Below, in pieces: positions 1 to 64,000 of a stretch of DNA of 64,000 nt (positions are counted from its first letter, which is position 1; every line of letters begins with the position of its first letter). The stretch covers positions 1-64,000 of the forward strand of contig NZ_JHBV01000007.1 in NCBI RefSeq assembly GCF_000724545.1, in the 5' to 3' direction. A program made the translations under genes and the position numbers. The notes beneath the pieces were generated by a model. It saw nothing but the letters and a program-made list of their open reading frames with translations. It had not been told where the DNA came from and made no database searches. Source of the stretch: Aureispira sp. CCB-QB1. GTDB taxonomy: Bacteria; Bacteroidota; Bacteroidia; Chitinophagales; Saprospiraceae.

Positions 1-405
1 TGGTGGTGGTGGTTGAGGTGGTGTATTTGGTGGTTCCGTCATAATCTCTTCGATGTCAGGAATATCATCAAAAGTCAACAACTGAGTAATGGTAACATTT
101 GTCCAGTTGATGATTAGATAAATTGCCAACAAAGCAATAACACGGCTACCATAGGTAATCGTACGTGTTTGCTTGAAAACATCTACCTCTTGATATTTCC
201 GAACCAAAGCAGATTTGCTTTCAGGGCTATCACTGTTTTTGCTTAAAAGTTCCTGAGATTTTTTATTCAGGTAGAATTTGTAGCCGAGAATCATACCATA
301 TACTAATACGGCAATACCTATCAAGCTCAAAGCCAATTGACCACCTGTTATCTCTGGACCTGCGTACAGCAAAACACCACCTAATTGCAGTCCGTTGATT
401 AACAT
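1..405 (-). CDS. TonB-like energy transducer, N-terminal part (truncated by window edge)
   Basis: The frame is open from the ATG at 405 to base 1, giving 135 residues; the C-terminal part lies outside the window. Hydrophobic segments at about residues 22-44 and 88-102 are followed by an acidic stretch (FDDIPDIEEI, 112-121) and a proline-rich run (EPPNTPPQPPPP, 124-135). An acidic then proline-rich stretch after a membrane anchor is the usual start of the periplasmic arm of Bacteroidota TonB proteins, which pass proton-motive force to outer-membrane receptors. Classical TonB has a single N-terminal anchor, whereas this one has a second hydrophobic segment before it. The C-terminal TonB domain cannot be seen, so another proline-rich membrane protein is possible. 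The many receptors nearby fit a TonB role. Confidence 0.7.
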   Translation of the reverse strand, partial: MLINGLQLGGVLLYAGPEITGGQLALSLIGIAVLVYGMILGYKFYLNKKSQELLSKNSDSPESKSALVRKYQEVDVFKQTRTITYGSRVIALLAIYLIINWTNVTITQLLTFDDIPDIEEIMTEPPNTPPQPPPP

Positions 406-557
406 AAAATATGCGTTTTAATTAAAAAATAAATTTCTAAAAAATTTAGTGTATAAACCTTCAGACAAATATAACTAAAATCTTTGCCCGAACGAATGTT
501 CTAAAAAATTAATTTCTGTTATCAAACCATTATTAGTAATAATAGTTGTACAGCAAG

Positions 558-977
558 TTATATTTTAAAGTATTTATTGTATGCACTTTTATAATAAACA
601 AAAGCACCTACCAATGTTCCAACAAAATTGGCAAGCATATCAGCATAGTCAAAAGAACGACCTGGAATAGTTGCTTGCACAAATTCTAAGCTAATCCCAT
701 ATGTTCCTGCAAGGATCATGCAAAATACAATCCAAGATTTTGCTCCTTTTCGCTTCCAAGAAAGGCTGCGAGCTACTCCGAAAATTAATAGAAGCGTTAA
801 GATGGCATAAAAGATCAAATGCCCCACTTTATCTGGAGACAAAAAATTCCAAGGAATGTGTGGTAGATTAGAAGTCGTTGACAACGACCATATCAAGACA
901 GCCCAAGCAATTGCTGGTATAAAATACTTAATGTTTGTCCAATTAGGCACTAACACTATCTTTGTAAGCTGCAGCAT
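558..977 (-). CDS. VanZ-like family membrane protein
   Basis: A 139-residue polytopic protein with about four hydrophobic segments (roughly 16-32, 52-68, 81-97, 110-128). It has the VanZ-like signatures [12 protein letters not shown] (about 49-60) and [22 protein letters not shown] (about 96-117 in two adjoining blocks). VanZ was named from low-level teicoplanin resistance, but the biochemical role of most members is unknown. The ATG at 977 lies 35 bases inside the end of gcvH on the same strand; GTG codons 8 and 10 are possible later starts that would shorten the overlap. The overlap implies translation from the gcvH message. gcvH-VanZ adjacency is common in Bacteroidota, so it gives no hint of drug resistance here. 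Confidence 0.85.
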
Positions 978-1323
978 CCATCAACTCATCCAATTGAGCA
1001 GGGTCTGAGAGCTTAATTTTTATCATCCAACCTTCACCATAAGGATCTGAATTGACTAATTCTGATTCATCTTCTAGTTGTGTATTGAACTCTAAGATGG
1101 TACCAGATACTGGCATGAATAAATCAGAAACAGTTTTTACAGCTTCTACACTACCAAAAACCTCTTCTTGATCTAGGGTTTCTCCCTCACTATCGATGTC
1201 AATGTAAACAATATCACCCAATTCACCTTGAGCAAAATCAGTAATACCAATATAAGCTTCATCTCCTTCTACACGAACCCATTCGTGGTCTTTTGTGTAT
1301 TTTAAATTTTCTGGAAAGTTCAT
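943..1323 (-). CDS. gcvH: Glycine cleavage system H protein
   Basis: This 126-residue protein is the lipoyl carrier that shuttles the aminomethyl group between the P, T and L proteins of the glycine cleavage system in the cytoplasm. It matches the family over its full length: an opening TKDHEWV (10-16), the [17 protein letters not shown] core, and the lipoylation motif [11 protein letters not shown] with the modified lysine at residue 63. The C-terminal half carries the usual [12 protein letters not shown] and L subunits are not in the window, which is normal for this dispersed pathway. The gene overlaps the VanZ gene downstream and has a good -7 box about 55 bases upstream. Confidence 0.97.
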
Positions 1324-1376
1324 AGAACAAAATCTATTGATTGAATTAATAAAAATTGTAGAAATATTATTGGTTC

Positions 1377-1384
1377 CAAAGTTA
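1377..1384 (-). promoter_or_regulatory. Putative -7 promoter box for gcvH-VanZ
   Basis: On the minus strand this reads TAACTTTG, an exact match to the Bacteroidota -7 consensus TAnnTTTG. It lies about 55 bases upstream of the gcvH start. I do not see a convincing -33 TTG element at the standard spacing. Confidence 0.4.
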
Positions 1385-1551
1385 ATTTTTTTTTCGAACC
1401 TAATAGCATAAACTTCCTAAAAAACATTTTTGCATCAGAACTTTTTCTTTTGTACAGAACACCTCTTATTGTAGCAGATGTTGCAAATGTTATTTTTGGT
1501 GTGTTGAGCAATAAAAAAAGTTTAAGAAGGGCTCTAATCACAAATATTTTC

Positions 1552-1559
1552 TATATTTG
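1552..1559 (+). promoter_or_regulatory. Putative -7 promoter box for the small Cys-motif protein
   Basis: TATATTTG matches the TAnnTTTG consensus and lies 20 bases before the ATG at 1579. This supports the ATG at 1579 over the upstream in-frame TTG at 1450. No clear -33 element is visible. Confidence 0.4.
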
Positions 1560-1578
1560 CCTTATAATCATTTCTACC

Positions 1579-1974
1579 ATGTTAAGAGCATTAGCCATAT
1601 TGTGGGTTTTATTAATCAGTATTCAATCTTTCTATCAAGGATTGATTTATACTTATTATGTCCTTAACAAAGATTATATTGCTGTTCAGCTTTGTGAAAA
1701 TCGGGCAAAACCAGAATTAGAGTGTGATGGTAAATGTCATCTTAAGAAAGTTTTGAGAATTTCTAAAGAGCGAAAAACACAAGAACCTCAGCCATTTTTA
1801 CCTAGCTTAGAAGAGATTAAACCACCTGTGTTATTTTATGAGCAGGTTACCTTTCATTGTTTAAAACCAATCCTTAGCAGGCAATTCTTCTTTGATAAAA
1901 GAGCTCTTTTTGAGTATGCTTTTAACTACCATTATATGCCTGTATTTGCTGATTTTGAGCCTCCTAGGGCTTAA
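1579..1974 (+). CDS. Small membrane-anchored protein with CxGKCHLKK motif, next to TonB receptor/PepSY genes
   Basis: A 131-residue protein from the ATG at 1579 (an in-frame TTG at 1450 is less likely because the -7 box at 1552 would then be inside the gene). One N-terminal hydrophobic anchor (about 4-28) precedes NKDYI (30-34) and a Cys-rich block, with C39 and ECDGKCHLKK (48-57, C49 and C53). The tail is polar and aromatic. I recognise this as a small Bacteroidota family of unknown function often encoded beside TonB receptors and PepSY proteins for metal or siderophore uptake. The three cysteines plus a histidine could bind a metal ion. That role is inference from context; no enzyme fold is apparent. 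Confidence 0.7.
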   Translation: MLRALAILWVLLISIQSFYQGLIYTYYVLNKDYIAVQLCENRAKPELECDGKCHLKKVLRISKERKTQEPQPFLPSLEEIKPPVLFYEQVTFHCLKPILSRQFFFDKRALFEYAFNYHYMPVFADFEPPRA

Positions 1975-2909
1975 CTACTATTGCTTTATGTGATGGTTGC
2001 TATTCAACTTATATTGATCTAGTTGATGAATAAAGGGCTCAATTGTTATATGTCCTAATGTCAATATTCAATGGATTGCGAATGTCTATACAGATCGTCT
2101 TTGAACTATTAATAGATTGTTATTAAGTGAGTTGTCATGCCGTATCGTAAGAATAGGTCTTTTGTACGGAAACTTTTGAGACAATTACGTAAGTCTATTT
2201 CTATTTTTGAATCTAATATTATTAGGTTAAGGGGACACCCTTGCCTAGTGTAAGTGGTTGCTTAATAGTTTGTTTAAGAGATTTGTATCGTTGTTAGTAA
2301 AACCAAGAGGTATAAGTATGAGGTGTCATTAGTTTGGGTGAACAATACCAATGAACTCATGATGTCTTCCTTTCCAATAGAATCAGCACTAAATTTAATA
2401 TTAAAAATAAGATAGGTCTATGTACTAGATCTCTAGACTAAATGCTAATCAATTAATGGTAGCATTATATCCAGCTTAAATGTCATATTTTGATATGCAT
2501 ATAGGCTAAGGTTTTTATTGTCTAAGCTCAACCTAATGCAAATTAAGCAAGTCAAGCCATGGGCATGATGATAGGAGAGTACTAGAGCTTTTGGGTATAC
2601 GAAATTCAGAATGTTTACTCAGTTGATCTAAACGACACAAAATGCACTTAGTCCTGTGTTCTTTGAGCGCTCAAAGGATACTTTATCACTAGAATAAGTA
2701 AAAGGTCAGAAAAAATAAGAACAAAAAATGGGATTATTTTTTTGTTAATCAAAGAAGAAAAAGGAAGGCTGTTTTAGCTACGCTGCTACTGCGTGGTGCT
2801 TGTTATTTTTTTTGAACGATTACTTAGCTACTTAGTATTTAACGAAATATCTAAGTACAGGATTCTTATGTCCTTTTATACCTAAAAATTTTTCTATAAA
2901 AATTGTATT
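1975..2909 (+). other. 935-base gene-free stretch upstream of the TonB receptor
   Basis: Stop codons are dense in all frames and I find no credible ORF. The only structured element is the composite repeat at 2774-2826. I looked for a cobalamin-type riboswitch, which often precedes Bacteroidota TonB receptors, and saw none of its conserved boxes. The stretch is unusually long compared with other gaps in the window. Confidence 0.6.
2774..2826 (-). repeat. Composite intergenic repeat (family A core plus GAACGATTACTTA)
   Basis: Bases 2774-2797 are the reverse complement of the family A core CCACGCAGTAGCAGCGCAGC plus TAA, with one change. GAACGATTACTTA at 2814-2826 follows after a T-rich spacer. 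The same arrangement recurs at 19937-19989. Confidence 0.75.
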
Positions 2910-5243
2910 ATGAAAAAAGCAACTATTATTTGTCTAATGGCTTTTATGGCCATTATAACCCCTCAGTTAATTATCGCTCAAACTACAACTGTTACAGGAA
3001 AAGTTGTAGATGGACAAACCCAAGAACCTTTGGTTGGAGTGAATTTGTGGATTGAATCAAAAACGACAGGTTCTATAACCAATACAAATGGAGAATTTGC
3101 GCTAACGGCAACGGCTTCTGATATAGTAAAGATTTCCTTTATTGGTTACGAAATACAAGAATTAACAATAAGCGAATTGCCACCTATAATACGATTAGAA
3201 CCAAGCATAGCCGAGTTAAGTAAGGTTGTTGTTTCTGCTAGTCGAAATCAACAAGATCGGGCAGAAGCCCCCGCAGCGATTGCGGCTGTAACGGCAACGA
3301 CGATTGATGACACTAGAGCTACTTCTTTGGATCAACTACTCAACAAAACACCTGGTGTTTTTATGGTAGATTTGGGAAATGAGCAACACAGTATGTCCAT
3401 TCGCCAACCGTTGTCTTACAAAAGCTTGTTTTTGTATTTAGAGGATGGCTTACCCATTCGCCCAACAGGTGTTTTTAATCATAATGCCTTGTTAGAAATG
3501 AACCAAGCCAACATCCGACAAATAGAAGTCATTAGGGGACCTTCTTCTTCTTTGTATGGAAGTGAGGCAATAGGAGGAGCCGTTAATTTTATTACTTTAC
3601 GCCCAACTTCTATTCCTACAGCAAGTATCCGATTGCAAGGAAACACCTTAGGATACAAACGAGTAGACTTGAAGACCGCTACTACTATTGGTAAATTGGG
3701 GCTTGCTTTTTCTGGATATTACGCCAATCGAAGAAACGGATTTAGAGCGCACAGTGATTTAGATAAACTGGGAATGACTTTTAAAGGGACGTATAAGGTT
3801 TCTGAAAAAGATTTTTTATCGGCTGATGTCACTATGATTGACTATAAATCGGATATGACAGGCAGCTTGGATAGTGCACGTTTTTATAGTCGAGAATACA
3901 GTTCGCTTCATACTTTTACCAATCGTGCTGTTTGGGCATTGCGTTCCAAAGTTCAATACAAACGTTATTGGACAGATCAAGCCAAGACGAGTGCGACTAT
4001 CTTTTTTAGAGACAATTCCATTCGACAAATCCCCTCGTATCGGGTTAAAGACGATTGGTCGCCTTGGGGAAATCCAACAGGAAATAAAAATTTGGCACAT
4101 GGAGAAAGCAATAACAATAGCTATAAAAGTTTTGGAGCGTTGGTACAACATCGTCAAGAGTTTGATTTTTGGCAAACAGCACTGACCGTAGGTGCTTCTA
4201 TAGATGTAAGTCCCAATACTTACCAAGCAAATTATATTTCTATTGTTAAAAATGATGAAGGGGTTTATACCGATTATGTTAATGAAGTAGATTCTATGCT
4301 GACCAATTATGAAGTGGGATTGGTAAATCCTGCAGGTTACGTTCAATTAGAAATGACACCTTTTAGAAATTTTAAATTAGTAGCTGCTGCTCGTTACGAT
4401 GCTTTTATTTATAATTATAATAATCATCTTCCTACTACGGCATTTTCAGGTGCTCCAGATAATGTAGATCAATTCTGGGCATTAACCCCAAAAGTTGGCG
4501 TTACCTATAAAATTGCCAAAACATCTGGTGTATATGCTAATTTTAGTCAAGGTTTTGTACCGCCTCAAATTGGAGAGTTGTACAGAGGAGTAAGTGTTCC
4601 TGTTTTAAAACCTGCTACTTATAATAATTTTGAATTGGGAAGTTGGATCAATTTGCTAAAAGGAAAACTACATTTGGATTTGAGCCTCTATTTGATGGAT
4701 GGATTTAATGAAATTATCTCTGTTCGTCAAGACAATGGTGCGTCTATTAATCAAAATGCAGGACAAACTAGGCATATGGGGGTAGAGTATGGAGTTTATT
4801 TTAGTCCTATCAAAGATCTTTCGATTCGAGTGACTGGATCTAATGCTGCTCATGTTTTTATAGATTATAAAGAAAGTGGAAACGACTATACTGGAAATAG
4901 AATGGCACAAGCGCCTACTTGGCTATTGAATGCAGAAATAACTTACAAACCACGATTTATCAAAGGGTTCCGTATTAGCCTCGAAATGATGCACATGAAC
5001 CAATATTATATGGACGCTGCGAATACTAAAACTTACCCTGGATTTTTAGTTTTTAATGGTCGTGTAGGCTATACGATCAAAGGATTTGAACTATGGTGCA
5101 ACGTAATGAATTTTACCAATCAACTGTATTCCCCCAATGCTAGTTTGTCTAGGTGGGGAGAAAGACTAACGGTAGGAAACCCTATCCATCTGAATGTGGG
5201 GGTTGGATATAACTTTGTTGCGGGTATGTATAAGAAGCAATAA
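2910..5243 (+). CDS. TonB-dependent outer-membrane receptor (metal/siderophore type)
   Basis: A 777-residue receptor that imports a scarce ligand across the outer membrane using TonB energy. It has a signal peptide (1-24, ending IIAQ), a carboxypeptidase-regulatory-like domain (about 27-105, with VTGKVVDGQTQEPLVGV), a plug domain (about 115-230, with LLNKTPGVF and IEVIRGPSSSLYGSEAIGG), then a long beta-barrel rich in alternating aromatic strands. Its size is like that of siderophore, heme and copper receptors rather than the larger SusC class, and no SusD partner follows. The small Cys-motif protein upstream and the PepSY protein downstream point to ferric-siderophore or another metal ligand. 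The exact ligand cannot be read from sequence. A strong terminator-like hairpin follows the stop codon. Confidence 0.9.
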   Translation: MKKATIICLMAFMAIITPQLIIAQTTTVTGKVVDGQTQEPLVGVNLWIESKTTGSITNTNGEFALTATASDIVKISFIGYEIQELTISELPPIIRLEPSIAELSKVVVSASRNQQDRAEAPAAIAAVTATTIDDTRATSLDQLLNKTPGVFMVDLGNEQHSMSIRQPLSYKSLFLYLEDGLPIRPTGVFNHNALLEMNQANIRQIEVIRGPSSSLYGSEAIGGAVNFITLRPTSIPTASIRLQGNTLGYKRVDLKTATTIGKLGLAFSGYYANRRNGFRAHSDLDKLGMTFKGTYKVSEKDFLSADVTMIDYKSDMTGSLDSARFYSREYSSLHTFTNRAVWALRSKVQYKRYWTDQAKTSATIFFRDNSIRQIPSYRVKDDWSPWGNPTGNKNLAHGESNNNSYKSFGALVQHRQEFDFWQTALTVGASIDVSPNTYQANYISIVKNDEGVYTDYVNEVDSMLTNYEVGLVNPAGYVQLEMTPFRNFKLVAAARYDAFIYNYNNHLPTTAFSGAPDNVDQFWALTPKVGVTYKIAKTSGVYANFSQGFVPPQIGELYRGVSVPVLKPATYNNFELGSWINLLKGKLHLDLSLYLMDGFNEIISVRQDNGASINQNAGQTRHMGVEYGVYFSPIKDLSIRVTGSNAAHVFIDYKESGNDYTGNRMAQAPTWLLNAEITYKPRFIKGFRISLEMMHMNQYYMDAANTKTYPGFLVFNGRVGYTIKGFELWCNVMNFTNQLYSPNASLSRWGERLTVGNPIHLNVGVGYNFVAGMYKKQ

Positions 5244-5252
5244 TTTGAAGTT

Positions 5253-5336
5253 GGGACTGTTCTGTTGTGTCTTTATGTTTGTTATTCAGGTTACTGTTTA
5301 TACAAAATAACCTACAACAGGCAGTCCATTTTTTGT
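5253..5336 (+). terminator. Nested hairpin with T-run after the TonB receptor gene
   Basis: Three nested arm pairs can be drawn: GGACTG 5254-5259 with CAGTCC 5322-5327, CTGTTGT 5262-5268 with ACAACAG 5314-5320, and AGGTTA 5288-5293 with TAACCT 5308-5313. The stem is followed at once by ATTTTTTG. It would end or attenuate transcription before the PepSY gene. Confidence 0.7.
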
Positions 5337-5371
5337 GAACTAGTGGCTTTTTGAAAGCCTATTTAAAAGCA

Positions 5372-5422
5372 ATCGTCTGTCTTAGATTAGAATGTCTTAA
5401 AGGTTGAGGAAAGACGGATGAT
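5372..5422 (+). other. Imperfect inverted repeat in the leader of the PepSY gene
   Basis: ATCGTCTGTCTT (5372-5383) pairs with AAGACGGATGAT (5411-5422), with one mismatch and one G-T pair, and ends 15 bases before the start codon at 5438. It could be an operator or an RNA hairpin controlling translation. The role is inferred only. Confidence 0.4.
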
Positions 5423-5437
5423 TATACGATCAAAATC

Positions 5438-6850
5438 ATGTTTAAAAAAATATATCAATGGCATCATCGTATTGGGTTGCTTGTTTCTATACCTGTATTG
5501 GGATGGTGCATTAGTGGTTTGACGCATCCAATGATGGCGCATTTATTTAAAATAAAACCTGCTCAACGCTTTGTTGTGCCCCAACCAGTTGCTTTGGACA
5601 CAACTAGCATTGCTTTGGGAGAAGCTTTGGAGCAACATGGTATCACATCATTTAGTAATTTTAGATTGGTGCACTTTGAGAAAGAAACCTATTATCAAAT
5701 TATCAGAGAGGGAAAAGAAACAGAGTATATTAATGTTAAGAATAACACATTGTTAAACAATGGAGACCAACGTTATGCGGAATATCTAGCGCGTTACTTT
5801 TTAGGCGATGAGCAGCATCCAATTGCCAGCTTAACAAAGCTAAACCAGTTTACCTTCGAGTATAAATTTATCAATCGACTATTGCCAGTTTATAAGGTTT
5901 CTTTTGATCGTTCGGATGGTATGGATGTTTATGTAGAAACGAATAGTTCTAGGCTGGGAACAATGAACAACCGAACAAGAAAAATTTGCATTGCTATTTT
6001 TAGTTATCTCCACAATTGGAATTTTTTGCAAGGGATGCCAAAACTAAAGCTTTTCTTAATGCTTTTATTTATGATCATGGCTTTTGGGGTGGCTTTTAGT
6101 GGTTTGGTCATCTATGGTTTTTTATGGAAACGAGTATTTCCTACTCATGCTGTCGAAGCTAAGAACCGAAAATGGCACCGTCGCATTGGTTTAATGGTGG
6201 CTATTTCAACACTGGGGTTTGCTTTTAGTGGTGGTTATCACGCGTTGGCTAAAGCAAATACTGCACAAGTTATTTCTGAAAAAGCACCTGTTTTTTCTTC
6301 TACAGAGGTAAAGCAGCTGCCTGCTTTGGTTCGTAAAATAGGGGATCGTTTGGTAAAAAATATTTCTATTGTATCGATAGACCAAGTCAACTATTTTCAA
6401 GTAGATTGGATGGAAAAAGCAACAGAAACCAGTTATTTTAAAACGACTACTTTAGAACATTTAGGAAAAGGGGAGGAACGTTACGCTATTTACCTAGCGA
6501 ATCAATACACACAATTGCCTGCTAAAAAAATTGTCTCTGTAACTCCTATTCAAGCATTTGGTGGAGAATATGGTTTTATCAACAAGCGTTTGCCTGTTAC
6601 TAAAATTCAATACGATACCAAGCAGCAACATAGTGTGTATGTAGAAACTTCTTCTGGCAAATTGGCGGCAACTATTTCTGCTTCAAAACGCTTGGAAGCA
6701 TTTAGTTTTTTAATGTTACACAAGTATCATTTTATTGACCCAATAGGAAAAACAGTTCGAGATATTATTATTGTAATTATAATGATAGGAATTATTTTGG
6801 TAAATGTTTTGGGAATTGTTTTGTGGTTGAATAGACCAATAGTTCGTTGA
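5438..6850 (+). CDS. PepSY-associated membrane protein with internal duplication
   Basis: A 470-residue inner-membrane protein of the PepSY-TM type, often encoded with siderophore or metal receptors and proposed to act in ferric-ligand reduction or handling. It has four hydrophobic helices (about 12-32, 203-228, 246-268, 440-463). The halves are clear repeats: QWHHRIGLLVSIPVLGW aligns with KWHRRIGLMVAISTLGF, and FEYKFINRLLPVYKVSFD with GEYGFINKRLPVTKIQYD. Each half has His residues at the start of its first helix (H9, H10) and before its last (LHNWNF and LHKYHF), candidates for heme or metal binding. The gene ends inside a repeat copy that supplies the last codons and the stop. The receptor-PepSY pairing supports a shared uptake route. 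Confidence 0.85.
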   Translation: MFKKIYQWHHRIGLLVSIPVLGWCISGLTHPMMAHLFKIKPAQRFVVPQPVALDTTSIALGEALEQHGITSFSNFRLVHFEKETYYQIIREGKETEYINVKNNTLLNNGDQRYAEYLARYFLGDEQHPIASLTKLNQFTFEYKFINRLLPVYKVSFDRSDGMDVYVETNSSRLGTMNNRTRKICIAIFSYLHNWNFLQGMPKLKLFLMLLFMIMAFGVAFSGLVIYGFLWKRVFPTHAVEAKNRKWHRRIGLMVAISTLGFAFSGGYHALAKANTAQVISEKAPVFSSTEVKQLPALVRKIGDRLVKNISIVSIDQVNYFQVDWMEKATETSYFKTTTLEHLGKGEERYAIYLANQYTQLPAKKIVSVTPIQAFGGEYGFINKRLPVTKIQYDTKQQHSVYVETSSGKLAATISASKRLEAFSFLMLHKYHFIDPIGKTVRDIIIVIIMIGIILVNVLGIVLWLNRPIVR

Positions 6851-6864
6851 AACCACGCAGTAGC
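6837..6864 (+). repeat. Family A repeat, 5' half, overlapping a stop codon
   Basis: CAATAGTTCGTTG (6837-6849) then CCACGCAGTAGC (6853-6864) matches the left part of the full element seen at 25259-25298 (reverse strand). The TGA stop of the PepSY gene (6848-6850) lies within it. Confidence 0.7.
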
Positions 6865-6936
6865 AAAGAAGTAATCAATAGCCAAGTAGCAGTGTATCTA
6901 ATTACTAAAAGATAGCGAATAGCCATTTTTTATACT

Positions 6937-6981
6937 AAAAAAATGGAGTTTGCAGAAGTAGAATTACTTAGCAAACTCCAT
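6937..6981 (-). terminator. Rho-independent terminator for the large receptor gene
   Basis: Perfect 11-base arms ATGGAGTTTGC (6943-6953) and GCAAACTCCAT (6971-6981), followed on the minus strand by seven T (6937-6943 read in reverse). It lies about 115 bases beyond the stop of the minus-strand receptor gene. Confidence 0.8.
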
Positions 6982-7040
6982 ACCTTTATAACAATACAAA
7001 TCTATGATAGATATAAGGCTTTAAGGTTTAGTTTTTTTGT

Positions 7041-7088
7041 CAATAGTTTGTTGGAACCACGCAGTAGTAGCGTAGCTAATAACTATTG
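7041..7088 (+). repeat. Family A repeat, full-length copy with inverted ends
   Basis: The core CCACGCAGTAGTAGCGTAGC starts at 7057. It is bounded by CAATAGTT (7041-7048) and AACTATTG (7081-7088), perfect inverted ends that define the element. Confidence 0.8.
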
Positions 7089-7095
7089 TTTGTTA

Positions 7096-10000
7096 TTAAA
7101 ATGAAAAACTTACTCCCAAGAAAATTCTACGAGGACGAGAAATATTGAGAGGGTTGTTCATGCGCAAATTGTATAACATCTCGTAAGAATCTGGTTGAGA
7201 AGCAGCAAAACCAGGTCCAGAGCTATTGGCTGTTGTCAAAAATCCGTCGTCATAAGGAGAACCCGTAACTGGATAAACAGCGTGTACATTTTGGGTGTTC
7301 AGCAAGTTGGTAATACGTAGATAAACGTTTAAGTAAAGTGGATTTTTTGAATTTTTTCCAATAACAAAGCTGCGATCTAACTTCATGCCCAAGCGGAAAT
7401 TCCAAGGAGTTCTTGCTCCATTGATACTACCTTCTGTAATTCTGTCAGAGAAACTATTTCCAACATCTCCAGGAATTCTTTTTCTAGTATAAGGACGTCC
7501 AGAGTTGGCATTAACACTAACACTCAAACCTGTGTTTCCAAATAATTCAAAGTTGCCAATTTTAGGACCAAAATATTTATCGCCACTTTCGAAGCGGTAA
7601 TCAATATTGGCGTAAAAAGTATGACGTTGATCAAAATCCAAGGCAAATACATATTTTAATTCTTCGGCTGCTACTCCTGTAGAAGATACTGGATTAGAAC
7701 CTGTTCCCTCCGAAAATTGCAAGGCATAGTTGGCAATAATTCTAAGGTTTTTGTGGCGTAGCGTTTCGTATTCTAACTTAAATGCTTTGGTGGTAGAAAA
7801 ATCATCGTTTCCAAACGTAGAATAAGTATTAGGATAAGCATTGGTATATTGTTGTACTTGAATCAAATCACGCTCCTCTTTGTATACCATAGACACTTTT
7901 ACTTTAGAAAACCTTGTTAATGCTTGTTGAAAACCGACTTCGTAGTTAATAGTGCGTTCTGGTTTCAAATTAGGGTTGCTGATAATGCCTCCTCCATTTG
8001 TTATTTCTCTAAAGTTGTAATAATCCAATGCAGAAGCATAAGCACCTACAGGCGGACGTTGAGATAAAATATCGTAATTAGCATAGAAATTAGATTCATT
8101 AGAAATTGGGAAAGAAATAGAAATACGAGGCATTACGATGACAGTAGGTTTATAATCTACAAATGCTTTGTTGGGATCATAGTTTTGACCTTGAGGATCT
8201 ATCTCTGAAGTACCAAATCCTTTTAAAGCAGGAATAAAGTTAGCTCCTAACTCGCTTGCTGAATTAACAGGGAGACCTTGTGCATTGTACCATTGGTTGC
8301 CATCTCGATAACCAACAACATTAGCATCTTTAGTATTTTGATTGACATAAACGGCGAAGTTATCACCAATATTACTAGGTCTGTTGTACTCCGATGTTTT
8401 TCCCGCATCGTACAAAGAAGAGCTACTTTCAAATTCCGCTGCTGTTTCATAACCTGTGATACTGTAAGGGTCTTTCAAAACACTGGTATTGGCATCATAA
8501 CTATCGAAGCGAACCCCAAAATTGCAGATGATGTCTTTGTAAACAAATTTATCTTGAATGTATCCTGCCAAATAAATCGGCTTGTGAGGAGCAACTGGAC
8601 GTGTTTTGATGCCATTGGCATCCGTTGCCGTAAAGAAATCATTAAATTGAACATTGGCTCCCAGTGGGTTTCCTTTATAGTCATAACCATAATAATTGAT
8701 AATTCCTTGACTACCTGTAATAAGCGTTGACGGTTCAAACCATTCCAATTGCATTTGATCTGGTGTTAATTCGTGGACAGATATCCAATCTCTTTTGTCA
8801 TATCCCAGTGCTTCTCTCAAATTTTTTCCAAATTCAGTCATGGCAGTTTCATTCCCTTCGGCATCTTTTCTGATTAAACTTTCATACAATTGATAATTGC
8901 GTTGTGTAAAAGGGTCGTAATAACTTTCACCAGTAGGGCGAGAGCGATCGGTTGCATTAGAAATATGTGCATTGGTAGTTTGATAAGCAAAACGCCATAA
9001 TGCAAATGGATTGATGTTGTAGCTACGCTCGATGCGTTGCTCAAACGTTCCCCCTAATTGCAATTGATGACGAATAGGGTTACCTGAACGTTGATTGGTA
9101 ACCAAGTCAAAATTGACTTGAGCGTTTCCACGTATTTGCGATTGATTGCTTTTGCTAAATCCAGCGCCTGTTTGGTGAGGAGCATTATACAAACCGTAAA
9201 TACTGTTGCGACTTCCTGTATTCAAACCATTGATAACCTCCATCTGATTGAGATTAGTTGGTACATCTGAATTCAGAGGGTCTGGTTGAGGAATCAAATT
9301 ATTATAGGCAGCCAGACCTGGATTAATGTCCCAATTCGGTTCGTATTTATCAAACGCATTAAAGAAAGAAGCGTGCCCCGTTTGAGCTTTGTAAGCAATA
9401 ATCTCTCCTTGAGAATTATAAATAGCCAGAGAGTCTACGACTCCAATAACAGGACGTCTACTTTCGTAGAATTTCCCAACATAACCATATTCCCAAAAGC
9501 GATTCCCATAACGAGCATCTTGCGATTCAAAGTTGGTTTGATTGTAACTCGCTGTTAATTCATAACTAAGGTTTTGAAAGGCAGGTTGCAAACTTTTTTC
9601 ATCTTGTTCTTCATCTGAATAATCTGGAATCGTAGAGTTTACGACATGCCTAAAACGGGCATTAAAACCAAGGTTATTTGATTTTCTATCAGGATTAAAT
9701 TCATAGTTTAGGAGTTGATTGCCAATGGAAGCTGTTTTTCCCCAATTAAAAATACCTTCTGAACCAATTGTAAGAAAGAATTCTTGAGAAGGCTTATATT
9801 CTATGGTTCCTGAATACTGTGCATAAGAAGAACGAGCATTGGAGCGAACATTTGTTTTTTCAAAATCATCTTCTGTCAAAAAATCAGTGGCATACACAGA
9901 CCCAGCGCCATTAGGATTAGCAATCAAAGGATTGGCTAAGATTTCTTTTCGCTTTTCATCTTTGAGTTTTAAGGTACTCAAAGCCGATGGGCGAGGATCT

Positions 10001-10872
10001 TTTGTGGTAAAATAGGAACCAGAAAAACGATATCCCAAAATGGTAGATTTGACAACTTTTTCTCCTCGTTTGACAGTATCGCCTAATGCGGTTAAAATAG
10101 GCTTGGCAATAATTGGTCCAGAGAAAAAGCCATTGACTGTATTCTCGCCAAAATTGTCTAAAAACTGAGAACTTTCAAGTTGAACTCCTCCGCTAAAGCG
10201 ATTAGATGGTCCTTTGGTTATAATATTCGTAATAGAACCTGTTGCATTTCCATATTGAGCGGGAATACCACTTGTCATAATCTGAATTTCCTCTACTTCT
10301 AGATCTGCAATGGGAGCACTACCGTTTAACACAGGAACACCATTGACTAGAACCAAATTACTAGTTGTTCGACTGCCACCCGAACTAACCGCTTCTCCTG
10401 GTTCCAAGGCATTGACCGTAGCAGTACTAAGAATAGCACTACCAATACCTCTATCAGGATTGTTTTGGATGAAACTGGCATCTCGTGTAGCACCGCCTAT
10501 ATTTTTTCCTGCATCAATGATTTTGGTATCATATATTGTTGTCTCTGGACCTTTAACAATAGAACTAATCAAAATGTCAAATTGCTTTGTCTCGTTGGTA
10601 GAAATCTTAATTCCTTTAATTGTTTTGGAAGGATAACCTGTAAAAGCAATAATGATATTGTAAGTGCCACCATCAATATTAGAAAAATTATAATTACCAT
10701 CAAAATCAGTGGTTGTAACGGCAATTTGATTGTCGTCTTGCATGAGGGCAAGGGTAGCATAAGGAAGTGTTTCCTCTGTGTCTTCGTCAATCACTTTGCC
10801 AAGTAGGCTAGTTTGTGCCCATGATGTGCTACTGCCAATAAGGAGTAGACTTAGGAGTATTAGGTATCGCAT
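7096..10872 (-). CDS. Large TonB-dependent outer-membrane receptor
   Basis: A 1258-residue receptor from the ATG at 10872; an in-frame TTG two codons earlier is less likely. Order: signal peptide (1-20, ending SWAQ), carboxypeptidase-regulatory-like domain (about 22-105, LLGKVIDEDTEETLPYATL), plug (about 130-235, with LVNGVPVLNGSAPIADLEVEEI and a following YGNATGSITNIITKG, both as short blocks), then a very long barrel ending in the typical Phe-terminated strand FLGVSFSF. The size resembles Oar-like and SusC-like receptors, but no SusD-type lipoprotein is adjacent, so a glycan role is not supported. It is a single gene with its own terminator (6937-6981). The substrate is unknown. Confidence 0.88.
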   Translation of the reverse strand: MRYLILLSLLLIGSSTSWAQTSLLGKVIDEDTEETLPYATLALMQDDNQIAVTTTDFDGNYNFSNIDGGTYNIIIAFTGYPSKTIKGIKISTNETKQFDILISSIVKGPETTIYDTKIIDAGKNIGGATRDASFIQNNPDRGIGSAILSTATVNALEPGEAVSSGGSRTTSNLVLVNGVPVLNGSAPIADLEVEEIQIMTSGIPAQYGNATGSITNIITKGPSNRFSGGVQLESSQFLDNFGENTVNGFFSGPIIAKPILTALGDTVKRGEKVVKSTILGYRFSGSYFTTKDPRPSALSTLKLKDEKRKEILANPLIANPNGAGSVYATDFLTEDDFEKTNVRSNARSSYAQYSGTIEYKPSQEFFLTIGSEGIFNWGKTASIGNQLLNYEFNPDRKSNNLGFNARFRHVVNSTIPDYSDEEQDEKSLQPAFQNLSYELTASYNQTNFESQDARYGNRFWEYGYVGKFYESRRPVIGVVDSLAIYNSQGEIIAYKAQTGHASFFNAFDKYEPNWDINPGLAAYNNLIPQPDPLNSDVPTNLNQMEVINGLNTGSRNSIYGLYNAPHQTGAGFSKSNQSQIRGNAQVNFDLVTNQRSGNPIRHQLQLGGTFEQRIERSYNINPFALWRFAYQTTNAHISNATDRSRPTGESYYDPFTQRNYQLYESLIRKDAEGNETAMTEFGKNLREALGYDKRDWISVHELTPDQMQLEWFEPSTLITGSQGIINYYGYDYKGNPLGANVQFNDFFTATDANGIKTRPVAPHKPIYLAGYIQDKFVYKDIICNFGVRFDSYDANTSVLKDPYSITGYETAAEFESSSSLYDAGKTSEYNRPSNIGDNFAVYVNQNTKDANVVGYRDGNQWYNAQGLPVNSASELGANFIPALKGFGTSEIDPQGQNYDPNKAFVDYKPTVIVMPRISISFPISNESNFYANYDILSQRPPVGAYASALDYYNFREITNGGGIISNPNLKPERTINYEVGFQQALTRFSKVKVSMVYKEERDLIQVQQYTNAYPNTYSTFGNDDFSTTKAFKLEYETLRHKNLRIIANYALQFSEGTGSNPVSSTGVAAEELKYVFALDFDQRHTFYANIDYRFESGDKYFGPKIGNFELFGNTGLSVSVNANSGRPYTRKRIPGDVGNSFSDRITEGSINGARTPWNFRLGMKLDRSFVIGKNSKNPLYLNVYLRITNLLNTQNVHAVYPVTGSPYDDGFLTTANSSGPGFAASQPDSYEMLYNLRMNNPLNISRPRRIFLGVSFSF

Positions 10873-11323
10873 AACCAAGTAAGCTTTTATTGTTAGTAAA
10901 AAAGCCTTTTCGGTTGAGTTATAACAAGATTGAGAGTGGCATTTTTTATTTTCTGATAATCAATGTGATGTAGCAATATGTATATCGCAAGAATTATATA
11001 AAAAATGCCTAGAGAGTAGTAGGAATTGATTCAATATGCCCGTATTGTCTCTTTTCCATATTACAAATATGAATAGAATAAAAAATTAAACAAAGCACAA
11101 AAAATAGCCTTTCTCTAAAAAGAAAATAATATATCAGAGCTCAATTCTTGACTTTGAATGCTTATTTCCCAAAAAAAAAGAATAAAGAAACCTCTAAAAA
11201 ATTGTTAAAGAATGTAAAAAAAATCCTTAAAATTGAAATCGAGTCCTACTTAAAAGGTTTTATATTAATAATTTTGTATATTATATAGTACGTCATCCCT
11301 CTATCATCAAAATATCCCCACCA
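10873..11323. other. Divergent intergenic region between two receptor genes
   Basis: About 450 bases that must hold both outward promoters. It is very AT-rich with no ORF. A -7 box for the rightward gene is marked at 11269; I found no good -7 match for the leftward gene. Confidence 0.5.
11269..11276 (+). promoter_or_regulatory. Putative -7 promoter box for the first tandem receptor
   Basis: TAATTTTG fits TAnnTTTG and lies 47 bases before the ATG at 11324. The nearest TTG upstream is too far away for a standard -33 element. Confidence 0.35.
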
Positions 11324-13732
11324 ATGCATAGATACTTATTTTTGGGAGTGCTACTATTTTTTATAGTTTATTGTAGTACAAGCGCGAACAGCCAAGACAA
11401 CAATAAAGGTCAACTAGTAAGAGGTTTTATATTAGATAAATTTTCTAATGTGCCTATAGAAGGAGCATTGGTTGAATTGCTAAACCACTCGCCACGAATA
11501 ACAGCAATCTCAAATGCTGATGGCAGTTTTGAAATGCAAGACATTCCTGTCGGGCGTCAACGAATAAGAATAGAACACGAAGGTTTTTATGAGAATATTG
11601 TTTCTATTTTAGTTGACGCAGGAAAAGAAGTTGTCTTAGACATAGATTTGGAAGAAGAATACAAGGCAGTCGCTACCATTACCTCCAAAAGAAAAAACAA
11701 AAAAGAAGATAAACGAAGACTCCGAAATAGTCGCTTGGAACCAAGCAACAAAATGATTACTGTAAGTTATCGAAAGTTTGAAATAGAGGAAGTTACACGT
11801 TATCCTGGAGGTTTGGAAGATCCTGCTCGATTGATTGCCAATTTTCCAGGTATGTATAATATCGACGACCCTCAAAACTACATTGTGTCAAGAGGAAATA
11901 GCCCTTTTGGAATTCATTGGCAAGTAGAAGGAGTCCCTATGGACAACCCGCATCATCTAGGGCGCATAGGTAATTCGGGAGCAATTTTTCCTGTTTTGAA
12001 TACGAATTTATTGGCAGACTCTGACTTTTTAAACGGTGCTTTTTCGGCAGAATACGGCAATGCTTTTTCGGGAGTTTTTGATATTAATATGCGAAAAGGG
12101 AACAACCAACGATTTGAGTTTACAGGAGAATTGAGTTTGTTGGGAGCGGAAGTTTTTGTGGAGGGACCTTTCAAGAAGGGAGGGGCATCTTTTATGATTA
12201 GTTGCCGCTATTCGGTTTTGCAATTGATCAAGTTATTGGGCTTTGATACTGGGAGTAGCTCTAGTCCTGGATATGGAGATTTAAACTTCAAAATTGATGT
12301 CCCAACTAAATCAGCAGGAAGTTTTTCTATCTTTGGAATCGGTGGTCTTGCAGATGTGGCATTTTTAGCTAATAAATATGATCCTAATGATATTTTTGCC
12401 AAAGAAAATGTTGATATTTATACCGAAACTCAATTGGGGTTGGTTGGCATTTCACATAAGAAATTTATCAAAGAAAAAAGTTATTTAAAGACAACAGCTT
12501 CTTATTTGTTTGAAAATTATACGTCTAATAAAGATTCATTAGATCAAGGGGGGGGAGGAGCAAAAATTCCTTATTATACTGCTAGAGTAATGCGACACAG
12601 AGGAGGTCTAAGTAGCACGTTTAATACAAAACTCAACACACAATTAACATTTAGGACAGGTGGCTATGGCTACTTATTTTTGTTTGATATTAAGGATAAT
12701 GACTTGATAAAAGGGCGATTAGTATACGATTCGGAAGATATTTTGTTTCATTTAGGCGGTTTTGCGCAAGTCCAATATAAAGTTTCCCCAAGATTTGTTA
12801 TTAATGCAGGAGTTCATGCTCAATATTTTAGTTTAAACAACCGTTCTTGGGCTGTAGAGCCTCGCATAGCGCTGAATTGGTATCTGGGAAAACGGCATCA
12901 ATTGAGTTTAGGATATGGATGGCATAGTAAAATTCAACCTTTTTCGGTTTCCTTTTACGTTGAGCCAGAAGGAGTGGGACAAAATGCTTACAATACAAGC
13001 AATCGAGATTTAGGCTTTATTCGAAGTCATCATTTGGTACTGTCTTACAATTTATATTTGGCACAACAATGGGCCTTAAAAGCAAATGTGTATGGTCAGT
13101 ATAATACTAACATTCCCATTAGTCAGACTTCAAGTAGCTTTTCCTTAATCAATCATGGTGTCTATGAAACACCACAAAGAGTAGATTTGATAGACGATGG
13201 AATAGCTTTTAACGCAGGAACAGAATTATCTATAGAGAAATTTTTTAGTAAAGGGTATCATGGGATAATTTCTGGGGCTTATTTTCGTTCCCGTTATAGG
13301 GGAAGTGATGGTGTTTGGCGAAATACTGCCTTTGATGTTCAATATGTATTGCAAGTTTTAGCAGGAAAGGAGTTTAAAATTGGGAAACAAAAAAGAAACG
13401 CAATCACTTTAGACCTTCGATTCAACCACAGAGGAGGTACACCCTATATCCCAATTTTATTAGAAGAATCAATTGCACAAGGAAAAGAAGTTCGAGACTA
13501 CGAAAATTCATATGCTGTAAGAAATGAGTCTTATACTCGAATTGATATAAAAATAGGTGCTCGATTTAACCCCCGTAAAAAGAAAATTTCCCATTATTTC
13601 TTCATTGATTTTATCAATGTTGGTTTGTTTCAGAATGCACGGCAAGTTCGATACGATGCCGAGCAACAAAAAATAGTACAAGGCGAACAATTTGGATTGC
13701 TTCCTAACCTTTTTTACCGCATACAGTTTTAA
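11324..13732 (+). CDS. TonB-dependent receptor-like outer-membrane protein, tandem paralogue 1
   Basis: An 802-residue protein with a signal peptide (1-24, ending ANSQ), a carboxypeptidase-regulatory-like domain (about 30-115, with LLNHSPRITAIS and PVGRQRIRIEHEGF), a Lys/Arg-rich linker (about 120-145), a plug-like region (VSRGNSPFGIHWQVEGVP, SAEYGNAFSGVFDINMRKG) and a beta-barrel. It is closely related along its whole length to the protein at 14106, sharing EGPFKKGGASF-type, LSLGYGWHSKIQ and RSHHLVLSYN blocks. The basic linker between regulatory domain and plug is unusual for classical receptors. The substrate is unknown. The sequence supports a receptor-fold outer-membrane protein, but active TonB-driven transport is only inferred. 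Confidence 0.85.
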   Translation: MHRYLFLGVLLFFIVYCSTSANSQDNNKGQLVRGFILDKFSNVPIEGALVELLNHSPRITAISNADGSFEMQDIPVGRQRIRIEHEGFYENIVSILVDAGKEVVLDIDLEEEYKAVATITSKRKNKKEDKRRLRNSRLEPSNKMITVSYRKFEIEEVTRYPGGLEDPARLIANFPGMYNIDDPQNYIVSRGNSPFGIHWQVEGVPMDNPHHLGRIGNSGAIFPVLNTNLLADSDFLNGAFSAEYGNAFSGVFDINMRKGNNQRFEFTGELSLLGAEVFVEGPFKKGGASFMISCRYSVLQLIKLLGFDTGSSSSPGYGDLNFKIDVPTKSAGSFSIFGIGGLADVAFLANKYDPNDIFAKENVDIYTETQLGLVGISHKKFIKEKSYLKTTASYLFENYTSNKDSLDQGGGGAKIPYYTARVMRHRGGLSSTFNTKLNTQLTFRTGGYGYLFLFDIKDNDLIKGRLVYDSEDILFHLGGFAQVQYKVSPRFVINAGVHAQYFSLNNRSWAVEPRIALNWYLGKRHQLSLGYGWHSKIQPFSVSFYVEPEGVGQNAYNTSNRDLGFIRSHHLVLSYNLYLAQQWALKANVYGQYNTNIPISQTSSSFSLINHGVYETPQRVDLIDDGIAFNAGTELSIEKFFSKGYHGIISGAYFRSRYRGSDGVWRNTAFDVQYVLQVLAGKEFKIGKQKRNAITLDLRFNHRGGTPYIPILLEESIAQGKEVRDYENSYAVRNESYTRIDIKIGARFNPRKKKISHYFFIDFINVGLFQNARQVRYDAEQQKIVQGEQFGLLPNLFYRIQF

Positions 13733-14105
13733 ATTAGCGAATTAAGGTGCATTTTTGTAAGGAACGGTCGTTATTGCTTATCGTTTTACCTATAATTAAC
13801 AACAGTCAGCTGTGATGCTACTAAATTTTAAAAAAAATATTTCACCTACAATTGTCCCATTATAAAATAGGCTATGAATTTAGGGCTTAATTCTATTGAA
13901 TAAAGTGCTATGAGAATATTCCCACTTACTTATAAATGAATAGTTTGATTCGTTGAATAATTGAAAAATTGAATGGATTTGCGCTATTGTTATTAATGAT
14001 GTAGTAGTCTGCGACTTATTTCATAAACTAGTAAACTAAGTTGTGCCATCTAGTTTGGTTAAGCGGTCTACTGAATGATGAAACCTATATTATAATAATT
14101 AGATA
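13733..14105 (+). other. Gap between the tandem receptor paralogues
   Basis: About 370 AT-rich bases with no ORF, no recognised repeat and no clear hairpin terminator. The second paralogue may be read from its own promoter here, but I could not find an exact -7 match. Confidence 0.5.
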
Positions 14106-16508
14106 ATGAGAGATGAAATGAGAAACATTTACACTTTAGTTTTTATCGTTTGTTGGTGCTTTGGGGGACAAATTTATGCTCAAAACATTACCATAAAACA
14201 ACAAGTTATTAGAGGTTATGTAGTTGATCGAACGACAGAAAATGGTATCAAAGGTGCTTTTGTCGAACTCTTAAATCATTCGCCTAGAATAACCGCAATT
14301 TCTGATGAAAATGGAGCATTCGACTTAGAAGGAATTCCAGTAGGACGGCAACGTATTCGGGTTGAGTATCAAGGTTATTACGAAACAATACAAGAAGAAT
14401 TGGTCGTAAGTGGAAAACAAACGGTGGTTACTATTCTGATGGATGAAGAAGCCGAAAGTTTTATTACCATAGAAGCAGATCGAAGTACGATTAAGGATAA
14501 GGGGCGGTTTCGCAATGAAAAAATGGAAACTATAGACGAAATGAACCCGATTAGTGCTAGAGCTTTTAATGTTGAAGAGGTATCGAAGTATGTGGGAGGT
14601 TTTAATGACCCTGCTCGTATGATCACTAATTTTCCTGGTATGTTTAATATAGATGATTCGCAAAACTTCATTGTATCAAGAGGAAATAGCCCTTATGGGA
14701 TGCAGTGGATGATAGAAGGAGTACCTGTCGAAAACCCGCATCATTTTGCTACGATGGGAAATACAGGGGGAATCTTTCCCTTAATCAATACGAACCTATT
14801 GGATAATTCAGATTTTGTAAATGGAGCTTTGGCGGCACAATATGCTAATGTCTATTCTGGGGTTTTTGATGTTAATTTGAGAAAAGGAAATAATACACAA
14901 CATGAATTTCAACTGCAACTTAGTTCTTTTGGTTTTGATGTAATGGCGGAAGGACCTTTTAAGAAAGGGGGAGCTTCTTATGTGGTTGGTGCTCGAACGG
15001 GTATTTTTGATTTGATTCAATTAGCAGGTATAGATATAGGTACTAATGCTGCGCCACATTATTATGATTTGAATTTTAAAGTAGAAATTCCGACCAAAAA
15101 AATGGGGAAATTTTCATTTTTTGGAATCGGAGGGCTTTCAGATGTTGCTCTGTTAAATGAAGGAATAGATACTAGTGATATTTTTTCAGAGCAGGGAGTT
15201 GATCTTTATATTAATGCTAACTTTGGCTTGTTGGGGGTAAAACATCAAAAGTTTTTAGACAAACAAACGTACATAAAGACAACACTATCTTATTTGTTAG
15301 AAGATTATAGGTCTCAGAGAGATACAATTTATCCAGATAGTATCGTGCCTTATTTTTCGGTTAAGAATTTTCGCCAGCGAATTGGTTTGTCTAGTGTGCT
15401 TAATAAAAAAATTACACCCAAATTTACTTTTAGGACAGGAATTCACGCTTATCTGCACTTTATTTCTATTTGGGATCGCTGGTTGCAACGAGACGAAACG
15501 CATTCTCGTGCGAATGACATTCAATTGTTAGCCAGTGGCTTTTTTCAAGCAAGGTATAAGTTTTCGCCCCGCTTTGTCATCACATTAGGTGTACAAGGTA
15601 TGTATTGGACACTCAATAAGAACTCTTGGGCCATAGAGCCTAGAGTAGCCCTCAATTGGTATATTGCTGCCCGTCACAAACTTAGCTTGGGATATGGTTG
15701 GCATAGTAAAATTCAGTCGTTTACGATGTCGTTTTTTGTTCAAAAACAGTCAGATGGTAGTTATGATGAAAGTAATCGGGAGTTGGGAGCCACAAGAAGC
15801 CATCATTTGGTATTATCTTATGATGCTTATTTAGCTAAATACTGGGGATTAAGAGCGAATATCTACGCTTTATACAATACCAATATCCCTGTATTAAAAA
15901 CACCAAGTAGTATTTCTTTGGCTAACCATGGAGCATTCTCGTTGTATCCTGAATTGGTAGGATGGGAGAGTACAGGTGAAGGTTTTGGATATGGTGCAGA
16001 GTTGTCCATCGAGAAATTTTTTAGCCAAGGCTATTATGGTGTGCTCTCAGGAGCTTATCAACGAGCATTGTATAAAGGAAGTGACCAAATTTGGCGTAGC
16101 AGTGCGTTTGATGTGCAATACATTGCGAATATCGTTGTTGGAAAAGAATTTAAAATAGGGAAGAAAAAACGAAATGTGCTCTATACAGATGTTCGATTTA
16201 ATGTTCATGGAGGTTTGCCCTATACGCCGATTGATTTGGAGGCATCTAGAGCAGCAGGAGAAGAGGTTTTATTAATGGATCAAGCCTATTCCGAACGCTT
16301 GGGGATCTACAAACGTTTAGATTTGAGACTTGGTGCTCGTTTTAACCATCGCAAAAAGCGTATTTCGCATCATATTTATATTGAGATTTTGAATGTGGCT
16401 AATTTTAAAAATGATTTGCAAGTCAAATACAATCCTTCAACAGAGATGATTGAGCGAGCAAAGCAATTTGGTTTTCTTCCGAATTTATACTATCAACTTC
16501 GTTTTTAA
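14106..16508 (+). CDS. TonB-dependent receptor-like outer-membrane protein, tandem paralogue 2
   Basis: An 800-residue paralogue of the preceding gene. It has a signal peptide (to about residue 26, ending IYAQ), a regulatory domain with LLNHSPRITAIS and PVGRQRIRVEYQGYY, plug blocks VSRGNSPYGMQWMIEGVP and AAQYANVYSGVFDVNLRKG, and a barrel with LSLGYGWHSKIQ and a C-terminal strand LYYQLRF. The ATG at 14106 and another at 14118 are both possible; the second gives the tighter signal peptide. Regulatory, plug and many barrel segments are conserved between the pair, while loops differ, which suggests duplication followed by change in ligand specificity. No ligand can be named. Confidence 0.85.
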   Translation: MRDEMRNIYTLVFIVCWCFGGQIYAQNITIKQQVIRGYVVDRTTENGIKGAFVELLNHSPRITAISDENGAFDLEGIPVGRQRIRVEYQGYYETIQEELVVSGKQTVVTILMDEEAESFITIEADRSTIKDKGRFRNEKMETIDEMNPISARAFNVEEVSKYVGGFNDPARMITNFPGMFNIDDSQNFIVSRGNSPYGMQWMIEGVPVENPHHFATMGNTGGIFPLINTNLLDNSDFVNGALAAQYANVYSGVFDVNLRKGNNTQHEFQLQLSSFGFDVMAEGPFKKGGASYVVGARTGIFDLIQLAGIDIGTNAAPHYYDLNFKVEIPTKKMGKFSFFGIGGLSDVALLNEGIDTSDIFSEQGVDLYINANFGLLGVKHQKFLDKQTYIKTTLSYLLEDYRSQRDTIYPDSIVPYFSVKNFRQRIGLSSVLNKKITPKFTFRTGIHAYLHFISIWDRWLQRDETHSRANDIQLLASGFFQARYKFSPRFVITLGVQGMYWTLNKNSWAIEPRVALNWYIAARHKLSLGYGWHSKIQSFTMSFFVQKQSDGSYDESNRELGATRSHHLVLSYDAYLAKYWGLRANIYALYNTNIPVLKTPSSISLANHGAFSLYPELVGWESTGEGFGYGAELSIEKFFSQGYYGVLSGAYQRALYKGSDQIWRSSAFDVQYIANIVVGKEFKIGKKKRNVLYTDVRFNVHGGLPYTPIDLEASRAAGEEVLLMDQAYSERLGIYKRLDLRLGARFNHRKKRISHHIYIEILNVANFKNDLQVKYNPSTEMIERAKQFGFLPNLYYQLRF

Positions 16509-16834
16509 GAAATAACCTCTTTAGATAGATCATTTTTTCTGAACTATGCTTTAGAAACAATAAATTTTGTAACTTGTGTGTAGAAATTTTATATTGTTTT
16601 TTGATGAATTGTATAGGTTCTCATTCAATTGAATGGAGTGTTGTTAGAAATTTTTGACCAAGAAAAGAAGGACAGAAGTGTAAACTACTCCCTAGTGTTA
16701 AAAATCAACGAACTACTACTTTAATAATACTCCGTTGCTTTTTTAGTTTTCTACGAAAAACATAAAAAAACATCTTGCAATAAACTAATACGATTTTTCA
16801 ACGGAGTAATGACTTTAATAGAAAATAAAAAAAA
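16509..16834 (+). other. Gap before elbB, mostly repeat-related
   Basis: No ORF is present. The second half is occupied by the inverted-repeat element at 16728-16808, and CAACGAACTACTAC just upstream resembles the reverse complement of the left end of family A. The first half shows nothing distinctive. Confidence 0.5.
16728..16808. repeat. Family B inverted-repeat element
   Basis: Perfect 10-base ends TACTCCGTTG (16728-16737) and CAACGGAGTA (16799-16808) enclose 61 AT-rich bases. Related ends occur at 22910-22972 and 53607-53727. It sits 26 bases before elbB. Confidence 0.7.
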
Positions 16835-17539
16835 ATGAAAATAGGTGTCTTATTAGCAGGAAGTGGCGTATATGATGGTTCTGAAATTCAAGAAGCCGTT
16901 TTTACATTACTTGCTATTGACGAATGTGGGGCAGAAGCAGTTTGTATTGCTCCTAATGAGGAACAACATCATGTCGTTAATCATTTGACAGGAGAAGAAC
17001 TACCAGAAAAACGAAATGTTTTGATAGAATCAGCACGCATCGCTCGTGGCGCTGTTAGTGATTTGGCAAATGCGACGATTGATGACTTTGATGCGTTGGT
17101 AATTCCAGGAGGCTTTGGCGCTGCAAAAAATTTGAACCAATGGGCAATTGCTGGACCAGAAGGAGCTATTCATGCAGATGTAAAGCGTCTCATTTTGAAT
17201 ATGGTAAAAGCAGGAAAACCTGTAGCTGGATTGTGCATGGGACCTACTGTAATTGCTAAGGCATTGCAAGGAGAAGATATCAATGCTAGTCTAACAGTTG
17301 GAACAACCGAAGCTTCTTCTCCTTACGATATAGAGGGAATTAGCAATGGCTTAAATGAGATAGGAGCGTTGGCAACAATGGCAACGGTTGAAGAGGTGAT
17401 TGTTGACCATACCAACAAAATAGTGACGGCTCCTTGTTATATGATGGATGCAAGTGTTCGAGAAGTTCGTGAGAATATTGCTATGGCAATTGTTGAACTG
17501 ATTCATTTGGTACAAGGGGAACAACAAGAAACAACTTAA
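16835..17539 (+). CDS. elbB: ElbB-type DJ-1/PfpI family glyoxalase-like protein
   Basis: A 234-residue cytoplasmic protein of the DJ-1/PfpI superfamily, ElbB branch. It opens with KIGVLLAGSGVYDGSEIQE, the ElbB start pattern with the conserved acidic residue at E17, and has the nucleophile elbow PVAGLCMGP with Cys134. PGGFGAAKNLNQWA (91-104) and SLTVGTTEASSPYDIEGI are also ElbB-like. E. coli ElbB shows weak glyoxalase activity and was once linked to isoprenoid synthesis; the true substrate is uncertain. Length is close to the family norm (about 220). It stands alone, followed by a family A repeat. Confidence 0.93.
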   Translation: MKIGVLLAGSGVYDGSEIQEAVFTLLAIDECGAEAVCIAPNEEQHHVVNHLTGEELPEKRNVLIESARIARGAVSDLANATIDDFDALVIPGGFGAAKNLNQWAIAGPEGAIHADVKRLILNMVKAGKPVAGLCMGPTVIAKALQGEDINASLTVGTTEASSPYDIEGISNGLNEIGALATMATVEEVIVDHTNKIVTAPCYMMDASVREVRENIAMAIVELIHLVQGEQQETT

Positions 17540-17566
17540 ATAATGCAATAGGTGGTGATAGAGCTA

Positions 17567-17590
17567 CCACGCAGTAGCAGCGCAGCTAAC
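17567..17590 (+). repeat. Family A repeat, consensus core
   Basis: An exact copy of the core CCACGCAGTAGCAGCGCAGC followed by TAAC, in the short gap between elbB and the DUF445 gene. Confidence 0.85.
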
Positions 17591-17639
17591 CAACGAATTA
17601 CGAATAATAAATATCTACCCTTTTTAACATCAATAGCCA

Positions 17640-18887
17640 GTGTGGGAGTCCATTAGCAATAATTTAGATTGGAGTATCATAAGCTTACCTTTTATTTCTG
17701 CGATAATAGGATGGGGAACGAATGTCCTAGCCCTAAAAATGACCTTTTATCCTCTGGAGTTTATTGGTTTTAAAATACAAGGTATAAAAGCGATTGGTTG
17801 GTCTGGGTTTCCTCCAATTGGTTGGCAGGGAATTATTCCCTCCAAAGCAGAAAGTATGGCTAGTAAGGCAACAGACATGATTACGACAAAACTAATTGAT
17901 GTAGAAGATCAATTTGCTCGAATCAGTCCTGCAATTGTTGCCAAAGAAATGGAGCCAAGCATTTTGCGACTTGCTAGAGAGGTTACCAATGAAGTCATGA
18001 CGAAGCACGTACCGATGTGGAAGTTGTTGCCCAATGCCCAAAAAGAGAAAATCTATGCTCGTGCTGCCGAAGAAATACCAAGCGTTATTGAGGAGATTAT
18101 GGAGGAGGTAAAGGTCAATATTACTGATGTTTTTGATCTCAAAGCAATGGCCGTTAATCATTTGACCAATAACAAAGACTTGCTCAATCGAATCTTTTTG
18201 GAAGTAGGCGACAAAGAATTTACTTTTATTGAGCGTTCTGGTTTTGTTTTCGGTTTTATATTTGGTGTATTTCAAGCTATTTTATGGCTTTATTGGAGAG
18301 CAAATTGGCAACTACCAGTCGGTGGCTTGTTGGTGGGCTACCTAACCAACGTATTAGCATTGAAAATGATTTTTTCGCCAACTAATCCCATCAAAATTTT
18401 AGGTTTCAAAATACAAGGCTTGTTTATCAAACGACAGAAAGAAGTTTCTAGAGGCTATGCTCGGTTGGTCTCAGAAAATGTCATGACTATGGACAATGTG
18501 TTTACACAAATGTTCAAAGGCAAAGGTGCTGATAAGCTGATTAAAATCATTGAAAAGCATTCTAAAGAAGGAATTGACAAAACAGCGGGATTTAACAGCT
18601 CTTTGATCAAGTTTACATCTGGAACAGACACCTATGATGAAATAAAAATGATTGCTGTAAATCGTTTTATAGAGGCAGCTCCAGAACAAATTCATGTGGT
18701 GTTTGATTATGCCAAACAAGCATTAGATATTGAAGAAACAATGTATACTCGTATGACAAACCTTCCGCCAGATGAGTTTGTTGATTTCTTGCGCCCCGTT
18801 TTTCAGGAAGATGAGTGGAAGCTAATCTTAACAGGGGCTATATTGGGAATGATCGCAGGATTTTTGCAACTCTTGTTGGTTTTATAA
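17640..18887 (+). CDS. DUF445 family membrane protein
   Basis: A 415-residue protein starting at GTG 17640; an in-frame TAG at 17634 rules out an earlier start and no ATG follows for about 30 codons. It has N-terminal, middle (about 200-235) and C-terminal (about 393-414) hydrophobic helices around helical soluble segments. The DUF445 hallmark, a membrane helix leading into TNVLALKMTFYPLEF with GFKIQG downstream, occurs twice (about 28-50 and 238-265: TNVLALKMIFSP, GFKIQG), so the protein has internal repeats. The family is widespread in membranes and its function is not established. It does not form an obvious operon. Confidence 0.85.
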   Translation: MWESISNNLDWSIISLPFISAIIGWGTNVLALKMTFYPLEFIGFKIQGIKAIGWSGFPPIGWQGIIPSKAESMASKATDMITTKLIDVEDQFARISPAIVAKEMEPSILRLAREVTNEVMTKHVPMWKLLPNAQKEKIYARAAEEIPSVIEEIMEEVKVNITDVFDLKAMAVNHLTNNKDLLNRIFLEVGDKEFTFIERSGFVFGFIFGVFQAILWLYWRANWQLPVGGLLVGYLTNVLALKMIFSPTNPIKILGFKIQGLFIKRQKEVSRGYARLVSENVMTMDNVFTQMFKGKGADKLIKIIEKHSKEGIDKTAGFNSSLIKFTSGTDTYDEIKMIAVNRFIEAAPEQIHVVFDYAKQALDIEETMYTRMTNLPPDEFVDFLRPVFQEDEWKLILTGAILGMIAGFLQLLLVL

Positions 18888-19126
18888 AGCATACACAGCC
18901 TCGTCCGTGCTGCTAAAGGAACCTTACCCGTCACATCAATACTAAACAACTGCTAAATTGTGTTAATAGAATAATAAGGTAGCTGCATTTTATGTCATTT
19001 GTCCCAAGACCTACGTTATTAAAAATATGTTGTCTATTATGTTTTATAGCAATGTTATAACTACTGATAATTAGAAATGTTAGTAGTTGTTATGTAAGGC
19101 TTGTTATTCTATCTTATCACTTCTCT

Positions 19127-19810
19127 ATGTCTGCTAAAACACTATACTACGGATCTATTTTGGTCTTGGGGGTAGGTTATTTTATTTTTCTACAAAATAA
19201 GCTCCAAGCTAAGAAATTGCAAGAAAAGAATCTATATGAAGTGTCTCAGCAGGAACCATTGTGGGACGAAAGTGTCGAATTAGAGTATACCTCAAGAAAG
19301 GAGGAGCTATCGGACTGGGCGAATCAAATGTCTTGGAACGAGCGCATGAAGCAAAAACATACTTCTTTTATCTGTGCAACTTGTGGGGCAGAGGACGAGA
19401 GGGTACAGATTGTGTTGCTATCCAATGCAGAATTTATGATTTTGTTGAGAACCAAAGACTCAGAAGAAATTTATGCACATGGTGAAATTATAAAAAGCTA
19501 CAGCGACAGTACCATTCGCTATGTTTTGGAAGCGCCTGTTTATTCCAAAGAAGAAGGGATTAGTTTACAACAATACAATTTTTCGGGGCGATTTTATCAA
19601 AATGATGGAAAACGAATAGAAGATTGGAACACATTTGAGGAGGATTCTAGAACTGTAGAGCAAGTTATGGACGTTTCTTGGAATTCTAATTTTGATACAC
19701 CTAGTTCCTATCTTGAGCGATGGGTTTTTGAAGAACACAAAAAAGGTTGGAAGAATGCATGGACTGGAGAATTGTATCAAAAAATAGTAAGTGGGCATAA
19801 AAAATTATAG
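19127..19810 (+). CDS. Hypothetical protein with N-terminal membrane anchor
   Basis: A 227-residue protein I do not recognise. A single hydrophobic anchor (about 6-23, TLYYGSILVLGVGYFIFL) is followed by a charged Lys/Glu helix and a soluble domain of mixed strands. The only distinctive motif is ICATCGAEDE with a CxxC pair near residue 83-86; with no second Cys pair a zinc ribbon is unlikely. The predicted topology places the domain outside or inside the inner membrane depending on orientation, which is not decidable. It is isolated, with repeats on the downstream side. Confidence 0.65.
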   Translation: MSAKTLYYGSILVLGVGYFIFLQNKLQAKKLQEKNLYEVSQQEPLWDESVELEYTSRKEELSDWANQMSWNERMKQKHTSFICATCGAEDERVQIVLLSNAEFMILLRTKDSEEIYAHGEIIKSYSDSTIRYVLEAPVYSKEEGISLQQYNFSGRFYQNDGKRIEDWNTFEEDSRTVEQVMDVSWNSNFDTPSSYLERWVFEEHKKGWKNAWTGELYQKIVSGHKKL

Positions 19811-19860
19811 TCAAAAAATAGTCTTATTTTTAGTGCTAGTCGAAGAGGAAAAGTGCGGCT

Positions 19861-19883
19861 TTACCTGCGGTGCTACTGCGTGG
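19861..19883 (-). repeat. Family A repeat, variant copy
   Basis: Read on the minus strand it is CCACGCAGTAGCACCGCAGG plus TAA, with two changes from the consensus. It lies between two convergent genes, 54 bases from another copy. Confidence 0.7.
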
Positions 19884-19936
19884 TAGCGAGCTAAAGCAAA
19901 TTTTTCCGATGAAGAGTAGTGCAAAAAGAAGGTTGT

Positions 19937-19989
19937 TTAGCTGCGCTGCTACTTCGTGGTTTATAGAATTTTTTCTGAACGATTACTTA
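19937..19989 (-). repeat. Composite repeat (family A plus GAACGATTACTTA)
   Basis: A core copy in reverse orientation (19937-19959, with GAAG in place of GCAG) is followed by a T-rich spacer and GAACGATTACTTA (19977-19989). This is the same arrangement as at 2774-2826. Confidence 0.75.
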
Positions 19990-20013
19990 CCTCAACTTAT
20001 AACACAGTAAACC

Positions 20014-20343
20014 TCAAACATCCTCAAAGTAATAATTTATAGAATCTTCGAGCAACTGAATCAATTCTTCATCCATATAAGGATAAAGATCAGGAATATC
20101 TAAAACGACAATATCTTGATTCTGCAAAGCTGCTCGAAAGCGTTGTTGGATCTTAGATTTGTGTTTGTTTTCCATGACAAATATCACCTCCGCCCATTCA
20201 ATCATTTTTTGAGTTAGACGCACCTGCGCAGAGCGTTCCGTGCCCGCAGAACGAACATGGAGACCATTTCTATTTTTAAAAATAGTCTCAGCCGTTCGAC
20301 TTCGCCACTTATTTTTACTACAAACAAAAAGGACTTTAATCAT
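20014..20343 (-). CDS. Low-molecular-weight protein tyrosine phosphatase-like protein
   Basis: A 109-residue protein with the phosphatase P-loop near its N-terminus, KVLFVCSKNKWRSRTAE, in which C8 and R14 fit the CX5R signature. RSAGTE (31-36) is also typical of the family. The usual C-terminal general-acid DP motif appears as DIPDLYPYMDEEL, so the acid may be supplied by one of these aspartates. It is shorter than classical enzymes (about 150) but matches a compact bacterial subgroup. The start overlaps the stop of the upstream 98-residue gene by 8 bases, implying coupled translation. The substrate is unknown; an arsenate reductase role is less likely because the extra redox cysteines are missing. 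Confidence 0.8.
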   Translation of the reverse strand: MIKVLFVCSKNKWRSRTAETIFKNRNGLHVRSAGTERSAQVRLTQKMIEWAEVIFVMENKHKSKIQQRFRAALQNQDIVVLDIPDLYPYMDEELIQLLEDSINYYFEDV

Positions 20344-20632
20344 TAGAAGCTCGTCTAGGTGATAAATAACGTTTGTATGCCTTCAGAGCTTCAAGTAGTG
20401 CCATTTTTCTCAATGGATATTGAGCATGCAAATCACCTGATGCTTGCTGAAAGTAGTTGTAGAAAGGATCGTTGTACATTTGATTTCCAGCAGCACTATC
20501 CTTGGCTGTTGCATATTCTTTGGCTACTGCCATTGCTTGAAGTGCAATACCAACATGTCCTGTCGAGGTTGTTGTTTCATCCAATAATTTGATTAGGATA
20601 TCCATTTCCTCGATTACTTCCATTGTAGTCAT
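20336..20632 (-). CDS. Small hypothetical protein coupled to a phosphatase-like gene
   Basis: A 98-residue, mostly helical cytoplasmic protein with no signal peptide or membrane segment. I recognise no family. The N-terminal half is acidic (EVIEEMDILIKLLDE) and the C-terminus basic (LKAYKRYLSPRRASND). Its stop overlaps the start of the LMW-PTP-like gene by 8 bases, so the two are likely made together and may interact, perhaps as substrate or regulator. That link is inferred from gene order only. Confidence 0.65.
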   Translation of the reverse strand: MTTMEVIEEMDILIKLLDETTTSTGHVGIALQAMAVAKEYATAKDSAAGNQMYNDPFYNYFQQASGDLHAQYPLRKMALLEALKAYKRYLSPRRASND

Positions 20633-20816
20633 TTGCTATTATTTTAAAGCGTTTAAAATCATTTTATTTATTTAGCAGCAGCAACCTAGCCAACTGTCAT
20701 TATTAGAATACTTGTAAGCTATAAAAAAACTTACGTTTGATTGATTATCAGTTTTTATTTTCTAGAGAGTAGTGTGAATAATTAACTGTGTAGCAATTGG
20801 AAGTAGCAAGTTGATG

Positions 20817-21779
20817 TTATTCTTTTATAATTTGAATGGACTCACTAGTATCCATATCCGATTCTAGAACAATCAATTTATGCCCCTCTTTCCGTTCTAC
20901 TTCTATCGCTGCGGTATTGGGAGGAATTTCTCCTAAGTTGTGAGCAATCAAAGTTAGTGTATTGACACCAGGCAATAATGGCACTCGAAATCCTTTTTTA
21001 TTACGTGTTAGTGTATGCTCTTTGAGGAGAATTTGACCATTAAATTCTAGAGAAATAATATCACCATCTTCTCGATTAGAGTCCCAAACTTGAACCCATA
21101 TAGAATCTTTAGGAACATGAATGGTTTCTTTCACAATCTGCTTTCTATTACTATAAGCAGGTTTAGCGACTAAAGGTTCCTTGGGAGAAGTACTAGTTGT
21201 TGTCTTGGTAGCAACAATATTCATTTCTACCACCGTATCTATTTTTTCTACGGTAGCAAGAACGGGTACAGGAGGACTACTAAATCTTTTCTTTCGGCGT
21301 ACCCAAATATGTGCAGGGGCACATGTTTTCTTTTTATCATCCCAACTTGTCCAAACTCCTTGTAAGTATTCGTATTTTTTATCTTCCGACCAAGTTAACT
21401 GAGCCTCACTAAAACAAAATCCACGATTTCGACTGTTTTTAGTTTCAAATATTTTAGCATCAGCTTTGTAATTAATTCCTTTGTTGCTTGCTGTTGCACG
21501 AACTGCAAAACGAGCAAAATGTGTTTTTTTAGAAGCTTCTTCTATGTAGTATTCGCCTGTATAACGGTTTTTTTTCTTGTCGAAAACCAATGTTAATTGC
21601 ACATTATGCGTATTGGTACCTTCTTTCCATACGCCTCGTTCCCAATATTCCTTATAACCATCCTTAGAAGAAGCCCCTTCACTATGATCCAAATAACCTT
21701 CCCATCGTCCAGCCATATTTTGAGCACATAAGATTTGAAAGCTAAACAGGTGCATTAAAAAGACAAATTTTATTTTCAT
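20817..21779 (-). CDS. Secreted two-domain protein of unknown function
   Basis: A 320-residue protein with a signal peptide (1-19, ending ILCAQ). The N-terminal part (about 22-145) is a beta-rich region starting AGRWEGYLDHSEG, with many paired aromatic strands, perhaps lipocalin-like. A Thr/Ser/Pro-rich linker (about 155-215) leads to a C-terminal domain (about 220-320) with DSIWVQVWDSNREDGDIISL and NLGEIPPNTAAIEV. Domains of this C-terminal type occur repeatedly in secreted Bacteroidota proteins, but I know no firm function for them. No T9SS sorting domain is present, so the protein is probably periplasmic. Confidence 0.65.
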   Translation of the reverse strand: MKIKFVFLMHLFSFQILCAQNMAGRWEGYLDHSEGASSKDGYKEYWERGVWKEGTNTHNVQLTLVFDKKKNRYTGEYYIEEASKKTHFARFAVRATASNKGINYKADAKIFETKNSRNRGFCFSEAQLTWSEDKKYEYLQGVWTSWDDKKKTCAPAHIWVRRKKRFSSPPVPVLATVEKIDTVVEMNIVATKTTTSTSPKEPLVAKPAYSNRKQIVKETIHVPKDSIWVQVWDSNREDGDIISLEFNGQILLKEHTLTRNKKGFRVPLLPGVNTLTLIAHNLGEIPPNTAAIEVERKEGHKLIVLESDMDTSESIQIIKE

Positions 21780-21922
21780 TGATTGAAATTTTGCTGAATA
21801 ATGTTATTTTTCCCTTTCCTAAAATTAACAGGATTTTATGTTTTTGCAAAGGAAGAGAGTAAAAGTAATTGCAGGATAAAAATAATGTCTATCTAATTGT
21901 AAGCATTCAGGGAAAGCCAGCC

Positions 21923-22822
21923 TTATTTTTCTTGATAGGGGATATTTTGAATGGCGCAAATTTCTTGTAAAAATACTCTTAAAGTAGCAAAGCTTTCAAA
22001 ATTTCGAATGACAATAGAAAAAGGATCGTAAGACGCACTAGGATTGATGTAACCATGGCATCGAATCTTTTTGACATAGGTTGTTCCATTATTTTGATAG
22101 GTAAATACCAAACTTTTAAAATCACTATTAATTTGGCTTTCGGTTCCCAATCCCCATGCCTCAATCTTGACCAAGTCTTTTATTAAAATTGAAACAACTT
22201 TATTTTTTGGAAAAAAAGTTCTGTAAATTTCAATTTTATCTGGATGAATATAAAAATCACAGTTGGTTAATTGCAAATACACCAAAACAATTATGGCAAA
22301 ACAAATCATTAAAGCAACTGTTCCGCCAATAAAAATAGGATCTAAATAGGAACCATCATAAAAGCTAGTACTAATATACAGACTAACAGGAAAGCCAACG
22401 GCTAGAAGAAAGAACAAAACCATGCCATCAAACCCTCGAGTAGATGGACTAAAATGCTTTACTTTTTTGTGAGTGAGAATTTCTTGATAACTACTAATGC
22501 TGGAGCCATATAAAGCCGTTTCAATTTGAGCAGCTAAGTTATTGACGTCAACTAAGTAATACAGCCCTTTTTCTTCTAAAAGTCGCAGTTTGTTTTGACC
22601 AACTTTTTTATACAAAACATTATCCAAAAAATTGATATTATCTTCTTCGTTTTCATAATGTTGCTCTAGTTCTTTAATGTAACCCTTTTCTTTAGCAATA
22701 CGCCATATATCATCTACCCATAACAAACGTTGGGTCTCCTCTAGTACTCTATAAGCTAGTTCTAAATACGTCATAAGAAGAAGATAGGTCGATATAATAA
22801 GTAAGTGTCCTAAAGGAACCAT
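21923..22822 (-). CDS. Hypothetical membrane protein with PH-like C-terminal region
   Basis: A 299-residue protein not assigned to a named family. The ATG at 22822 gives a hydrophobic first segment; the ATG at 22774 (MTYLELAYRV) would remove it and is a fair alternative. A helical N-terminal region (about 20-125) is followed by two membrane helices (about 134-153 and 166-186), then a beta-rich domain starting FYIHPDKIEIYRTFFPKN with KDLVKIEAWGLG, a pattern like bacterial PH-type domains after membrane hairpins. It would face the cytoplasm. It has no operon partner. Confidence 0.65.
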   Translation of the reverse strand: MVPLGHLLIISTYLLLMTYLELAYRVLEETQRLLWVDDIWRIAKEKGYIKELEQHYENEEDNINFLDNVLYKKVGQNKLRLLEEKGLYYLVDVNNLAAQIETALYGSSISSYQEILTHKKVKHFSPSTRGFDGMVLFFLLAVGFPVSLYISTSFYDGSYLDPIFIGGTVALMICFAIIVLVYLQLTNCDFYIHPDKIEIYRTFFPKNKVVSILIKDLVKIEAWGLGTESQINSDFKSLVFTYQNNGTTYVKKIRCHGYINPSASYDPFSIVIRNFESFATLRVFLQEICAIQNIPYQEK

Positions 22823-23142
22823 GCCATCAAAACAGCTCTTTTTAGCGTAGGAACTTTGGGAATATTACTTGAATAAATAGTTATAATATTTGATGATTAG
22901 TTAAATCATTACTCCATTGAGACCAAGTGGTAGCAGCGCAGCAAGTGACAAAGCGAACGAACTAACGGAGTATTATTAAATATAACGTTTATGTTTTGTT
23001 TTTTTGATAAAATCAGCTATTTTTCAAGCATTTAAGACTTAATAAGGTGGTTTTTGCCTAATGATACAAGCGTTGACAGATCAATTCAAGCATTTAGAAA
23101 ATGGTCTTCTTGGAGTTGCGGAACTCGTTGTTTGGAAAGATT
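22823..23142. other. Gap holding a family B/A composite repeat
   Basis: About 320 bases between two minus-strand genes. The repeat at 22910-22972 is the only structured element; a short + strand ORF beginning at 23061 runs into the kinase gene and is not credible. Confidence 0.5.
22910..22972. repeat. Family B ends enclosing a family A core fragment
   Basis: TACTCCATTG (22910-22919) and TAACGGAGTA (22963-22972) are family B type ends. Between them TAGCAGCGCAGC (22931-22942) is the centre of the family A core, so the two families combine here. Confidence 0.6.
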
Positions 23143-24996
23143 TTAAGAGATGGTATCAATTTCTTGAAATCGAAGAATGTAGTATGTTCCAGACTTTTCC
23201 ATATCTTTTTGAATGCTTCCATTTAATTGTATCGCTAATTGCTGAATTAGACGAAGCCCCAAAGATTTTTGCTTTTGAGAATTAAAATCCCCTGTATAAC
23301 CTGGACCATTATCACCAATTTCCAATAGAAAGTTAGGAGCATCTAAAATTTGCATTTTTAGAGTTAATTGACCTGTTTGAGCATCTGGCATTCCGTATTT
23401 AAGAGCATTGGTAATGATTTCTGTAATTAACAATCCTAAGGGAATAGCCGTGTCTATGTTTAGAAACAATTCAGGAACATCAAGATCTATTTTTACTTGA
23501 TGGTTGATGCCTTTAAAGGAGGATACCAGTTTTTCTACCAATTGATCTAAGTAACTTTTATAATTAATTTTAGACAAATCGTTAGATTGATACAGCATTT
23601 CATGAATCATTGCCATAGAATTAATTCTATGTTGACTTTGACTAAAAAGCTCTTTGGTGGTAGGGTCAACAATACTATGGCTTTGAAGACTGAGTAGGCT
23701 CGTAATTACTTGAAGGTTATTCTTAACACGGTGATGGATTTCTTTGAGTAATAAATCCTTTTCTTTGTTTTTCTCATTGATTTGGGCTAAACTATCAGCA
23801 AGCACTTTATTTTTCTTATTCCTCAATCTGAGAATCATCAAGGTGAAAATTAACACACTAAATAAGCTAAGAATAGAAGCCCATTGAAAATAATCTTTGA
23901 GCTGATTGTTTTGCTGTTCTACTCGACTCTTATCTTTGAGGTAAGCCAATTCATTTTCTTTCTCATTGATCAAAAACTCTGCTTCAATCTCCAAAGCAAG
24001 TTTTTCATTTTGCTGTTGATTAATAACTTTACTTAGGGTAATCCATTTTTTTTGGAACAACAAACAGGAATCTAAAATATTCTGGTGCTCATATATTTCT
24101 GTTAATTGCTTATAGGTGGCTAGTAAGGTATTTAAATCCCCTAAATCTTGAGCGATAGTTATGTTTTTTTTGCTCCATAGAGCAGCTTCATGTACCTTAT
24201 TTTTTGATTTGTTATAACTAGCATAGTTGGTGTAGCACAACATAAGCATTTTAGGATTGTTTGTTATTTGCGCTATGTGATAACTTTGATCGTAAAATAA
24301 TTTAGCAGAATCATTCTGATTTAATAGAGTATAGATTGCTCCAATATTAGATAGATTGATAATCATTCCCAACGAATCTTGGATAGACATTTTTATGTCA
24401 AGTGCTTTTTTGTAAAAAGGCAAGGCATTTTGCCAATCTCCTTGAAGCCGCTTTATCTCTCCCAAATTGTTTAGAATACTAGAAAGAGGCTTAATTTGTT
24501 GATTGTTTTCTGCAATTTCACGAGCAATCTCCCAGTATTTTTCGGCTTTGATATACGCTTCTTGATTAAAATAAACACCACCAATTCTATTGTATAAGTT
24601 GGCAATTATTTCAGCTTCTTGTGGAGGATAGGAGTGTTTTTTTTCGTTAGAGTCAATGCCCGAAATAATAATATTGGATCGAGTTCGATTCAATTTATTT
24701 TTAATAATATTAGTCCCCTTAAATAAACAATCTAATGACTTATTGTGATTTTTTTTGTTGTCGTAAAAGACTCCTAACTTGTAATAAATCTTTGTAAGTA
24801 AATGATTGTTCTTTTGTGCGACACCTTTATCAATTAACTGATTAAATGTTTCTGTGGCCTCTGCATACTTTTGTTGTTCATACAACAATTTGCCTTTGTC
24901 AAACAGCAAGTCTAATGATTTGGACAAAGTTTGTGCTGTACCAATAACATTGTATAGGCAACAAAAAAGAATGATACAGACTTTATAGTGATTCAT
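23143..24996 (-). CDS. TPR-containing sensor histidine kinase (HisKA_2 type)
   Basis: A 617-residue membrane sensor kinase. It has a signal peptide (1-21), periplasmic tetratricopeptide-type helical repeats (about 28-330), a coiled segment, one membrane helix (about 370-391), a HisKA_2 dimerisation domain with KEIHHRVKNNLQVITSLL (phospho-acceptor at H421 or H422) and an HATPase domain (about 500-612) with ITNALKYG, EIGDNGPGY and SLGLRLIQQL. This architecture is common in Bacteroidota, where such kinases usually signal to LytTR-type or other response regulators. No regulator gene lies nearby, so its partner is encoded elsewhere. The signal sensed is unknown. Confidence 0.9.
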   Translation of the reverse strand: MNHYKVCIILFCCLYNVIGTAQTLSKSLDLLFDKGKLLYEQQKYAEATETFNQLIDKGVAQKNNHLLTKIYYKLGVFYDNKKNHNKSLDCLFKGTNIIKNKLNRTRSNIIISGIDSNEKKHSYPPQEAEIIANLYNRIGGVYFNQEAYIKAEKYWEIAREIAENNQQIKPLSSILNNLGEIKRLQGDWQNALPFYKKALDIKMSIQDSLGMIINLSNIGAIYTLLNQNDSAKLFYDQSYHIAQITNNPKMLMLCYTNYASYNKSKNKVHEAALWSKKNITIAQDLGDLNTLLATYKQLTEIYEHQNILDSCLLFQKKWITLSKVINQQQNEKLALEIEAEFLINEKENELAYLKDKSRVEQQNNQLKDYFQWASILSLFSVLIFTLMILRLRNKKNKVLADSLAQINEKNKEKDLLLKEIHHRVKNNLQVITSLLSLQSHSIVDPTTKELFSQSQHRINSMAMIHEMLYQSNDLSKINYKSYLDQLVEKLVSSFKGINHQVKIDLDVPELFLNIDTAIPLGLLITEIITNALKYGMPDAQTGQLTLKMQILDAPNFLLEIGDNGPGYTGDFNSQKQKSLGLRLIQQLAIQLNGSIQKDMEKSGTYYILRFQEIDTIS

Positions 24997-25338
24997 TTAT
25001 AGGGAGTTATAAGATGGTAACATAGGACAAGTTATTCCAGTAAATTTACAAAAAAAAGAATGTATAGAAGTAATTATTCCCCCAAAAAACAAGCAGCATC
25101 CATCTAGTCGCAGTGGAGATGACTGTTGTTATTAGGTTTTTTACTAAAATAGTCTATTTATAATGAGGATATACCGCTTAATTAGGTACAAGTATCTTGC
25201 CTAAAAAAGAAGTAATCGTGTTGTAACGTTAAATAGATCAACTTTTTTAACAGTAGTAGTTAGCTGCGCTGCTACTTCGTGGTTTCAACGAACTATTGTA
25301 ACAGAGAATAGCAATTTGTGTTTACAACGCAAGAACTA
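24997..25338. other. Gap with one family A repeat
   Basis: About 340 bases without an ORF. The full-length family A copy at 25259-25298 is the only feature recognised. Confidence 0.5.
25259..25298 (-). repeat. Family A repeat, long copy
   Basis: On the minus strand it starts CAATAGTTCGTTGAAA, continues into CCACGAAGTAGCAGCGCAGC and ends TAAC. It shares the left flank found at the PepSY stop codon (6837). Confidence 0.8.
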
Positions 25339-25785
25339 TTAGACTATATGTTTGGTTAGCTTTGCGGATAGTTTGAAAGATTGATTAGGTGAAAACTTTA
25401 AAAGTTGTAGCATTGGACAAGCTTTGTTTTGAAGAGGACAATGAAAGTGAGCTGGAATTATTCCCTTTTGACCTACTGTTATAGCTTGTTGATGCGCAGA
25501 ACAAACTCCTCCAACATGAATGGAAAAGTCTTTTAAATAAATCTCATGATTAACCAAGTATTGGTACAAACCACCAATCGTCCAAAACTCATTTTCAAAA
25601 TCATCCTCTTCGTCTATAAATTCCCCACAAAGCTCTATTGAAACACCTTCTTCCAAGTCTGTTTCATTATATAGAACGGATATAATTTGCTGTTCTTCCA
25701 AACTTAATTCATCCCACCAATTGGTAATATTAGGAATTTGATTGGGCAATAAATTCTCTTGGATTTTTTGTGGTAAGTTAATCAT
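25339..25785 (-). CDS. Hypothetical acidic protein with Cys/His cluster
   Basis: A 148-residue cytoplasmic protein of no family I can name. The N-terminal two thirds are acidic (EELS, DLEEGVSIELCGEFIDEEDDFENEF as short runs). The C-terminal third carries GGVCSAHQQ, AHFHCPL and NKACPML: three cysteines and three histidines within about 32 residues, a plausible metal-binding cluster. It has no signal peptide. It is separated by 85 bases from the M14 peptidase gene upstream and may be read from the same transcript. Confidence 0.6.
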   Translation of the reverse strand: MINLPQKIQENLLPNQIPNITNWWDELSLEEQQIISVLYNETDLEEGVSIELCGEFIDEEDDFENEFWTIGGLYQYLVNHEIYLKDFSIHVGGVCSAHQQAITVGQKGIIPAHFHCPLQNKACPMLQLLKFSPNQSFKLSAKLTKHIV

Positions 25786-25870
25786 GTGTTATATTTTAGT
25801 TTTTAGGTGGAAAACAATTACTAAAGTTTTTGTGCAAGGCAAAGGGGGACACTTCTTGGAGGATTGTAGA

Positions 25871-27481
25871 TTACCAATATTTGAAAACAGGATACTCTAT
25901 CGGTTGATTATTTACGCCAAGTTGGTAAAGCACTTTGTCAAAGAAATTCCAAGTAACCAAACCATCGTCAGATTGAGGCTCTAATAAGTAAAAAATTAAG
26001 TTGGCCAAAGGTTGAGCAAGGTCAACTTTATAAGAACCTTTTGGGAACGATTTATTCGCAGGCGCAAAGTTTCCTTTTAAAGTGACCATATTATGTCGTT
26101 CAAAAGGTTTTTTATTTACATCTAATTGTTCAATCGTAAAAACTTCACCAGAAAAGCTAGTTTTTTGTGTCAGTTCTTCTACTACGATACCATGTGCTCG
26201 CAAATGCTCTACAATGTTTTTTAATTCGGCAGGGAGAATATAACCTCTAGGAACAGTAGAAGTAACAGTGGCTTCAAAAGCGCTATAATTGGTAACATTA
26301 GGAACATCAATTCTATTAGCAGTACGTGCGTATTTTGTTTTTCCTGTACTATCGGTATAAGGAAGGTATTCATAAGTTCTCAACTGAAACGGCTTTGTTG
26401 TTGGTACCATCTTAAAACGAACGCCATTTTTGTAAGTACCTGCTTGGGTTTTTATTTTATGGATGGTTTCAGTGGCGCTTTTTTTATTAATGGTCATAAT
26501 TTGTCGTCCATGCAAACTAGTATATTCAAGTATTTCTAAGGCAAACTTATGAGCAGAATTAATACGATGATAAAATTTGTCATGTGCAAATGTTTCACTA
26601 AGAATGGCCATTTTGTTACGCAAACCGAACTGATTGACCAGATAACGAGGGTGGTGATTATAGGTGTAGAATTTTTTAGGAGGCCAACCTTCCGCCAATG
26701 AATAACCGCCATAGATATCAAAATGCAAATCGTATTTATCTAGGACATTTTTTTTGATTTTAGGCAACATGACATCCTTAGTATAATCAGAGGTAGCAGG
26801 ATGACCTGCGTAATGATAACTATGCGCATAGGTTAGTTCATTGCCATGCCAAACCCCATTGGTTGTGTGCATATCGACAAAAACATCAGGGTCCCATTTT
26901 AGAATTAAATTTTTCATCAATCCTTTGGTTTCTACCGCGTCCATTTTTATTCCATCTCGATTCAAATCCCAATCCCCACCACTACGCCGGCTTCCCGCTA
27001 GATGAGGACAATGCTCTTGAGATTTTCGATGTTCAGAAGAAAGTTTGTTATTGCCATCTGGATTATAATTAGGAACAAAAATAACAATTTGATTATTGAG
27101 CAAATAGGCTTTGTCACCGAATAAGATTTCTCTCATTAAAATCATCAATGCTTCCTTGCCTTCTACCTCTCCACCATGAATATTACCTTGAAAATAGATA
27201 ATTGGTTTTCCAGAGGCTTTTGCTTCTTCTGGTGTCCTAACAGCAGGATTAGCCATGACGACCAATGGAACTGACCGACCGCTATCGCTTATCAGCAAAA
27301 CTTCTGTATGGACTTGATCGCTTCTTTTTTGAATGGCTTCAACAAAGGCAACCACTTCCTCAGAGGTAGATGTTTTCTCAAAAGCTGTTTTTTCAGGTGT
27401 CGTGAGCAATTCAAAAGGTAATTGAGCTGCTATTTCTAGGCTAAAAAAAAGAAATAGGAGAGTTGTTAAAAAAACTTTCAT
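25871..27481 (-). CDS. Secreted M14-family zinc carboxypeptidase
   Basis: A 536-residue exported peptidase with a signal peptide (1-20, ending IAAQ). The M14 zinc site is visible: H102 and E105 in GNIHGGEVEGKEA and H205 in FVDMHTTNG, with E296 in AILSETFAH a good candidate for the catalytic glutamate. NYNPDGNN (138-145) and LNRDG are also typical. M14 enzymes remove C-terminal residues from peptides, and some members cut peptidoglycan peptides. A C-terminal beta-rich region (about 340-536) lies beyond the catalytic domain. It starts 3 bases after the end of murI on the same strand, so the two are co-transcribed. Confidence 0.9.
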   Translation of the reverse strand: MKVFLTTLLFLFFSLEIAAQLPFELLTTPEKTAFEKTSTSEEVVAFVEAIQKRSDQVHTEVLLISDSGRSVPLVVMANPAVRTPEEAKASGKPIIYFQGNIHGGEVEGKEALMILMREILFGDKAYLLNNQIVIFVPNYNPDGNNKLSSEHRKSQEHCPHLAGSRRSGGDWDLNRDGIKMDAVETKGLMKNLILKWDPDVFVDMHTTNGVWHGNELTYAHSYHYAGHPATSDYTKDVMLPKIKKNVLDKYDLHFDIYGGYSLAEGWPPKKFYTYNHHPRYLVNQFGLRNKMAILSETFAHDKFYHRINSAHKFALEILEYTSLHGRQIMTINKKSATETIHKIKTQAGTYKNGVRFKMVPTTKPFQLRTYEYLPYTDSTGKTKYARTANRIDVPNVTNYSAFEATVTSTVPRGYILPAELKNIVEHLRAHGIVVEELTQKTSFSGEVFTIEQLDVNKKPFERHNMVTLKGNFAPANKSFPKGSYKVDLAQPLANLIFYLLEPQSDDGLVTWNFFDKVLYQLGVNNQPIEYPVFKYW

Positions 27482-27484
27482 AAG

Positions 27485-28237
27485 TTATTGATTGAGTAAG
27501 TCAAAACAAGGAGCAAAATGTGAAGCTGGCATTGCTTTTTTGGATGTAAAAAACTCTATAGGAAAAGTAGTCATCGTGGTGGCTAAAGAAATTTTACTGC
27601 GCAAATGGTTGATGGTGCCTTCATTGCCATCCAATATACGAATGTGCGAAGGAATAAGCGTTTGGATGATTGGTTTGAAATAGATAAAATGAGTGCAACC
27701 TAATACAATGGAGTCAAACTCTTCCCAGTTGATGTTTTGAAAAGAATGGTTGAGGTAGTGAACAACCTCAATGCCATTAAAATTAAAGTTTTCGGCAAAA
27801 GTGACCAAACCTTGAAGTGAAAGACGTTTGACCTTGTCGGTAGCATTTAGATTTTCGATGAGCAACTGAAGTTTGTTTTCTGCCAAGGTTTTTTTTGTTG
27901 CACAAATCAGTGTTTTTTTATGTTTGGCCAATTCGATGGCAGGTTTGACAGCTGGTTCCATGCCTATGATTGGAATGGTATATTGTTGGCGCAAATCCTT
28001 GACAACAACACTAGTGGCCGTATTGCAGGCCAAAACTAAAGCTTTAAGATCTTGTTGCATTAAAAATTCAACGGCATCAAATACCAAGGTTTTGATCGCA
28101 GCAGTAGACTGAATGCCATAAGGCGCATTATCAGAATCTGCAAAATAGATATACTGCTCGTTTGGCATTTGCTTTAAAGCTTCGTGCAATACCGTTAAGC
28201 CACCCAACCCAGAATCAAAAAATGCCAATTTCTTCAT
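27485..28237 (-). CDS. murI: Glutamate racemase
   Basis: A 250-residue cytoplasmic enzyme that interconverts L- and D-glutamate to supply D-Glu for peptidoglycan. Family motifs are all present: FFDSGLGGLTV with D8 and S9, ADSDNAPYG, ACNTAT with catalytic C71, and VLGCTHF with catalytic C180. Length is slightly below the usual 260-270. It forms a two-gene unit with the M14 peptidase downstream (3-base gap). Confidence 0.96.
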   Translation of the reverse strand: MKKLAFFDSGLGGLTVLHEALKQMPNEQYIYFADSDNAPYGIQSTAAIKTLVFDAVEFLMQQDLKALVLACNTATSVVVKDLRQQYTIPIIGMEPAVKPAIELAKHKKTLICATKKTLAENKLQLLIENLNATDKVKRLSLQGLVTFAENFNFNGIEVVHYLNHSFQNINWEEFDSIVLGCTHFIYFKPIIQTLIPSHIRILDGNEGTINHLRSKISLATTMTTFPIEFFTSKKAMPASHFAPCFDLLNQ

Positions 28238-28294
28238 GTATTACTTTGCCTATTTAAAAATATTTAATGTTCTATTTTGTATTAGTAAAAGTAC

Positions 28295-28328
28295 AAAAAA
28301 GCCCCAAGTAGCGAAAGCTACTTGGGGC
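28295..28328 (-). terminator. Rho-independent terminator of the T9SS gene
   Basis: Perfect 12-base arms GCCCCAAGTAGC (28301-28312) and GCTACTTGGGGC (28317-28328) close a four-base loop. On the minus strand the stem is followed by six T (28295-28300). It lies 40 bases after the stop at 28368. Confidence 0.92.
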
Positions 28329-28367
28329 AAATTCCACATTTCATGAGTTTTTGTTCTTGGAGAGGAA

Positions 28368-30467
28368 TTATTCTTTGATAATTTTTTCTGTCAATTGAGT
28401 ACTTCCGTTAACAATGTGAAGGATATACATACCACTGATTTCTTTACTCAAGTCAATTTCGATGGTATTCGTATCTTGAACTTGTTTTTCTATTACAATT
28501 TGCCCCAATGTATTGAGAACTTGAATGCTCGTTTCCGAAGTTTCAGCATTTTTTAGCTGAACATTAACCAAGCCTGTTGTTGGATTGGGGAAGGTTTCAA
28601 CACTTGTTGGTTCAAAATTCAAGCTGTTGTTATCGTTAGAAACCTGCTCACGTCTTACTTTTCTAAAGTTGTCCAACCAAGTAAATTGATTAACAAACAC
28701 TTGACAGTGACTAGGAGACTCTCTTCTTAATGTAACTGTATATTCAACCCCAGTTGTATAAGAGAAGCGAATACCAGAACCATAAGGAGCCGTAGAAATG
28801 GTAGTTCCAAATTCATCAACAACTGTCCATATATCATTGACTCCAGACATGCTAACATTGGGTTGGCAAGAAACCTGATTTCCAAACAAAGGCGTAAAGC
28901 TAAAGGCTGCATTACCGTGGTTGTTGTAAACTTGCAATAAGTCAGTTACGGTGATGCTAATGGTTTCTGTACATCCATTGGCATTCACAACAGCTGTGTA
29001 GGTACCTGGTCCAAGGTAAGGAACTTGATAGCCTGGACCTGAGTTGGCAATAGAAACGGTTGTTCCGTTTTCGTCCGTATAAGTCCAGTCGAAGCTATAG
29101 CGAATTGGTCCAAATGGATCGCTATGCCAACCAACGTAACTAGGGCCACGCTCTGTTAAAGAACAGTAGGTAATATTAGCAGGGTGCTTGATGCCAACTC
29201 CTGGATCGTATACTGTAAACGTGTGTCTAACTTCACAGCCAAACTCATCATAAGCTCTTACTGTGTAGGTCCCATAAGATGAAGGCGTAAAGTAAGGTCC
29301 TGTTCCTACAGAAAATGGAACGCCAAATTGTGTCCAGATGTAGGTAATGCCAGGTTGTCCTACAATACCACCAGAGGTAGCAAAGATGGGTTGGAAATTG
29401 CTATTACAGAATGCATAAGCACTTTGCATATTTAGGACAATTTCTGGATGAATAATCATCTCATAAGTCTTGGTACAGGTAAGACCATTTTTAGAGTAGG
29501 TATATTCAAATGTGTAGGTTCCTGCACCTGTTGTAGGACCATCTAGAAGATAAGGGAAATTAAACACATTAGCATTGGCATCAAATATAACAGCACCGTT
29601 GACTGTCAGTGATAAAGGAGTTGTAGAATTGCCATACAGTGCATCGTAATCATTTTGCGTGAACTGAGTACTTTGGTTGTAACACAATTGGTTGGGCATA
29701 GATAACTCTACATCAGGATTACTAACTCTAATCGTGAAAGCATCTGTTGTTGTACAACCTGTTGTATGTGTGATGTCTACAGTATAGTTTGTGGTTACTG
29801 TTGGAGCAGTTATATTGGGATTGCTAGGACTCCAATTGCTATAGGTAAAACCACTAGCCGTAGGAATTGTAACGGCATCGCCAGGGCAAATAGTTTGATC
29901 AGCTACAGATGTACTTGGTGCTAAATTAAGTGGAACAAAAGCCGTACGAATTCCACAGTTGTATGGGTGAACACTATTTCCGATAATACTAGAAGAAAAT
30001 ACCAAATAAGGAGTGGTGTAGTTTACAGGAGGAACTGTTATAGTAATGGATGATCCCCAAGACCATGTAGGAAAGTGTACTGGTGAGGTAGAGCAACCTG
30101 ATCCGCCACCAGAAGGGCAGATATCTGCAATTAGTGTTACAGAAGCCCCAAATGTATTGCTGCCGCCAATAGAAATTTGCCCTTTTGAACCAGGAACACT
30201 ACCATCGAAATTATGTTGACTGCCATTTTTGTAACAAAATTGTTGTATAATTAATTGGTCTCCAGGACAAACTTGTTGAGTGATTGGACTGGTAGTAATA
30301 ATTTGAGTAGCATTATCTGTTGAGCCGTTAAATGTACCTAGGTAGTTAGCAGGAGTGACAGAGTTTCTCCAAATCTTAAAAGAAAAATCGATTTCAACTT
30401 GAGCAGATACACTACCAATTGTCAAAAAGCAAGCACTAAAGAATGCAATTAAAAAATTAAATTTCAT
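28368..30467 (-). CDS. T9SS-exported Ig/PKD-like repeat protein
   Basis: A 699-residue secreted protein with a signal peptide (1-23, ending SVSAQ), many beta-sandwich repeats and a type IX secretion C-terminal sorting domain (about 625-699: VETFPNPTTGLVNVQL, IQVLNTLGQIV, SGMYILHI, EKIIKE). Repeats such as AYDEFGCEVRHTFTVYD and VNANGCTETISITVTD resemble the SprB/PKD type found in Bacteroidota adhesins. Many paired cysteines suggest disulfides. It is expected to be released or attached at the cell surface, possibly in adhesion; the ligand is unknown. Confidence 0.88.
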   Translation of the reverse strand: MKFNFLIAFFSACFLTIGSVSAQVEIDFSFKIWRNSVTPANYLGTFNGSTDNATQIITTSPITQQVCPGDQLIIQQFCYKNGSQHNFDGSVPGSKGQISIGGSNTFGASVTLIADICPSGGGSGCSTSPVHFPTWSWGSSITITVPPVNYTTPYLVFSSSIIGNSVHPYNCGIRTAFVPLNLAPSTSVADQTICPGDAVTIPTASGFTYSNWSPSNPNITAPTVTTNYTVDITHTTGCTTTDAFTIRVSNPDVELSMPNQLCYNQSTQFTQNDYDALYGNSTTPLSLTVNGAVIFDANANVFNFPYLLDGPTTGAGTYTFEYTYSKNGLTCTKTYEMIIHPEIVLNMQSAYAFCNSNFQPIFATSGGIVGQPGITYIWTQFGVPFSVGTGPYFTPSSYGTYTVRAYDEFGCEVRHTFTVYDPGVGIKHPANITYCSLTERGPSYVGWHSDPFGPIRYSFDWTYTDENGTTVSIANSGPGYQVPYLGPGTYTAVVNANGCTETISITVTDLLQVYNNHGNAAFSFTPLFGNQVSCQPNVSMSGVNDIWTVVDEFGTTISTAPYGSGIRFSYTTGVEYTVTLRRESPSHCQVFVNQFTWLDNFRKVRREQVSNDNNSLNFEPTSVETFPNPTTGLVNVQLKNAETSETSIQVLNTLGQIVIEKQVQDTNTIEIDLSKEISGMYILHIVNGSTQLTEKIIKE

Positions 30468-30592
30468 ATTTATCAGGTTTTAATTAAAAAATAAAATAAT
30501 GGAATTTTTAGACAAAAAAAGAGTTCGTTACGTTATTATAATAGAGAAAGTACTATTATATGTATATTGTTGATAACCCCATTTCTTATCTA

Positions 30593-30600
30593 CAAAAATA
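30593..30600 (-). promoter_or_regulatory. Possible -7 box for the T9SS gene
   Basis: Minus strand TATTTTTG fits TAnnTTTG and would give a leader of about 120 bases. No -33 box is clear, and such AT-rich DNA yields chance matches. Confidence 0.25.
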
Positions 30601-30702
30601 TAATTGATTTGATATTTTATATAACCAATATTTATTGTTTCTTTACATCCCTAATTGAATTAGAATTGAAATAAATAATTGATTTTTAAAAGATTAGTTG
30701 CC

Positions 30703-32241
30703 ATGTCAATTACACCCAAAAGCAATTTATTAGAACTCATAAACTCTCTAAGTACCAGCGAAAAAAGATATTTAAAACAATTCATAAACAAATCAGGAGA
30801 AACAAAAAGCAACCATGCTAAACTGTTGAATGCAATCGAAAAACAGGAAGTATATGACGAAGAAAAATTAAAGAAAAAACTAAAAAACACGACAATTGTC
30901 AAACAGTGGAGTCGCGTCAAAAATTACTTGTACAACTACATCCTCCGAGTCCTACAAAATTACTATCAACAAGATGCTGAGTTTGAAATTTTAAATAACC
31001 TACAACAGATTTTTTTGCTTTATAAAAAAGGAATTTATGAAGATGCCTATAAACTGTTGATGAAAACAAAATATTTGGTCTACGAGGGAAGTTATCCAAC
31101 ACTGCTTCCTTTTATTGCGGATTGGGAAATGAGGATGGGGCATATTGTACATCATCGTGTCTTGGAAAGTGAGCCGATTAATTATGAAGAAAATAATCAA
31201 TGGGCAATAGATGTCGCTAGCAATCTACTGTTTTACAATAAGATTCGCGTAGATGTTATGAGCAACAAAATGAATAAAGGGCGTTATCTTAGAATGAAGG
31301 ATGGCAATGAAGTCATTTTAAATAAAGATATCTTTTGTTCTTTGGATTTGGCTAAAAGTCCAATGGCAAAGTGGTCTTTCTTGTCTTTAAAAAATCTATT
31401 ATACGGACAACAAGGAGCTTATCTAAAGGGATTTTATGAAATGAAAAAATGCATGGAATTGCATGAGGAATACCCTTTGCTAGAAAAGCAAACACCATTT
31501 TCATACATTACTACTATTAATAATTTTATTATAGATGCCATAGAGACAGAGAATTGGGAAGATATACCATTTGTTATTGAAAAAATAGATGCGTGTATTA
31601 AAGAAAACAAAGCGTCTACGGTTCATGTTTTGTTGACGAGCATTAAATACAATGCCTTGCTAAAGACTAGTATTGGACAGTTAAATTATGAAAAAGGGTT
31701 GGAGTATGCAGAACTAGCAGAAGAGTTTGTTGCTCAGAATGAACATGTAACTAATATGTATGTACAAGCACATTTGTTGTTGCACTATTCTGCTCATATT
31801 TACGTTGTAAAAGGGGCTTATGATAAGGCGTTGGTTGCTATTGAAAAATTGGAGAAAATCCAGAGAATTCCTATTTTTAGAACGGCTATTTTGCTACTAA
31901 AACTTATCTGTTTGTATGAACAGGATGAAGTATTGTTGCTACCATATACCTTGCGTTCTGTGTACCGAAATTTGTTGGGCAAGAAAGATTTGTATGGTGT
32001 AGAGCGTATTATCTTAAATTTGCTAAAAGCTGGGATGAAAGTTGTTTCAAAAGAAGAACTGGCAAAAGTATTTCAAAAGTATTTGGTTAAGTTAGAAGAG
32101 TATATTGCTAGTGCACCTAAAGAAGAATTAGAATTGCTGCAACACTTTAATTATGTCGCTTGGGTGGAAAGCAAAGCCAAGCAGCTTCCATTAGAAGAGG
32201 TCTTAGAAAGAAGCTTAGGAGAGAAAGCAGCGCAAAAATAA
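30703..32241 (+). CDS. Helical cytoplasmic protein of unknown function (Bacteroidota family)
   Basis: A 512-residue, almost wholly alpha-helical protein. The ATG at 30703 is preferred to an in-frame TTG at 30679. It opens with SNLLELINSLSTSEKRYLKQFI, a start I associate with a family of TPR-like cytoplasmic proteins in Bacteroidota, and then has Lys/Glu-rich helices and repeated helix pairs like TPRs (for example about 330-420). There is no signal peptide, membrane segment or catalytic motif. It is transcribed away from the T9SS gene on its left, sharing the intergenic region. Function unknown. Confidence 0.7.
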   Translation: MSITPKSNLLELINSLSTSEKRYLKQFINKSGETKSNHAKLLNAIEKQEVYDEEKLKKKLKNTTIVKQWSRVKNYLYNYILRVLQNYYQQDAEFEILNNLQQIFLLYKKGIYEDAYKLLMKTKYLVYEGSYPTLLPFIADWEMRMGHIVHHRVLESEPINYEENNQWAIDVASNLLFYNKIRVDVMSNKMNKGRYLRMKDGNEVILNKDIFCSLDLAKSPMAKWSFLSLKNLLYGQQGAYLKGFYEMKKCMELHEEYPLLEKQTPFSYITTINNFIIDAIETENWEDIPFVIEKIDACIKENKASTVHVLLTSIKYNALLKTSIGQLNYEKGLEYAELAEEFVAQNEHVTNMYVQAHLLLHYSAHIYVVKGAYDKALVAIEKLEKIQRIPIFRTAILLLKLICLYEQDEVLLLPYTLRSVYRNLLGKKDLYGVERIILNLLKAGMKVVSKEELAKVFQKYLVKLEEYIASAPKEELELLQHFNYVAWVESKAKQLPLEEVLERSLGEKAAQK

Positions 32242-32347
32242 AGTGAAGAAAAGATAATTCTATGCTAGAATAAGAGTATCTTTAGCAGTCCAAGAATGAT
32301 TCCAATTATTAGACAAAACAATTGATAATAGGTAATAATATTGCTAG

Positions 32348-32408
32348 GTTGAAACAACGTAGTAGCACAAAGGAGCTGCTTACGGAGTATTATAATAAGT
32401 AATCGTTC
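32348..32408 (+). repeat. Degenerate composite repeat
   Basis: GTTGAAACAACGTAGTAGC (family A left part, diverged), then TACGGAGTATTA (32381-32392, family B end), then TAAGTAATCGTTC (32396-32408, the reverse of GAACGATTACTTA). Three repeat types lie side by side. Confidence 0.55.
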
Positions 32409-32443
32409 AAAAAATACTTAGACTAAAAAAGAATAGAAGCAAA

Positions 32444-32776
32444 ATGGGAAAAAATAAGAACGAAGAAGAGTTTGATTATGACTACGATTATGATTACAAC
32501 TACGATTATGATTATAAAAATCAAGGTAAAAAACAGCAAGAATCGGCTGATGAACTGGATGATGAGGCAAATGTAAGAGATAGCAATGGAAATGTTTTGA
32601 GAGATGGAGATGCTGTGATGCCTATTAAAGATTTGAAGGTTAAAGGGGCTTCGCTAAACTTAAAACGTGGAACGGTTATTAAGGGAATCCGTCTAACAGG
32701 AGATGATAATGCTGTAGAGTGTCGAATAGGGAAAAAGACAATTGTCTTGAAAACGGAGTTTTTGAAAAAGAAATAA
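32444..32776 (+). CDS. PhnA/YjdM-like protein with Asp-Tyr repeat replacing the zinc ribbon
   Basis: A 110-residue cytoplasmic protein. The C-terminal domain (about 46-110) matches PhnA/YjdM: DSNGNVLRDGDAV, IKDLKVKGASLNLKRGT, VIKGIRL and a terminal LKTEFLKKK. In E. coli YjdM an N-terminal CxxC zinc ribbon precedes this domain. Here it is absent and residues 11-24 are seven Asp/Asn-Tyr dipeptides, encoded by seven hexanucleotide repeats at 32474-32515. The family was named from the phosphonate locus, but its function is not established. The gene stands alone. Confidence 0.85.
   Translation: MGKNKNEEEFDYDYDYDYNYDYDYKNQGKKQQESADELDDEANVRDSNGNVLRDGDAVMPIKDLKVKGASLNLKRGTVIKGIRLTGDDNAVECRIGKKTIVLKTEFLKKK
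32474..32515 (+). repeat. In-gene tandem hexanucleotide repeat, seven units
   Basis: Units are GATTAT, GACTAC, GATTAT, GATTAC, AACTAC, GATTAT, GATTAT, all coding Asp-Tyr except one Asn-Tyr. Synonymous third-position changes show that the dipeptide, not just the DNA, is maintained. Confidence 0.9.
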
Positions 32777-32854
32777 TTGTTTGTATCAAGACTAAGTATC
32801 TCTAAAATGCAATAGGTCGCAAATGATCTTTTAACACAGCCAAAGGGGCAATTA

Positions 32855-33658
32855 TTAGAGCAATGTTTTTAGGAAATTGATGTATTGAGGATGATAATTC
32901 ATACCATTGTGCCCCGCTTTTGGGAGGGCAATAAACTGGTCGGTAGGTTTTAAAAGTTTTTGGAGACGTACGGATGAGTTAAAGGGAATTACTTGGTCTT
33001 GGTCTCCATGAAAAATGCTAATCGGAACAGTTATTTGTGGCAAATAGCGGTATGTTTCAAAGCGATATTTCAGCAAAAAGGTAGGGATAAAGGCATAGTA
33101 TGTTTGCATCATGTCTACTAAACTGTAGTAAGGTGCTTTTAAAATTAATTGTTGTGCTTCGTTGTTAGCTGCCAAGTAGGCAGCAACTCCTGTACCAATG
33201 GAATAGCCTATGATGGTAATTTTTTCTGAAGGATATTGTTGCTTCGCCCAATCATAGGCTTTTTGGGCATCTCCAAAAAATTGTGCCTCACTGTAAATGC
33301 TTCCTGTACTCTTACCAAAACCCCGATAATCTAATAGAAAAATATCATAGCCTAAATTCAAATAAATTGGAGCGATTCGCCCCCAGCCATTTAAGGCACC
33401 TGCATTGCCATGCAAATAAAAGATGAGTCCTTTAGAAGAGTCTTGTTTGAACCAAAGCCCGTTTAATTGCTCAGGTGGATCAACTGGAATTTGAACTTCT
33501 TCAAAAGGACGTTGAAAAGAAAATTCAAAATTTGAAGGCAACTGGCGAGGAAAGAAAATTAATTTTTCTTGAAAAAAATACAACCCAATACAAATCACTA
33601 GGTATAAAAATAGAAGGGTTTTTAAAGTAGCTTTGATAAACTTTTTGAGTGATTTCAT
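32855..33658 (-). CDS. Membrane-anchored alpha/beta hydrolase
   Basis: A 267-residue protein from the ATG at 33658; an in-frame TTG at 33733 would overlap the upstream gene and is less likely. An N-terminal membrane anchor (about 11-28) is followed by an alpha/beta-hydrolase fold: oxyanion region YLHGNAGALNGW, nucleophile elbow GYSIGTG, acid in HGDQDQVIPF and catalytic histidine in KAGHNGM. This resembles the YfhR/BEM46-like group of anchored serine hydrolases; substrates of this group are mostly unknown. The gene follows the methyltransferase-like gene on the same strand after 58 bases. Confidence 0.85.
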   Translation of the reverse strand: MKSLKKFIKATLKTLLFLYLVICIGLYFFQEKLIFFPRQLPSNFEFSFQRPFEEVQIPVDPPEQLNGLWFKQDSSKGLIFYLHGNAGALNGWGRIAPIYLNLGYDIFLLDYRGFGKSTGSIYSEAQFFGDAQKAYDWAKQQYPSEKITIIGYSIGTGVAAYLAANNEAQQLILKAPYYSLVDMMQTYYAFIPTFLLKYRFETYRYLPQITVPISIFHGDQDQVIPFNSSVRLQKLLKPTDQFIALPKAGHNGMNYHPQYINFLKTLL

Positions 33659-33716
33659 AGAAGCGTTATTATTTTTGTCGTTTTGTAGCGCTTTAGATGT
33701 CTTTGGCAGAAGTGTT

Positions 33717-34502
33717 TTAAATAGGTTCACCAATTAGATACATTTTATTCCCTGCTTTTCCTTTTATAATGCCCTTTTTCCATGTATAATTATCAGAAGG
33801 TAATTGTGCCAAAATTTCATCCCAATCGGCTAGGGTGTAGGTTCTAGCGTTAGAAACGGCGCCATCCCAAGCAATAAAAATGGGAAGTAAAGGAATTAAA
33901 TAAGTAAAAATGATTTGTCGAAAACTGAGAGGTCGAACAAATGGCGTAAGAAAAAAGACCATTAAGAAACTTGTAGGGATGGCTAACCACCAAAGAATAA
34001 ACGGCAGGCTATTGTCACTAATCTCATAAATACAAATTGGCTGTCGATCCTGTTGTGCAGCACGAAGAATGTTTTGTGCTGTTTCGGGACGCATATGATG
34101 CATACTACAAACCATGGTGCGAAGACCTTCTTTCCCTTTTGAAACATTGGTTGCATCTACAGGCTCGGTTAGGTAACTAAGGTTCGGGTCTTTTTGCGCA
34201 TTAATTTGGGCTGCAACTTCTGTATTGGGGTAGAGGTCTGTCAAAGTTAAGGACAAGTTAGAAAAATCATATTGAGTTTCTAAAACTTGTTTAACCTCTT
34301 CCATTGGTCCTCCAGCACCTGAACATAGGTCTATAATTTGATGCGTATTCGTTCTTTTTAAAACAGGAGCAAGTAGTTGCGCTACATCATCTGCCGATCC
34401 CAACAATCGATGCATGGTGAGGATGTAACGAGTCATGCTCATTCTCAAAAAATTAGGAAACCAGTGAAAGTCTTCAAACTCAAATAGGTGGATGCGTTTC
34501 AT
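33717..34502 (-). CDS. Methyltransferase-like protein with membrane segments
   Basis: A 261-residue protein from the ATG at 34502; the TTG at 34541 is a weaker start. The N-terminal half has a class I SAM-methyltransferase pattern: IIDLCSGAGGPMEEV (motif I), TLTDLYPNTEV (motif II acidic residue) and EPVDATNV. The second half contains two hydrophobic helices (about 165-185 and 195-215), unusual in a soluble methyltransferase, before a C-terminal strand KGKAGNKMYLIGEP. A membrane-bound substrate such as a lipid or quinone is therefore likely, by inference. It is probably co-transcribed with the hydrolase downstream. Confidence 0.7.
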   Translation of the reverse strand: MKRIHLFEFEDFHWFPNFLRMSMTRYILTMHRLLGSADDVAQLLAPVLKRTNTHQIIDLCSGAGGPMEEVKQVLETQYDFSNLSLTLTDLYPNTEVAAQINAQKDPNLSYLTEPVDATNVSKGKEGLRTMVCSMHHMRPETAQNILRAAQQDRQPICIYEISDNSLPFILWWLAIPTSFLMVFFLTPFVRPLSFRQIIFTYLIPLLPIFIAWDGAVSNARTYTLADWDEILAQLPSDNYTWKKGIIKGKAGNKMYLIGEPI

Positions 34503-34676
34503 AGTGGTATGATATTTCAATTTAGCGAATAGAGATGCCAATAGTAAATTTATAATTTTTATAAAATCAAAGGAACAAAAATTCTATTAAAATGATTGTA
34601 TTGTTGTATTTTACATCATACAATTTACGAGTATCAATTCTTAAGAACGATTATTTACTATAAATCTTTAAAAACT

Positions 34677-35219
34677 ATGTTCGATTGGTTTTTTAATTTA
34701 TTTAAAACAAAAAAAGAGGAAGAAGAGCCTATAAAAGTTGACTACAGTGTGCATGATTTGGGAACAGGGTTTCTTCTGGATTACAATATGGAAAGTTGGG
34801 AGGTTTTGGCTTCTTATACTTACCGCTACAAAGGGTATTCATCCAAAGAATATAAAATTAGATCAAGCTCAGAAACAAGATTCTTGAACGTGTCGGATAG
34901 CAATAGTTTGTTATTAGGACTTAGTAGAGAAGCGAATATTAATAACATAGATAGCGGTTTGCGTTCTAGTGTTGCTATGGGGCAACCTTTAACACGGATT
35001 ACTTGGAATGGAGAAACGTATTCGTTGAAAGAGTCTGCCAAAGGACAGTTTGCTGATGATGCGATACAAGATTGGGCTAATTTTTCTAGTTGGGAGTATG
35101 TTAATGCAGCCAATACGAAGTTTATTTATGTTTCCAAATGGGAAGATAATTCGATAGAGTGTTATGTTGGAGAGTACCTTAAAGAACATGAAATTTCAAA
35201 TATCTTAGCGAGTACTTGA
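34677..35219 (+). CDS. DUF4178 domain protein, first gene of the spermidine-synthase-like cluster
   Basis: A 180-residue protein from the ATG at 34677; an upstream in-frame ATG would add a non-conserved head. A short amphipathic start (FDWFFNLFKTKK) is followed by the DUF4178 pattern: VHDLGTGFLLDYNMESWEV, YTYRYKGYSSKEYKI, ITWNGETYSL and FIYVSKWEDNSIECYVGEYL. The family is beta-rich and of unknown biochemistry. In other bacteria DUF4178 genes recur with DUF350 and spermidine-synthase-like genes, exactly as found here, so I regard it as part of one pathway with the next five genes. The next gene follows after 18 bases. Confidence 0.8.
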   Translation: MFDWFFNLFKTKKEEEEPIKVDYSVHDLGTGFLLDYNMESWEVLASYTYRYKGYSSKEYKIRSSSETRFLNVSDSNSLLLGLSREANINNIDSGLRSSVAMGQPLTRITWNGETYSLKESAKGQFADDAIQDWANFSSWEYVNAANTKFIYVSKWEDNSIECYVGEYLKEHEISNILAST

Positions 35220-35237
35220 AGGTCACGTAAGAGTGGT

Positions 35238-35936
35238 ATGAGAAAAGGATGTGGAATCTTGTTCTTATTTATGTTGGTTTCTCTGTTTTTAAACCTCTTG
35301 CCCTTTAGTTGTAATAATGCTGATATAACCGAAGACCCCGTTCGATTATTGATCGAACAAGAGTCGATGGAGCCAATGTTCACCATATTGCTCTTTGATA
35401 TGGATCAAGAGGGTGTTTTTTCTAAGACGTACAAACATCGTTATCGGGTTATTAAAGAAGAAAATGGTAAGGTGGTTGGCAAGGATACCAAATGGTACAA
35501 TGTGCCTTCTAGTTATTTTCAGCAGAATGAAAATAATTTAGGTATGGAAATGGCGGCTAAAGATAGTACTGGAAAAATTGCTCGAACAATAGGACCACCT
35601 GGTTATACCAACTACATCGGAAATCCTAGATACGGTTATTGGGGAGATGGTACAAGCCAGCCTGATTCGTTGTCTAACAATGGTGCCAATGTGGCGACTA
35701 ATTTTTGGTATTTTTATCCTAAATACACCAATATTCGAGAATTGCTACAACTTCCAGCAGGTAAGATTTATCAAAAAGACCACAAAGAGGCTAGAAATTA
35801 TTACAATCGAGGATTTATTTACTACGGAATTATTACCTCTGGAGGACGGCGTAGGTATGGAACGTATAGCAACCACTATCGTACGAATACTTATAACAAA
35901 CGATGGTCTAGAGGGGGAGGAGGATATGGAAAGTAG
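35238..35936 (+). CDS. Secreted, probably lipoprotein, component of the spermidine-synthase-like cluster
   Basis: A 232-residue protein with an N-terminal hydrophobic segment (about 6-22) ending LLPFSCNN; C25 could be a lipidated cysteine although the lipobox is not ideal. The body is polar with many Tyr and Asn, and the C-terminus is a Tyr/Arg/Gly-rich tail (RRRYGTYSNHY, SRGGGGYGK). Comparable clusters elsewhere contain an extracytoplasmic lipoprotein with a Gly-rich tail (DUF4247 or DUF1190 type); this protein takes the same place, although I cannot assign it to those families by sequence. It probably sits on the periplasmic side of the membrane. Confidence 0.65.
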   Translation: MRKGCGILFLFMLVSLFLNLLPFSCNNADITEDPVRLLIEQESMEPMFTILLFDMDQEGVFSKTYKHRYRVIKEENGKVVGKDTKWYNVPSSYFQQNENNLGMEMAAKDSTGKIARTIGPPGYTNYIGNPRYGYWGDGTSQPDSLSNNGANVATNFWYFYPKYTNIRELLQLPAGKIYQKDHKEARNYYNRGFIYYGIITSGGRRRYGTYSNHYRTNTYNKRWSRGGGGYGK

Positions 35937-36074
35937 TTGCTCGTTGTCTTGGGAAGCGTACTTTTATCTTATCAAAGGTGTTTAAATGGAATGTCAATAA
36001 ACATTATTGTGTGGTTCCCACGAAGTGATTTTATGTAATTTTTGCCAAAGTACTAAGGTTAAATTGAATTAAAA

Positions 36075-36935
36075 ATGAAAGAATATCTAGAAGTCAGTTA
36101 TTGGGGAGAACCTTTTATTTATATGTTGGTAGGGTTTCTCTTATTTTTGAGTGGAAAGTTGTTGTATCAATTGCTACACAAAGGAGTAGATGTTGATGCA
36201 GAAATGGTGGATAAAGATAATCTAGCATTTGCAGTCACTCATGTGGGGTATTTTGTAGGATTGTTGTTGGCAATATGTGGCTCTATGTCTGGTATCAAAC
36301 ACGATTCGTTAATACATGATATAGGAATTACAATGGGATTTGGTTTGGGAGCCATTGTCCTGTTGAATATAGCGATTATTATCAACGACAGAATTATTTT
36401 TGGTGGCTTAGAATTGAAAAAAAGCATTGTCGAAAAGGGAACAGTTGCTGTTGGAATTGTAGAATCTGCTAATTCTATTGCCAATGGTTTAATTATTTAT
36501 GGAGTACTAACAGTAGAGTCGGAACATATTTTTGTTGCCTTAGTTTTTTGGTTGGTGGCACAAATTTTAGTGATTTTTATGGCAATGGTTTACAATAAAA
36601 TCATGCCCTATGATGTGTTTTCAAAAATCTATGCAGGCAATGCGGCTGTTGCTGTTGCTTTAGCAGGTTTTTTGGTTGGAATGGCTAATATTATACGCTA
36701 TGCAATAGAATCGGAGCACAGCGATTGGGCAGAATCTGCTGTTGCAATAGGCATCCAACTCGTAGTCGCAATGATTGCGTTTCCTGTTTTTCGTTTTTTG
36801 ACAGACAAACTTTTATTGCCTAAGAGAAGTATTACAGATGAATTGGTTCATCAAGAAAAACCTAATTTTGGTGTCGGCTTGGTAGAAGCATTCGCTTATG
36901 TTAGTGCTTCTGTATTAATTATTATTTCATTGTAG
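36075..36935 (+). CDS. Tandem DUF350 membrane protein (YjfL-like)
   Basis: A 286-residue integral membrane protein with about eight hydrophobic helices. It is two DUF350 units joined: NLAFAVTHVGYFVGLLLAI (about 46-64) corresponds to NAAVAVALAGFLVGMANII (about 193-211), and VGIVESANSIANGLII to VGLVEAFAYVSASVLII. Single-unit relatives such as E. coli YjfL have about 130 residues and four helices. The role of DUF350 is unknown, but it recurs beside polyamine-synthase-like enzymes. The next gene starts 21 bases after its stop. A 138-base gap upstream may hold an internal promoter. Confidence 0.88.
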   Translation: MKEYLEVSYWGEPFIYMLVGFLLFLSGKLLYQLLHKGVDVDAEMVDKDNLAFAVTHVGYFVGLLLAICGSMSGIKHDSLIHDIGITMGFGLGAIVLLNIAIIINDRIIFGGLELKKSIVEKGTVAVGIVESANSIANGLIIYGVLTVESEHIFVALVFWLVAQILVIFMAMVYNKIMPYDVFSKIYAGNAAVAVALAGFLVGMANIIRYAIESEHSDWAESAVAIGIQLVVAMIAFPVFRFLTDKLLLPKRSITDELVHQEKPNFGVGLVEAFAYVSASVLIIISL

Positions 36936-36956
36936 GGTATCGCTGATAGAAGTAAA

Positions 36957-38513
36957 ATGGAGGATCGGAAAAAGGGACATTCTTTGATATTAATGACCGC
37001 ACTTTTTGCAACAGGTCTGTCTGGAATTGTAGCAGAGTATGTATTAGCAACGTTGGCAACTTACTTTTTGGGCGACTCGGTTTTTCAGTGGACGATCGTA
37101 CTTTCTCTAATGTTGTTTTCAATGGGACTGGGCAGTCGTTTTAGCCAAAATTTTAAGAAAAATCTATTAGAGACATTTATAGTTATAGAGTTAATTCTTT
37201 CTATCTTAATCTCTCTTTGTGCCCTTATTACATACCTAATTATGCCTTATACTACTAGTATTTGGTTGGTCATGTATTTAATGGCAATTGTGATTGGTCT
37301 GTTGATTGGGATGGAAATTCCCTTGGTAACTCGAATCAATCAAGATTACAAACCATTGCGTACCAATATTTCTGGTGTAATGGAAAAAGACTATTATGGC
37401 AGCTTATTTGGAGGCTTGTTTTTTGCGTTTATTGGTATTCGTTACTTGGGTTTAACGTACACGCCCTTTGTTGTTGGAGGAGTCAACTTCTTTGTTGCTT
37501 TGTTGTTGTTTTATTATCTAAGAAGAGTCATTATTATCGAAAAAAAAGGGCGGTTGCAATTCGGCTTTGCGATTACTGGTGCCATCTTAGCCATTGGACT
37601 ATTTCTAGCCGAGCCAATTGTCTTGTTTGGAGAACAGAGTCGTTATCGAGAAAAAGTAGTCTTTACCCAACAAACGCCTTATCAAAAAATTACTGTTACC
37701 CAGTGGCAAGGAGATTATTGGTTGTACCTCAATACAGGCAAACAACTAAGTACCTTTGATGAATGGATGTACCACGAACCATTGGTGCACCCAGCGATGC
37801 AATTGGCAAAGTCGCACAAAAATATCTTAATTATGGGAGCAGGGGATGGCTGTGCCATACGAGAGGTATTAAAATACAAAGATGTTGAACGTATTGTGTT
37901 GGTTGATTTGGATCCAGAAATGACGGAGATTGGAAAGAATCACCCTATCTTCAAGCAGCTGAATCAATCGGCTTATTTTTCACCTAAGTTGGAAGTGATC
38001 AATGCGGATGCCTTTAATTATGTAGAGTCTACCAAGGCTTTCTATGATGTTATTATTGCCGATTTTCCTGATCCCAAAAGTGTAGAAGTCAATCGACTAT
38101 ATACCCGAGAGTTTTATCAAATTTGCAAAAAAAGATTACGCCCCAACGGTGTATTTATTACTCAAGCTGCCAGCCCTTATTATACCACCAAAGCATTTAG
38201 AACCATCGAAAAAACAATCAAAGCAGCTGGTATGAATGTTGTCCCTATCCACAACCATATTTATACGTTTGGAGAATGGGGTTGGGTGATTGCCATGAAA
38301 GAACCGCCTTCGGAAGCTATAAAAAAAGAACTACAAACGCTGACGTTTGAGGGAATTGATGTTCGATGGATTAACCAAGAAAGTATGTTAATGATGACTT
38401 CTTTTGGAAGGGATTTGGTAAAGGTAGATACGGCAGATTTGGAAGTAAATACCATTCATAATCCTGTTTTGTATCGTACCTATGCAGAAGGGAACTGGTC
38501 GTATTATTTTTAA
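36957..38513 (+). CDS. Membrane-bound polyamine aminopropyltransferase (spermidine-synthase-like)
   Basis: A 518-residue protein: about seven membrane helices (1-225) fused to a spermidine-synthase domain (about 230-475). Landmarks are DEWMYHEPLVHPA (268-280), the decarboxy-SAM binding loop GAGDG (294-298), VDLDP (316-320), the acidic NADAF (349-353), catalytic-region IIADFPDP (367-373, with D369) and LYTREFY (381-387). Classical SpeE transfers the aminopropyl group of decarboxylated SAM to putrescine; membrane-fused relatives probably act on other or membrane-associated acceptors. No SAM decarboxylase is nearby. Its stop is 2 bases from the next start, implying strict co-expression. Confidence 0.9.
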   Translation: MEDRKKGHSLILMTALFATGLSGIVAEYVLATLATYFLGDSVFQWTIVLSLMLFSMGLGSRFSQNFKKNLLETFIVIELILSILISLCALITYLIMPYTTSIWLVMYLMAIVIGLLIGMEIPLVTRINQDYKPLRTNISGVMEKDYYGSLFGGLFFAFIGIRYLGLTYTPFVVGGVNFFVALLLFYYLRRVIIIEKKGRLQFGFAITGAILAIGLFLAEPIVLFGEQSRYREKVVFTQQTPYQKITVTQWQGDYWLYLNTGKQLSTFDEWMYHEPLVHPAMQLAKSHKNILIMGAGDGCAIREVLKYKDVERIVLVDLDPEMTEIGKNHPIFKQLNQSAYFSPKLEVINADAFNYVESTKAFYDVIIADFPDPKSVEVNRLYTREFYQICKKRLRPNGVFITQAASPYYTTKAFRTIEKTIKAAGMNVVPIHNHIYTFGEWGWVIAMKEPPSEAIKKELQTLTFEGIDVRWINQESMLMMTSFGRDLVKVDTADLEVNTIHNPVLYRTYAEGNWSYYF

Positions 38514-38515
38514 TT

Positions 38516-39601
38516 ATGTGGTTGTTCTCCAAACATATAGATTTAGCAGCCTTATACCTCCCTATATGGTTGTGTTGGATGGTGTTATTTAATTTGCCTT
38601 CAGAATATTTGCAAGCAGATATTCCACTTTGGGTTTGGGTGCTATTTGTTTTGTGTATTGATGTGGGACATGTGTGGAGCACCATTTTTAGAACCTATTT
38701 AGACAAAGAAGAATTTAGAGAACACAAAACGTTGTTGATGGTGGCTCCCTTAATTAGTTTTGTTGTTGTTGCAACGATTGCTTTTATTTCCACCTTTTGG
38801 TTTTGGCGATTATTGGCTTACTTGGCTTTGTTTCATTTTGTAAAGCAACAATACGGATTTTTGGCATTGTATAAGATGAAGGCACAAGATTTTGGAATCA
38901 AAAAAATCTTTCAAGATAAATGGGTGTTGTACTTAGCAACACTGTACCCTGTTGTTTATTGGCATTTTGCCGAAGGACTTTATTTTAGTTGGTTTGTAAC
39001 AAATGATTTTATTAACCTTCGGTCTTTATTTGATATTTCTTCTCGATTTTGGGTGCTTTTTTTTCAACCTTTAAACATTTTGTATTGGTTGATTATCATA
39101 GCTTGGACGGTCGAAGAATGGCAACGTTCTCACAAAGTCAATACAGGAAAAATTCTATGGATGTTGACAACGGCTATTAATTGGTATGTGGGAATTGTCT
39201 ATTTTAATTCAGATTTGGCATTTACCGTTACCAATGTGGTTGCACATGGCATACCTTATTTGACCTTGATAATTTATTATCAATACCAAAAAAAAGGAAT
39301 AAAAGGAGATGGATTAACAACAGCATATCGAGTGGCTGCGGCTATTTTGCCTGTCGTTTTTTTCTTGGGCTGGCTAGAAGAGTATTTTTGGGATATGCTT
39401 ATTTATGGAGATCGAGGATACTTTTTTGGTGCTGTCATTGCTTACCCATTTGACTTGTTGCAAAGTCCTTTAGCCCAAGCTATTGGTATTGGTTGTTTAG
39501 CATTGCCACAATTGACCCACTATATCATTGATGGGTTTATTTGGAAATCAAACGAGTCAAACCCCTATGTCAGACAGATATTTAAAAATGGATCAAAATA
39601 G
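38516..39601 (+). CDS. Polytopic membrane protein with conserved-looking His motifs
   Basis: A 361-residue protein with about nine hydrophobic helices and no family I can name. Histidines lie in suggestive places: DVGHVWST (about 50-57), LFHFVKQQYGF (about 105-115), VAHGIPYL (about 247-254) and LTHYIIDGFIWK (about 338-349). Spaced His motifs at helix ends are seen in membrane di-iron desaturases and hydroxylases, so a metal-dependent oxidase is conceivable, but the spacing does not match a known class. It starts 2 bases after the aminopropyltransferase and ends next to the FAD oxidoreductase gene, so it probably works between them. Confidence 0.75.
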   Translation: MWLFSKHIDLAALYLPIWLCWMVLFNLPSEYLQADIPLWVWVLFVLCIDVGHVWSTIFRTYLDKEEFREHKTLLMVAPLISFVVVATIAFISTFWFWRLLAYLALFHFVKQQYGFLALYKMKAQDFGIKKIFQDKWVLYLATLYPVVYWHFAEGLYFSWFVTNDFINLRSLFDISSRFWVLFFQPLNILYWLIIIAWTVEEWQRSHKVNTGKILWMLTTAINWYVGIVYFNSDLAFTVTNVVAHGIPYLTLIIYYQYQKKGIKGDGLTTAYRVAAAILPVVFFLGWLEEYFWDMLIYGDRGYFFGAVIAYPFDLLQSPLAQAIGIGCLALPQLTHYIIDGFIWKSNESNPYVRQIFKNGSK

Positions 39602-39605
39602 CAGT

Positions 39606-41126
39606 ATGAATCGACGTGAGTTTGTAAAATTTGGAGCTTTGGCATTAAGCCCTATCTTGGTTAAGTTTTTGAATGATTGGACGCAAGGAACGACTGAAAA
39701 TGATTTTGATATTGAAATTTTATCCGATGCAGGAGTCGGACATTTGCTTTGGGAAAGCAAGGATTATCCTCAAGGAGAAACCTTAGAAACTTCTTATTTG
39801 ATAGTTGGAGGAGGTATTGCAGGGTTGAGTGCCGCTTATGAATTAAAGAACGAAGACTTTTTACTCTGTGAATTATCGGATTATTTGGGAGGAAGCTCTT
39901 CCGCCAATACGCACCAAGATCAATACTTTTCTCAAGGTGCACATTATGACTTGGCTTATCCAAAGTATTATGGAAAAGACTTGTTGGAGGCTTTATTTGA
40001 CTTGGATATTATTGATTATAATTACCAAAAAGAAGAATGGGTTTTTGTAGACAAACAATTCCTGATTCAACCCAAGAAAGCAAGTCAAAGCTTTGATCAA
40101 GGTATTTTTAGGGCAGATGTATTGCCAGAAGGAAAGCTCAAAGAAAGTTTTGAAGCCTTATTGCGTCCTTTTGTTGGTCAGATGCCCATGCCTACCACTT
40201 CCATATCAAGAGAGTTTCATTATTTAAACCAACTTACTTTCAAGGAGTTTTTGGAACAGCATCTTACCTTAGATGATGCTTTTGTGCAAGCCATAGATTA
40301 TGCTATGTTAGATGATTGGGGAGCTACTTCTGAGGTTGTTTCTGCGTTGGCTGGAGTACATTATTATACCTGTCGATCGTATTTTGATGGGAATCCAGAA
40401 CTTTTTTCCCCACCGCAAGGCAATGCTTATTTTGCTCAACAATTTATTCGAAAAATTCCACAAGAACGCTTATTAACCAATCGCTTGGTAAAGCAAATAG
40501 AGCGTTCCTCAACAGGCTTTAGTGTGAACGTTATAGATGTCAAACAAAAAAAGATTGTCACCATCAAAACTTCAAAGATTGTCTATGCAGCACACAAACA
40601 CGCTTTAAAATACATCTACCCAGAAGCTTATCCTTTGTTTCAACAGACAACATATGCCCCTTGGATTGTTGTCAATATTGTGCTGAATAAAGCCGTTACA
40701 ACGCCTGTTTATTGGCAGAATGAATACCTTTCAGGAGAACAAGCTTTTATGGGCTTTGTCGATTCGGGGGCACAGTACCAACCCTTGACGACTAGAAGAA
40801 CTTTAACAGCTTATTATTGTTTGCCAACGGAACAACGAAAGGAGTTATTAAACATAGAACAAATAGCTCCCTCGTTGGTAGAACAAAGTATTGTTGCTAT
40901 AGAAGAGGTGCTGCAACAGTCGATTCGACAGGATATTGAAAAAGTTTACATAAAAGCAATGGGACATGCCATGCCGATTCCAAAACCTCACTTTTTGCTT
41001 CAAAACCATAATGCCAATGCTAGGGATACAGGAATTGCCTATGCTGGAGTCGATGCTGGGCACTTGCCTTTGTTTTTTGAAGCCGCTAATTCTGGCTTGC
41101 AAGCTGCTCGTTTGTTAAAAGGGTAG
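39606..41126 (+). CDS. Tat-exported FAD-dependent amine-oxidase-like oxidoreductase
   Basis: A 506-residue flavoprotein. I choose the ATG at 39606, 4 bases after the previous stop, because it gives a short twin-arginine signal NRREFVKFGALALSPIL; ATG 39588 and 39528 are alternatives that overlap the previous gene. The FAD-binding Rossmann motif is LIVGGGIAGLSAAYEL, followed by LCELSDYLGGSS (the amine oxidase/phytoene desaturase pattern), and a C-terminal FAD motif GIAYAGVDAGHLPLFFEAANSG. The family includes polyamine oxidases, so oxidation of an aminopropylated product is a reasonable but unproven role. It is the last gene of the cluster. Confidence 0.85.
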   Translation: MNRREFVKFGALALSPILVKFLNDWTQGTTENDFDIEILSDAGVGHLLWESKDYPQGETLETSYLIVGGGIAGLSAAYELKNEDFLLCELSDYLGGSSSANTHQDQYFSQGAHYDLAYPKYYGKDLLEALFDLDIIDYNYQKEEWVFVDKQFLIQPKKASQSFDQGIFRADVLPEGKLKESFEALLRPFVGQMPMPTTSISREFHYLNQLTFKEFLEQHLTLDDAFVQAIDYAMLDDWGATSEVVSALAGVHYYTCRSYFDGNPELFSPPQGNAYFAQQFIRKIPQERLLTNRLVKQIERSSTGFSVNVIDVKQKKIVTIKTSKIVYAAHKHALKYIYPEAYPLFQQTTYAPWIVVNIVLNKAVTTPVYWQNEYLSGEQAFMGFVDSGAQYQPLTTRRTLTAYYCLPTEQRKELLNIEQIAPSLVEQSIVAIEEVLQQSIRQDIEKVYIKAMGHAMPIPKPHFLLQNHNANARDTGIAYAGVDAGHLPLFFEAANSGLQAARLLKG

Positions 41127-41145
41127 TGTAAGGTGCTCAAATTCT

Positions 41146-42612
41146 TTAATTTGGATGGTAATAAATCAAAGGCTTTTGAGTAATGTTCCAACGATGCAAC
41201 ATTTTGGACTGTGGAGATATGTATTGATGAGGAGGAATTGGTTCCCAAGATAAGATGCTGCAATCAGGAATTAAAACAGGTTCCTCGGTAGCCTCTGATA
41301 GTTGAAATAAGGTGCTTCGTTCACAACTATTACGAACAGGATAAAGGGACAAGGAATCGATTATAGTAACCAATGTAACAACGGCTAGAATGGCTGTTTT
41401 AAGTTTTTGAGCAGAAGATTTGGAAAGTGATTGGAGCAATAAATTAGCAGTAGCTCCTAATAGAATAAAAAGTCCAAATGTAATCGGAAGCATCGTGTCA
41501 AATCGGATGATTAAATTGCGGTAGCCTCGATAACCGCCAAAAGGAAGCAATACGGTGTAAATGAGAATGAAGATTATAATGTATTTTGCAATCGTTAGCA
41601 GCTTTTTTAAGGCATCCGATGGGTGATAACGGTGTAAAAAATAGAGGGCAATGGTTGTCAATATTACAATGGTCAGAGGTGTTGTTTTTACTAAAAATAA
41701 AATCTTAAAGATGCCCGCAGCTAACAAATCAAATCGCTCTAAGACACTAGGAAGTGCTGTTGGATTCTCAGTGTTAAATGTTCCTAAGTAAAACGAGTAT
41801 AGCCCCAGTAAGATGATCCATCCAAAATGAAATAAAATAGGGCGTGGAATTAATGAGATAGCTTTGACAAATTGAGTGACACCGTACCCAGGTTGTTGCT
41901 TAAAATTATGCCACCACAAACCCAATAAGGCTAAAGAACTAATTAAGATAGCGGTAGGAGCGTTGATTGGACCATTAAAAATAACAACAAAAGATAACGT
42001 TATTAAAAGGAGGTGTTCCCACCATTTGAATTCAAGGGGACGCGTTTGACAATACATTTTAACAAAGGGGTGCATATAGGCTAGCAAGGCTAACAAAGAA
42101 AAAGCATAGGCAAAGGTATAGATAATGGATTGGTCTATGACTCTCATTGGAAATAGGAAGCCATAAGGAGAAGCCAAAGACAGGGAGCCAAGTAAAGCAA
42201 AAATAAATAAAAATCTTTCGTGGAAAAAAGGTATTCTGGGAGTCACCCAACTAGTTAAAATATACGTAATCCCAATGTGAGTGAATAATTTGTGGATAGC
42301 ACAAGAGACATAAACACTATCAACTGGATGAATGAAATTTTGTAAAAATAAAGGAAAATGATTAAAGTAAAGGTATGAAAACCAATGCAAAAAGAAACGA
42401 TTGGGACCAGTATGTGTTTCTCCACTAGATAGCATTTTGAAGCCTAAAGGGTCAGACAAAACAGGGGCATATTCTTCTGATGGAAGAACCATATTGGCTA
42501 AGTCTCCTAATAGTGGTGTTTGGAGAAAACAAAAATAACTGGCTATTAAATCAATTATAATAACTAGTATAATGAAGTATCGTAGTGTTTGGTTAGAATT
42601 GTTTTGATGCAT
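41146..42612 (-). CDS. Polytopic membrane protein of unknown function
   Basis: A 488-residue protein with about eleven hydrophobic helices spread over residues 12-425 and a soluble tail. An acidic residue pair sits in the first loop (GDLANMVLPSEEY) and aromatic residues are frequent, in the style of GT-C-fold membrane glycosyltransferases, but I see no diagnostic motif. It converges on the FAD oxidoreductase gene with only 19 bases between stops. No operon partner. Confidence 0.65.
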   Translation of the reverse strand: MHQNNSNQTLRYFIILVIIIDLIASYFCFLQTPLLGDLANMVLPSEEYAPVLSDPLGFKMLSSGETHTGPNRFFLHWFSYLYFNHFPLFLQNFIHPVDSVYVSCAIHKLFTHIGITYILTSWVTPRIPFFHERFLFIFALLGSLSLASPYGFLFPMRVIDQSIIYTFAYAFSLLALLAYMHPFVKMYCQTRPLEFKWWEHLLLITLSFVVIFNGPINAPTAILISSLALLGLWWHNFKQQPGYGVTQFVKAISLIPRPILFHFGWIILLGLYSFYLGTFNTENPTALPSVLERFDLLAAGIFKILFLVKTTPLTIVILTTIALYFLHRYHPSDALKKLLTIAKYIIIFILIYTVLLPFGGYRGYRNLIIRFDTMLPITFGLFILLGATANLLLQSLSKSSAQKLKTAILAVVTLVTIIDSLSLYPVRNSCERSTLFQLSEATEEPVLIPDCSILSWEPIPPHQYISPQSKMLHRWNITQKPLIYYHPN

Positions 42613-42769
42613 TGCTCTCCTTTGTTAAACATTTTTAATGCACGATAATGCCTATGAATAAGATTATTTTCTACGTTTTTGTGTTGATTTGGTGCGATTA
42701 GGTTGTCAATAAAAAATAAATAGATAGAACAATCCTTCGACGAAGTAGAAAACAAATAAACACATTAGA

Positions 42770-45700
42770 TTACTGATATCGAAACAAACCATTGTAAATT
42801 ATCTCAGAAGAAGCAATTCGGTAGGCATATATTCCTTGTGTCAATGCTGGCAATTGTACTTGAGTAGAATTACCTTCAAAAGAGTAAGTTGCTATTTTTT
42901 GACCTTCTAAATTATAGATACTAACTTGATAGGTTGCTGAAGCCTGTGTTTGGATATGCAATAGTTGTTCCTTGCCAATGGGATTTGGAAAGACAGTAAC
43001 AGGATTGGGCAAATACTCTTTTTCAACCCTAGGTGCAGTGACTATTGTCGCACTGTCTACTGTGATGACCAATTGTCCCCAAGTTGTTAACGCCAAATGA
43101 TTTGAGAAACTGAATTCTTGTTGTTGGATGGCATCACAAGTATCTAGCACAACTCCCCAGGTTGCACCATCTGCTCTAGCCGAACGTTGGTATAAGGTAT
43201 AATCATTAGGAGCGAAAGGAATAGGTGTAAGTGTTTTAAATAGAATACTGTCTAATGCCGTAAATTGGGTATTATGACCATAATTATTAATAATCCAATA
43301 ACCACCTGTGACCAAGCTGTTGGCAGGGATTTGGTCAGGAGCAACATTGAGACGATTTAAAACCAATGTTCCATCTGAATAAATGCCAGAAGAAGGGGTA
43401 GCAAAACACAACTGTGTGGCAGCGCTAACAAAAAGACCACTGTTGTTGACCTCTATTTTTTCACTACGTCCCCCACCAACAGGAGCAGTAGATAGCACTC
43501 GGCTAGCTGTACCCAAAAATGTTCCGTGCAGTAAACCACTTCTATCTTGTACCAAGGGTGCTAAAGCATTGAACTGATAATAATGAATTAGATTGGGCTG
43601 ATCGACAGTATATTTGGTTAGGTGTTGACTTGCTCGAATGGCATCTTGGCTCAAGGCAATGTCCCAAATACAGACTTCATCAATTTTGCCTTTGAAGGTA
43701 CGGCTAATCCAATTGGCATAGCGCCCAATAGTGATGCCCCCTTTCCAATGAAGAAGCCCCATGTTGGCGGCATAAGTACTGGGAACTCCATTTAAGTAGA
43801 CCCTTGCTGAATCAGGACTAATCACCAAAGCAACATGTGCCCATTCGTTCGTAGGAACAAACAAACCACTGTTCCACGTCCATTGAGCCCCTGGCCATTG
43901 AAAGATGAGTTCATTGTTGTTGCCAAATAGTAGTCCAGCAGGAAAACTATCATTGCTATGGGCAATAATACCCGTATATTGATTTTGAATGTTGTCGGCT
44001 TTAATCCATGCCGATAGAGTCATTTGGTTGGTCGTCAACTGAAGTGCCTCTGTTTGAACATAATCATTAGGAGTACTGAGTTGCAGCGCATAGCCAGGGA
44101 TGGTATCTTTTTCACAAGCACTAGCAATGTGAATAAAATCTGTTAAAACCTGTGTATCGCTTCCCCAAGCATCGCTAACGGTAAGGGTTACATTGTAGCT
44201 ACCAGAGTTACCAAAAACGACCTTGGGGTTTTCATCTGTAGAACTACTGGGTTGTCCGTTTTCAAATTGCCAAGTATAGCTAGCATTACTTCGAGCGGTA
44301 GAATGACTAGCAAAATAGAAGGTATCTCGATGGCAAGCACTGTTCTTTTTATGGACACTAATTTGGGCTACAGGAGGTGTGTTTTCGTAAAAATCAACTT
44401 CATAAACCGAACGATTGGTGCCGTTGCGTAATTTACCCGCTTTATAATAAGGAACCAATTGCACAGAATGTGTTCTTAAAGGCAAATTGTTGTTAAACAA
44501 AACCCAATTAGACAAGTTGTCGTTTTTGTAATAAACAGCGTTCCGTGTGCCTAAATACAGCCCTCCTTGACTGCCCTTTTGATGCTCAATGTTGGTGCTA
44601 TACACGCCGTCTAAGTCTGGAGTTGTCTTATTTTGCCAAGTAAGTCCACCATCGGTAGTTTGATAAACCTGTTCTCCATCTAAAATAGGTGTTCCTTCAT
44701 ATTTAGAAATTCTAGCTGCCCAGAGTGTATTGGCATCTGTAGCGCTAATAGTCAAGTCATAAGTTACCCAGCGATGGTTAGGGATAAGGCTTGGGGGGGG
44801 AGTGATGTCTGTCCAACTATAACCACCATCCGTACTTTTATAAATGAGGCGATCAGCATTAGGCTGGCTAGGGTGATAATTTAAATACATGATGTCAGGA
44901 TTGCTCCAAGAAATTTCAAAAGAAGTAATTAAGCCATCTCCAAAATCATAAATTTTTTCCCATGTCAGACCATTATTTTCTGATTTCCAAAGGTTGTAAA
45001 ATTCTGTACTATAAATAGTATTATAAATCTGTGGATGAGTGGTAATACTCCCCGAAAAACCTACTGTAATTCCTGCATGAGGAAGATGTGGCATTGGAGT
45101 CGTGGTATTGGGAATTAATCGGTTGCCAGATAAGCTCTTCTTGCCATAATCCGAAAAGGTTAAACGAGTATGAATAGGGTGTACAAAGCCACGATAATTA
45201 TCCCCTCCATCTGTAGAAAGCCAATCGTTTATATAAACATGGTTGTCCTTCAAAAGGGTGCCATTGTGATACGTGCCTCCTAGCATGACTTCGCCATCTT
45301 GAAAACCTGTCCCAAAGCCCCAAAAATCAGTTCCTTCAATTCCCTTCATTCGACGTTGAAAATGAGCACCATTATCATCCGAATAAAAAATGCCCCCATC
45401 ACAAGCTATCCAAATTTCGTGATCGTATATGCGAATATCATGGATGTCAGCATGAACGTAATTATCTTTGTAAGAATGATCCCACTGAGCAGGACAAGAA
45501 AACGTATTGGCACCATCGCTGGAGAACCACAAATTGACACCACCGACTAATACTGAATCAGCATCGTTAGGAGCGGCAGCTAGTGCCAAATCATAGTAAT
45601 ATTGCCCCCCATTTCCAAGACCATCATCCGACCAGTGCATTAGATTAGGGTTGGAGGCACTCGGAAAATTCAAGAGCGCAGCCCCACAGCAGATACTAGA

Positions 45701-46801
45701 CCAACTTTCACCCGCATCATTACTCACCAACATGGAGTGCAATCCACTAGCAAAACCTACTTGACCAGTCAAAACCGCATAGACTTTATTCGAATCGTTG
45801 GGCGATACTGCTATTTCTGTACGGCGTTGATCACCTAGTACAGCGGGAACAGGCCAACCTGTCGGCTTTTGAGTAAAAGTGAGCCCATTGTCAATAGATT
45901 TGTAAAACTCTGTTCGGTTGCTAACTTGTTTGACAGCATAAACAATATGTGGCAAGTGTGGATGAAATTCTATTTCTTGAAAGTTACCTGCTTGTATCAA
46001 CGTCCAAGTAGCACCACTATTATTGGTACGGTACAAGCCCTGATTGGAGGCTAAAAGAAGTACATTGCTAAACGTAGGGTGCATGACCATATCGGTACAA
46101 GCATGCTGTAGGCTATTAAAAGCGGTCCCGCCTGTTATACTCCAAGAAAGACCACCATTGTTGGTTTTGTATACTTTCCCATCCAAGTCAGACGCAAAGT
46201 AGACAATTTGTGGGTCATTAAAGCTAATCTCTAAAGCCCTTACACTGCTAACGGGCAAATTGGGGGTTGTTAAAGACCAGTTTTTGCCATTGTCTGTACT
46301 TTTCCAAACGCCTGCTGTCGCTGTGCCTGCATAAAGCACGTTGCTGTTACTCTTTGATTTTTCTACAGTATAAACATGAGCTGCCCCACAAGCATAAGAC
46401 GTACTAGCAGCGGTTTTATCAAAATCAAAGGGTCCCAAACATTGCCAGCTAGAAGTAGGACTGCGTTGTTGTTTTAATTGCAACGATTTTTGATAATACT
46501 CGGCTTGTTTTTGTTGATAATGCCGTTGTTCTGTAGGATTCATTCCTCCCCAATGCGGGTAGCGCGCAAAGTGACGTTGCCAGCGTTTGTAATATTGTGT
46601 ATGGCTGTTCTTTTGGAAAGGATGATTTTGATAATAACGTTCAAAAGCTACTTGTACGGCACTAAGGTTGGGATTAGGAGCGTACATCATGGTAACCCAA
46701 CTGGGTACTGTAGTATCCATCAAAGGATAGGGAGTTTGTAAATTTTGAGCAACAGCTCCAATCGAAAAGAATAAACAATATATAAGCAGCCATTTTTGCA
46801 T
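42770..46801 (-). CDS. T9SS-exported multidomain protein: BNR/VPS10-type propeller, PKD and LamG-like
   Basis: A 1343-residue secreted protein. Order: signal peptide (1-18, ending GAVAQ); propeller region (roughly 105-790) with many Asp-box repeats such as WKSTDNGKNW, YKTNNGGLSW, YRTNNSGATW and YKSTDGGYSW; a PKD domain (about 800-885, with YTWQFENGQPSS and NVTLTVSDAWGSD); a LamG/concanavalin-like domain (about 890-1055, with MTLSAWIKADN and GKIDEVCIWD); and a T9SS sorting domain (about 1268-1343, VTVFPNPIGKEQ, LTQGIYAYRI). Asp-box propellers occur in sialidases and in many binding proteins; catalytic sialidase residues are not evident, so binding of glycans or surfaces is more likely. Confidence 0.9.
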   Translation of the reverse strand: MQKWLLIYCLFFSIGAVAQNLQTPYPLMDTTVPSWVTMMYAPNPNLSAVQVAFERYYQNHPFQKNSHTQYYKRWQRHFARYPHWGGMNPTEQRHYQQKQAEYYQKSLQLKQQRSPTSSWQCLGPFDFDKTAASTSYACGAAHVYTVEKSKSNSNVLYAGTATAGVWKSTDNGKNWSLTTPNLPVSSVRALEISFNDPQIVYFASDLDGKVYKTNNGGLSWSITGGTAFNSLQHACTDMVMHPTFSNVLLLASNQGLYRTNNSGATWTLIQAGNFQEIEFHPHLPHIVYAVKQVSNRTEFYKSIDNGLTFTQKPTGWPVPAVLGDQRRTEIAVSPNDSNKVYAVLTGQVGFASGLHSMLVSNDAGESWSSICCGAALLNFPSASNPNLMHWSDDGLGNGGQYYYDLALAAAPNDADSVLVGGVNLWFSSDGANTFSCPAQWDHSYKDNYVHADIHDIRIYDHEIWIACDGGIFYSDDNGAHFQRRMKGIEGTDFWGFGTGFQDGEVMLGGTYHNGTLLKDNHVYINDWLSTDGGDNYRGFVHPIHTRLTFSDYGKKSLSGNRLIPNTTTPMPHLPHAGITVGFSGSITTHPQIYNTIYSTEFYNLWKSENNGLTWEKIYDFGDGLITSFEISWSNPDIMYLNYHPSQPNADRLIYKSTDGGYSWTDITPPPSLIPNHRWVTYDLTISATDANTLWAARISKYEGTPILDGEQVYQTTDGGLTWQNKTTPDLDGVYSTNIEHQKGSQGGLYLGTRNAVYYKNDNLSNWVLFNNNLPLRTHSVQLVPYYKAGKLRNGTNRSVYEVDFYENTPPVAQISVHKKNSACHRDTFYFASHSTARSNASYTWQFENGQPSSSTDENPKVVFGNSGSYNVTLTVSDAWGSDTQVLTDFIHIASACEKDTIPGYALQLSTPNDYVQTEALQLTTNQMTLSAWIKADNIQNQYTGIIAHSNDSFPAGLLFGNNNELIFQWPGAQWTWNSGLFVPTNEWAHVALVISPDSARVYLNGVPSTYAANMGLLHWKGGITIGRYANWISRTFKGKIDEVCIWDIALSQDAIRASQHLTKYTVDQPNLIHYYQFNALAPLVQDRSGLLHGTFLGTASRVLSTAPVGGGRSEKIEVNNSGLFVSAATQLCFATPSSGIYSDGTLVLNRLNVAPDQIPANSLVTGGYWIINNYGHNTQFTALDSILFKTLTPIPFAPNDYTLYQRSARADGATWGVVLDTCDAIQQQEFSFSNHLALTTWGQLVITVDSATIVTAPRVEKEYLPNPVTVFPNPIGKEQLLHIQTQASATYQVSIYNLEGQKIATYSFEGNSTQVQLPALTQGIYAYRIASSEIIYNGLFRYQ

Positions 46802-46961
46802 AATTCTAACCTTTGATTATCAATAGAAAAACAAAATAAGAATAAATCATTATAGAAGTATGCTTATTGTGTCATCTTTGGTCGTGGCTTATTGAGCTAA
46901 TAAAGGGTATGGATCTATAACAAATAGTGTCTTGGATAGCTTATATTATGAGCAGTAATCG

Positions 46962-47867
46962 TTATGGTTGATTAAAATAGTCCCAAGTAAGCTTAGCTAT
47001 TTCTGCGATAATTTGTTGGTTAACACTATCCTCTTCCATAGAATCACTTACCAAAATGCTTATATAAAAATAAGAATTGTCTGATAAAAAGACAATGCCA
47101 ATATCATTCAATGCTCCTGTTAAACCATCCTTGTTTTTGCCAGAGTGCCCTGTTTTGTGTGCCACGATAGTAGCTTGGGGCAGCAACCCACGAATACTCT
47201 TTTTCCCTGTTTTAGTACCTTTTAGGGTTTCCAACAAAAAACGGTGGCTTTGAGCACTCAATAAGTTGTTTTTATTTTCAAAAAATAATTCTAAAACTTG
47301 ATTGGCCGCCTTGGCTGTTGTCCAATTGTCGTATTGTTTTTCCCATTCTGATTGCATGACCATTTCATTGTGATGAATGGCAATATCTTTGATACCAATT
47401 TTATGCAAAAAGGATTGTACAACCGATGTGCCTCCTATCAATTTGAACAATATGTCACAGCCTAGATTATCACTTAAAGCAACCGTATATTGGAGTAATT
47501 CGGCTATACTGACTCTAGCACCATTGGGATACTTTTTACGCAATGGACTCCATAAGTGGCTGTACGCTTGAATGTCTTTTTTTCTAATAACAATCTTTTT
47601 ATTTAGGCGAAGTTTCCCTTGATCAACTTGGTGAAGAACAGCTAAAGCTAAATGATATTTAAAGACACTTTGCATGGGTAAATGTTGATGACCATTGATC
47701 GACATACTATCGTTGGAATTACTTCCTTGTATGGCAACGCCAACCGTAGCCGACTTGTTTTCGATCACCGTTGTTATCTTCTCTCGTAACGTTTCAATAG
47801 ATTGCGCTTTTGTGACACTTAAGGTTAGTAGAAGGATAAAACAGGAGGTTATTATTTTGACCATCAT
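46962..47867 (-). CDS. Class A beta-lactamase
   Basis: A 301-residue periplasmic serine beta-lactamase that hydrolyses beta-lactam antibiotics. A signal peptide (1-21, ending TKAQ) precedes the three active-site elements: SVFK (S67 nucleophile, K70), SDN (132-134) and KTG (238-240). The omega-loop glutamate is probably E168 in HNEMVMQ, by comparison with the NEAQM of PER-type enzymes. NWTTAKAANQVLELF and the general layout fit the PER/CfxA-like A2 branch found in Bacteroidota. It lacks mobile-element flanks and looks chromosomal. Its spectrum cannot be read from sequence. It lies downstream of the double Ddl operon in the same orientation. Confidence 0.93.
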   Translation of the reverse strand: MMVKIITSCFILLLTLSVTKAQSIETLREKITTVIENKSATVGVAIQGSNSNDSMSINGHQHLPMQSVFKYHLALAVLHQVDQGKLRLNKKIVIRKKDIQAYSHLWSPLRKKYPNGARVSIAELLQYTVALSDNLGCDILFKLIGGTSVVQSFLHKIGIKDIAIHHNEMVMQSEWEKQYDNWTTAKAANQVLELFFENKNNLLSAQSHRFLLETLKGTKTGKKSIRGLLPQATIVAHKTGHSGKNKDGLTGALNDIGIVFLSDNSYFYISILVSDSMEEDSVNQQIIAEIAKLTWDYFNQP

Positions 47868-47886
47868 AAATAAAGTTTTTCAACGA

Positions 47887-47915
47887 CCACGTAGTAGCAG
47901 CGCAGCTAACTATTG
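47887..47915 (+). repeat. Family A repeat with right end
   Basis: CCACGTAGTAGCAGCGCAGC followed by TAACTATTG, one change from the core consensus, in the promoter-side gap of the beta-lactamase gene. Confidence 0.85.
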
Positions 47916-48004
47916 TAAAAGTAGTTATTGGGTTTTATAATCGAACCTAAAGGAACAGACAACTTCAGACACTAGTAGATTGGTTTCATAGCGTTAAGTT
48001 ATGA

Positions 48005-48466
48005 TCACTCTAGTTTGTTGATTCTATCAAAAATTGTAATGCTACCAGCAACGGCAACATTTAGAGAATGATCGCCAGGGAGTTGTACTAAATCATGACA
48101 TCTTTGTTTTAGTTGGTGCGGAAGCCCGTTGTCTTCAGAACCTAAAATGTAGATGGCTCTTGGAGGATGTTGGTATGATTTAATTGCTTGTGCCTTGGCA
48201 TCCATTTCAACCCCAACTAGCTTACAACTATAGGGGATGCTATCCAAAAATGCATCTAATGTCTTATACTGAAAGAGTGGAATTTTAGACCAAACTTTTA
48301 GGACATCGGAACTTTGTTTTTTGTACTTTTCTTCAATAATAAAAATGAAACTAGCGTTAAAAATATGCGCCGTTCTCCATAGAGAACCAATATTTTCTGC
48401 TGTTTTGGGTTGGTAGATACCAATACCAAAATAACGTTCCTCGCTAGTATCCCATTTTCGTTTCAT
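48005..48466 (-). CDS. SPOUT-family (TrmH/SpoU) RNA methyltransferase
   Basis: A 153-residue 2'-O-ribose RNA methyltransferase of the TrmH/SpoU type. The three SPOUT motifs are present: NIGSLWRTA (25-33), YILGSEDNGLP (about 106-116) and LPGDHSLNVAVAGSI (about 128-142), the last forming the knotted SAM site. There is no RNA-binding extension, so the rRNA or tRNA target is not predictable. It starts 16 bases after the PASTA gene and is the last gene of the Ddl-PASTA operon. Confidence 0.92.
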   Translation of the reverse strand: MKRKWDTSEERYFGIGIYQPKTAENIGSLWRTAHIFNASFIFIIEEKYKKQSSDVLKVWSKIPLFQYKTLDAFLDSIPYSCKLVGVEMDAKAQAIKSYQHPPRAIYILGSEDNGLPHQLKQRCHDLVQLPGDHSLNVAVAGSITIFDRINKLE

Positions 48467-48482
48467 TGTTATGTGTCTTTAT

Positions 48483-49394
48483 TTAATCATTGCCTTCTTC
48501 TTCATAAAGAGCATCATCTCCCAAGTCATCTTCGTCTATAGGAAGGGGATCTTCTTCTTTGCACCCCTCTGGAAATTCACTCATTAACCAAAGATCAATA
48601 CCTGAACCCATGGTTGCATTCTCTCCTGCCGACGGACTTTGTTTCCAAACCCAAGCAGCTAAAGTATCGTTAACAACACCTTGAATGTGAACCGTTCCTA
48701 AGTTGAATTGACTTCCTTTGATCGTAAACTCAGCAACCCCATAAGTATCACAAATTAAATTAGGAATATATTGAGGCAAAGCATCAACACCTTCTAATAA
48801 GACTAAATCTACAACAGCATTTTGAGGTATTTTTTTAGGTTCTGTAGGTGGTTTTTCTCCTGCATTGGGATCGGCTTCGATAAACAAAGGAACACCATCT
48901 ACGTAGGCTTCCACAACTGTGTTTTCTGCTTTTCCACCAGGTTTATAAGTTAGTTTGCCTACTTTTAGATTGCTTCGTTGTAGTTGGCGGACAACATATT
49001 CTCTAGGTCGACCGATTAATTGGTTGTAGTACAAATTAACTGTACAGTCCGAATGTCTGGTAATTGTCAAGTAAATTTTTCTACTTTCTTTTACACGGAA
49101 AGAAGGACGTGGATTTTGCTCTTTAATAATGCCGCCACTACTATTTCCTTTACAGATAGAGTCTGTTATTACAAAATCTAATTTTCTTGTAGCTAATAAT
49201 TTTTCAGCTTCGTTCAACTTCATATTAACCAAGTCGGGAACTTCAATAGATTCACCGTGCAAAGTATAGAAACTCAGCGACCACATTAACACCTGAACCA
49301 ATACAAATGTTAATACTATGACACCAAGGATGTTGATTAGCAAGGTTTTGCGGAGATACCACAAGTCACTAAAAAAGGTACGTATTTTACTCAT
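48483..49394 (-). CDS. PASTA-domain membrane protein
   Basis: A 303-residue protein with one membrane helix (about 18-38) and three PASTA repeats on the periplasmic side (about 42-112, 113-210, 213-285; EVPDLVNMKLNEAEKLL, LIGRPREYVVRQLQ, YIPNLICDTYGVAEF). PASTA domains bind peptidoglycan fragments or contact penicillin-binding proteins. Unlike Gram-positive examples there is no attached kinase. The C-terminus is highly acidic. It lies between the double Ddl gene (19-base gap) and the SPOUT gene; a Ddl-PASTA pairing is known in Bacteroidota and supports a cell-wall role. Confidence 0.9.
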   Translation of the reverse strand: MSKIRTFFSDLWYLRKTLLINILGVIVLTFVLVQVLMWSLSFYTLHGESIEVPDLVNMKLNEAEKLLATRKLDFVITDSICKGNSSGGIIKEQNPRPSFRVKESRKIYLTITRHSDCTVNLYYNQLIGRPREYVVRQLQRSNLKVGKLTYKPGGKAENTVVEAYVDGVPLFIEADPNAGEKPPTEPKKIPQNAVVDLVLLEGVDALPQYIPNLICDTYGVAEFTIKGSQFNLGTVHIQGVVNDTLAAWVWKQSPSAGENATMGSGIDLWLMSEFPEGCKEEDPLPIDEDDLGDDALYEEEGND

Positions 49395-49413
49395 AATTTA
49401 TGTTTCTTTTCTA

Positions 49414-52110
49414 CTATTTACTGTAAGTATTAACTAGCTGTTGGTTGCGTTGAATACCAAAATTTAGAATTTGATGAATAAAGTCATATGGTTTGTAACC
49501 ATTAATAGCGCATTGATGGAAAATACACGTAGCAGGAGTCATACCTGGTAGTGAATTAACCTCAATAACAATTGTTTCAGCCGTTCCATCTTCAAAAATG
49601 CGAACAAAAGCATCAATGCGGGCATAACCAGTCACATTTAGTATTTCCGCTGCTTTTTGTAAGGTAGCACGAACTTGTTTAGAAATGTACTCGTGTTTAT
49701 AAGGCAAATGAGCAGGAACAAATCGGGCAGGAGTGATATTTTGACCTTCACCAGCTAAAAATTTCTCTTCCAAAGACAGCACTTCGCCTGTTGCCAAAGC
49801 TTCGGAAGGTTCAAAAATTTCATAAACCAAATTGCCTTTAGCGTCGTACTTAGTTAGTAATCCACCTGTAATTTCCAGAAAATGAACCGCATCTTTTTTC
49901 TCAATAAAAGCTTCCAACAAAGCAACTTCTTTTTGGGGAAACTCTTCCTTGGGTTTTAAACCCAAAATTTTAGCAGGGTGAGGATTGATGAATTCTTTGT
50001 CACGGAAGAGGGCTTTTAAAAAAGCATCCAACTCTGTGGCGGACTTAATCAATTTAACAGCCGAACTACAGCCATCATCTACTGGTTTACCAATAATAGG
50101 ATAGGTTAGTACTTTCTCAATATTACTAATTATAGCTAGGGGATTTTCTAAGAATTCTTTTTTGTTGATTAGTAATTGATCTGTTACCGACAAACCATGC
50201 TTTTTTAGCAATTGCAGGGTATCGTATTTGTTAATGGTAACTTGTGCCGAACTAGCCAACGAACCATTAAAAGGAATGTGCTGCTCTTGCAAGTATTGTT
50301 GAACTTCTCCATCTTCTCCTGGGCGACCATGCAAGGCGATAAAAACGCCATCTACCTCTTTTCCTAATTGTTCATATTGAACCAAACGAGGTGAAAAAAT
50401 AGGAGGTTCTTGAGTATATCGTTTTATAATCGCATGACAAGCTTGCTGTATGTTGAGAATAATGGGGTGTGTTGTATAGGCTGCAATTTTATCTCGAATA
50501 TCGTCGGCATTATCCTTTAGCAATAAATTGATAGGAATATGGTATAATTGATGTGCTTGGCGATTTCCTGTAACAAAAATTGGAATGGGTTCATAGCGGT
50601 CAGAGCTAGCTAGTTTTTCGTAAATATTGCGCCCACTTTCAACCGAAATGTGTCTTTCGGAAGAATAACCACCTAGAAAAACGCCTATTTTTTCTCGCTT
50701 AGATAGGTTTTGCTGTTGTTCTTTAAGTTGAGCGTCCAATTGGTCCAACATATCTTCATACAGTCCCAATTGTGTGCTTGTTTGTATGCGTTCGACTAAA
50801 GAAGTACGAATGATATAAGTTAAAAATTGAGATGGATTTAGACCAATTTCTGCTGCTTGATGAAAGAAAAAAGAGGAAGGCAACATCCCTGAAGTTGTGT
50901 TGGGATCATTTAGAAAAATGCGGCCATCTTCTTGAATAAAACCATCAATACGGGCATAGGTGTTAAACTCCAAATAATCAAACAATCGTTCGCATTCTTG
51001 GCGAATGGATTGAATCATGGCTTCTGGTAAATCAATAGGCGTTAGCTTTCTAGATAATCCAGCTAAATACTTAGAACGGTAATCAAAAATTTCTTTACCT
51101 TTTAAAATTTCGGTAGGAGGCAAGGCAATAGCTTCGTTCTCTTCGCCTCGAATAACAACACAAGAAAATTCTCTACCGTGAATAAATTCTTCCAATACCA
51201 CCGTATGTTCTGAATTATCACCTTGCAAATGAACAACAGAATGTTGTGTGAAATAGGATTCTAAGAAGGCTAGTAGAGCCTCAGGGTGATATAGGATCGT
51301 TTGGGTCTCCATAATTTGTAAAGGAAAACCTATTCCTGTCCGTATATCTGTTAGCGTTTTAAGAAAATCAACTTTTGAGGCAGCAGCCCATGCATTCCAT
51401 TGCTCAGCAGTAATCGTTTCTACAAAAAAAGCAGCATTGACAGCAGGCTCAATATCCTCGATTTGGTTAATAATGCGTACTCCAATAGAGGAACCTTGAT
51501 TGGCTGGACGAACAACCATTGGCAATCCAATTTGTTGGACAACGCTTGCTTTCCAATCTTTTGAGCAGCCTTTGAGCCATTGATTGCGTTTGACAATTTC
51601 CATTTTTGGCATGTTAAATCCACTGGCATCCATCAATTTCTTTTGGTAGGATTTGTCCATGCCAATGCTGCTAGCTCGAATACCTGAACCAGAATAGGGT
51701 AGGCGAAGGCATTCTAATAGCCCTTGGATCTGACCATCTTCACCTAGATTTCCATGTAAAGCCAAGAAGGCAAAGTCAATTAAATCAGGAAGCTGATCTA
51801 CCGCAATAGGTGTCCCAACTTGTTCGATTAATTCTTGCAGTTGTACTTCTTCTAAATCTTGTAAACTCTCAATATATACTTGAAAAGAATGTTTGGTTTC
51901 GGGAAGATAGGCGGCAGGAGGGTAGAAATCTCTAATGGTGCCTTTGTACAAAAATTGCCAATTGAGTAAAATAAAATTTCCCAGACTATCAACAAAAATA
52001 GGAACGGGAGTGAACAAACTTTTATTCAAATTGTCATAAACTGTTCTACCTCCTGCAAAGGAAATTTCTCGCTCTCTGGATGTCCCTCCAAAAAAAATAC
52101 CGATACGCAT
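49414..52110 (-). CDS. Double D-alanine--D-alanine ligase (two fused Ddl units)
   Basis: An 898-residue protein made of two Ddl-like ATP-grasp units (about 1-440 and 473-898) joined by a Gln-rich helix. Ddl makes D-Ala-D-Ala for peptidoglycan. Both units have the N-terminal GGTSREREIS or GGYSSERHIS, the ALHGNLGEDGQIQG or ALHGRPGEDGEVQ loop, and an ATP-grasp core. The C-terminal metal-binding motif is intact in unit 2 (VIEVNSLPGMTPA) but altered in unit 1 (FLNDPNTTSGMLP, 399-411), so unit 1 may be less active or have another specificity. A single Ddl is about 310-370 residues. It heads the operon with the PASTA and SPOUT genes. Confidence 0.9.
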   Translation of the reverse strand: MRIGIFFGGTSREREISFAGGRTVYDNLNKSLFTPVPIFVDSLGNFILLNWQFLYKGTIRDFYPPAAYLPETKHSFQVYIESLQDLEEVQLQELIEQVGTPIAVDQLPDLIDFAFLALHGNLGEDGQIQGLLECLRLPYSGSGIRASSIGMDKSYQKKLMDASGFNMPKMEIVKRNQWLKGCSKDWKASVVQQIGLPMVVRPANQGSSIGVRIINQIEDIEPAVNAAFFVETITAEQWNAWAAASKVDFLKTLTDIRTGIGFPLQIMETQTILYHPEALLAFLESYFTQHSVVHLQGDNSEHTVVLEEFIHGREFSCVVIRGEENEAIALPPTEILKGKEIFDYRSKYLAGLSRKLTPIDLPEAMIQSIRQECERLFDYLEFNTYARIDGFIQEDGRIFLNDPNTTSGMLPSSFFFHQAAEIGLNPSQFLTYIIRTSLVERIQTSTQLGLYEDMLDQLDAQLKEQQQNLSKREKIGVFLGGYSSERHISVESGRNIYEKLASSDRYEPIPIFVTGNRQAHQLYHIPINLLLKDNADDIRDKIAAYTTHPIILNIQQACHAIIKRYTQEPPIFSPRLVQYEQLGKEVDGVFIALHGRPGEDGEVQQYLQEQHIPFNGSLASSAQVTINKYDTLQLLKKHGLSVTDQLLINKKEFLENPLAIISNIEKVLTYPIIGKPVDDGCSSAVKLIKSATELDAFLKALFRDKEFINPHPAKILGLKPKEEFPQKEVALLEAFIEKKDAVHFLEITGGLLTKYDAKGNLVYEIFEPSEALATGEVLSLEEKFLAGEGQNITPARFVPAHLPYKHEYISKQVRATLQKAAEILNVTGYARIDAFVRIFEDGTAETIVIEVNSLPGMTPATCIFHQCAINGYKPYDFIHQILNFGIQRNQQLVNTYSK

Positions 52111-52206
52111 TGTTTGTATGCTTAAATTTTTGAGATAAGTAAATCTAAAAAAATAATTGATTGATTTTTTCCCTTAATCGTGCGTTCATAAAGTAATAAT
52201 CAATGC

Positions 52207-52229
52207 CCACGCAGTAGCAGCGTAGCTAA
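52207..52229 (+). repeat. Family A repeat core
   Basis: CCACGCAGTAGCAGCGTAGC followed by TAA, one change from the consensus, upstream of the double Ddl gene. Confidence 0.85.
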
Positions 52230-52292
52230 ATACTATCACGAAATAGATAGTAGGTTAGGCTGTAAAATTACAGTTTATTTTTGTACTTACAT

Positions 52293-52335
52293 AAAAAAGG
52301 CTTAGACAACGAGTAAATGGTTGCATAAGCCTTTT
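52293..52335 (-). terminator. Rho-independent terminator of the lipocalin-like gene
   Basis: Arms AAAAGGCTTA (52295-52304) and TAAGCCTTTT (52326-52335); on the minus strand the stem runs into six T. It lies 20 bases after the stop at 52356. Confidence 0.75.
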
Positions 52336-52355
52336 AATTGGTCAAAGGAGTTACC

Positions 52356-52805
52356 TTATATTTTGATGAATTGATATTCTAAGTCGTTGAGTGTTAGGTA
52401 GAACGTGCGTTCATCTGTAAATTCAATAGCAATATTATCATCAAAAGGCCCTGTATTTGATTTTATGGTAAGTGTTTCACCTACGTTGTTAAGAACTTTT
52501 CGACTAGATTGAGTAACCGACCAAGTTGCTTCTTCTACAATCCAAGTAGTTGAATTACTGCTACTTTGCATTTTTGTTTGCAAGGTACCGTTGGAGTTGA
52601 ATGTCATGCTAGCATTTTTGAGCAAGAAAGGTCTATTCTGATAAAACATTTGCAAGTCTCCAACATTTTTCAATTCCCATTCTCCAATTAACTTTTCTTT
52701 ATAATTCGTCAAATCCAAATCATTGCCACAACTAGAAAAAAAAGAACAGGTTGCCAAAGAAAGAAATACTAATAGTAAGTTTTTTGAAATGTTAAAAAAG
52801 TTCAT
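52356..52805 (-). CDS. Lipocalin-like lipoprotein
   Basis: A 149-residue lipoprotein with a hydrophobic signal ending SFFSSCGND (lipobox cysteine at 26). The mature part begins KLIGEWELKNV, followed by alternating beta strands, TWIVEEATWSVT and a final YQFIKI, the pattern of small Bacteroidota lipocalin-like domains. Such proteins are anchored in the outer or inner membrane and may bind small hydrophobic molecules; the ligand is unknown. It is a single gene with its own terminator. Confidence 0.75.
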   Translation of the reverse strand: MNFFNISKNLLLVFLSLATCSFFSSCGNDLDLTNYKEKLIGEWELKNVGDLQMFYQNRPFLLKNASMTFNSNGTLQTKMQSSSNSTTWIVEEATWSVTQSSRKVLNNVGETLTIKSNTGPFDDNIAIEFTDERTFYLTLNDLEYQFIKI

Positions 52806-52873
52806 AATAAAGTAGTTGGTCTAATGGTGATAATACTTTGCGGAGAAATTATATTCATTTATTTCATTTATTC

Positions 52874-52900
52874 TATGAATGCTTCGTAATTGATTATCAA
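52874..52900 (+). repeat. GCTTCGCAGTTGATTATC-type repeat, diverged copy
   Basis: GCTTCGTAATTGATTATCAA (52881-52900) corresponds to copies at 53675-53699 and 59145-59170 (reverse). Confidence 0.5.
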
Positions 52901-52986
52901 TAAGATGGTTTTAGTTTTTAATTTTGATAATCAAGTGTTTATGAAGGCTTTTTTTGTTTTTGTGATCGCAAGCATAGAATCCACAA

Positions 52987-53009
52987 CTACGCAGTAATAA
53001 CGCAGTTAA
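52987..53009 (+). repeat. Family A repeat, degenerate copy
   Basis: CTACGCAGTAATAACGCAGT followed by TAA differs from the core at about four positions. It lies downstream of hscB. Confidence 0.5.
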
Positions 53010-53077
53010 GTACTAATTTTGAAAACATATCATAAATATAACATTTCAAAAGATAAAACGACGCTTTGGAGACAATA

Positions 53078-53596
53078 TTAAACCAATTTTTGCATATTTT
53101 CCTTAAGTCTTTTAAGGTAACGATTTTGCAAGTAATAATCTCTGATTTGCTCTAGTTGTTGTGGTGTTGCAGTTGCATCATTATAAGTATCAAAAATCGG
53201 CTGTACCTGCTCAAGGAGTTCTTTTTCTTTTTCCTCTACCTCCGTTTGTATCGCTTGATGTATGGACGCATCGTAATCGAATTGCAAATCCATAACACGT
53301 TCGTTAATATCCATCATTTCCAACAAAAAAGATTGCGGTAAGTTTGTTTTTATCTCTTTGCCTAACAAGCCTTTAAGTTCAAGAACATATTTGATTCGTT
53401 TTTCCTGATCTTTTAATAATTTATAAGCCTCGTTGTTGAGGGTGGATAAGGCTAAGATTTCTTCTTGTTTTTCTTCTGATTCTAAAGTATAAAAATCAGG
53501 ATGATATTTTTTGCTTAATTTTAAAAATTGACGACGCAAAGCTTCTGCATCTAATTGAAAAGAAATAGGGAGGTTATAAAATTCAAAATAGTTCAT
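53078..53596 (-). CDS. hscB: Fe-S cluster co-chaperone HscB
   Basis: A 172-residue J-domain protein that delivers the IscU scaffold to HscA for Fe-S cluster transfer. The N-terminal J domain has the HPD motif at 32-34 (KKYHPDFY) preceded by FLKLSKK. The C-terminal three-helix domain carries the IscU-binding pattern SFLLEMMDINERVMD (about 89-103). Length matches the family (about 170). The partner genes hscA and iscU are not in the window. Confidence 0.93.
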   Translation of the reverse strand: MNYFEFYNLPISFQLDAEALRRQFLKLSKKYHPDFYTLESEEKQEEILALSTLNNEAYKLLKDQEKRIKYVLELKGLLGKEIKTNLPQSFLLEMMDINERVMDLQFDYDASIHQAIQTEVEEKEKELLEQVQPIFDTYNDATATPQQLEQIRDYYLQNRYLKRLKENMQKLV

Positions 53597-53606
53597 AATT
53601 AGTGTG

Positions 53607-53727
53607 TAATACTCCGTTAATTATTTCGTGAGCAGCTCCTTTAAAGCTTACTCGTACTTCCTGTTATTATATATAAGTGCTTCGCAGTTGATTTTCAGGT
53701 TTAAACGATTTTGGAACGGAGTGATGA
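53607..53727. repeat. Family B element enclosing a GCTTCGCAGTTGATT repeat
   Basis: Ends TACTCCGTTA (53610-53619) and GAACGGAGTG (53714-53723) are inverted with few changes. Inside, AAGTGCTTCGCAGTTGATTT (53675-53694) is a copy of the fourth motif. The element fills most of the gap between hscB and the reductase gene terminator. Confidence 0.65.
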
Positions 53728-53744
53728 GTTTACTTAGTAAATCT

Positions 53745-53791
53745 AAAAAATAATGCTCAATCCGTTTGCATTTTAGAAACCGGATTGAGCA
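53745..53791 (-). terminator. Rho-independent terminator of the reductase gene
   Basis: Perfect 11-base arms TGCTCAATCCG (53754-53764) and CGGATTGAGCA (53781-53791); on the minus strand TTATTTTTT follows. It lies 22 bases from the stop at 53813. Confidence 0.82.
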
Positions 53792-53812
53792 TAAAAAAGA
53801 GCCTAGAATGGT

Positions 53813-54823
53813 TTATGATTCAAATCCATTGACTCCGTTAACAGTAGTATATTTGAACTGTACTTTTTTATCTGGATAAATATGCTTAAAAGCAGATTGC
53901 ACCATTAAGGTTCCTTCATGGAAACCACAAAGAATTAACTTTAGTTTTCCTGGATAGGTATTGACATCGCCAATTGCATAAATCCCAGGAATGTTGGTAC
54001 TGTAATCAAATGTATTTACCTCAATAGCTGAACGGCTAATATTTAAACCCCAGTCGGCAATAGGACCTAGCTTAGGGCTCAACCCAAATAGAGGGATAAA
54101 GTGATCTACGTTTTGAGTAAATTCCCCATCTACTTTGTGCTTGATTGTCACTTCGTTCAATCGACCATTACCATTAAGACCAACTACCTGAGCTTCTGTG
54201 AGTAGCTTGATTTTGCCAGCTGCGGCCAATTGTTCTACTTTTTCTACAGAATCCAACGCTCCTCTAAATGCTTTGCGACGATGCACAATAGTCACTTCTG
54301 ATGCCACTTCTGACAAGAAAATAGTCCAATCTAAGGCAGAGTCACCACCACCTGCAATAACAATCTTTTTGTCACGGTATAGTTCAGGTTCTTTGATGAT
54401 ATATTCTACACCTTTATCTTCAAAATCTGTAATATTTCCAATAGGAGGTTTGCGAGGTTCAAAACAGCCCAATCCCCCAGCAATAGCAATAACAGGAGCA
54501 ATCAATTTTGTTCCTTTGCTAGATGTCATACAGAATCGCCCATCTTCTAACTTTTCAATAGTTTCTGCTCGTTCCCCTAAGGTAAAACCAGGCTTGAATG
54601 GTTCAATTTGCTTCATCAGGTTATCTACTAAGTCACCAGCTAATATGTCTGGAAAACCTGGAATATCGTAGATTGGTTTTTTTGGGTAAATCTCTGTTAA
54701 TTGTCCTCCTGGCTGAGGCAAAGAGTCAATTAAATGGCATTTTAGTTTGAGCAAACCTGCTTCAAATACAGTGAACAAACCACAAGGCCCGGCGCCAACG
54801 ATAATGATGTCTGTTTCTATCAT
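53813..54823 (-). CDS. Ferredoxin/flavodoxin--NADP+ reductase, thioredoxin-reductase-like type
   Basis: A 336-residue FAD/NADPH oxidoreductase from the ATG at 54823; an in-frame TTG at 54862 is inside the promoter region and unlikely. It has the FAD motif IIIVGAGPCGLF (7-18), GGQLTEIYP (about 41-49), and NADPH motif IVIAGGGDSALDW. The CxxC pair of thioredoxin reductases is replaced in this last segment, which marks the TrxR-like FNR class. IYAIGDVNTYPGKLKLILCGFHEG (in two blocks) closes the FAD site. It transfers electrons between NADPH and ferredoxin or flavodoxin. The flavodoxin gene 145 bases upstream on the same strand is its obvious partner. Confidence 0.93.
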   Translation of the reverse strand: MIETDIIIVGAGPCGLFTVFEAGLLKLKCHLIDSLPQPGGQLTEIYPKKPIYDIPGFPDILAGDLVDNLMKQIEPFKPGFTLGERAETIEKLEDGRFCMTSSKGTKLIAPVIAIAGGLGCFEPRKPPIGNITDFEDKGVEYIIKEPELYRDKKIVIAGGGDSALDWTIFLSEVASEVTIVHRRKAFRGALDSVEKVEQLAAAGKIKLLTEAQVVGLNGNGRLNEVTIKHKVDGEFTQNVDHFIPLFGLSPKLGPIADWGLNISRSAIEVNTFDYSTNIPGIYAIGDVNTYPGKLKLILCGFHEGTLMVQSAFKHIYPDKKVQFKYTTVNGVNGFES

Positions 54824-54859
54824 TTTTATACATTTTTGATTTGGCAAAAAGCTTTTACT

Positions 54860-54867
54860 CAAAGCTA
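54860..54867 (-). promoter_or_regulatory. Putative -7 promoter box for the reductase gene
   Basis: Minus strand TAGCTTTG fits TAnnTTTG and lies about 37 bases before the ATG at 54823, supporting that start. No -33 box is visible. Confidence 0.4.
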
Positions 54868-54967
54868 AATTTTAAATTTTATATACTTTTTTGAAGGATT
54901 CTTTTGGTCACAATAGTTGTTAGACAACCCAAAAATAGTAAACTCTTGAATTTTAAGAAATCGATTG

Positions 54968-55486
54968 TTAAGAATCTAACAAACCTTCTTCTTTTAATTG
55001 TGCAATCCACTGCTCTAAGCGTTCATCTGTCTGTTGAGGTTGATTGTCCTCATCAATAGCTAATCCCATAAAGAAGCCTTCTTCTACAACAGCTTTGGAC
55101 GCTTCGTAATCATATCCTTTGGTACTCCATTTCCCAACAATTGTTCCACCATTTTGTTGGACAACCTTACCGATAATACCTACACCATCAATAAAAAACT
55201 CAGCATATCCCTCTTGATCTCCTAACCCAAATAGGGCAACGGTTTTTCCACTAAAATCAACTTGTTGGAACTGTTCAAAAAACTCATCCCAATCGCTTTG
55301 TAGTTCCCCGTCATACCAAGTAGATAAACCTAATATTAAGGTGTCGTAAGCAGCAAACTGCTCTATCGAAGCATTAAAAACATTGATGCTGTCAACTTGA
55401 TCTTGTCCTATAGAGTCAACCAATATATTTACAATTTCTTCTGTCATTCCTGTATCAGAACCCCAAAAAAGACCTATTTTCTTCAT
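54968..55486 (-). CDS. fldA: Flavodoxin
   Basis: A 172-residue FMN-containing electron carrier that can replace ferredoxin when iron is short. The phosphate-binding loop is FWGSDTGMTEEIV (7-19), the isoalloxazine-stacking loop is LSTWYDGELQSDW (about 54-66), and the second FMN loop is FGLGDQEGYAEFF (about 86-98). Length and the 20-residue insertion (WSTKGYDYEASKAV) mark the long-chain FldA class. It precedes the NADP reductase gene on the same strand, a natural redox pair. Confidence 0.95.
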   Translation of the reverse strand: MKKIGLFWGSDTGMTEEIVNILVDSIGQDQVDSINVFNASIEQFAAYDTLILGLSTWYDGELQSDWDEFFEQFQQVDFSGKTVALFGLGDQEGYAEFFIDGVGIIGKVVQQNGGTIVGKWSTKGYDYEASKAVVEEGFFMGLAIDEDNQPQQTDERLEQWIAQLKEEGLLDS

Positions 55487-55675
55487 AAGTAAATGATTCC
55501 TTGTCCTGTAACATTACTAGGGCTTATCGCAAATTAATATTTTCATAAGGATAAGCTCTATTAAATTAGAGAGCAAATGTCGGTAAAAAAATATAAAAAA
55601 AAGCATCTCTATGCATTTAATTGGATTTAATCTAAATAGAGGGCTAAAGAAATGTAATAGAAGATTATAAATCAT

Positions 55676-55712
55676 AAAAAAAAGCCACTTCATTTGATTG
55701 AAGTAGCTTTTT
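55676..55712 (-). terminator. Rho-independent terminator of the T9SS gene
   Basis: Arms AAAAAGCCACTTCA (55679-55692) and TGAAGTAGCTTTTT (55699-55712) pair with one mismatch around a six-base loop. Eight T follow on the minus strand. It lies 43 bases after the stop at 55756. Confidence 0.8.
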
Positions 55713-55755
55713 AGAATTGCTAAAAAGTAGCAATGAGTCATATTTTACTTTTATC

Positions 55756-57492
55756 TTATTCTGTTTTGATTAATTCCTTGACAGTAGAAGATTGTGCGCT
55801 GTTGATGTGTACATAGTAAATGCCACTTGGCCAGTCATTTGTTTTGATAGAATAGGTATTCAAACCTTGTTGTACATTAATTTCTTTGGATAAAATTAAT
55901 TGTCCAATTGCATCATAAACAGTAATAGAAGACTCTTTATCAATTGTAGAAACAATTTCTAGTGTGGCATCACCGTCAGAAATTGGATTAGGGAATAGAT
56001 TAACGGTTTGAACATTACCATCTTTGGTTAATGCTGCAACTACAGAATGTGTATATTCGGAAGTACCATCAACATTGACAGTTTTTACTCGATAATAATA
56101 ATTGATATTCGGTAGTACCGCAATGTCATTAATAGAATAATTTTGAGTGATTTGGCTATTGCCGACAGCTGTATGCGTAGTAATTGGAATAAAGTTGGCA
56201 TCATCCGTACTTCTTTCGATGACAAAATGATCAACATTAACCTCTTTGCTTGTTGCCCAATCTACTTTTATAAATCTATTATTAATAGGAGTAGCGATTA
56301 AATCTGTAATCTGAGACTCGAGAATAACAATTCCAGAAAGTACACCAAAAGCAGAAAAGTCTTCAAATCCTGTTCTTTTTAAGTTGGTAGGAGCAGGACC
56401 ACAGTCATTGTGTAATGGATTTGGAGCAGGATAAGCAAAAACATCATCTTTCGATATTGTCCAAACGGTACCCGTCCAAGGCGTTGTTGGATCTTGTGGC
56501 CAAACACGGATTTCATATTCTCCACCATTAGTTACATTATTAATATCATCAAACATCCATTCTCCATGACGGTCGCCCCAAAAATCATTCATATCGTAAC
56601 CACTACATTCTGTAGCGGCTCCCATAGTATTGTTAGGGCTACCTGCTTCAAAATAGCCAGATAGAACGTCATAGTTATTAGCACCAAATACAAAGTGCAC
56701 ATACTGAAAACCTCTGTTCGTACCATTGTTAGCAACAGGTGCTCCTGGCTCTAAACCAATAAAGTAACCATAGGTTCCACCAGCAGGGTTAATTGCACGA
56801 CGGTGTTTGCCAATGATATAACCATTGTCTTGAACAGACATGTTGTCCCCTCCAGCTTGATGCCATGTATCGTTGATGTAATTTCCTTGACCAGCTGCAA
56901 GGTTCATCATACCAAACTCAGCAGTATAAGCAGACCCATTAGCTGGATATGTGATGGCGCCAACCATTCCAATATCGCTAGTGACAATGCTCGTTGCATT
57001 TGTAGGACCTAAGCCTTGAGGATCAAAGTTGACAGAACCTCTAACATCTGCAACATATTGAGGAGTAGCCCCTGCACCACTATTGACCAAATAAACAATA
57101 CCTTGGTCATTGTTGAGTTCTAAATTATAAAAAGAACCATCGTTGACCCCAATTTGAGCTGTTCCACCACGTACGGCATAACTCCCCGAAATAAATTGGC
57201 GCTCGCCAACGTTAACATCACTATTTTCAATCAATGTAGTTCCTGTTCCTCTTTGTTGGAAGAGTTCATCGGAGTACATATTTCCTTGTGTTTTCAACAA
57301 ACCATTATTTTCTAATACACCAGAGGATTGACGCATATGAACGTCTCCCCAAACATGTACCTCAGCACCAGCTTCGATGTGCACCAAAGCACCATTGTTG
57401 TAGAACTCGTTGGAATGTTGAGCCTGTAGAGGGAATGCAAGCAAAGCACTTGCTGCGAACAGGCTACTAAGTGTAAATTTTTTTAAATTCAT
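55756..57492 (-). CDS. T9SS-exported surface protein
   Basis: A 578-residue secreted protein with a signal peptide (1-25, ending LQAQ). The first part (about 28-390) is beta-rich and Gly/Asn-rich with GALVHIEAGAEVHVWGDVHM near its start, like stalk or adhesin repeats of Bacteroidota. A fibronectin-III-like domain follows (about 400-490, with VDWATSKEVNVDHFVIERS and YYYRVKTVNVDG), then the T9SS sorting domain (about 498-578: VNLFPNPISDGDATL, SGIYYVHI, ELIKTE). It is expected at the cell surface; its ligand or structural role is not known. A single gene with a strong terminator. Confidence 0.87.
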   Translation of the reverse strand: MNLKKFTLSSLFAASALLAFPLQAQHSNEFYNNGALVHIEAGAEVHVWGDVHMRQSSGVLENNGLLKTQGNMYSDELFQQRGTGTTLIENSDVNVGERQFISGSYAVRGGTAQIGVNDGSFYNLELNNDQGIVYLVNSGAGATPQYVADVRGSVNFDPQGLGPTNATSIVTSDIGMVGAITYPANGSAYTAEFGMMNLAAGQGNYINDTWHQAGGDNMSVQDNGYIIGKHRRAINPAGGTYGYFIGLEPGAPVANNGTNRGFQYVHFVFGANNYDVLSGYFEAGSPNNTMGAATECSGYDMNDFWGDRHGEWMFDDINNVTNGGEYEIRVWPQDPTTPWTGTVWTISKDDVFAYPAPNPLHNDCGPAPTNLKRTGFEDFSAFGVLSGIVILESQITDLIATPINNRFIKVDWATSKEVNVDHFVIERSTDDANFIPITTHTAVGNSQITQNYSINDIAVLPNINYYYRVKTVNVDGTSEYTHSVVAALTKDGNVQTVNLFPNPISDGDATLEIVSTIDKESSITVYDAIGQLILSKEINVQQGLNTYSIKTNDWPSGIYYVHINSAQSSTVKELIKTE

Positions 57493-57845
57493 ATATTATA
57501 TTGTTTAATTTAGGAGGACATTTTATTTGCTGAGAACATCAAAAAAGACATTCGATATTAAATATACGTAGAATTTTGTAAATGGACTACTAATTTTTGA
57601 GAATTGTTCAATGAATTCTGATTTTTTTATTGAATAACTCTGTGACTTTCAGTTAACTAATTGGTTGCAAGTTATAGTGCTTATAAAACGTTTTTGAGAA
57701 TACTTCTTTGATAGTCAGTTTTTTGTAGCTTAAATGGGTTGGAGAGAAAGAAAGCAAAGCCTCCTTTTTAACGAATGTAGAAGTATTTTTGTTGCGTAAG
57801 TGCTATAGAAATGAGTTTGTTATGGTTTTGTTAGAAAGGAGGGGA
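57493..57845. other. Gap between T9SS gene and beta-helix gene
   Basis: About 350 AT-rich bases with no ORF and none of the repeat families. It must hold the promoter of the T9SS gene, but I found no exact -7 match. Confidence 0.45.
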
Positions 57846-58931
57846 TTAGTGTATTATTTTCTTAGGAAAAGCTTCAAGTTGGATTTCTGCGCTTATATTT
57901 TCATTCTGGTGTTTATCAAAAACAGCTGTTTTTATCTCTTCTTCAGATAGTTTTCCCCAATAGTTGGAGCCAATTTTTAAAACTTCTGTCGCTTCATCTG
58001 CACAAGGTTCAAACAACTTAATATGATATTTTTTGTGGTTGTAAAAGTTATTGTTCTCAACCAAAGAAGTGCCTTGATTGTAATATTTACAGGAGAGTTT
58101 TAAATTGGTTTTATTGTGTTTAAAATCATTGTTGGCGACCAAAAAAGAGGAACGTTTATTCATTTTGTGCAACTTGATGGCGTAGTCTTCAAATTTTATA
58201 AATTGGTTGTGGCTAATGTCAACAATGCCACCTCCCAGCATCCAAACAACAAGCCCAGAATGTCGACCATTACCTGTGAATTTTTTTAATGTATTATTTT
58301 TGAAAGTAGTTGTGCCACCCAACATAATAGAATTGCAGCTTGTCATTTTATTTTGCACAACTGTTGCTAGACTTGTATTTCGAACATTTAAAACTCTATT
58401 ACAATGTTTGAAACAAGATTTTTTAACCCAAATTTCTGCTTGCCGTTCGGTTTGAATTGCAGTATAACAATGCTCAATGGTACAATTAACAAGATTGATA
58501 TTGCAACCTTTCGATCGAATCAAATGCGTAGGAGCATTACCAGTGCCCTTGAACGAACAATAGATAAAACAAACTCCTTCTTTTGTATCCGGGGTATAAT
58601 CATTACACTCTTTGGTAAATAAAAAGCCATTCCAATCGGAGCCATTTAATCCTACAAAATATATTTTTTGATTTTTGCTTCCCTTTGCTACCAAATTACC
58701 ACTAACAATGATTTGAGTTTCTTTCGAAAAGAAAATCTTAGTTCCTGCTTGAATGGTTAAAGTGATGTCTTTTTCAACCAATAAATCAGTTGTGACAACA
58801 TAAGGGCTATTGGCTTTTGTCCAAGTTGTATTTTGATCAATATTTTGACCGACATAAGTAGTGGCATTTGCACCAAAAAACGTACAAAACCAACTGCAAA
58901 AAAATAATACCAGCGATTTTTTACACAGCAT
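57846..58931 (-). CDS. Secreted right-handed beta-helix protein
   Basis: A 361-residue exported protein with a signal peptide (1-23, ending GANAT). It begins TYVGQNIDQNTTWTKANSPY, then LLVEKDITLTIQAGTKIFF, a start typical of secreted parallel beta-helix proteins, and continues with short Asn/Ile/Cys-rich coils (CNINLVNCTIEHC, VDISHNQFIKFEDYAI, FLVANNDFKHNKTNL). The fold is shared by pectate lyases and many adhesins; no lyase catalytic residues are recognised. There is no T9SS domain, so it may stay periplasmic or leave by another route. Confidence 0.75.
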   Translation of the reverse strand: MLCKKSLVLFFCSWFCTFFGANATTYVGQNIDQNTTWTKANSPYVVTTDLLVEKDITLTIQAGTKIFFSKETQIIVSGNLVAKGSKNQKIYFVGLNGSDWNGFLFTKECNDYTPDTKEGVCFIYCSFKGTGNAPTHLIRSKGCNINLVNCTIEHCYTAIQTERQAEIWVKKSCFKHCNRVLNVRNTSLATVVQNKMTSCNSIMLGGTTTFKNNTLKKFTGNGRHSGLVVWMLGGGIVDISHNQFIKFEDYAIKLHKMNKRSSFLVANNDFKHNKTNLKLSCKYYNQGTSLVENNNFYNHKKYHIKLFEPCADEATEVLKIGSNYWGKLSEEEIKTAVFDKHQNENISAEIQLEAFPKKIIH

Positions 58932-59144
58932 GATGGATAGTTGAGAGTTTAAAAGAGGTATTCTGTGTAGTGATAGTAACGATTACCAAGCATAAAGTTG
59001 TATGGTTCGCTGTAGTTCTTTTTACTTTTTTAGCTCGCTAGGCTCGTGAGATCACAAGCTTAGTTACCAAAAAGATAAAAAAGCACATTCATACTTAGTT
59101 GATAATTAAAACCTTATCTCAAAATGCGCTAAAGTTGTAATTTA

Positions 59145-59170
59145 TTGATTATCAACTGCGCAGCACTCAT
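59145..59170 (-). repeat. GCTTCGCAGTTGATTATC-type repeat
   Basis: On the minus strand ATGAGTGCTGCGCAGTTGAT continues into AATCAA. This corresponds closely to 53675-53699 on the + strand. Confidence 0.55.
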
Positions 59171-59176
59171 GAAGTA

Positions 59177-59205
59177 CCACGTAGTAGCAGCGCAGCTAAC
59201 TATTG
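59177..59205 (+). repeat. Family A repeat with right end
   Basis: CCACGTAGTAGCAGCGCAGC followed by TAACTATTG, identical over 29 bases to the copy at 47887-47915. Confidence 0.85.
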
Positions 59206-59332
59206 AGATGGATTGTTTGTGAAAATACAATATTATTTTGATTTTTCTATTGCTTTATAGTTCAAATTGTTTGAAATGAACCTATTAAGGTGATAAAGCA
59301 ATGCTAAGGCATTTGGAAGTAAATAACACGTG

Positions 59333-62300
59333 TCAATTGTTTTCGAATTGTTCTAATGTGTTAAATAATAAGTCTTTGAGATAAGTTTTAGACGTGTGTT
59401 TTTTTTGCCATTCAGATAAGGTATCAATTCTAATTTTTTCTTCTTGCAACTGTGCCAATTCATCAATTTGTTTTTGATATTTTAGCGAACGATTAAGTAA
59501 GGTTTTATACGCAGCGCCATTTTTCTTAATCAATTCAGAAATTCTTGAATATTCCCCTCGAATGTCACTAGCCAAATCATTAATAGCGTTGCATTTTTCT
59601 GTTGCAATCAATTGATTAGGTTGATAGACCAATTCCGCCTTAGTTCGAATGGCATCAATCGATATTTTGAATTGATTATGTAGTTGGTCTAGTTGTTCTA
59701 ATTCTTGTTCGGCTGTTTCTAGCTTAGAAATCAGGTTCGTATGTAGTTTGTTCTGCTCTTTTTTTAAGGTAGTAAGCTCCTTAGTTTGCTTTTTTAGAAG
59801 CTTTTCTATGTTGTCATTTTGTTCTTTTTCTAAAGATTGTCTGTACAGATGTATCTGTTCATCAATTTTTTGGTTCAGTTCTTTTTCTTTTGCTAGAATT
59901 AATTTTTCTTGTTCAGCTTTTTCTTGCTCTAGTTTCTTTTGGGCGTTAATTAAATCAATATTTTCTTTTTCTAAAGCTTTGATTTTCTCCTCACACACCA
60001 TGTTGAGACGTTCTGTTTCTTGCTCTATCTCATTAACTTGTTCTTGATATTTTTCTAAACGATTTTTTAATCTAAAAATAATAGGGTCGCCATAGAAAAC
60101 CTCTTGAATGTCGCAATATTGTTGTAAGTTGAAGATAATATCATTGAGTTGTTCTTGTCTTGTTTTGACCCAAAAAGCCAATTCTATAGGATCATTTAAG
60201 ATTTCTGGTTGGTTGGCTAATTTATCCAAGGCTTGGTCAAGTGCTTCCAATTTAGATTGGTTAATTTCCCATGTATTGACCATATTCAGCTTTAGGCCGA
60301 CCAAATCGGATAGATTTTTTACTTTTTGTGGGGTGTCAAAATTTACTTTAGGAAGTTCTTGTGTTAGCAAATGGAATAGCTCCTTAGAAAAAAGTGGGTC
60401 AATATTAAAAGCATTGATTTTTTCTAAGAATACATCAAATCGTTTTTTTACTTCTTTGGGAGCAAATTCAAACTCCTCGGCTGAATGTAGATTACTTAAT
60501 AAATCAATATAACTATTTAGTTCTGATTTAGAATTTAAACCTAGTTCCTTTCTTGTTTTATCTACTATTTTGTTAAACTGATATTTTAATTTCTGCTGTT
60601 GCTGATGGCTCTTATTTTTAATGCTATTTTTTTGTTGTATAAAAACCCAAAATTCTTTGCGTTGATTGATTTGGTTATTTGTTATTTGGGATTTGAAACG
60701 CTCTAATTCTTTTGCCGCTTTTGTTTTGAGTTTTTTATAATGCGAATTAACTGTAGACTCAAAATTTACATCTTTAAGCTTTTGTAATTCTCTTTGCTGT
60801 TCTGTCTCAAGATGCATCAAAGGTTTTTCATGAATTGATATTTTCCCTTTAATCGCACTAATGGCTTGTTGTATTTTAATTCTCAACGAAATAAAAGACT
60901 TAAATTCATATTTATTAAAAGCTGGTTGTTTTTTTAGTTTCTCTAAAAATGTCTTATTGGCTACTTTGTAAGCTTCTAGCTCTTTTTCTCGTGCCGATTC
61001 TATGTCTTTTTGTATTGTTTGAGTCCAAGTTTTAAGTTGAGTAATTTGTTGTTCTAAATCAGTTCGTTTAGAGAGATGCTGTTGAATTAAATCCAATTCT
61101 TTCTGCACTTTTTTTTCCGACTTATTGTTTAACTTGTTTTTTTGCTTTATTAGAGCTTGTTGTTTTTGATCTACTAATGTGCTTACTAATTTTTGAGTAG
61201 AGGCTATGGTTTTGTTGGTAAGTGGGCTTTTATCATCAATCTTTAAACGTTGATAGGTTGACGGAGAAATAATAACCTTGCCAATGTGATCAATGCCATG
61301 GCGAAACTTAGTTAAAAAAAGTTGCGGGGCAATAATAAGCAATAGTGCTAAGGCAAAAACAAAAAACATAGGATATGTAAATAGTAAAACGCCAAGAATG
61401 ATGCTGACTAATATAGACTGAAGTAAGAATTCTCGGTGACTATGAAGGCGTTGTTTATAGGCTTCTTGTAACTCCTGAAGCAATACATTCTTTTGTAATG
61501 TTGGAGTAGGAAGGCTGATATCAGCAGATGTAATCCCCTTGTTGGGATATTGAGTTGCTGGCAAAGCAGGAAGTGCAATGGATAATCGATTCAGTAAGCT
61601 ATTGGGGGTAAAATATAAATTAGATGGTGGAATGGTATTCTTAGGAATTTTAGTAAAGGGTAATTTTAGTAAATCTGCCAAGGTATTGCACCAATCTGCT
61701 GGCGAAGGACGAAACGAAGGGTCTTGGGCGCCATATTCGAAGCAATTTTGAAACAACTCTTGTACCTCTTTAGGTATGTGGAGGAATTGCTTATGAGGAG
61801 GAGGGATTACTTTAAAAAATGATTGCTTTTGGCTATGATGCACATACAAATCATTCTCAATTTTGTCATTAAGACCAACTAGATTTTCATAAGGAGAATG
61901 ACAAGAGGCAGCAAAAGGATGTAAACCTAATAATAATTGATAAAAAATAACACCCAAACTAAAGTAATCCCAAGTTTCTAAGATGGTTCCTCTAGGTCCT
62001 TTATAATGCTCTGGAGGTGTATATTCGGGCGTTGCTACAGGAGCCGAAAAAATTGCTTTGCCATCTTTGATGACTTCAACCGAATCCATATCTACAACTG
62101 CCAACAAACCATTGGGTTGCATCAAAATATTATCTGGTTTTAGATCTACCAAGACATATTGACCGCTTGCATGAATTTGATGAATAACAACGGCTAGATT
62201 AAAGCAAGTGCGCAATCTAAGTTTGAGAGCATTGGGTTGCTGAAATGCAAACCGTTGCCAAGCCTTATCGGCTTTGCGAGGAAGCTTGGATAATGTTAAT

Positions 62301-62623
62301 TTTGTGAGCTTTTTGCCTTCTATTTTTAGCAACAAAATACCAATAAATTGTTTGTCTTTATACACTAAATCTTGCACCCAACCAATAGAAGGAGCTTGAT
62401 TTTTACTAAATGTAATCGGAGGGTGCTGCATCAAATACTGCATCTTTGCCTCCCGTTCTGCTGTACGTTTTTCAGGATAGTAGATTTTAGCAACCATATA
62501 ACTATACGTTCTTGGGCTAGCAATGGCATAAATTGCTCCCTCTCCACCACTGGCAAAAGGTTTGTCAGAAATTTTTATTTTCTCCTTACTATATTTAGTA
62601 TAAAAGTGTAGTTTGTTAGACAT
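59333..62623 (-). CDS. YegI-like protein kinase with membrane segment and long coiled coil
   Basis: A 1096-residue protein. The N-terminal kinase domain (about 20-330) has a glycine loop ASGGEGAIYAI, the ATP lysine K46 in VAKIYYP, the catalytic-loop block LVDLKPDNILM (D160, K162, N165) and the metal-binding DMD (178-180) instead of DFG. The catalytic-loop His-Arg is replaced by Leu-Val. PEYTPPEHYKG and a Ser/Arg-type C-lobe follow. This pattern fits the E. coli YegI/TerY-associated kinase group, usually encoded with a PP2C phosphatase and a vWA protein. Two hydrophobic helices (about 402-440) then lead to a Lys/Glu/Gln-rich coiled coil (about 480-1050). Its C-terminal 45 residues resemble those of the upstream gene. 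Confidence 0.85.
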   Translation of the reverse strand: MSNKLHFYTKYSKEKIKISDKPFASGGEGAIYAIASPRTYSYMVAKIYYPEKRTAEREAKMQYLMQHPPITFSKNQAPSIGWVQDLVYKDKQFIGILLLKIEGKKLTKLTLSKLPRKADKAWQRFAFQQPNALKLRLRTCFNLAVVIHQIHASGQYVLVDLKPDNILMQPNGLLAVVDMDSVEVIKDGKAIFSAPVATPEYTPPEHYKGPRGTILETWDYFSLGVIFYQLLLGLHPFAASCHSPYENLVGLNDKIENDLYVHHSQKQSFFKVIPPPHKQFLHIPKEVQELFQNCFEYGAQDPSFRPSPADWCNTLADLLKLPFTKIPKNTIPPSNLYFTPNSLLNRLSIALPALPATQYPNKGITSADISLPTPTLQKNVLLQELQEAYKQRLHSHREFLLQSILVSIILGVLLFTYPMFFVFALALLLIIAPQLFLTKFRHGIDHIGKVIISPSTYQRLKIDDKSPLTNKTIASTQKLVSTLVDQKQQALIKQKNKLNNKSEKKVQKELDLIQQHLSKRTDLEQQITQLKTWTQTIQKDIESAREKELEAYKVANKTFLEKLKKQPAFNKYEFKSFISLRIKIQQAISAIKGKISIHEKPLMHLETEQQRELQKLKDVNFESTVNSHYKKLKTKAAKELERFKSQITNNQINQRKEFWVFIQQKNSIKNKSHQQQQKLKYQFNKIVDKTRKELGLNSKSELNSYIDLLSNLHSAEEFEFAPKEVKKRFDVFLEKINAFNIDPLFSKELFHLLTQELPKVNFDTPQKVKNLSDLVGLKLNMVNTWEINQSKLEALDQALDKLANQPEILNDPIELAFWVKTRQEQLNDIIFNLQQYCDIQEVFYGDPIIFRLKNRLEKYQEQVNEIEQETERLNMVCEEKIKALEKENIDLINAQKKLEQEKAEQEKLILAKEKELNQKIDEQIHLYRQSLEKEQNDNIEKLLKKQTKELTTLKKEQNKLHTNLISKLETAEQELEQLDQLHNQFKISIDAIRTKAELVYQPNQLIATEKCNAINDLASDIRGEYSRISELIKKNGAAYKTLLNRSLKYQKQIDELAQLQEEKIRIDTLSEWQKKHTSKTYLKDLLFNTLEQFENN

Positions 62624-62885
62624 TAGGATTCTATTCGTTCATGATTTGTTGTAGGTGTAAAGGCACAGAGTAGGATTTATTCTTTAAATATAAAGGATAG
62701 ATAATTAATACTACACGGATTTTTTAGTTTTTTGATGAAAATATAGAGATTTATCTTTTATTTGATTGATTATGAGTGTTTTGTTGGGTTTTGGCGATGT
62801 TGCCTAATTCATTGCGACTGGCACGCAGTAATGAGGCATAGAATACACAAAAAACAGTTTTTTGCTCAATACGCCTGTTTCAATC

Positions 62886-64000
62886 TTATGACTTATAATC
62901 GGTTTGCTTGTCGTCTAGCTGTTCTAGGCGGTTGAACAACAGGTCTTTAATGTAAATTTTGGTTCGATAACTTTCTTTCCATTGTATCAATGTCTCTATT
63001 TTAATTTTTTCTTCCTCTGTGTGCAGCGTTTTGTGTTCTATAGAGGTAAGCGCACGACCTAATTTTTCTAGTTGTACCTGTTGTTGTTTGAATTTATCAA
63101 GATTCACTAGACCTTTTTTGTATTCTTTCTTATGATTTTTAATATGGTGAATGGTATTTTGATGGCTATGAGCATATTGATGAAATGCTTGTTCAAGGGA
63201 AGCGTATTCTTTGTCATAAGCTTGTTTGTATTTGTCATAAACAGCTTCAGATTTGGATTGAACAGCTATTAAATCTTCTTCATATTGTTTAATAAGTAGT
63301 GTTTCTTCTTGATTGAGCGCTTCTTGCTTGTCGTTATAATCCTTTTCTAATTGTTCCCAATGCTGTTGTTCTTGTATCAACTGTTGGTGCAATTGTTCGT
63401 TTTTAACTTCCCAATCTTTTTGTAGCTTTTGTTGAGCCTCTTGATATGCTTGTGTTAGAGTTTGAATGGAAGTTTCTTTTTCTTGTAACCAAGATTGACT
63501 GTATGCATTCAATGCTTGTGAACATTCATCTTGTAATTTTTTTTCTTGTTTTGCTCTGTTAATAGTTTCTTGAGGAAGCAAATTCTCCACGACTTTGTTT
63601 AAGTTAGCTTCATAAGCTGCTTTTAATTCGTCAATGGCTTGTTGATGATAAAGGTAACTTTCCATCATGGTAGCCGTTTGAAAAATTTTTGCCGCTGAGA
63701 AGAAAGCCGTTTGGAGCTCTGTGTATTGTTCAAGATCTATTTCTATCGTTAGTAGATGTTCTTTTACAGAATCGACCCAATGTTCCATGAATCCACTATC
63801 TTCAGATAGTGGAGGATACTGGAGTAACCAATCAAGAGCTTTGTGTACAGCATCAAAAGCACGCATCATACTATCGTAATGTGATTTTATTTTCTTTTGG
63901 CGATGACGCAGCGTATAATTGGTAGTATGTCCCAAGCTGGCTTTTTCAATGACAATAGGTGTTGATGTTTGAGTATTATAAGCACTAGCTAATAGAATGG
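62886..64000 (-). CDS. Coiled-coil protein, N-terminus beyond the window, paralogous tail to the kinase
   Basis: The frame is open through base 64000, so the start lies outside; the TTG at 63935 is not a convincing start. The visible 371 residues are hydrophilic, with one Leu-rich patch near the edge (ILLASAY), then helical segments and a long Gln/Glu/Lys coiled coil (EEKDYN-type heptads). The C-terminus EEEKIKIETLIQWKESYRTK then IYIKDLLFNRLEQ matches EEKIRIDTLSEWQKKHTSK then TYLKDLLFNTLEQ of the kinase at 59333. The two genes share orientation with 262 bases between them and probably act together, with the kinase tail and this tail as a shared docking element. Confidence 0.75.
   Translation of the reverse strand, partial: ILLASAYNTQTSTPIVIEKASLGHTTNYTLRHRQKKIKSHYDSMMRAFDAVHKALDWLLQYPPLSEDSGFMEHWVDSVKEHLLTIEIDLEQYTELQTAFFSAAKIFQTATMMESYLYHQQAIDELKAAYEANLNKVVENLLPQETINRAKQEKKLQDECSQALNAYSQSWLQEKETSIQTLTQAYQEAQQKLQKDWEVKNEQLHQQLIQEQQHWEQLEKDYNDKQEALNQEETLLIKQYEEDLIAVQSKSEAVYDKYKQAYDKEYASLEQAFHQYAHSHQNTIHHIKNHKKEYKKGLVNLDKFKQQQVQLEKLGRALTSIEHKTLHTEEEKIKIETLIQWKESYRTKIYIKDLLFNRLEQLDDKQTDYKS

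Follow-up and report, generated by a model that had tools for sequence, protein, structure and literature searches.

A six-gene cluster in Aureispira sp. CCB-QB1 links a membrane-fused aminopropyltransferase to a polytopic protein and a probably exported FAD protein

We analyzed a window of 64,000 nucleotides, by which we mean the whole stretch of Aureispira sp. CCB-QB1 DNA. We found six open reading frames, all on the + strand, at the coordinates in Table 1. The initial annotation had described this order, with gaps of 2 to 21 bases and one gap of 138 bases, and the open reading frames together with the Pfam and NCBIfam matches confirmed it. With the gene for the FAD protein starting at 39606, the gaps in gene order are 18, 138, 21, 2, and 4 bases. 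This start (MNRREF) is the likely one and is shared by three of the four aligned genus mates. An in-frame ATG at 39588 is an alternative and would overlap the gene for the polytopic protein, here called POLY, by 14 bases. Because the flanking genes are divergent (33717-34541, - strand) and convergent (41146-42612, - strand), the six genes form one + strand unit. A promoter scan gave 29 against a mean of 23.0 (standard deviation, 4.7), which is near chance, and a terminator scan gave 9 against 5.1 (standard deviation, 2.1).

Table 1. Genes of the cluster, with positions in the window
Gene product	Coordinates	Strand	Length (aa)	Basis
DUF4178 protein, probably cytoplasmic	34677..35219	+	180	Pfam PF13785, 1.2e-17
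Lipoprotein-like protein	35238..35936	+	232	Sequence and hydropathy: Cys after N-terminal hydrophobic stretch (LPFSC)
Double DUF350 (YjfL-type) membrane protein	36075..36935	+	286	Pfam PF03994, 4.7e-45, two stretches
Membrane-fused aminopropyltransferase (TM-SpeE)	36957..38513	+	518	NCBIfam NF002956/PRK03612, 549.8 bits; Pfam Spermine_synth, 2.5e-40
POLY, polytopic protein without a family name	38516..39601	+	361	38-row alignment
Tat-type FAD protein, amine oxidase superfamily	39606..41126	+	506	Pfam Amino_oxidase, 1.1e-08; NRREF start

TM-SpeE passes the curated cut-off of PRK03612 (472 bits) over residues 5 to 515; the name of that family (NF002956), polyamine aminopropyltransferase, is itself derived from annotation. 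We aligned 35 sequences chosen from the fetched SpeE fusions, excluding cut ones and close kin, and found that D369, P371, D372, and Y272 H273 E274 are invariant. The D-x-x-D and YHE stretches align with the corresponding stretch of 3anx/1uir. We take the D369/D372 pair (D-x-x-D) and the YHE motif to be active-site features of spermidine synthases. At one locus (L090) the SpeE protein lacks both the GGGDG motif and the N-terminal part, yet POLY and the FAD protein still adjoin it. In the genome of the window, SpeD is part of a separate SpeD-SpeE fusion, located elsewhere. In many relatives SpeD is a gene inside the cluster, and in L095, L126, and L127 it directly follows the FAD gene. Among the 13 SpeE-fusion genomes covered, three had no SpeD match (G010, G012, and G042), and all three are without the FAD protein. 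The sole PADLOC match was that of the SpeE domain to mad2 (3e-20), and we do not read the cluster as a defense system.

The FAD protein had been described as a Tat-exported oxidoreductase, and our results agree with this: it looks exported, and its model has a polyamine oxidase fold. In a 30-row alignment (without L086 to L088, L108, L111, L112, L114, the broken L119 and L124, and the partial L118), 25 rows have a Tat-like RRxF start. The five others start with KRGEF (two), RRDEF, KRSEF, and KRKEF. Following the hydrophobic stretch, a Cys was seen by eye in 19 of the 30 rows and by the pattern used in 7. Judged from these N termini, the protein is probably exported. Among solved folds, spermidine dehydrogenase (SpdH) took ranks 1 to 9 against the model, followed by putrescine oxidase; the SpdH match (Foldseek E value, 2.5e-21; TM score, 0.61 by query length) reflects a fold common to the whole amine oxidase superfamily. 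Monoamine oxidases and protoporphyrinogen oxidases scored similarly, and the NCBIfam model for PigB matched all 30 rows far below its cut-off, in the window protein over the FAD-binding part. Another substrate is therefore possible.

We found that window POLY has no match in Pfam or NCBIfam. When all 38 rows of its alignment were searched, three families matched one member each with E values of 0.002 to 0.007, which is chance level. These rows comprise the window, four genus mates, and 33 loci. They leave out L086 to L088, which are on the same contigs as L045, L044, and L048; the close kin L108, L111, L112, and L114; the broken frames of L119, L121, and L124; and L129, L130, and L131. D49, H52, H107, Q111, H150, H244, E288, E289, H335, and D339 are invariant. 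Single and profile searches of PDB sequences gave no match, and the structure model (pLDDT, 90.7) had no solved relative among PDB folds (best E value, 0.65). The Brp/Blh beta-carotene dioxygenases (PF15461) are likewise polytopic with conserved His and Asp, but profile comparison detected no relation to POLY (hhalign probability, 0.1), and we rejected this candidate. The BCD alignment holds 17 of 18 stretches; L204 was taken out because a frame other than the matching one had been found, and L201 and L211 are not included. A 390-aa protein of L074 and its kin in L081 are distant full-length relatives of POLY (hhalign probability, 99.3), and they too are without a Pfam match.

To follow the genes across genomes, we scanned for loci with POLY alone as the query and obtained 44. 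In 34 of these, from Bacteroidota into Bdellovibrionota, a SpeE fusion and the FAD protein lie beside POLY, in the order SpeE-POLY-FAD in 12 and SpeE-FAD-POLY in 22. Adjacency in both orders spans two diverged SpeE branches. The SpeE-FAD-POLY loci mostly carry SpeD (19/22), DUF350 (21/22), and DUF4178 (21/22) as well. SpeD in the own genome and in these 19 clusters fits aminopropyl transfer from decarboxylated S-adenosylmethionine. POLY stood apart in nine genomes; all nine have the SpeE fusion, and eight have the same FAD family elsewhere. Within the genus, SpeE fusion, POLY, and FAD protein are all present in five of eight genomes and all absent in three, with SpeD in seven. The six-gene order is intact in two more genus genomes (L044 and L048), and in L045 the contig end cuts the cluster before SpeE.

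We also scored co-occurrence in 395 genomes of the phylum. All 15 genomes with the FAD protein have a SpeE fusion, and all 11 with full-length POLY have the FAD protein. By a hypergeometric test, the association was 1e-19 for FAD protein and SpeE fusion and 2e-18 for POLY and FAD protein (by genus, 2e-10 and 3e-09). The converse, that the SpeE fusion always carries this tail, was rejected, as 14 of the 29 SpeE-fusion genomes are without the FAD protein. Three genomes are borderline. G457 has POLY and a SpeE fusion with only a weak FAD match; in G419, POLY is a 77-aa fragment, and the other two are absent; and G007, which we scored as fusion-free, contains a SpeE-like fusion that matches distantly (1e-12). 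The named species with the set of three include Dyadobacter fermentans and Crocinitomix catalasitica, whose clusters are L114 and L127. The initial annotation would have called the unit accidental if its last two genes were rarely found with SpeE; in fact, the three occur together both linked and unlinked. It also raised the question of whether POLY and the FAD protein always come behind the aminopropyltransferase. They do track the SpeE fusion across phyla, but the FAD gene precedes POLY in 22 of 34 loci and POLY is missing beside the FAD protein in 4 of 15 FAD genomes.

The idea of one six-gene unit needs a similar correction. The tail is non-accidental, but the cluster is made up of two modules with a single SpeE fusion in common here: A (DUF4178-lipoprotein-DUF350-SpeE) and B (SpeE-POLY-FAD). 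In L093 and L128, module B has its own SpeE paralogue. Within module A, the window lipoprotein has no Pfam family above the cut-off; its relatives adjoin DUF350/SpeE in L087, L088, L095, L097, L127, L093, and L128, and in L049 DUF4178 and the lipoprotein-like part are joined in a single 470-aa protein.

Since SpeE, POLY, and the FAD protein occur together in many distant bacteria, they probably represent a so far undescribed pathway that yields a modified amine at the cell envelope. On balance, we favor a pathway dedicated to the envelope: an amine would receive an aminopropyl group at the membrane, and oxidation of the product would follow outside the cytoplasm. We infer each reaction, the order of the steps, and the role of POLY. 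According to this model, SpeD would produce decarboxylated S-adenosylmethionine, and the SpeE domain would transfer the aminopropyl group to an amine held in or moved across the inner membrane by the transmembrane part. The Tat-type FAD enzyme would then oxidize the product at the outer face. POLY may work with it, either as its electron partner or in a further step, which would probably need a metal. The known envelope module of DUF350, DUF4178, and the lipoprotein would couple the enzyme to the membrane state. For the acceptor, we lean slightly toward a free polyamine passed outward rather than a lipid head group. POLY had also been proposed as an oxidative step, which we regard as a possibility; its association with the SpeE fusion and the FAD protein is non-accidental. 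It is possible, but doubtful, that the pathway is widespread and makes a new aminopropylated, oxidized envelope amine (a polyamine derivative or a lipid), and that POLY is the founding member of a new membrane metalloenzyme family in a larger superfamily of the L074/L081 type that is also without a name.

Alternatively, TM-SpeE could make and export an ordinary spermidine-type polyamine that the FAD protein and POLY only degrade or trim in the periplasm, so that the cluster would control how much polyamine is at the surface during envelope stress without making a new compound. We consider this unlikely, although several observations are consistent with it. The FAD model is most like SpdH, and in Pseudomonas aeruginosa a Tat-exported SpdH was proposed to convert thermospermine to norspermidine in the periplasm, as a hypothetical route for the cell surface, in the available part of PMC11107197. 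Polyamines coat the outer membrane, according to the portion of a review at hand (PMC9746822), and DUF350/SpeE modules are placed with stress genes in the accessible part of PMC11237479. This alternative leaves unexplained why the multi-His POLY occurs only with the FAD protein and SpeE fusion in our sample.

Less probable still is a membrane lipid, or some other nonpolyamine amine, as the acceptor, with the FAD protein acting on that head group or on a PigB-like ring system and the pathway giving a lipid or pigment-like product. The transmembrane part of SpeE and the polytopic nature of POLY would suit this, as would the matches of PigB, an oxidoreductase of prodigiosin precursor synthesis, to every FAD row. 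Those matches, however, are far below cut-off and in the FAD-binding part, and no lipid or pigment synthesis gene was found among the Pfam-scanned neighbors, a minority of all neighbors. That POLY and the FAD protein are unrelated to the aminopropyltransferase and the unit a chance arrangement is hardly tenable: in one genus genome the FAD gene lies ~24 kb away on the opposite strand (L046/L047), and in the Spirochaetes genomes inspected the three genes lie apart from one another, but co-occurrence in the 395 genomes and in unlinked genomes already contradicts it, as does the finding that the genes adjoin in either of two orders, on two SpeE branches that have diverged.

In the literature we found neither an activity test for the membrane form of PRK03612 nor a stated product for membrane-fused spermidine synthases with DUF350 partners, which many bacteria possess. 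Linkage, unlinked co-occurrence, and fold now tie one set of membrane SpeE proteins to POLY and a probably exported enzyme of polyamine oxidase fold, and what membrane SpeE makes becomes an experimentally approachable question.

Module A has already been described, and the POLY-FAD tail is the new part. The initial annotation noted that DUF350, DUF4178, and SpeE-like genes are combined elsewhere, and the set printed by Ravi et al. 2024 (PMC11237479) bears this out. Their operon comprises DUF4178, the Ctha_1186 lipoprotein, an 8TM DUF350 protein, and a spermidine synthase domain fused to 7TM, matching the first four genes of our cluster, the lipoprotein by its description. As far as the accessible text goes, that set stands with a CesT/Tir-PspA dyad and our cluster is without it. 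PspA is found in the own genome only on contigs C4 and C27, in each case beside a protein of 136 to 137 aa and apart from the cluster. The same portion of PMC11237479 names no POLY-like protein, and a polyamine oxidase only for ATP-grasp ligase variants. The SpeD2-SpeE2/SpdH system of P. aeruginosa differs in that the available part of PMC11107197 states neither a membrane part for SpeE2 nor clustering with SpdH and has no POLY; SpdH there has 620 aa, against 506 aa for our FAD protein, which we liken to it by fold and Tat signal without classing it as SpdH. In both systems an aminopropyltransferase is placed inside, and outside is an FAD enzyme of SpdH type that bears a Tat signal, the export being predicted for our protein.

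The initial annotation had described a cluster encoding DUF4178, a lipoprotein-like protein, a double DUF350 protein, a membrane-fused aminopropyltransferase (SpeE fusion), a polytopic His-rich protein (POLY), and a Tat-exported FAD oxidoreductase (FAD). We found all six genes as described, with a divergent gene upstream and a convergent gene downstream. Given FAD start MNRREF, the start position in most genus mates, the intergenic gaps are 18, 138, 21, 2, and 4 bases.

Coordinates of the cluster and of features on contig stretches (L) of relatives
Sequence	Positions	Strand	Feature
Window	34677-41126	+	Six-gene cluster
Window	36957-38513	+	SpeE fusion; its SpeE domain matches PADLOC model mad2 (3e-20, residues 284-458)
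Window	39606	+	FAD start
L046	4507-6030	-	FAD outside the cluster
L049	5009-6418		470-aa fusion of DUF4178 and a lipoprotein-like part
L074	847-2019	-	Distant POLY relative
L081	2-1144	+	Distant POLY relative
L129	1577-8780		Divergent SpeE-like protein, 266-aa protein, two POLY-like proteins (9e-21, 3e-13)

We searched for the SpeE fusion, FAD, and POLY in an identical set of 395 Bacteroidota genomes, including the organism's own (7.37 Mb). The SpeE fusion was found in 29 (E 1e-50), FAD in 15 (E 1e-30), and POLY in 11 (E 1e-50); copies may be missed because scoring covered only the few top candidates in each genome. Rare co-occurrence of the last two genes with SpeE-like genes, the refuting condition, was not observed: all 15 FAD genomes have the SpeE fusion, and all 11 POLY genomes have FAD. 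The chance probabilities are ~1e-19 and 2e-18, respectively, or 2e-10 and 3e-09 when counted by genus, the sole correction for kinship. FAD lies within 1.1 kb of SpeE in all 15, and POLY is not beside FAD in 4 of them (G061, G268, G347, and G434). POLY gave 23 matches at 1e-3, of which we set aside 12, namely, 11 partial matches (1e-14 to 7e-10) and one fragment; the two partial matches inspected (L074 and L081) belong to a distant family. Genome G419 has a 77-aa POLY fragment and neither FAD nor the SpeE fusion. AdoMet decarboxylase (SpeD, the maker of decarboxylated SAM), searched as PF02675, had no match in SpeE-fusion genomes G010, G012, and G042 (75% complete).

Within the genus, the three genes are all present in five of eight genomes, own included, and all absent in three, one of which (G007) has a distant SpeE-like fusion (1e-12); genus genome G004 is 92% complete. 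SpeD occurs as a fusion with a SpeE in seven of the eight. In one genus mate (three contigs, including L046 and L047), FAD lies ~24 kb off on the other strand, and the remaining five genes are still together.

POLY alone, used as the query against GTDB contigs, gave 46 loci, and rescoring upheld the match in 44, all but L130 and L131. The SpeE fusion and FAD are contiguous with POLY in 34 of the 44. Three of these (L086 to L088) are genus mates already counted, so 31 come from outside the genus. The initial annotation had proposed checking whether the polytopic protein and flavoprotein always follow the aminopropyltransferase; in these 34 loci, the trio is contiguous, and the order is SpeE-POLY-FAD in 12 and SpeE-FAD-POLY in 22. 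A contig end cuts SpeE in L091, L106, and L126; POLY is split over two reading frames in L119, L121, and L124, as is FAD in L119 and L124. FAD adjoins POLY at a contig edge in one locus (L118), and eight loci have neither partner near POLY. In the remaining locus, L129 (Bdellovibrio sp. 28-41-41), POLY adjoins a divergent SpeE; this genome has a full cluster elsewhere, at L176.

We then searched for FAD in ten genomes, the eight with isolated POLY and those of L118 and L129. The family was found at 2e-110 or better in nine and at just 2e-10 in G457; the SpeE fusion was found at 5e-156 or better in all nine genomes searched (L118's left out). In the Spirochaetes among them, the three genes are scattered. 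FAD and SpeE are convergent neighbors in G453, and FAD adjoins a double DUF350 gene in G451. In L116 (Spirochaetes), POLY has a zinc-ribbon protein gene on one side and two genes for FlaA-type flagellar sheath proteins on the other, as annotated with Pfam for L116 alone; gene sizes are similar in L117 and L120.

L093 and L128 each have two SpeE fusions, with SpeE-POLY-FAD (module B) facing DUF4178-lipoprotein-DUF350-SpeE (module A). In a quick-method SpeE tree of 35 rows, with SH-aLRT as the sole support measure, their module A copies form a starred pair of their own, and their module B copies group with the window's type. We therefore concluded that the window cluster consists of modules A and B with one SpeE in common. 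All eleven SpeE rows from the SpeE-FAD-POLY order form one starred branch. Ahead of that order are SpeD (19/22 loci), DUF4178 (21/22), and a single DUF350 of ~70 aa (21/22; the three checked against Pfam matched at 2e-14 to 8e-15); L106, which has none of these in front, starts inside SpeE. SpeD directly follows FAD in L095, L126, and L127. Thus, both SpeE branches have largely the same ingredients, arranged differently.

In the SpeE fusion, Y272, H273, E274, G294, D369, P371, and D372, which we take to include catalytic residues, are invariant (35-row alignment) and align to the Thermus thermophilus aminopropyltransferase (3anx/1uir); L090 deviates at its N-terminal end and in the GGGDG motif. 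The mad2 match probably reflects only the common Rossmann fold. FAD begins with RRxF in 25 of 30 rows, with a Cys past the hydrophobic stretch in 19 of 30 by eye, and many FAD proteins are therefore probably Tat-exported lipoproteins. Spermidine dehydrogenase SpdH holds ranks 1 to 9 among solved folds matching the FAD AlphaFold model (pLDDT 87; best, 2.5e-21), followed by putrescine oxidase, monoamine oxidase, and protoporphyrinogen oxidase. By sequence, the top NCBIfam model is PigB, far under the cutoff, and the best PDB profile match is an amine oxidase (6e-13).

The POLY model is all-helical and confident (pLDDT 90.7), and no relative was found among solved folds. D49, H52, H107, Q111, Q112, H150, H244, E288, E289, H335, and D339 are invariant in 38 rows; their helical spacings, of the DxxH, HxxxQ, and HxxxD types, would fit a site for metal binding or catalysis. 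The larger His-rich polytopic proteins of L074 and L081, which are distant relatives of POLY along its entire length and had no Pfam match, retain D49, H52, H107, Q111, H244, H335, and D339 (alignment read by eye). The gene next to the L081 protein resembles tryptophan 2,3-dioxygenase by eye.

Module A is already known. In the parts consulted, PMC11237479 (Ravi et al. 2024) describes an operon in which a spermidine synthase domain joined to 7TM is encoded together with an 8TM DUF350 protein, a lipoprotein, and DUF4178; window genes 1 to 4 correspond to these. That operon also holds a CesT/Tir-PspA dyad, which is absent at the window cluster. The own genome has two PspA genes on other contigs, each adjoining a small protein (136 to 137 aa) that resembles the dyad partner by eye. 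In L049, from the same order, a single protein combines DUF4178 with a lipoprotein-like part, separated by a hydrophobic stretch, an arrangement suggesting cooperation of the two across the membrane; downstream lie DUF350 and the SpeE fusion, followed by a rhomboid protease and then a potassium channel of the TrkA type. What is new is the membrane SpeE tied to the FAD family and POLY, a link absent from the consulted parts of PMC11237479 and without a description in the literature searched, which was seen in part and covered few subscription papers.

In the most likely scheme, the SpeE domain would aminopropylate an amine that the membrane fusion holds; exported FAD, aided by POLY, would oxidize the product outside. 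For Pseudomonas aeruginosa, the portions of PMC11107197 consulted propose that SpdH, which has a Tat signal, could oxidize the SpeE2 product to norspermidine in the periplasm. The present cluster, whose FAD resembles SpdH in fold, may work in a similar way, with its enzymes encoded together.
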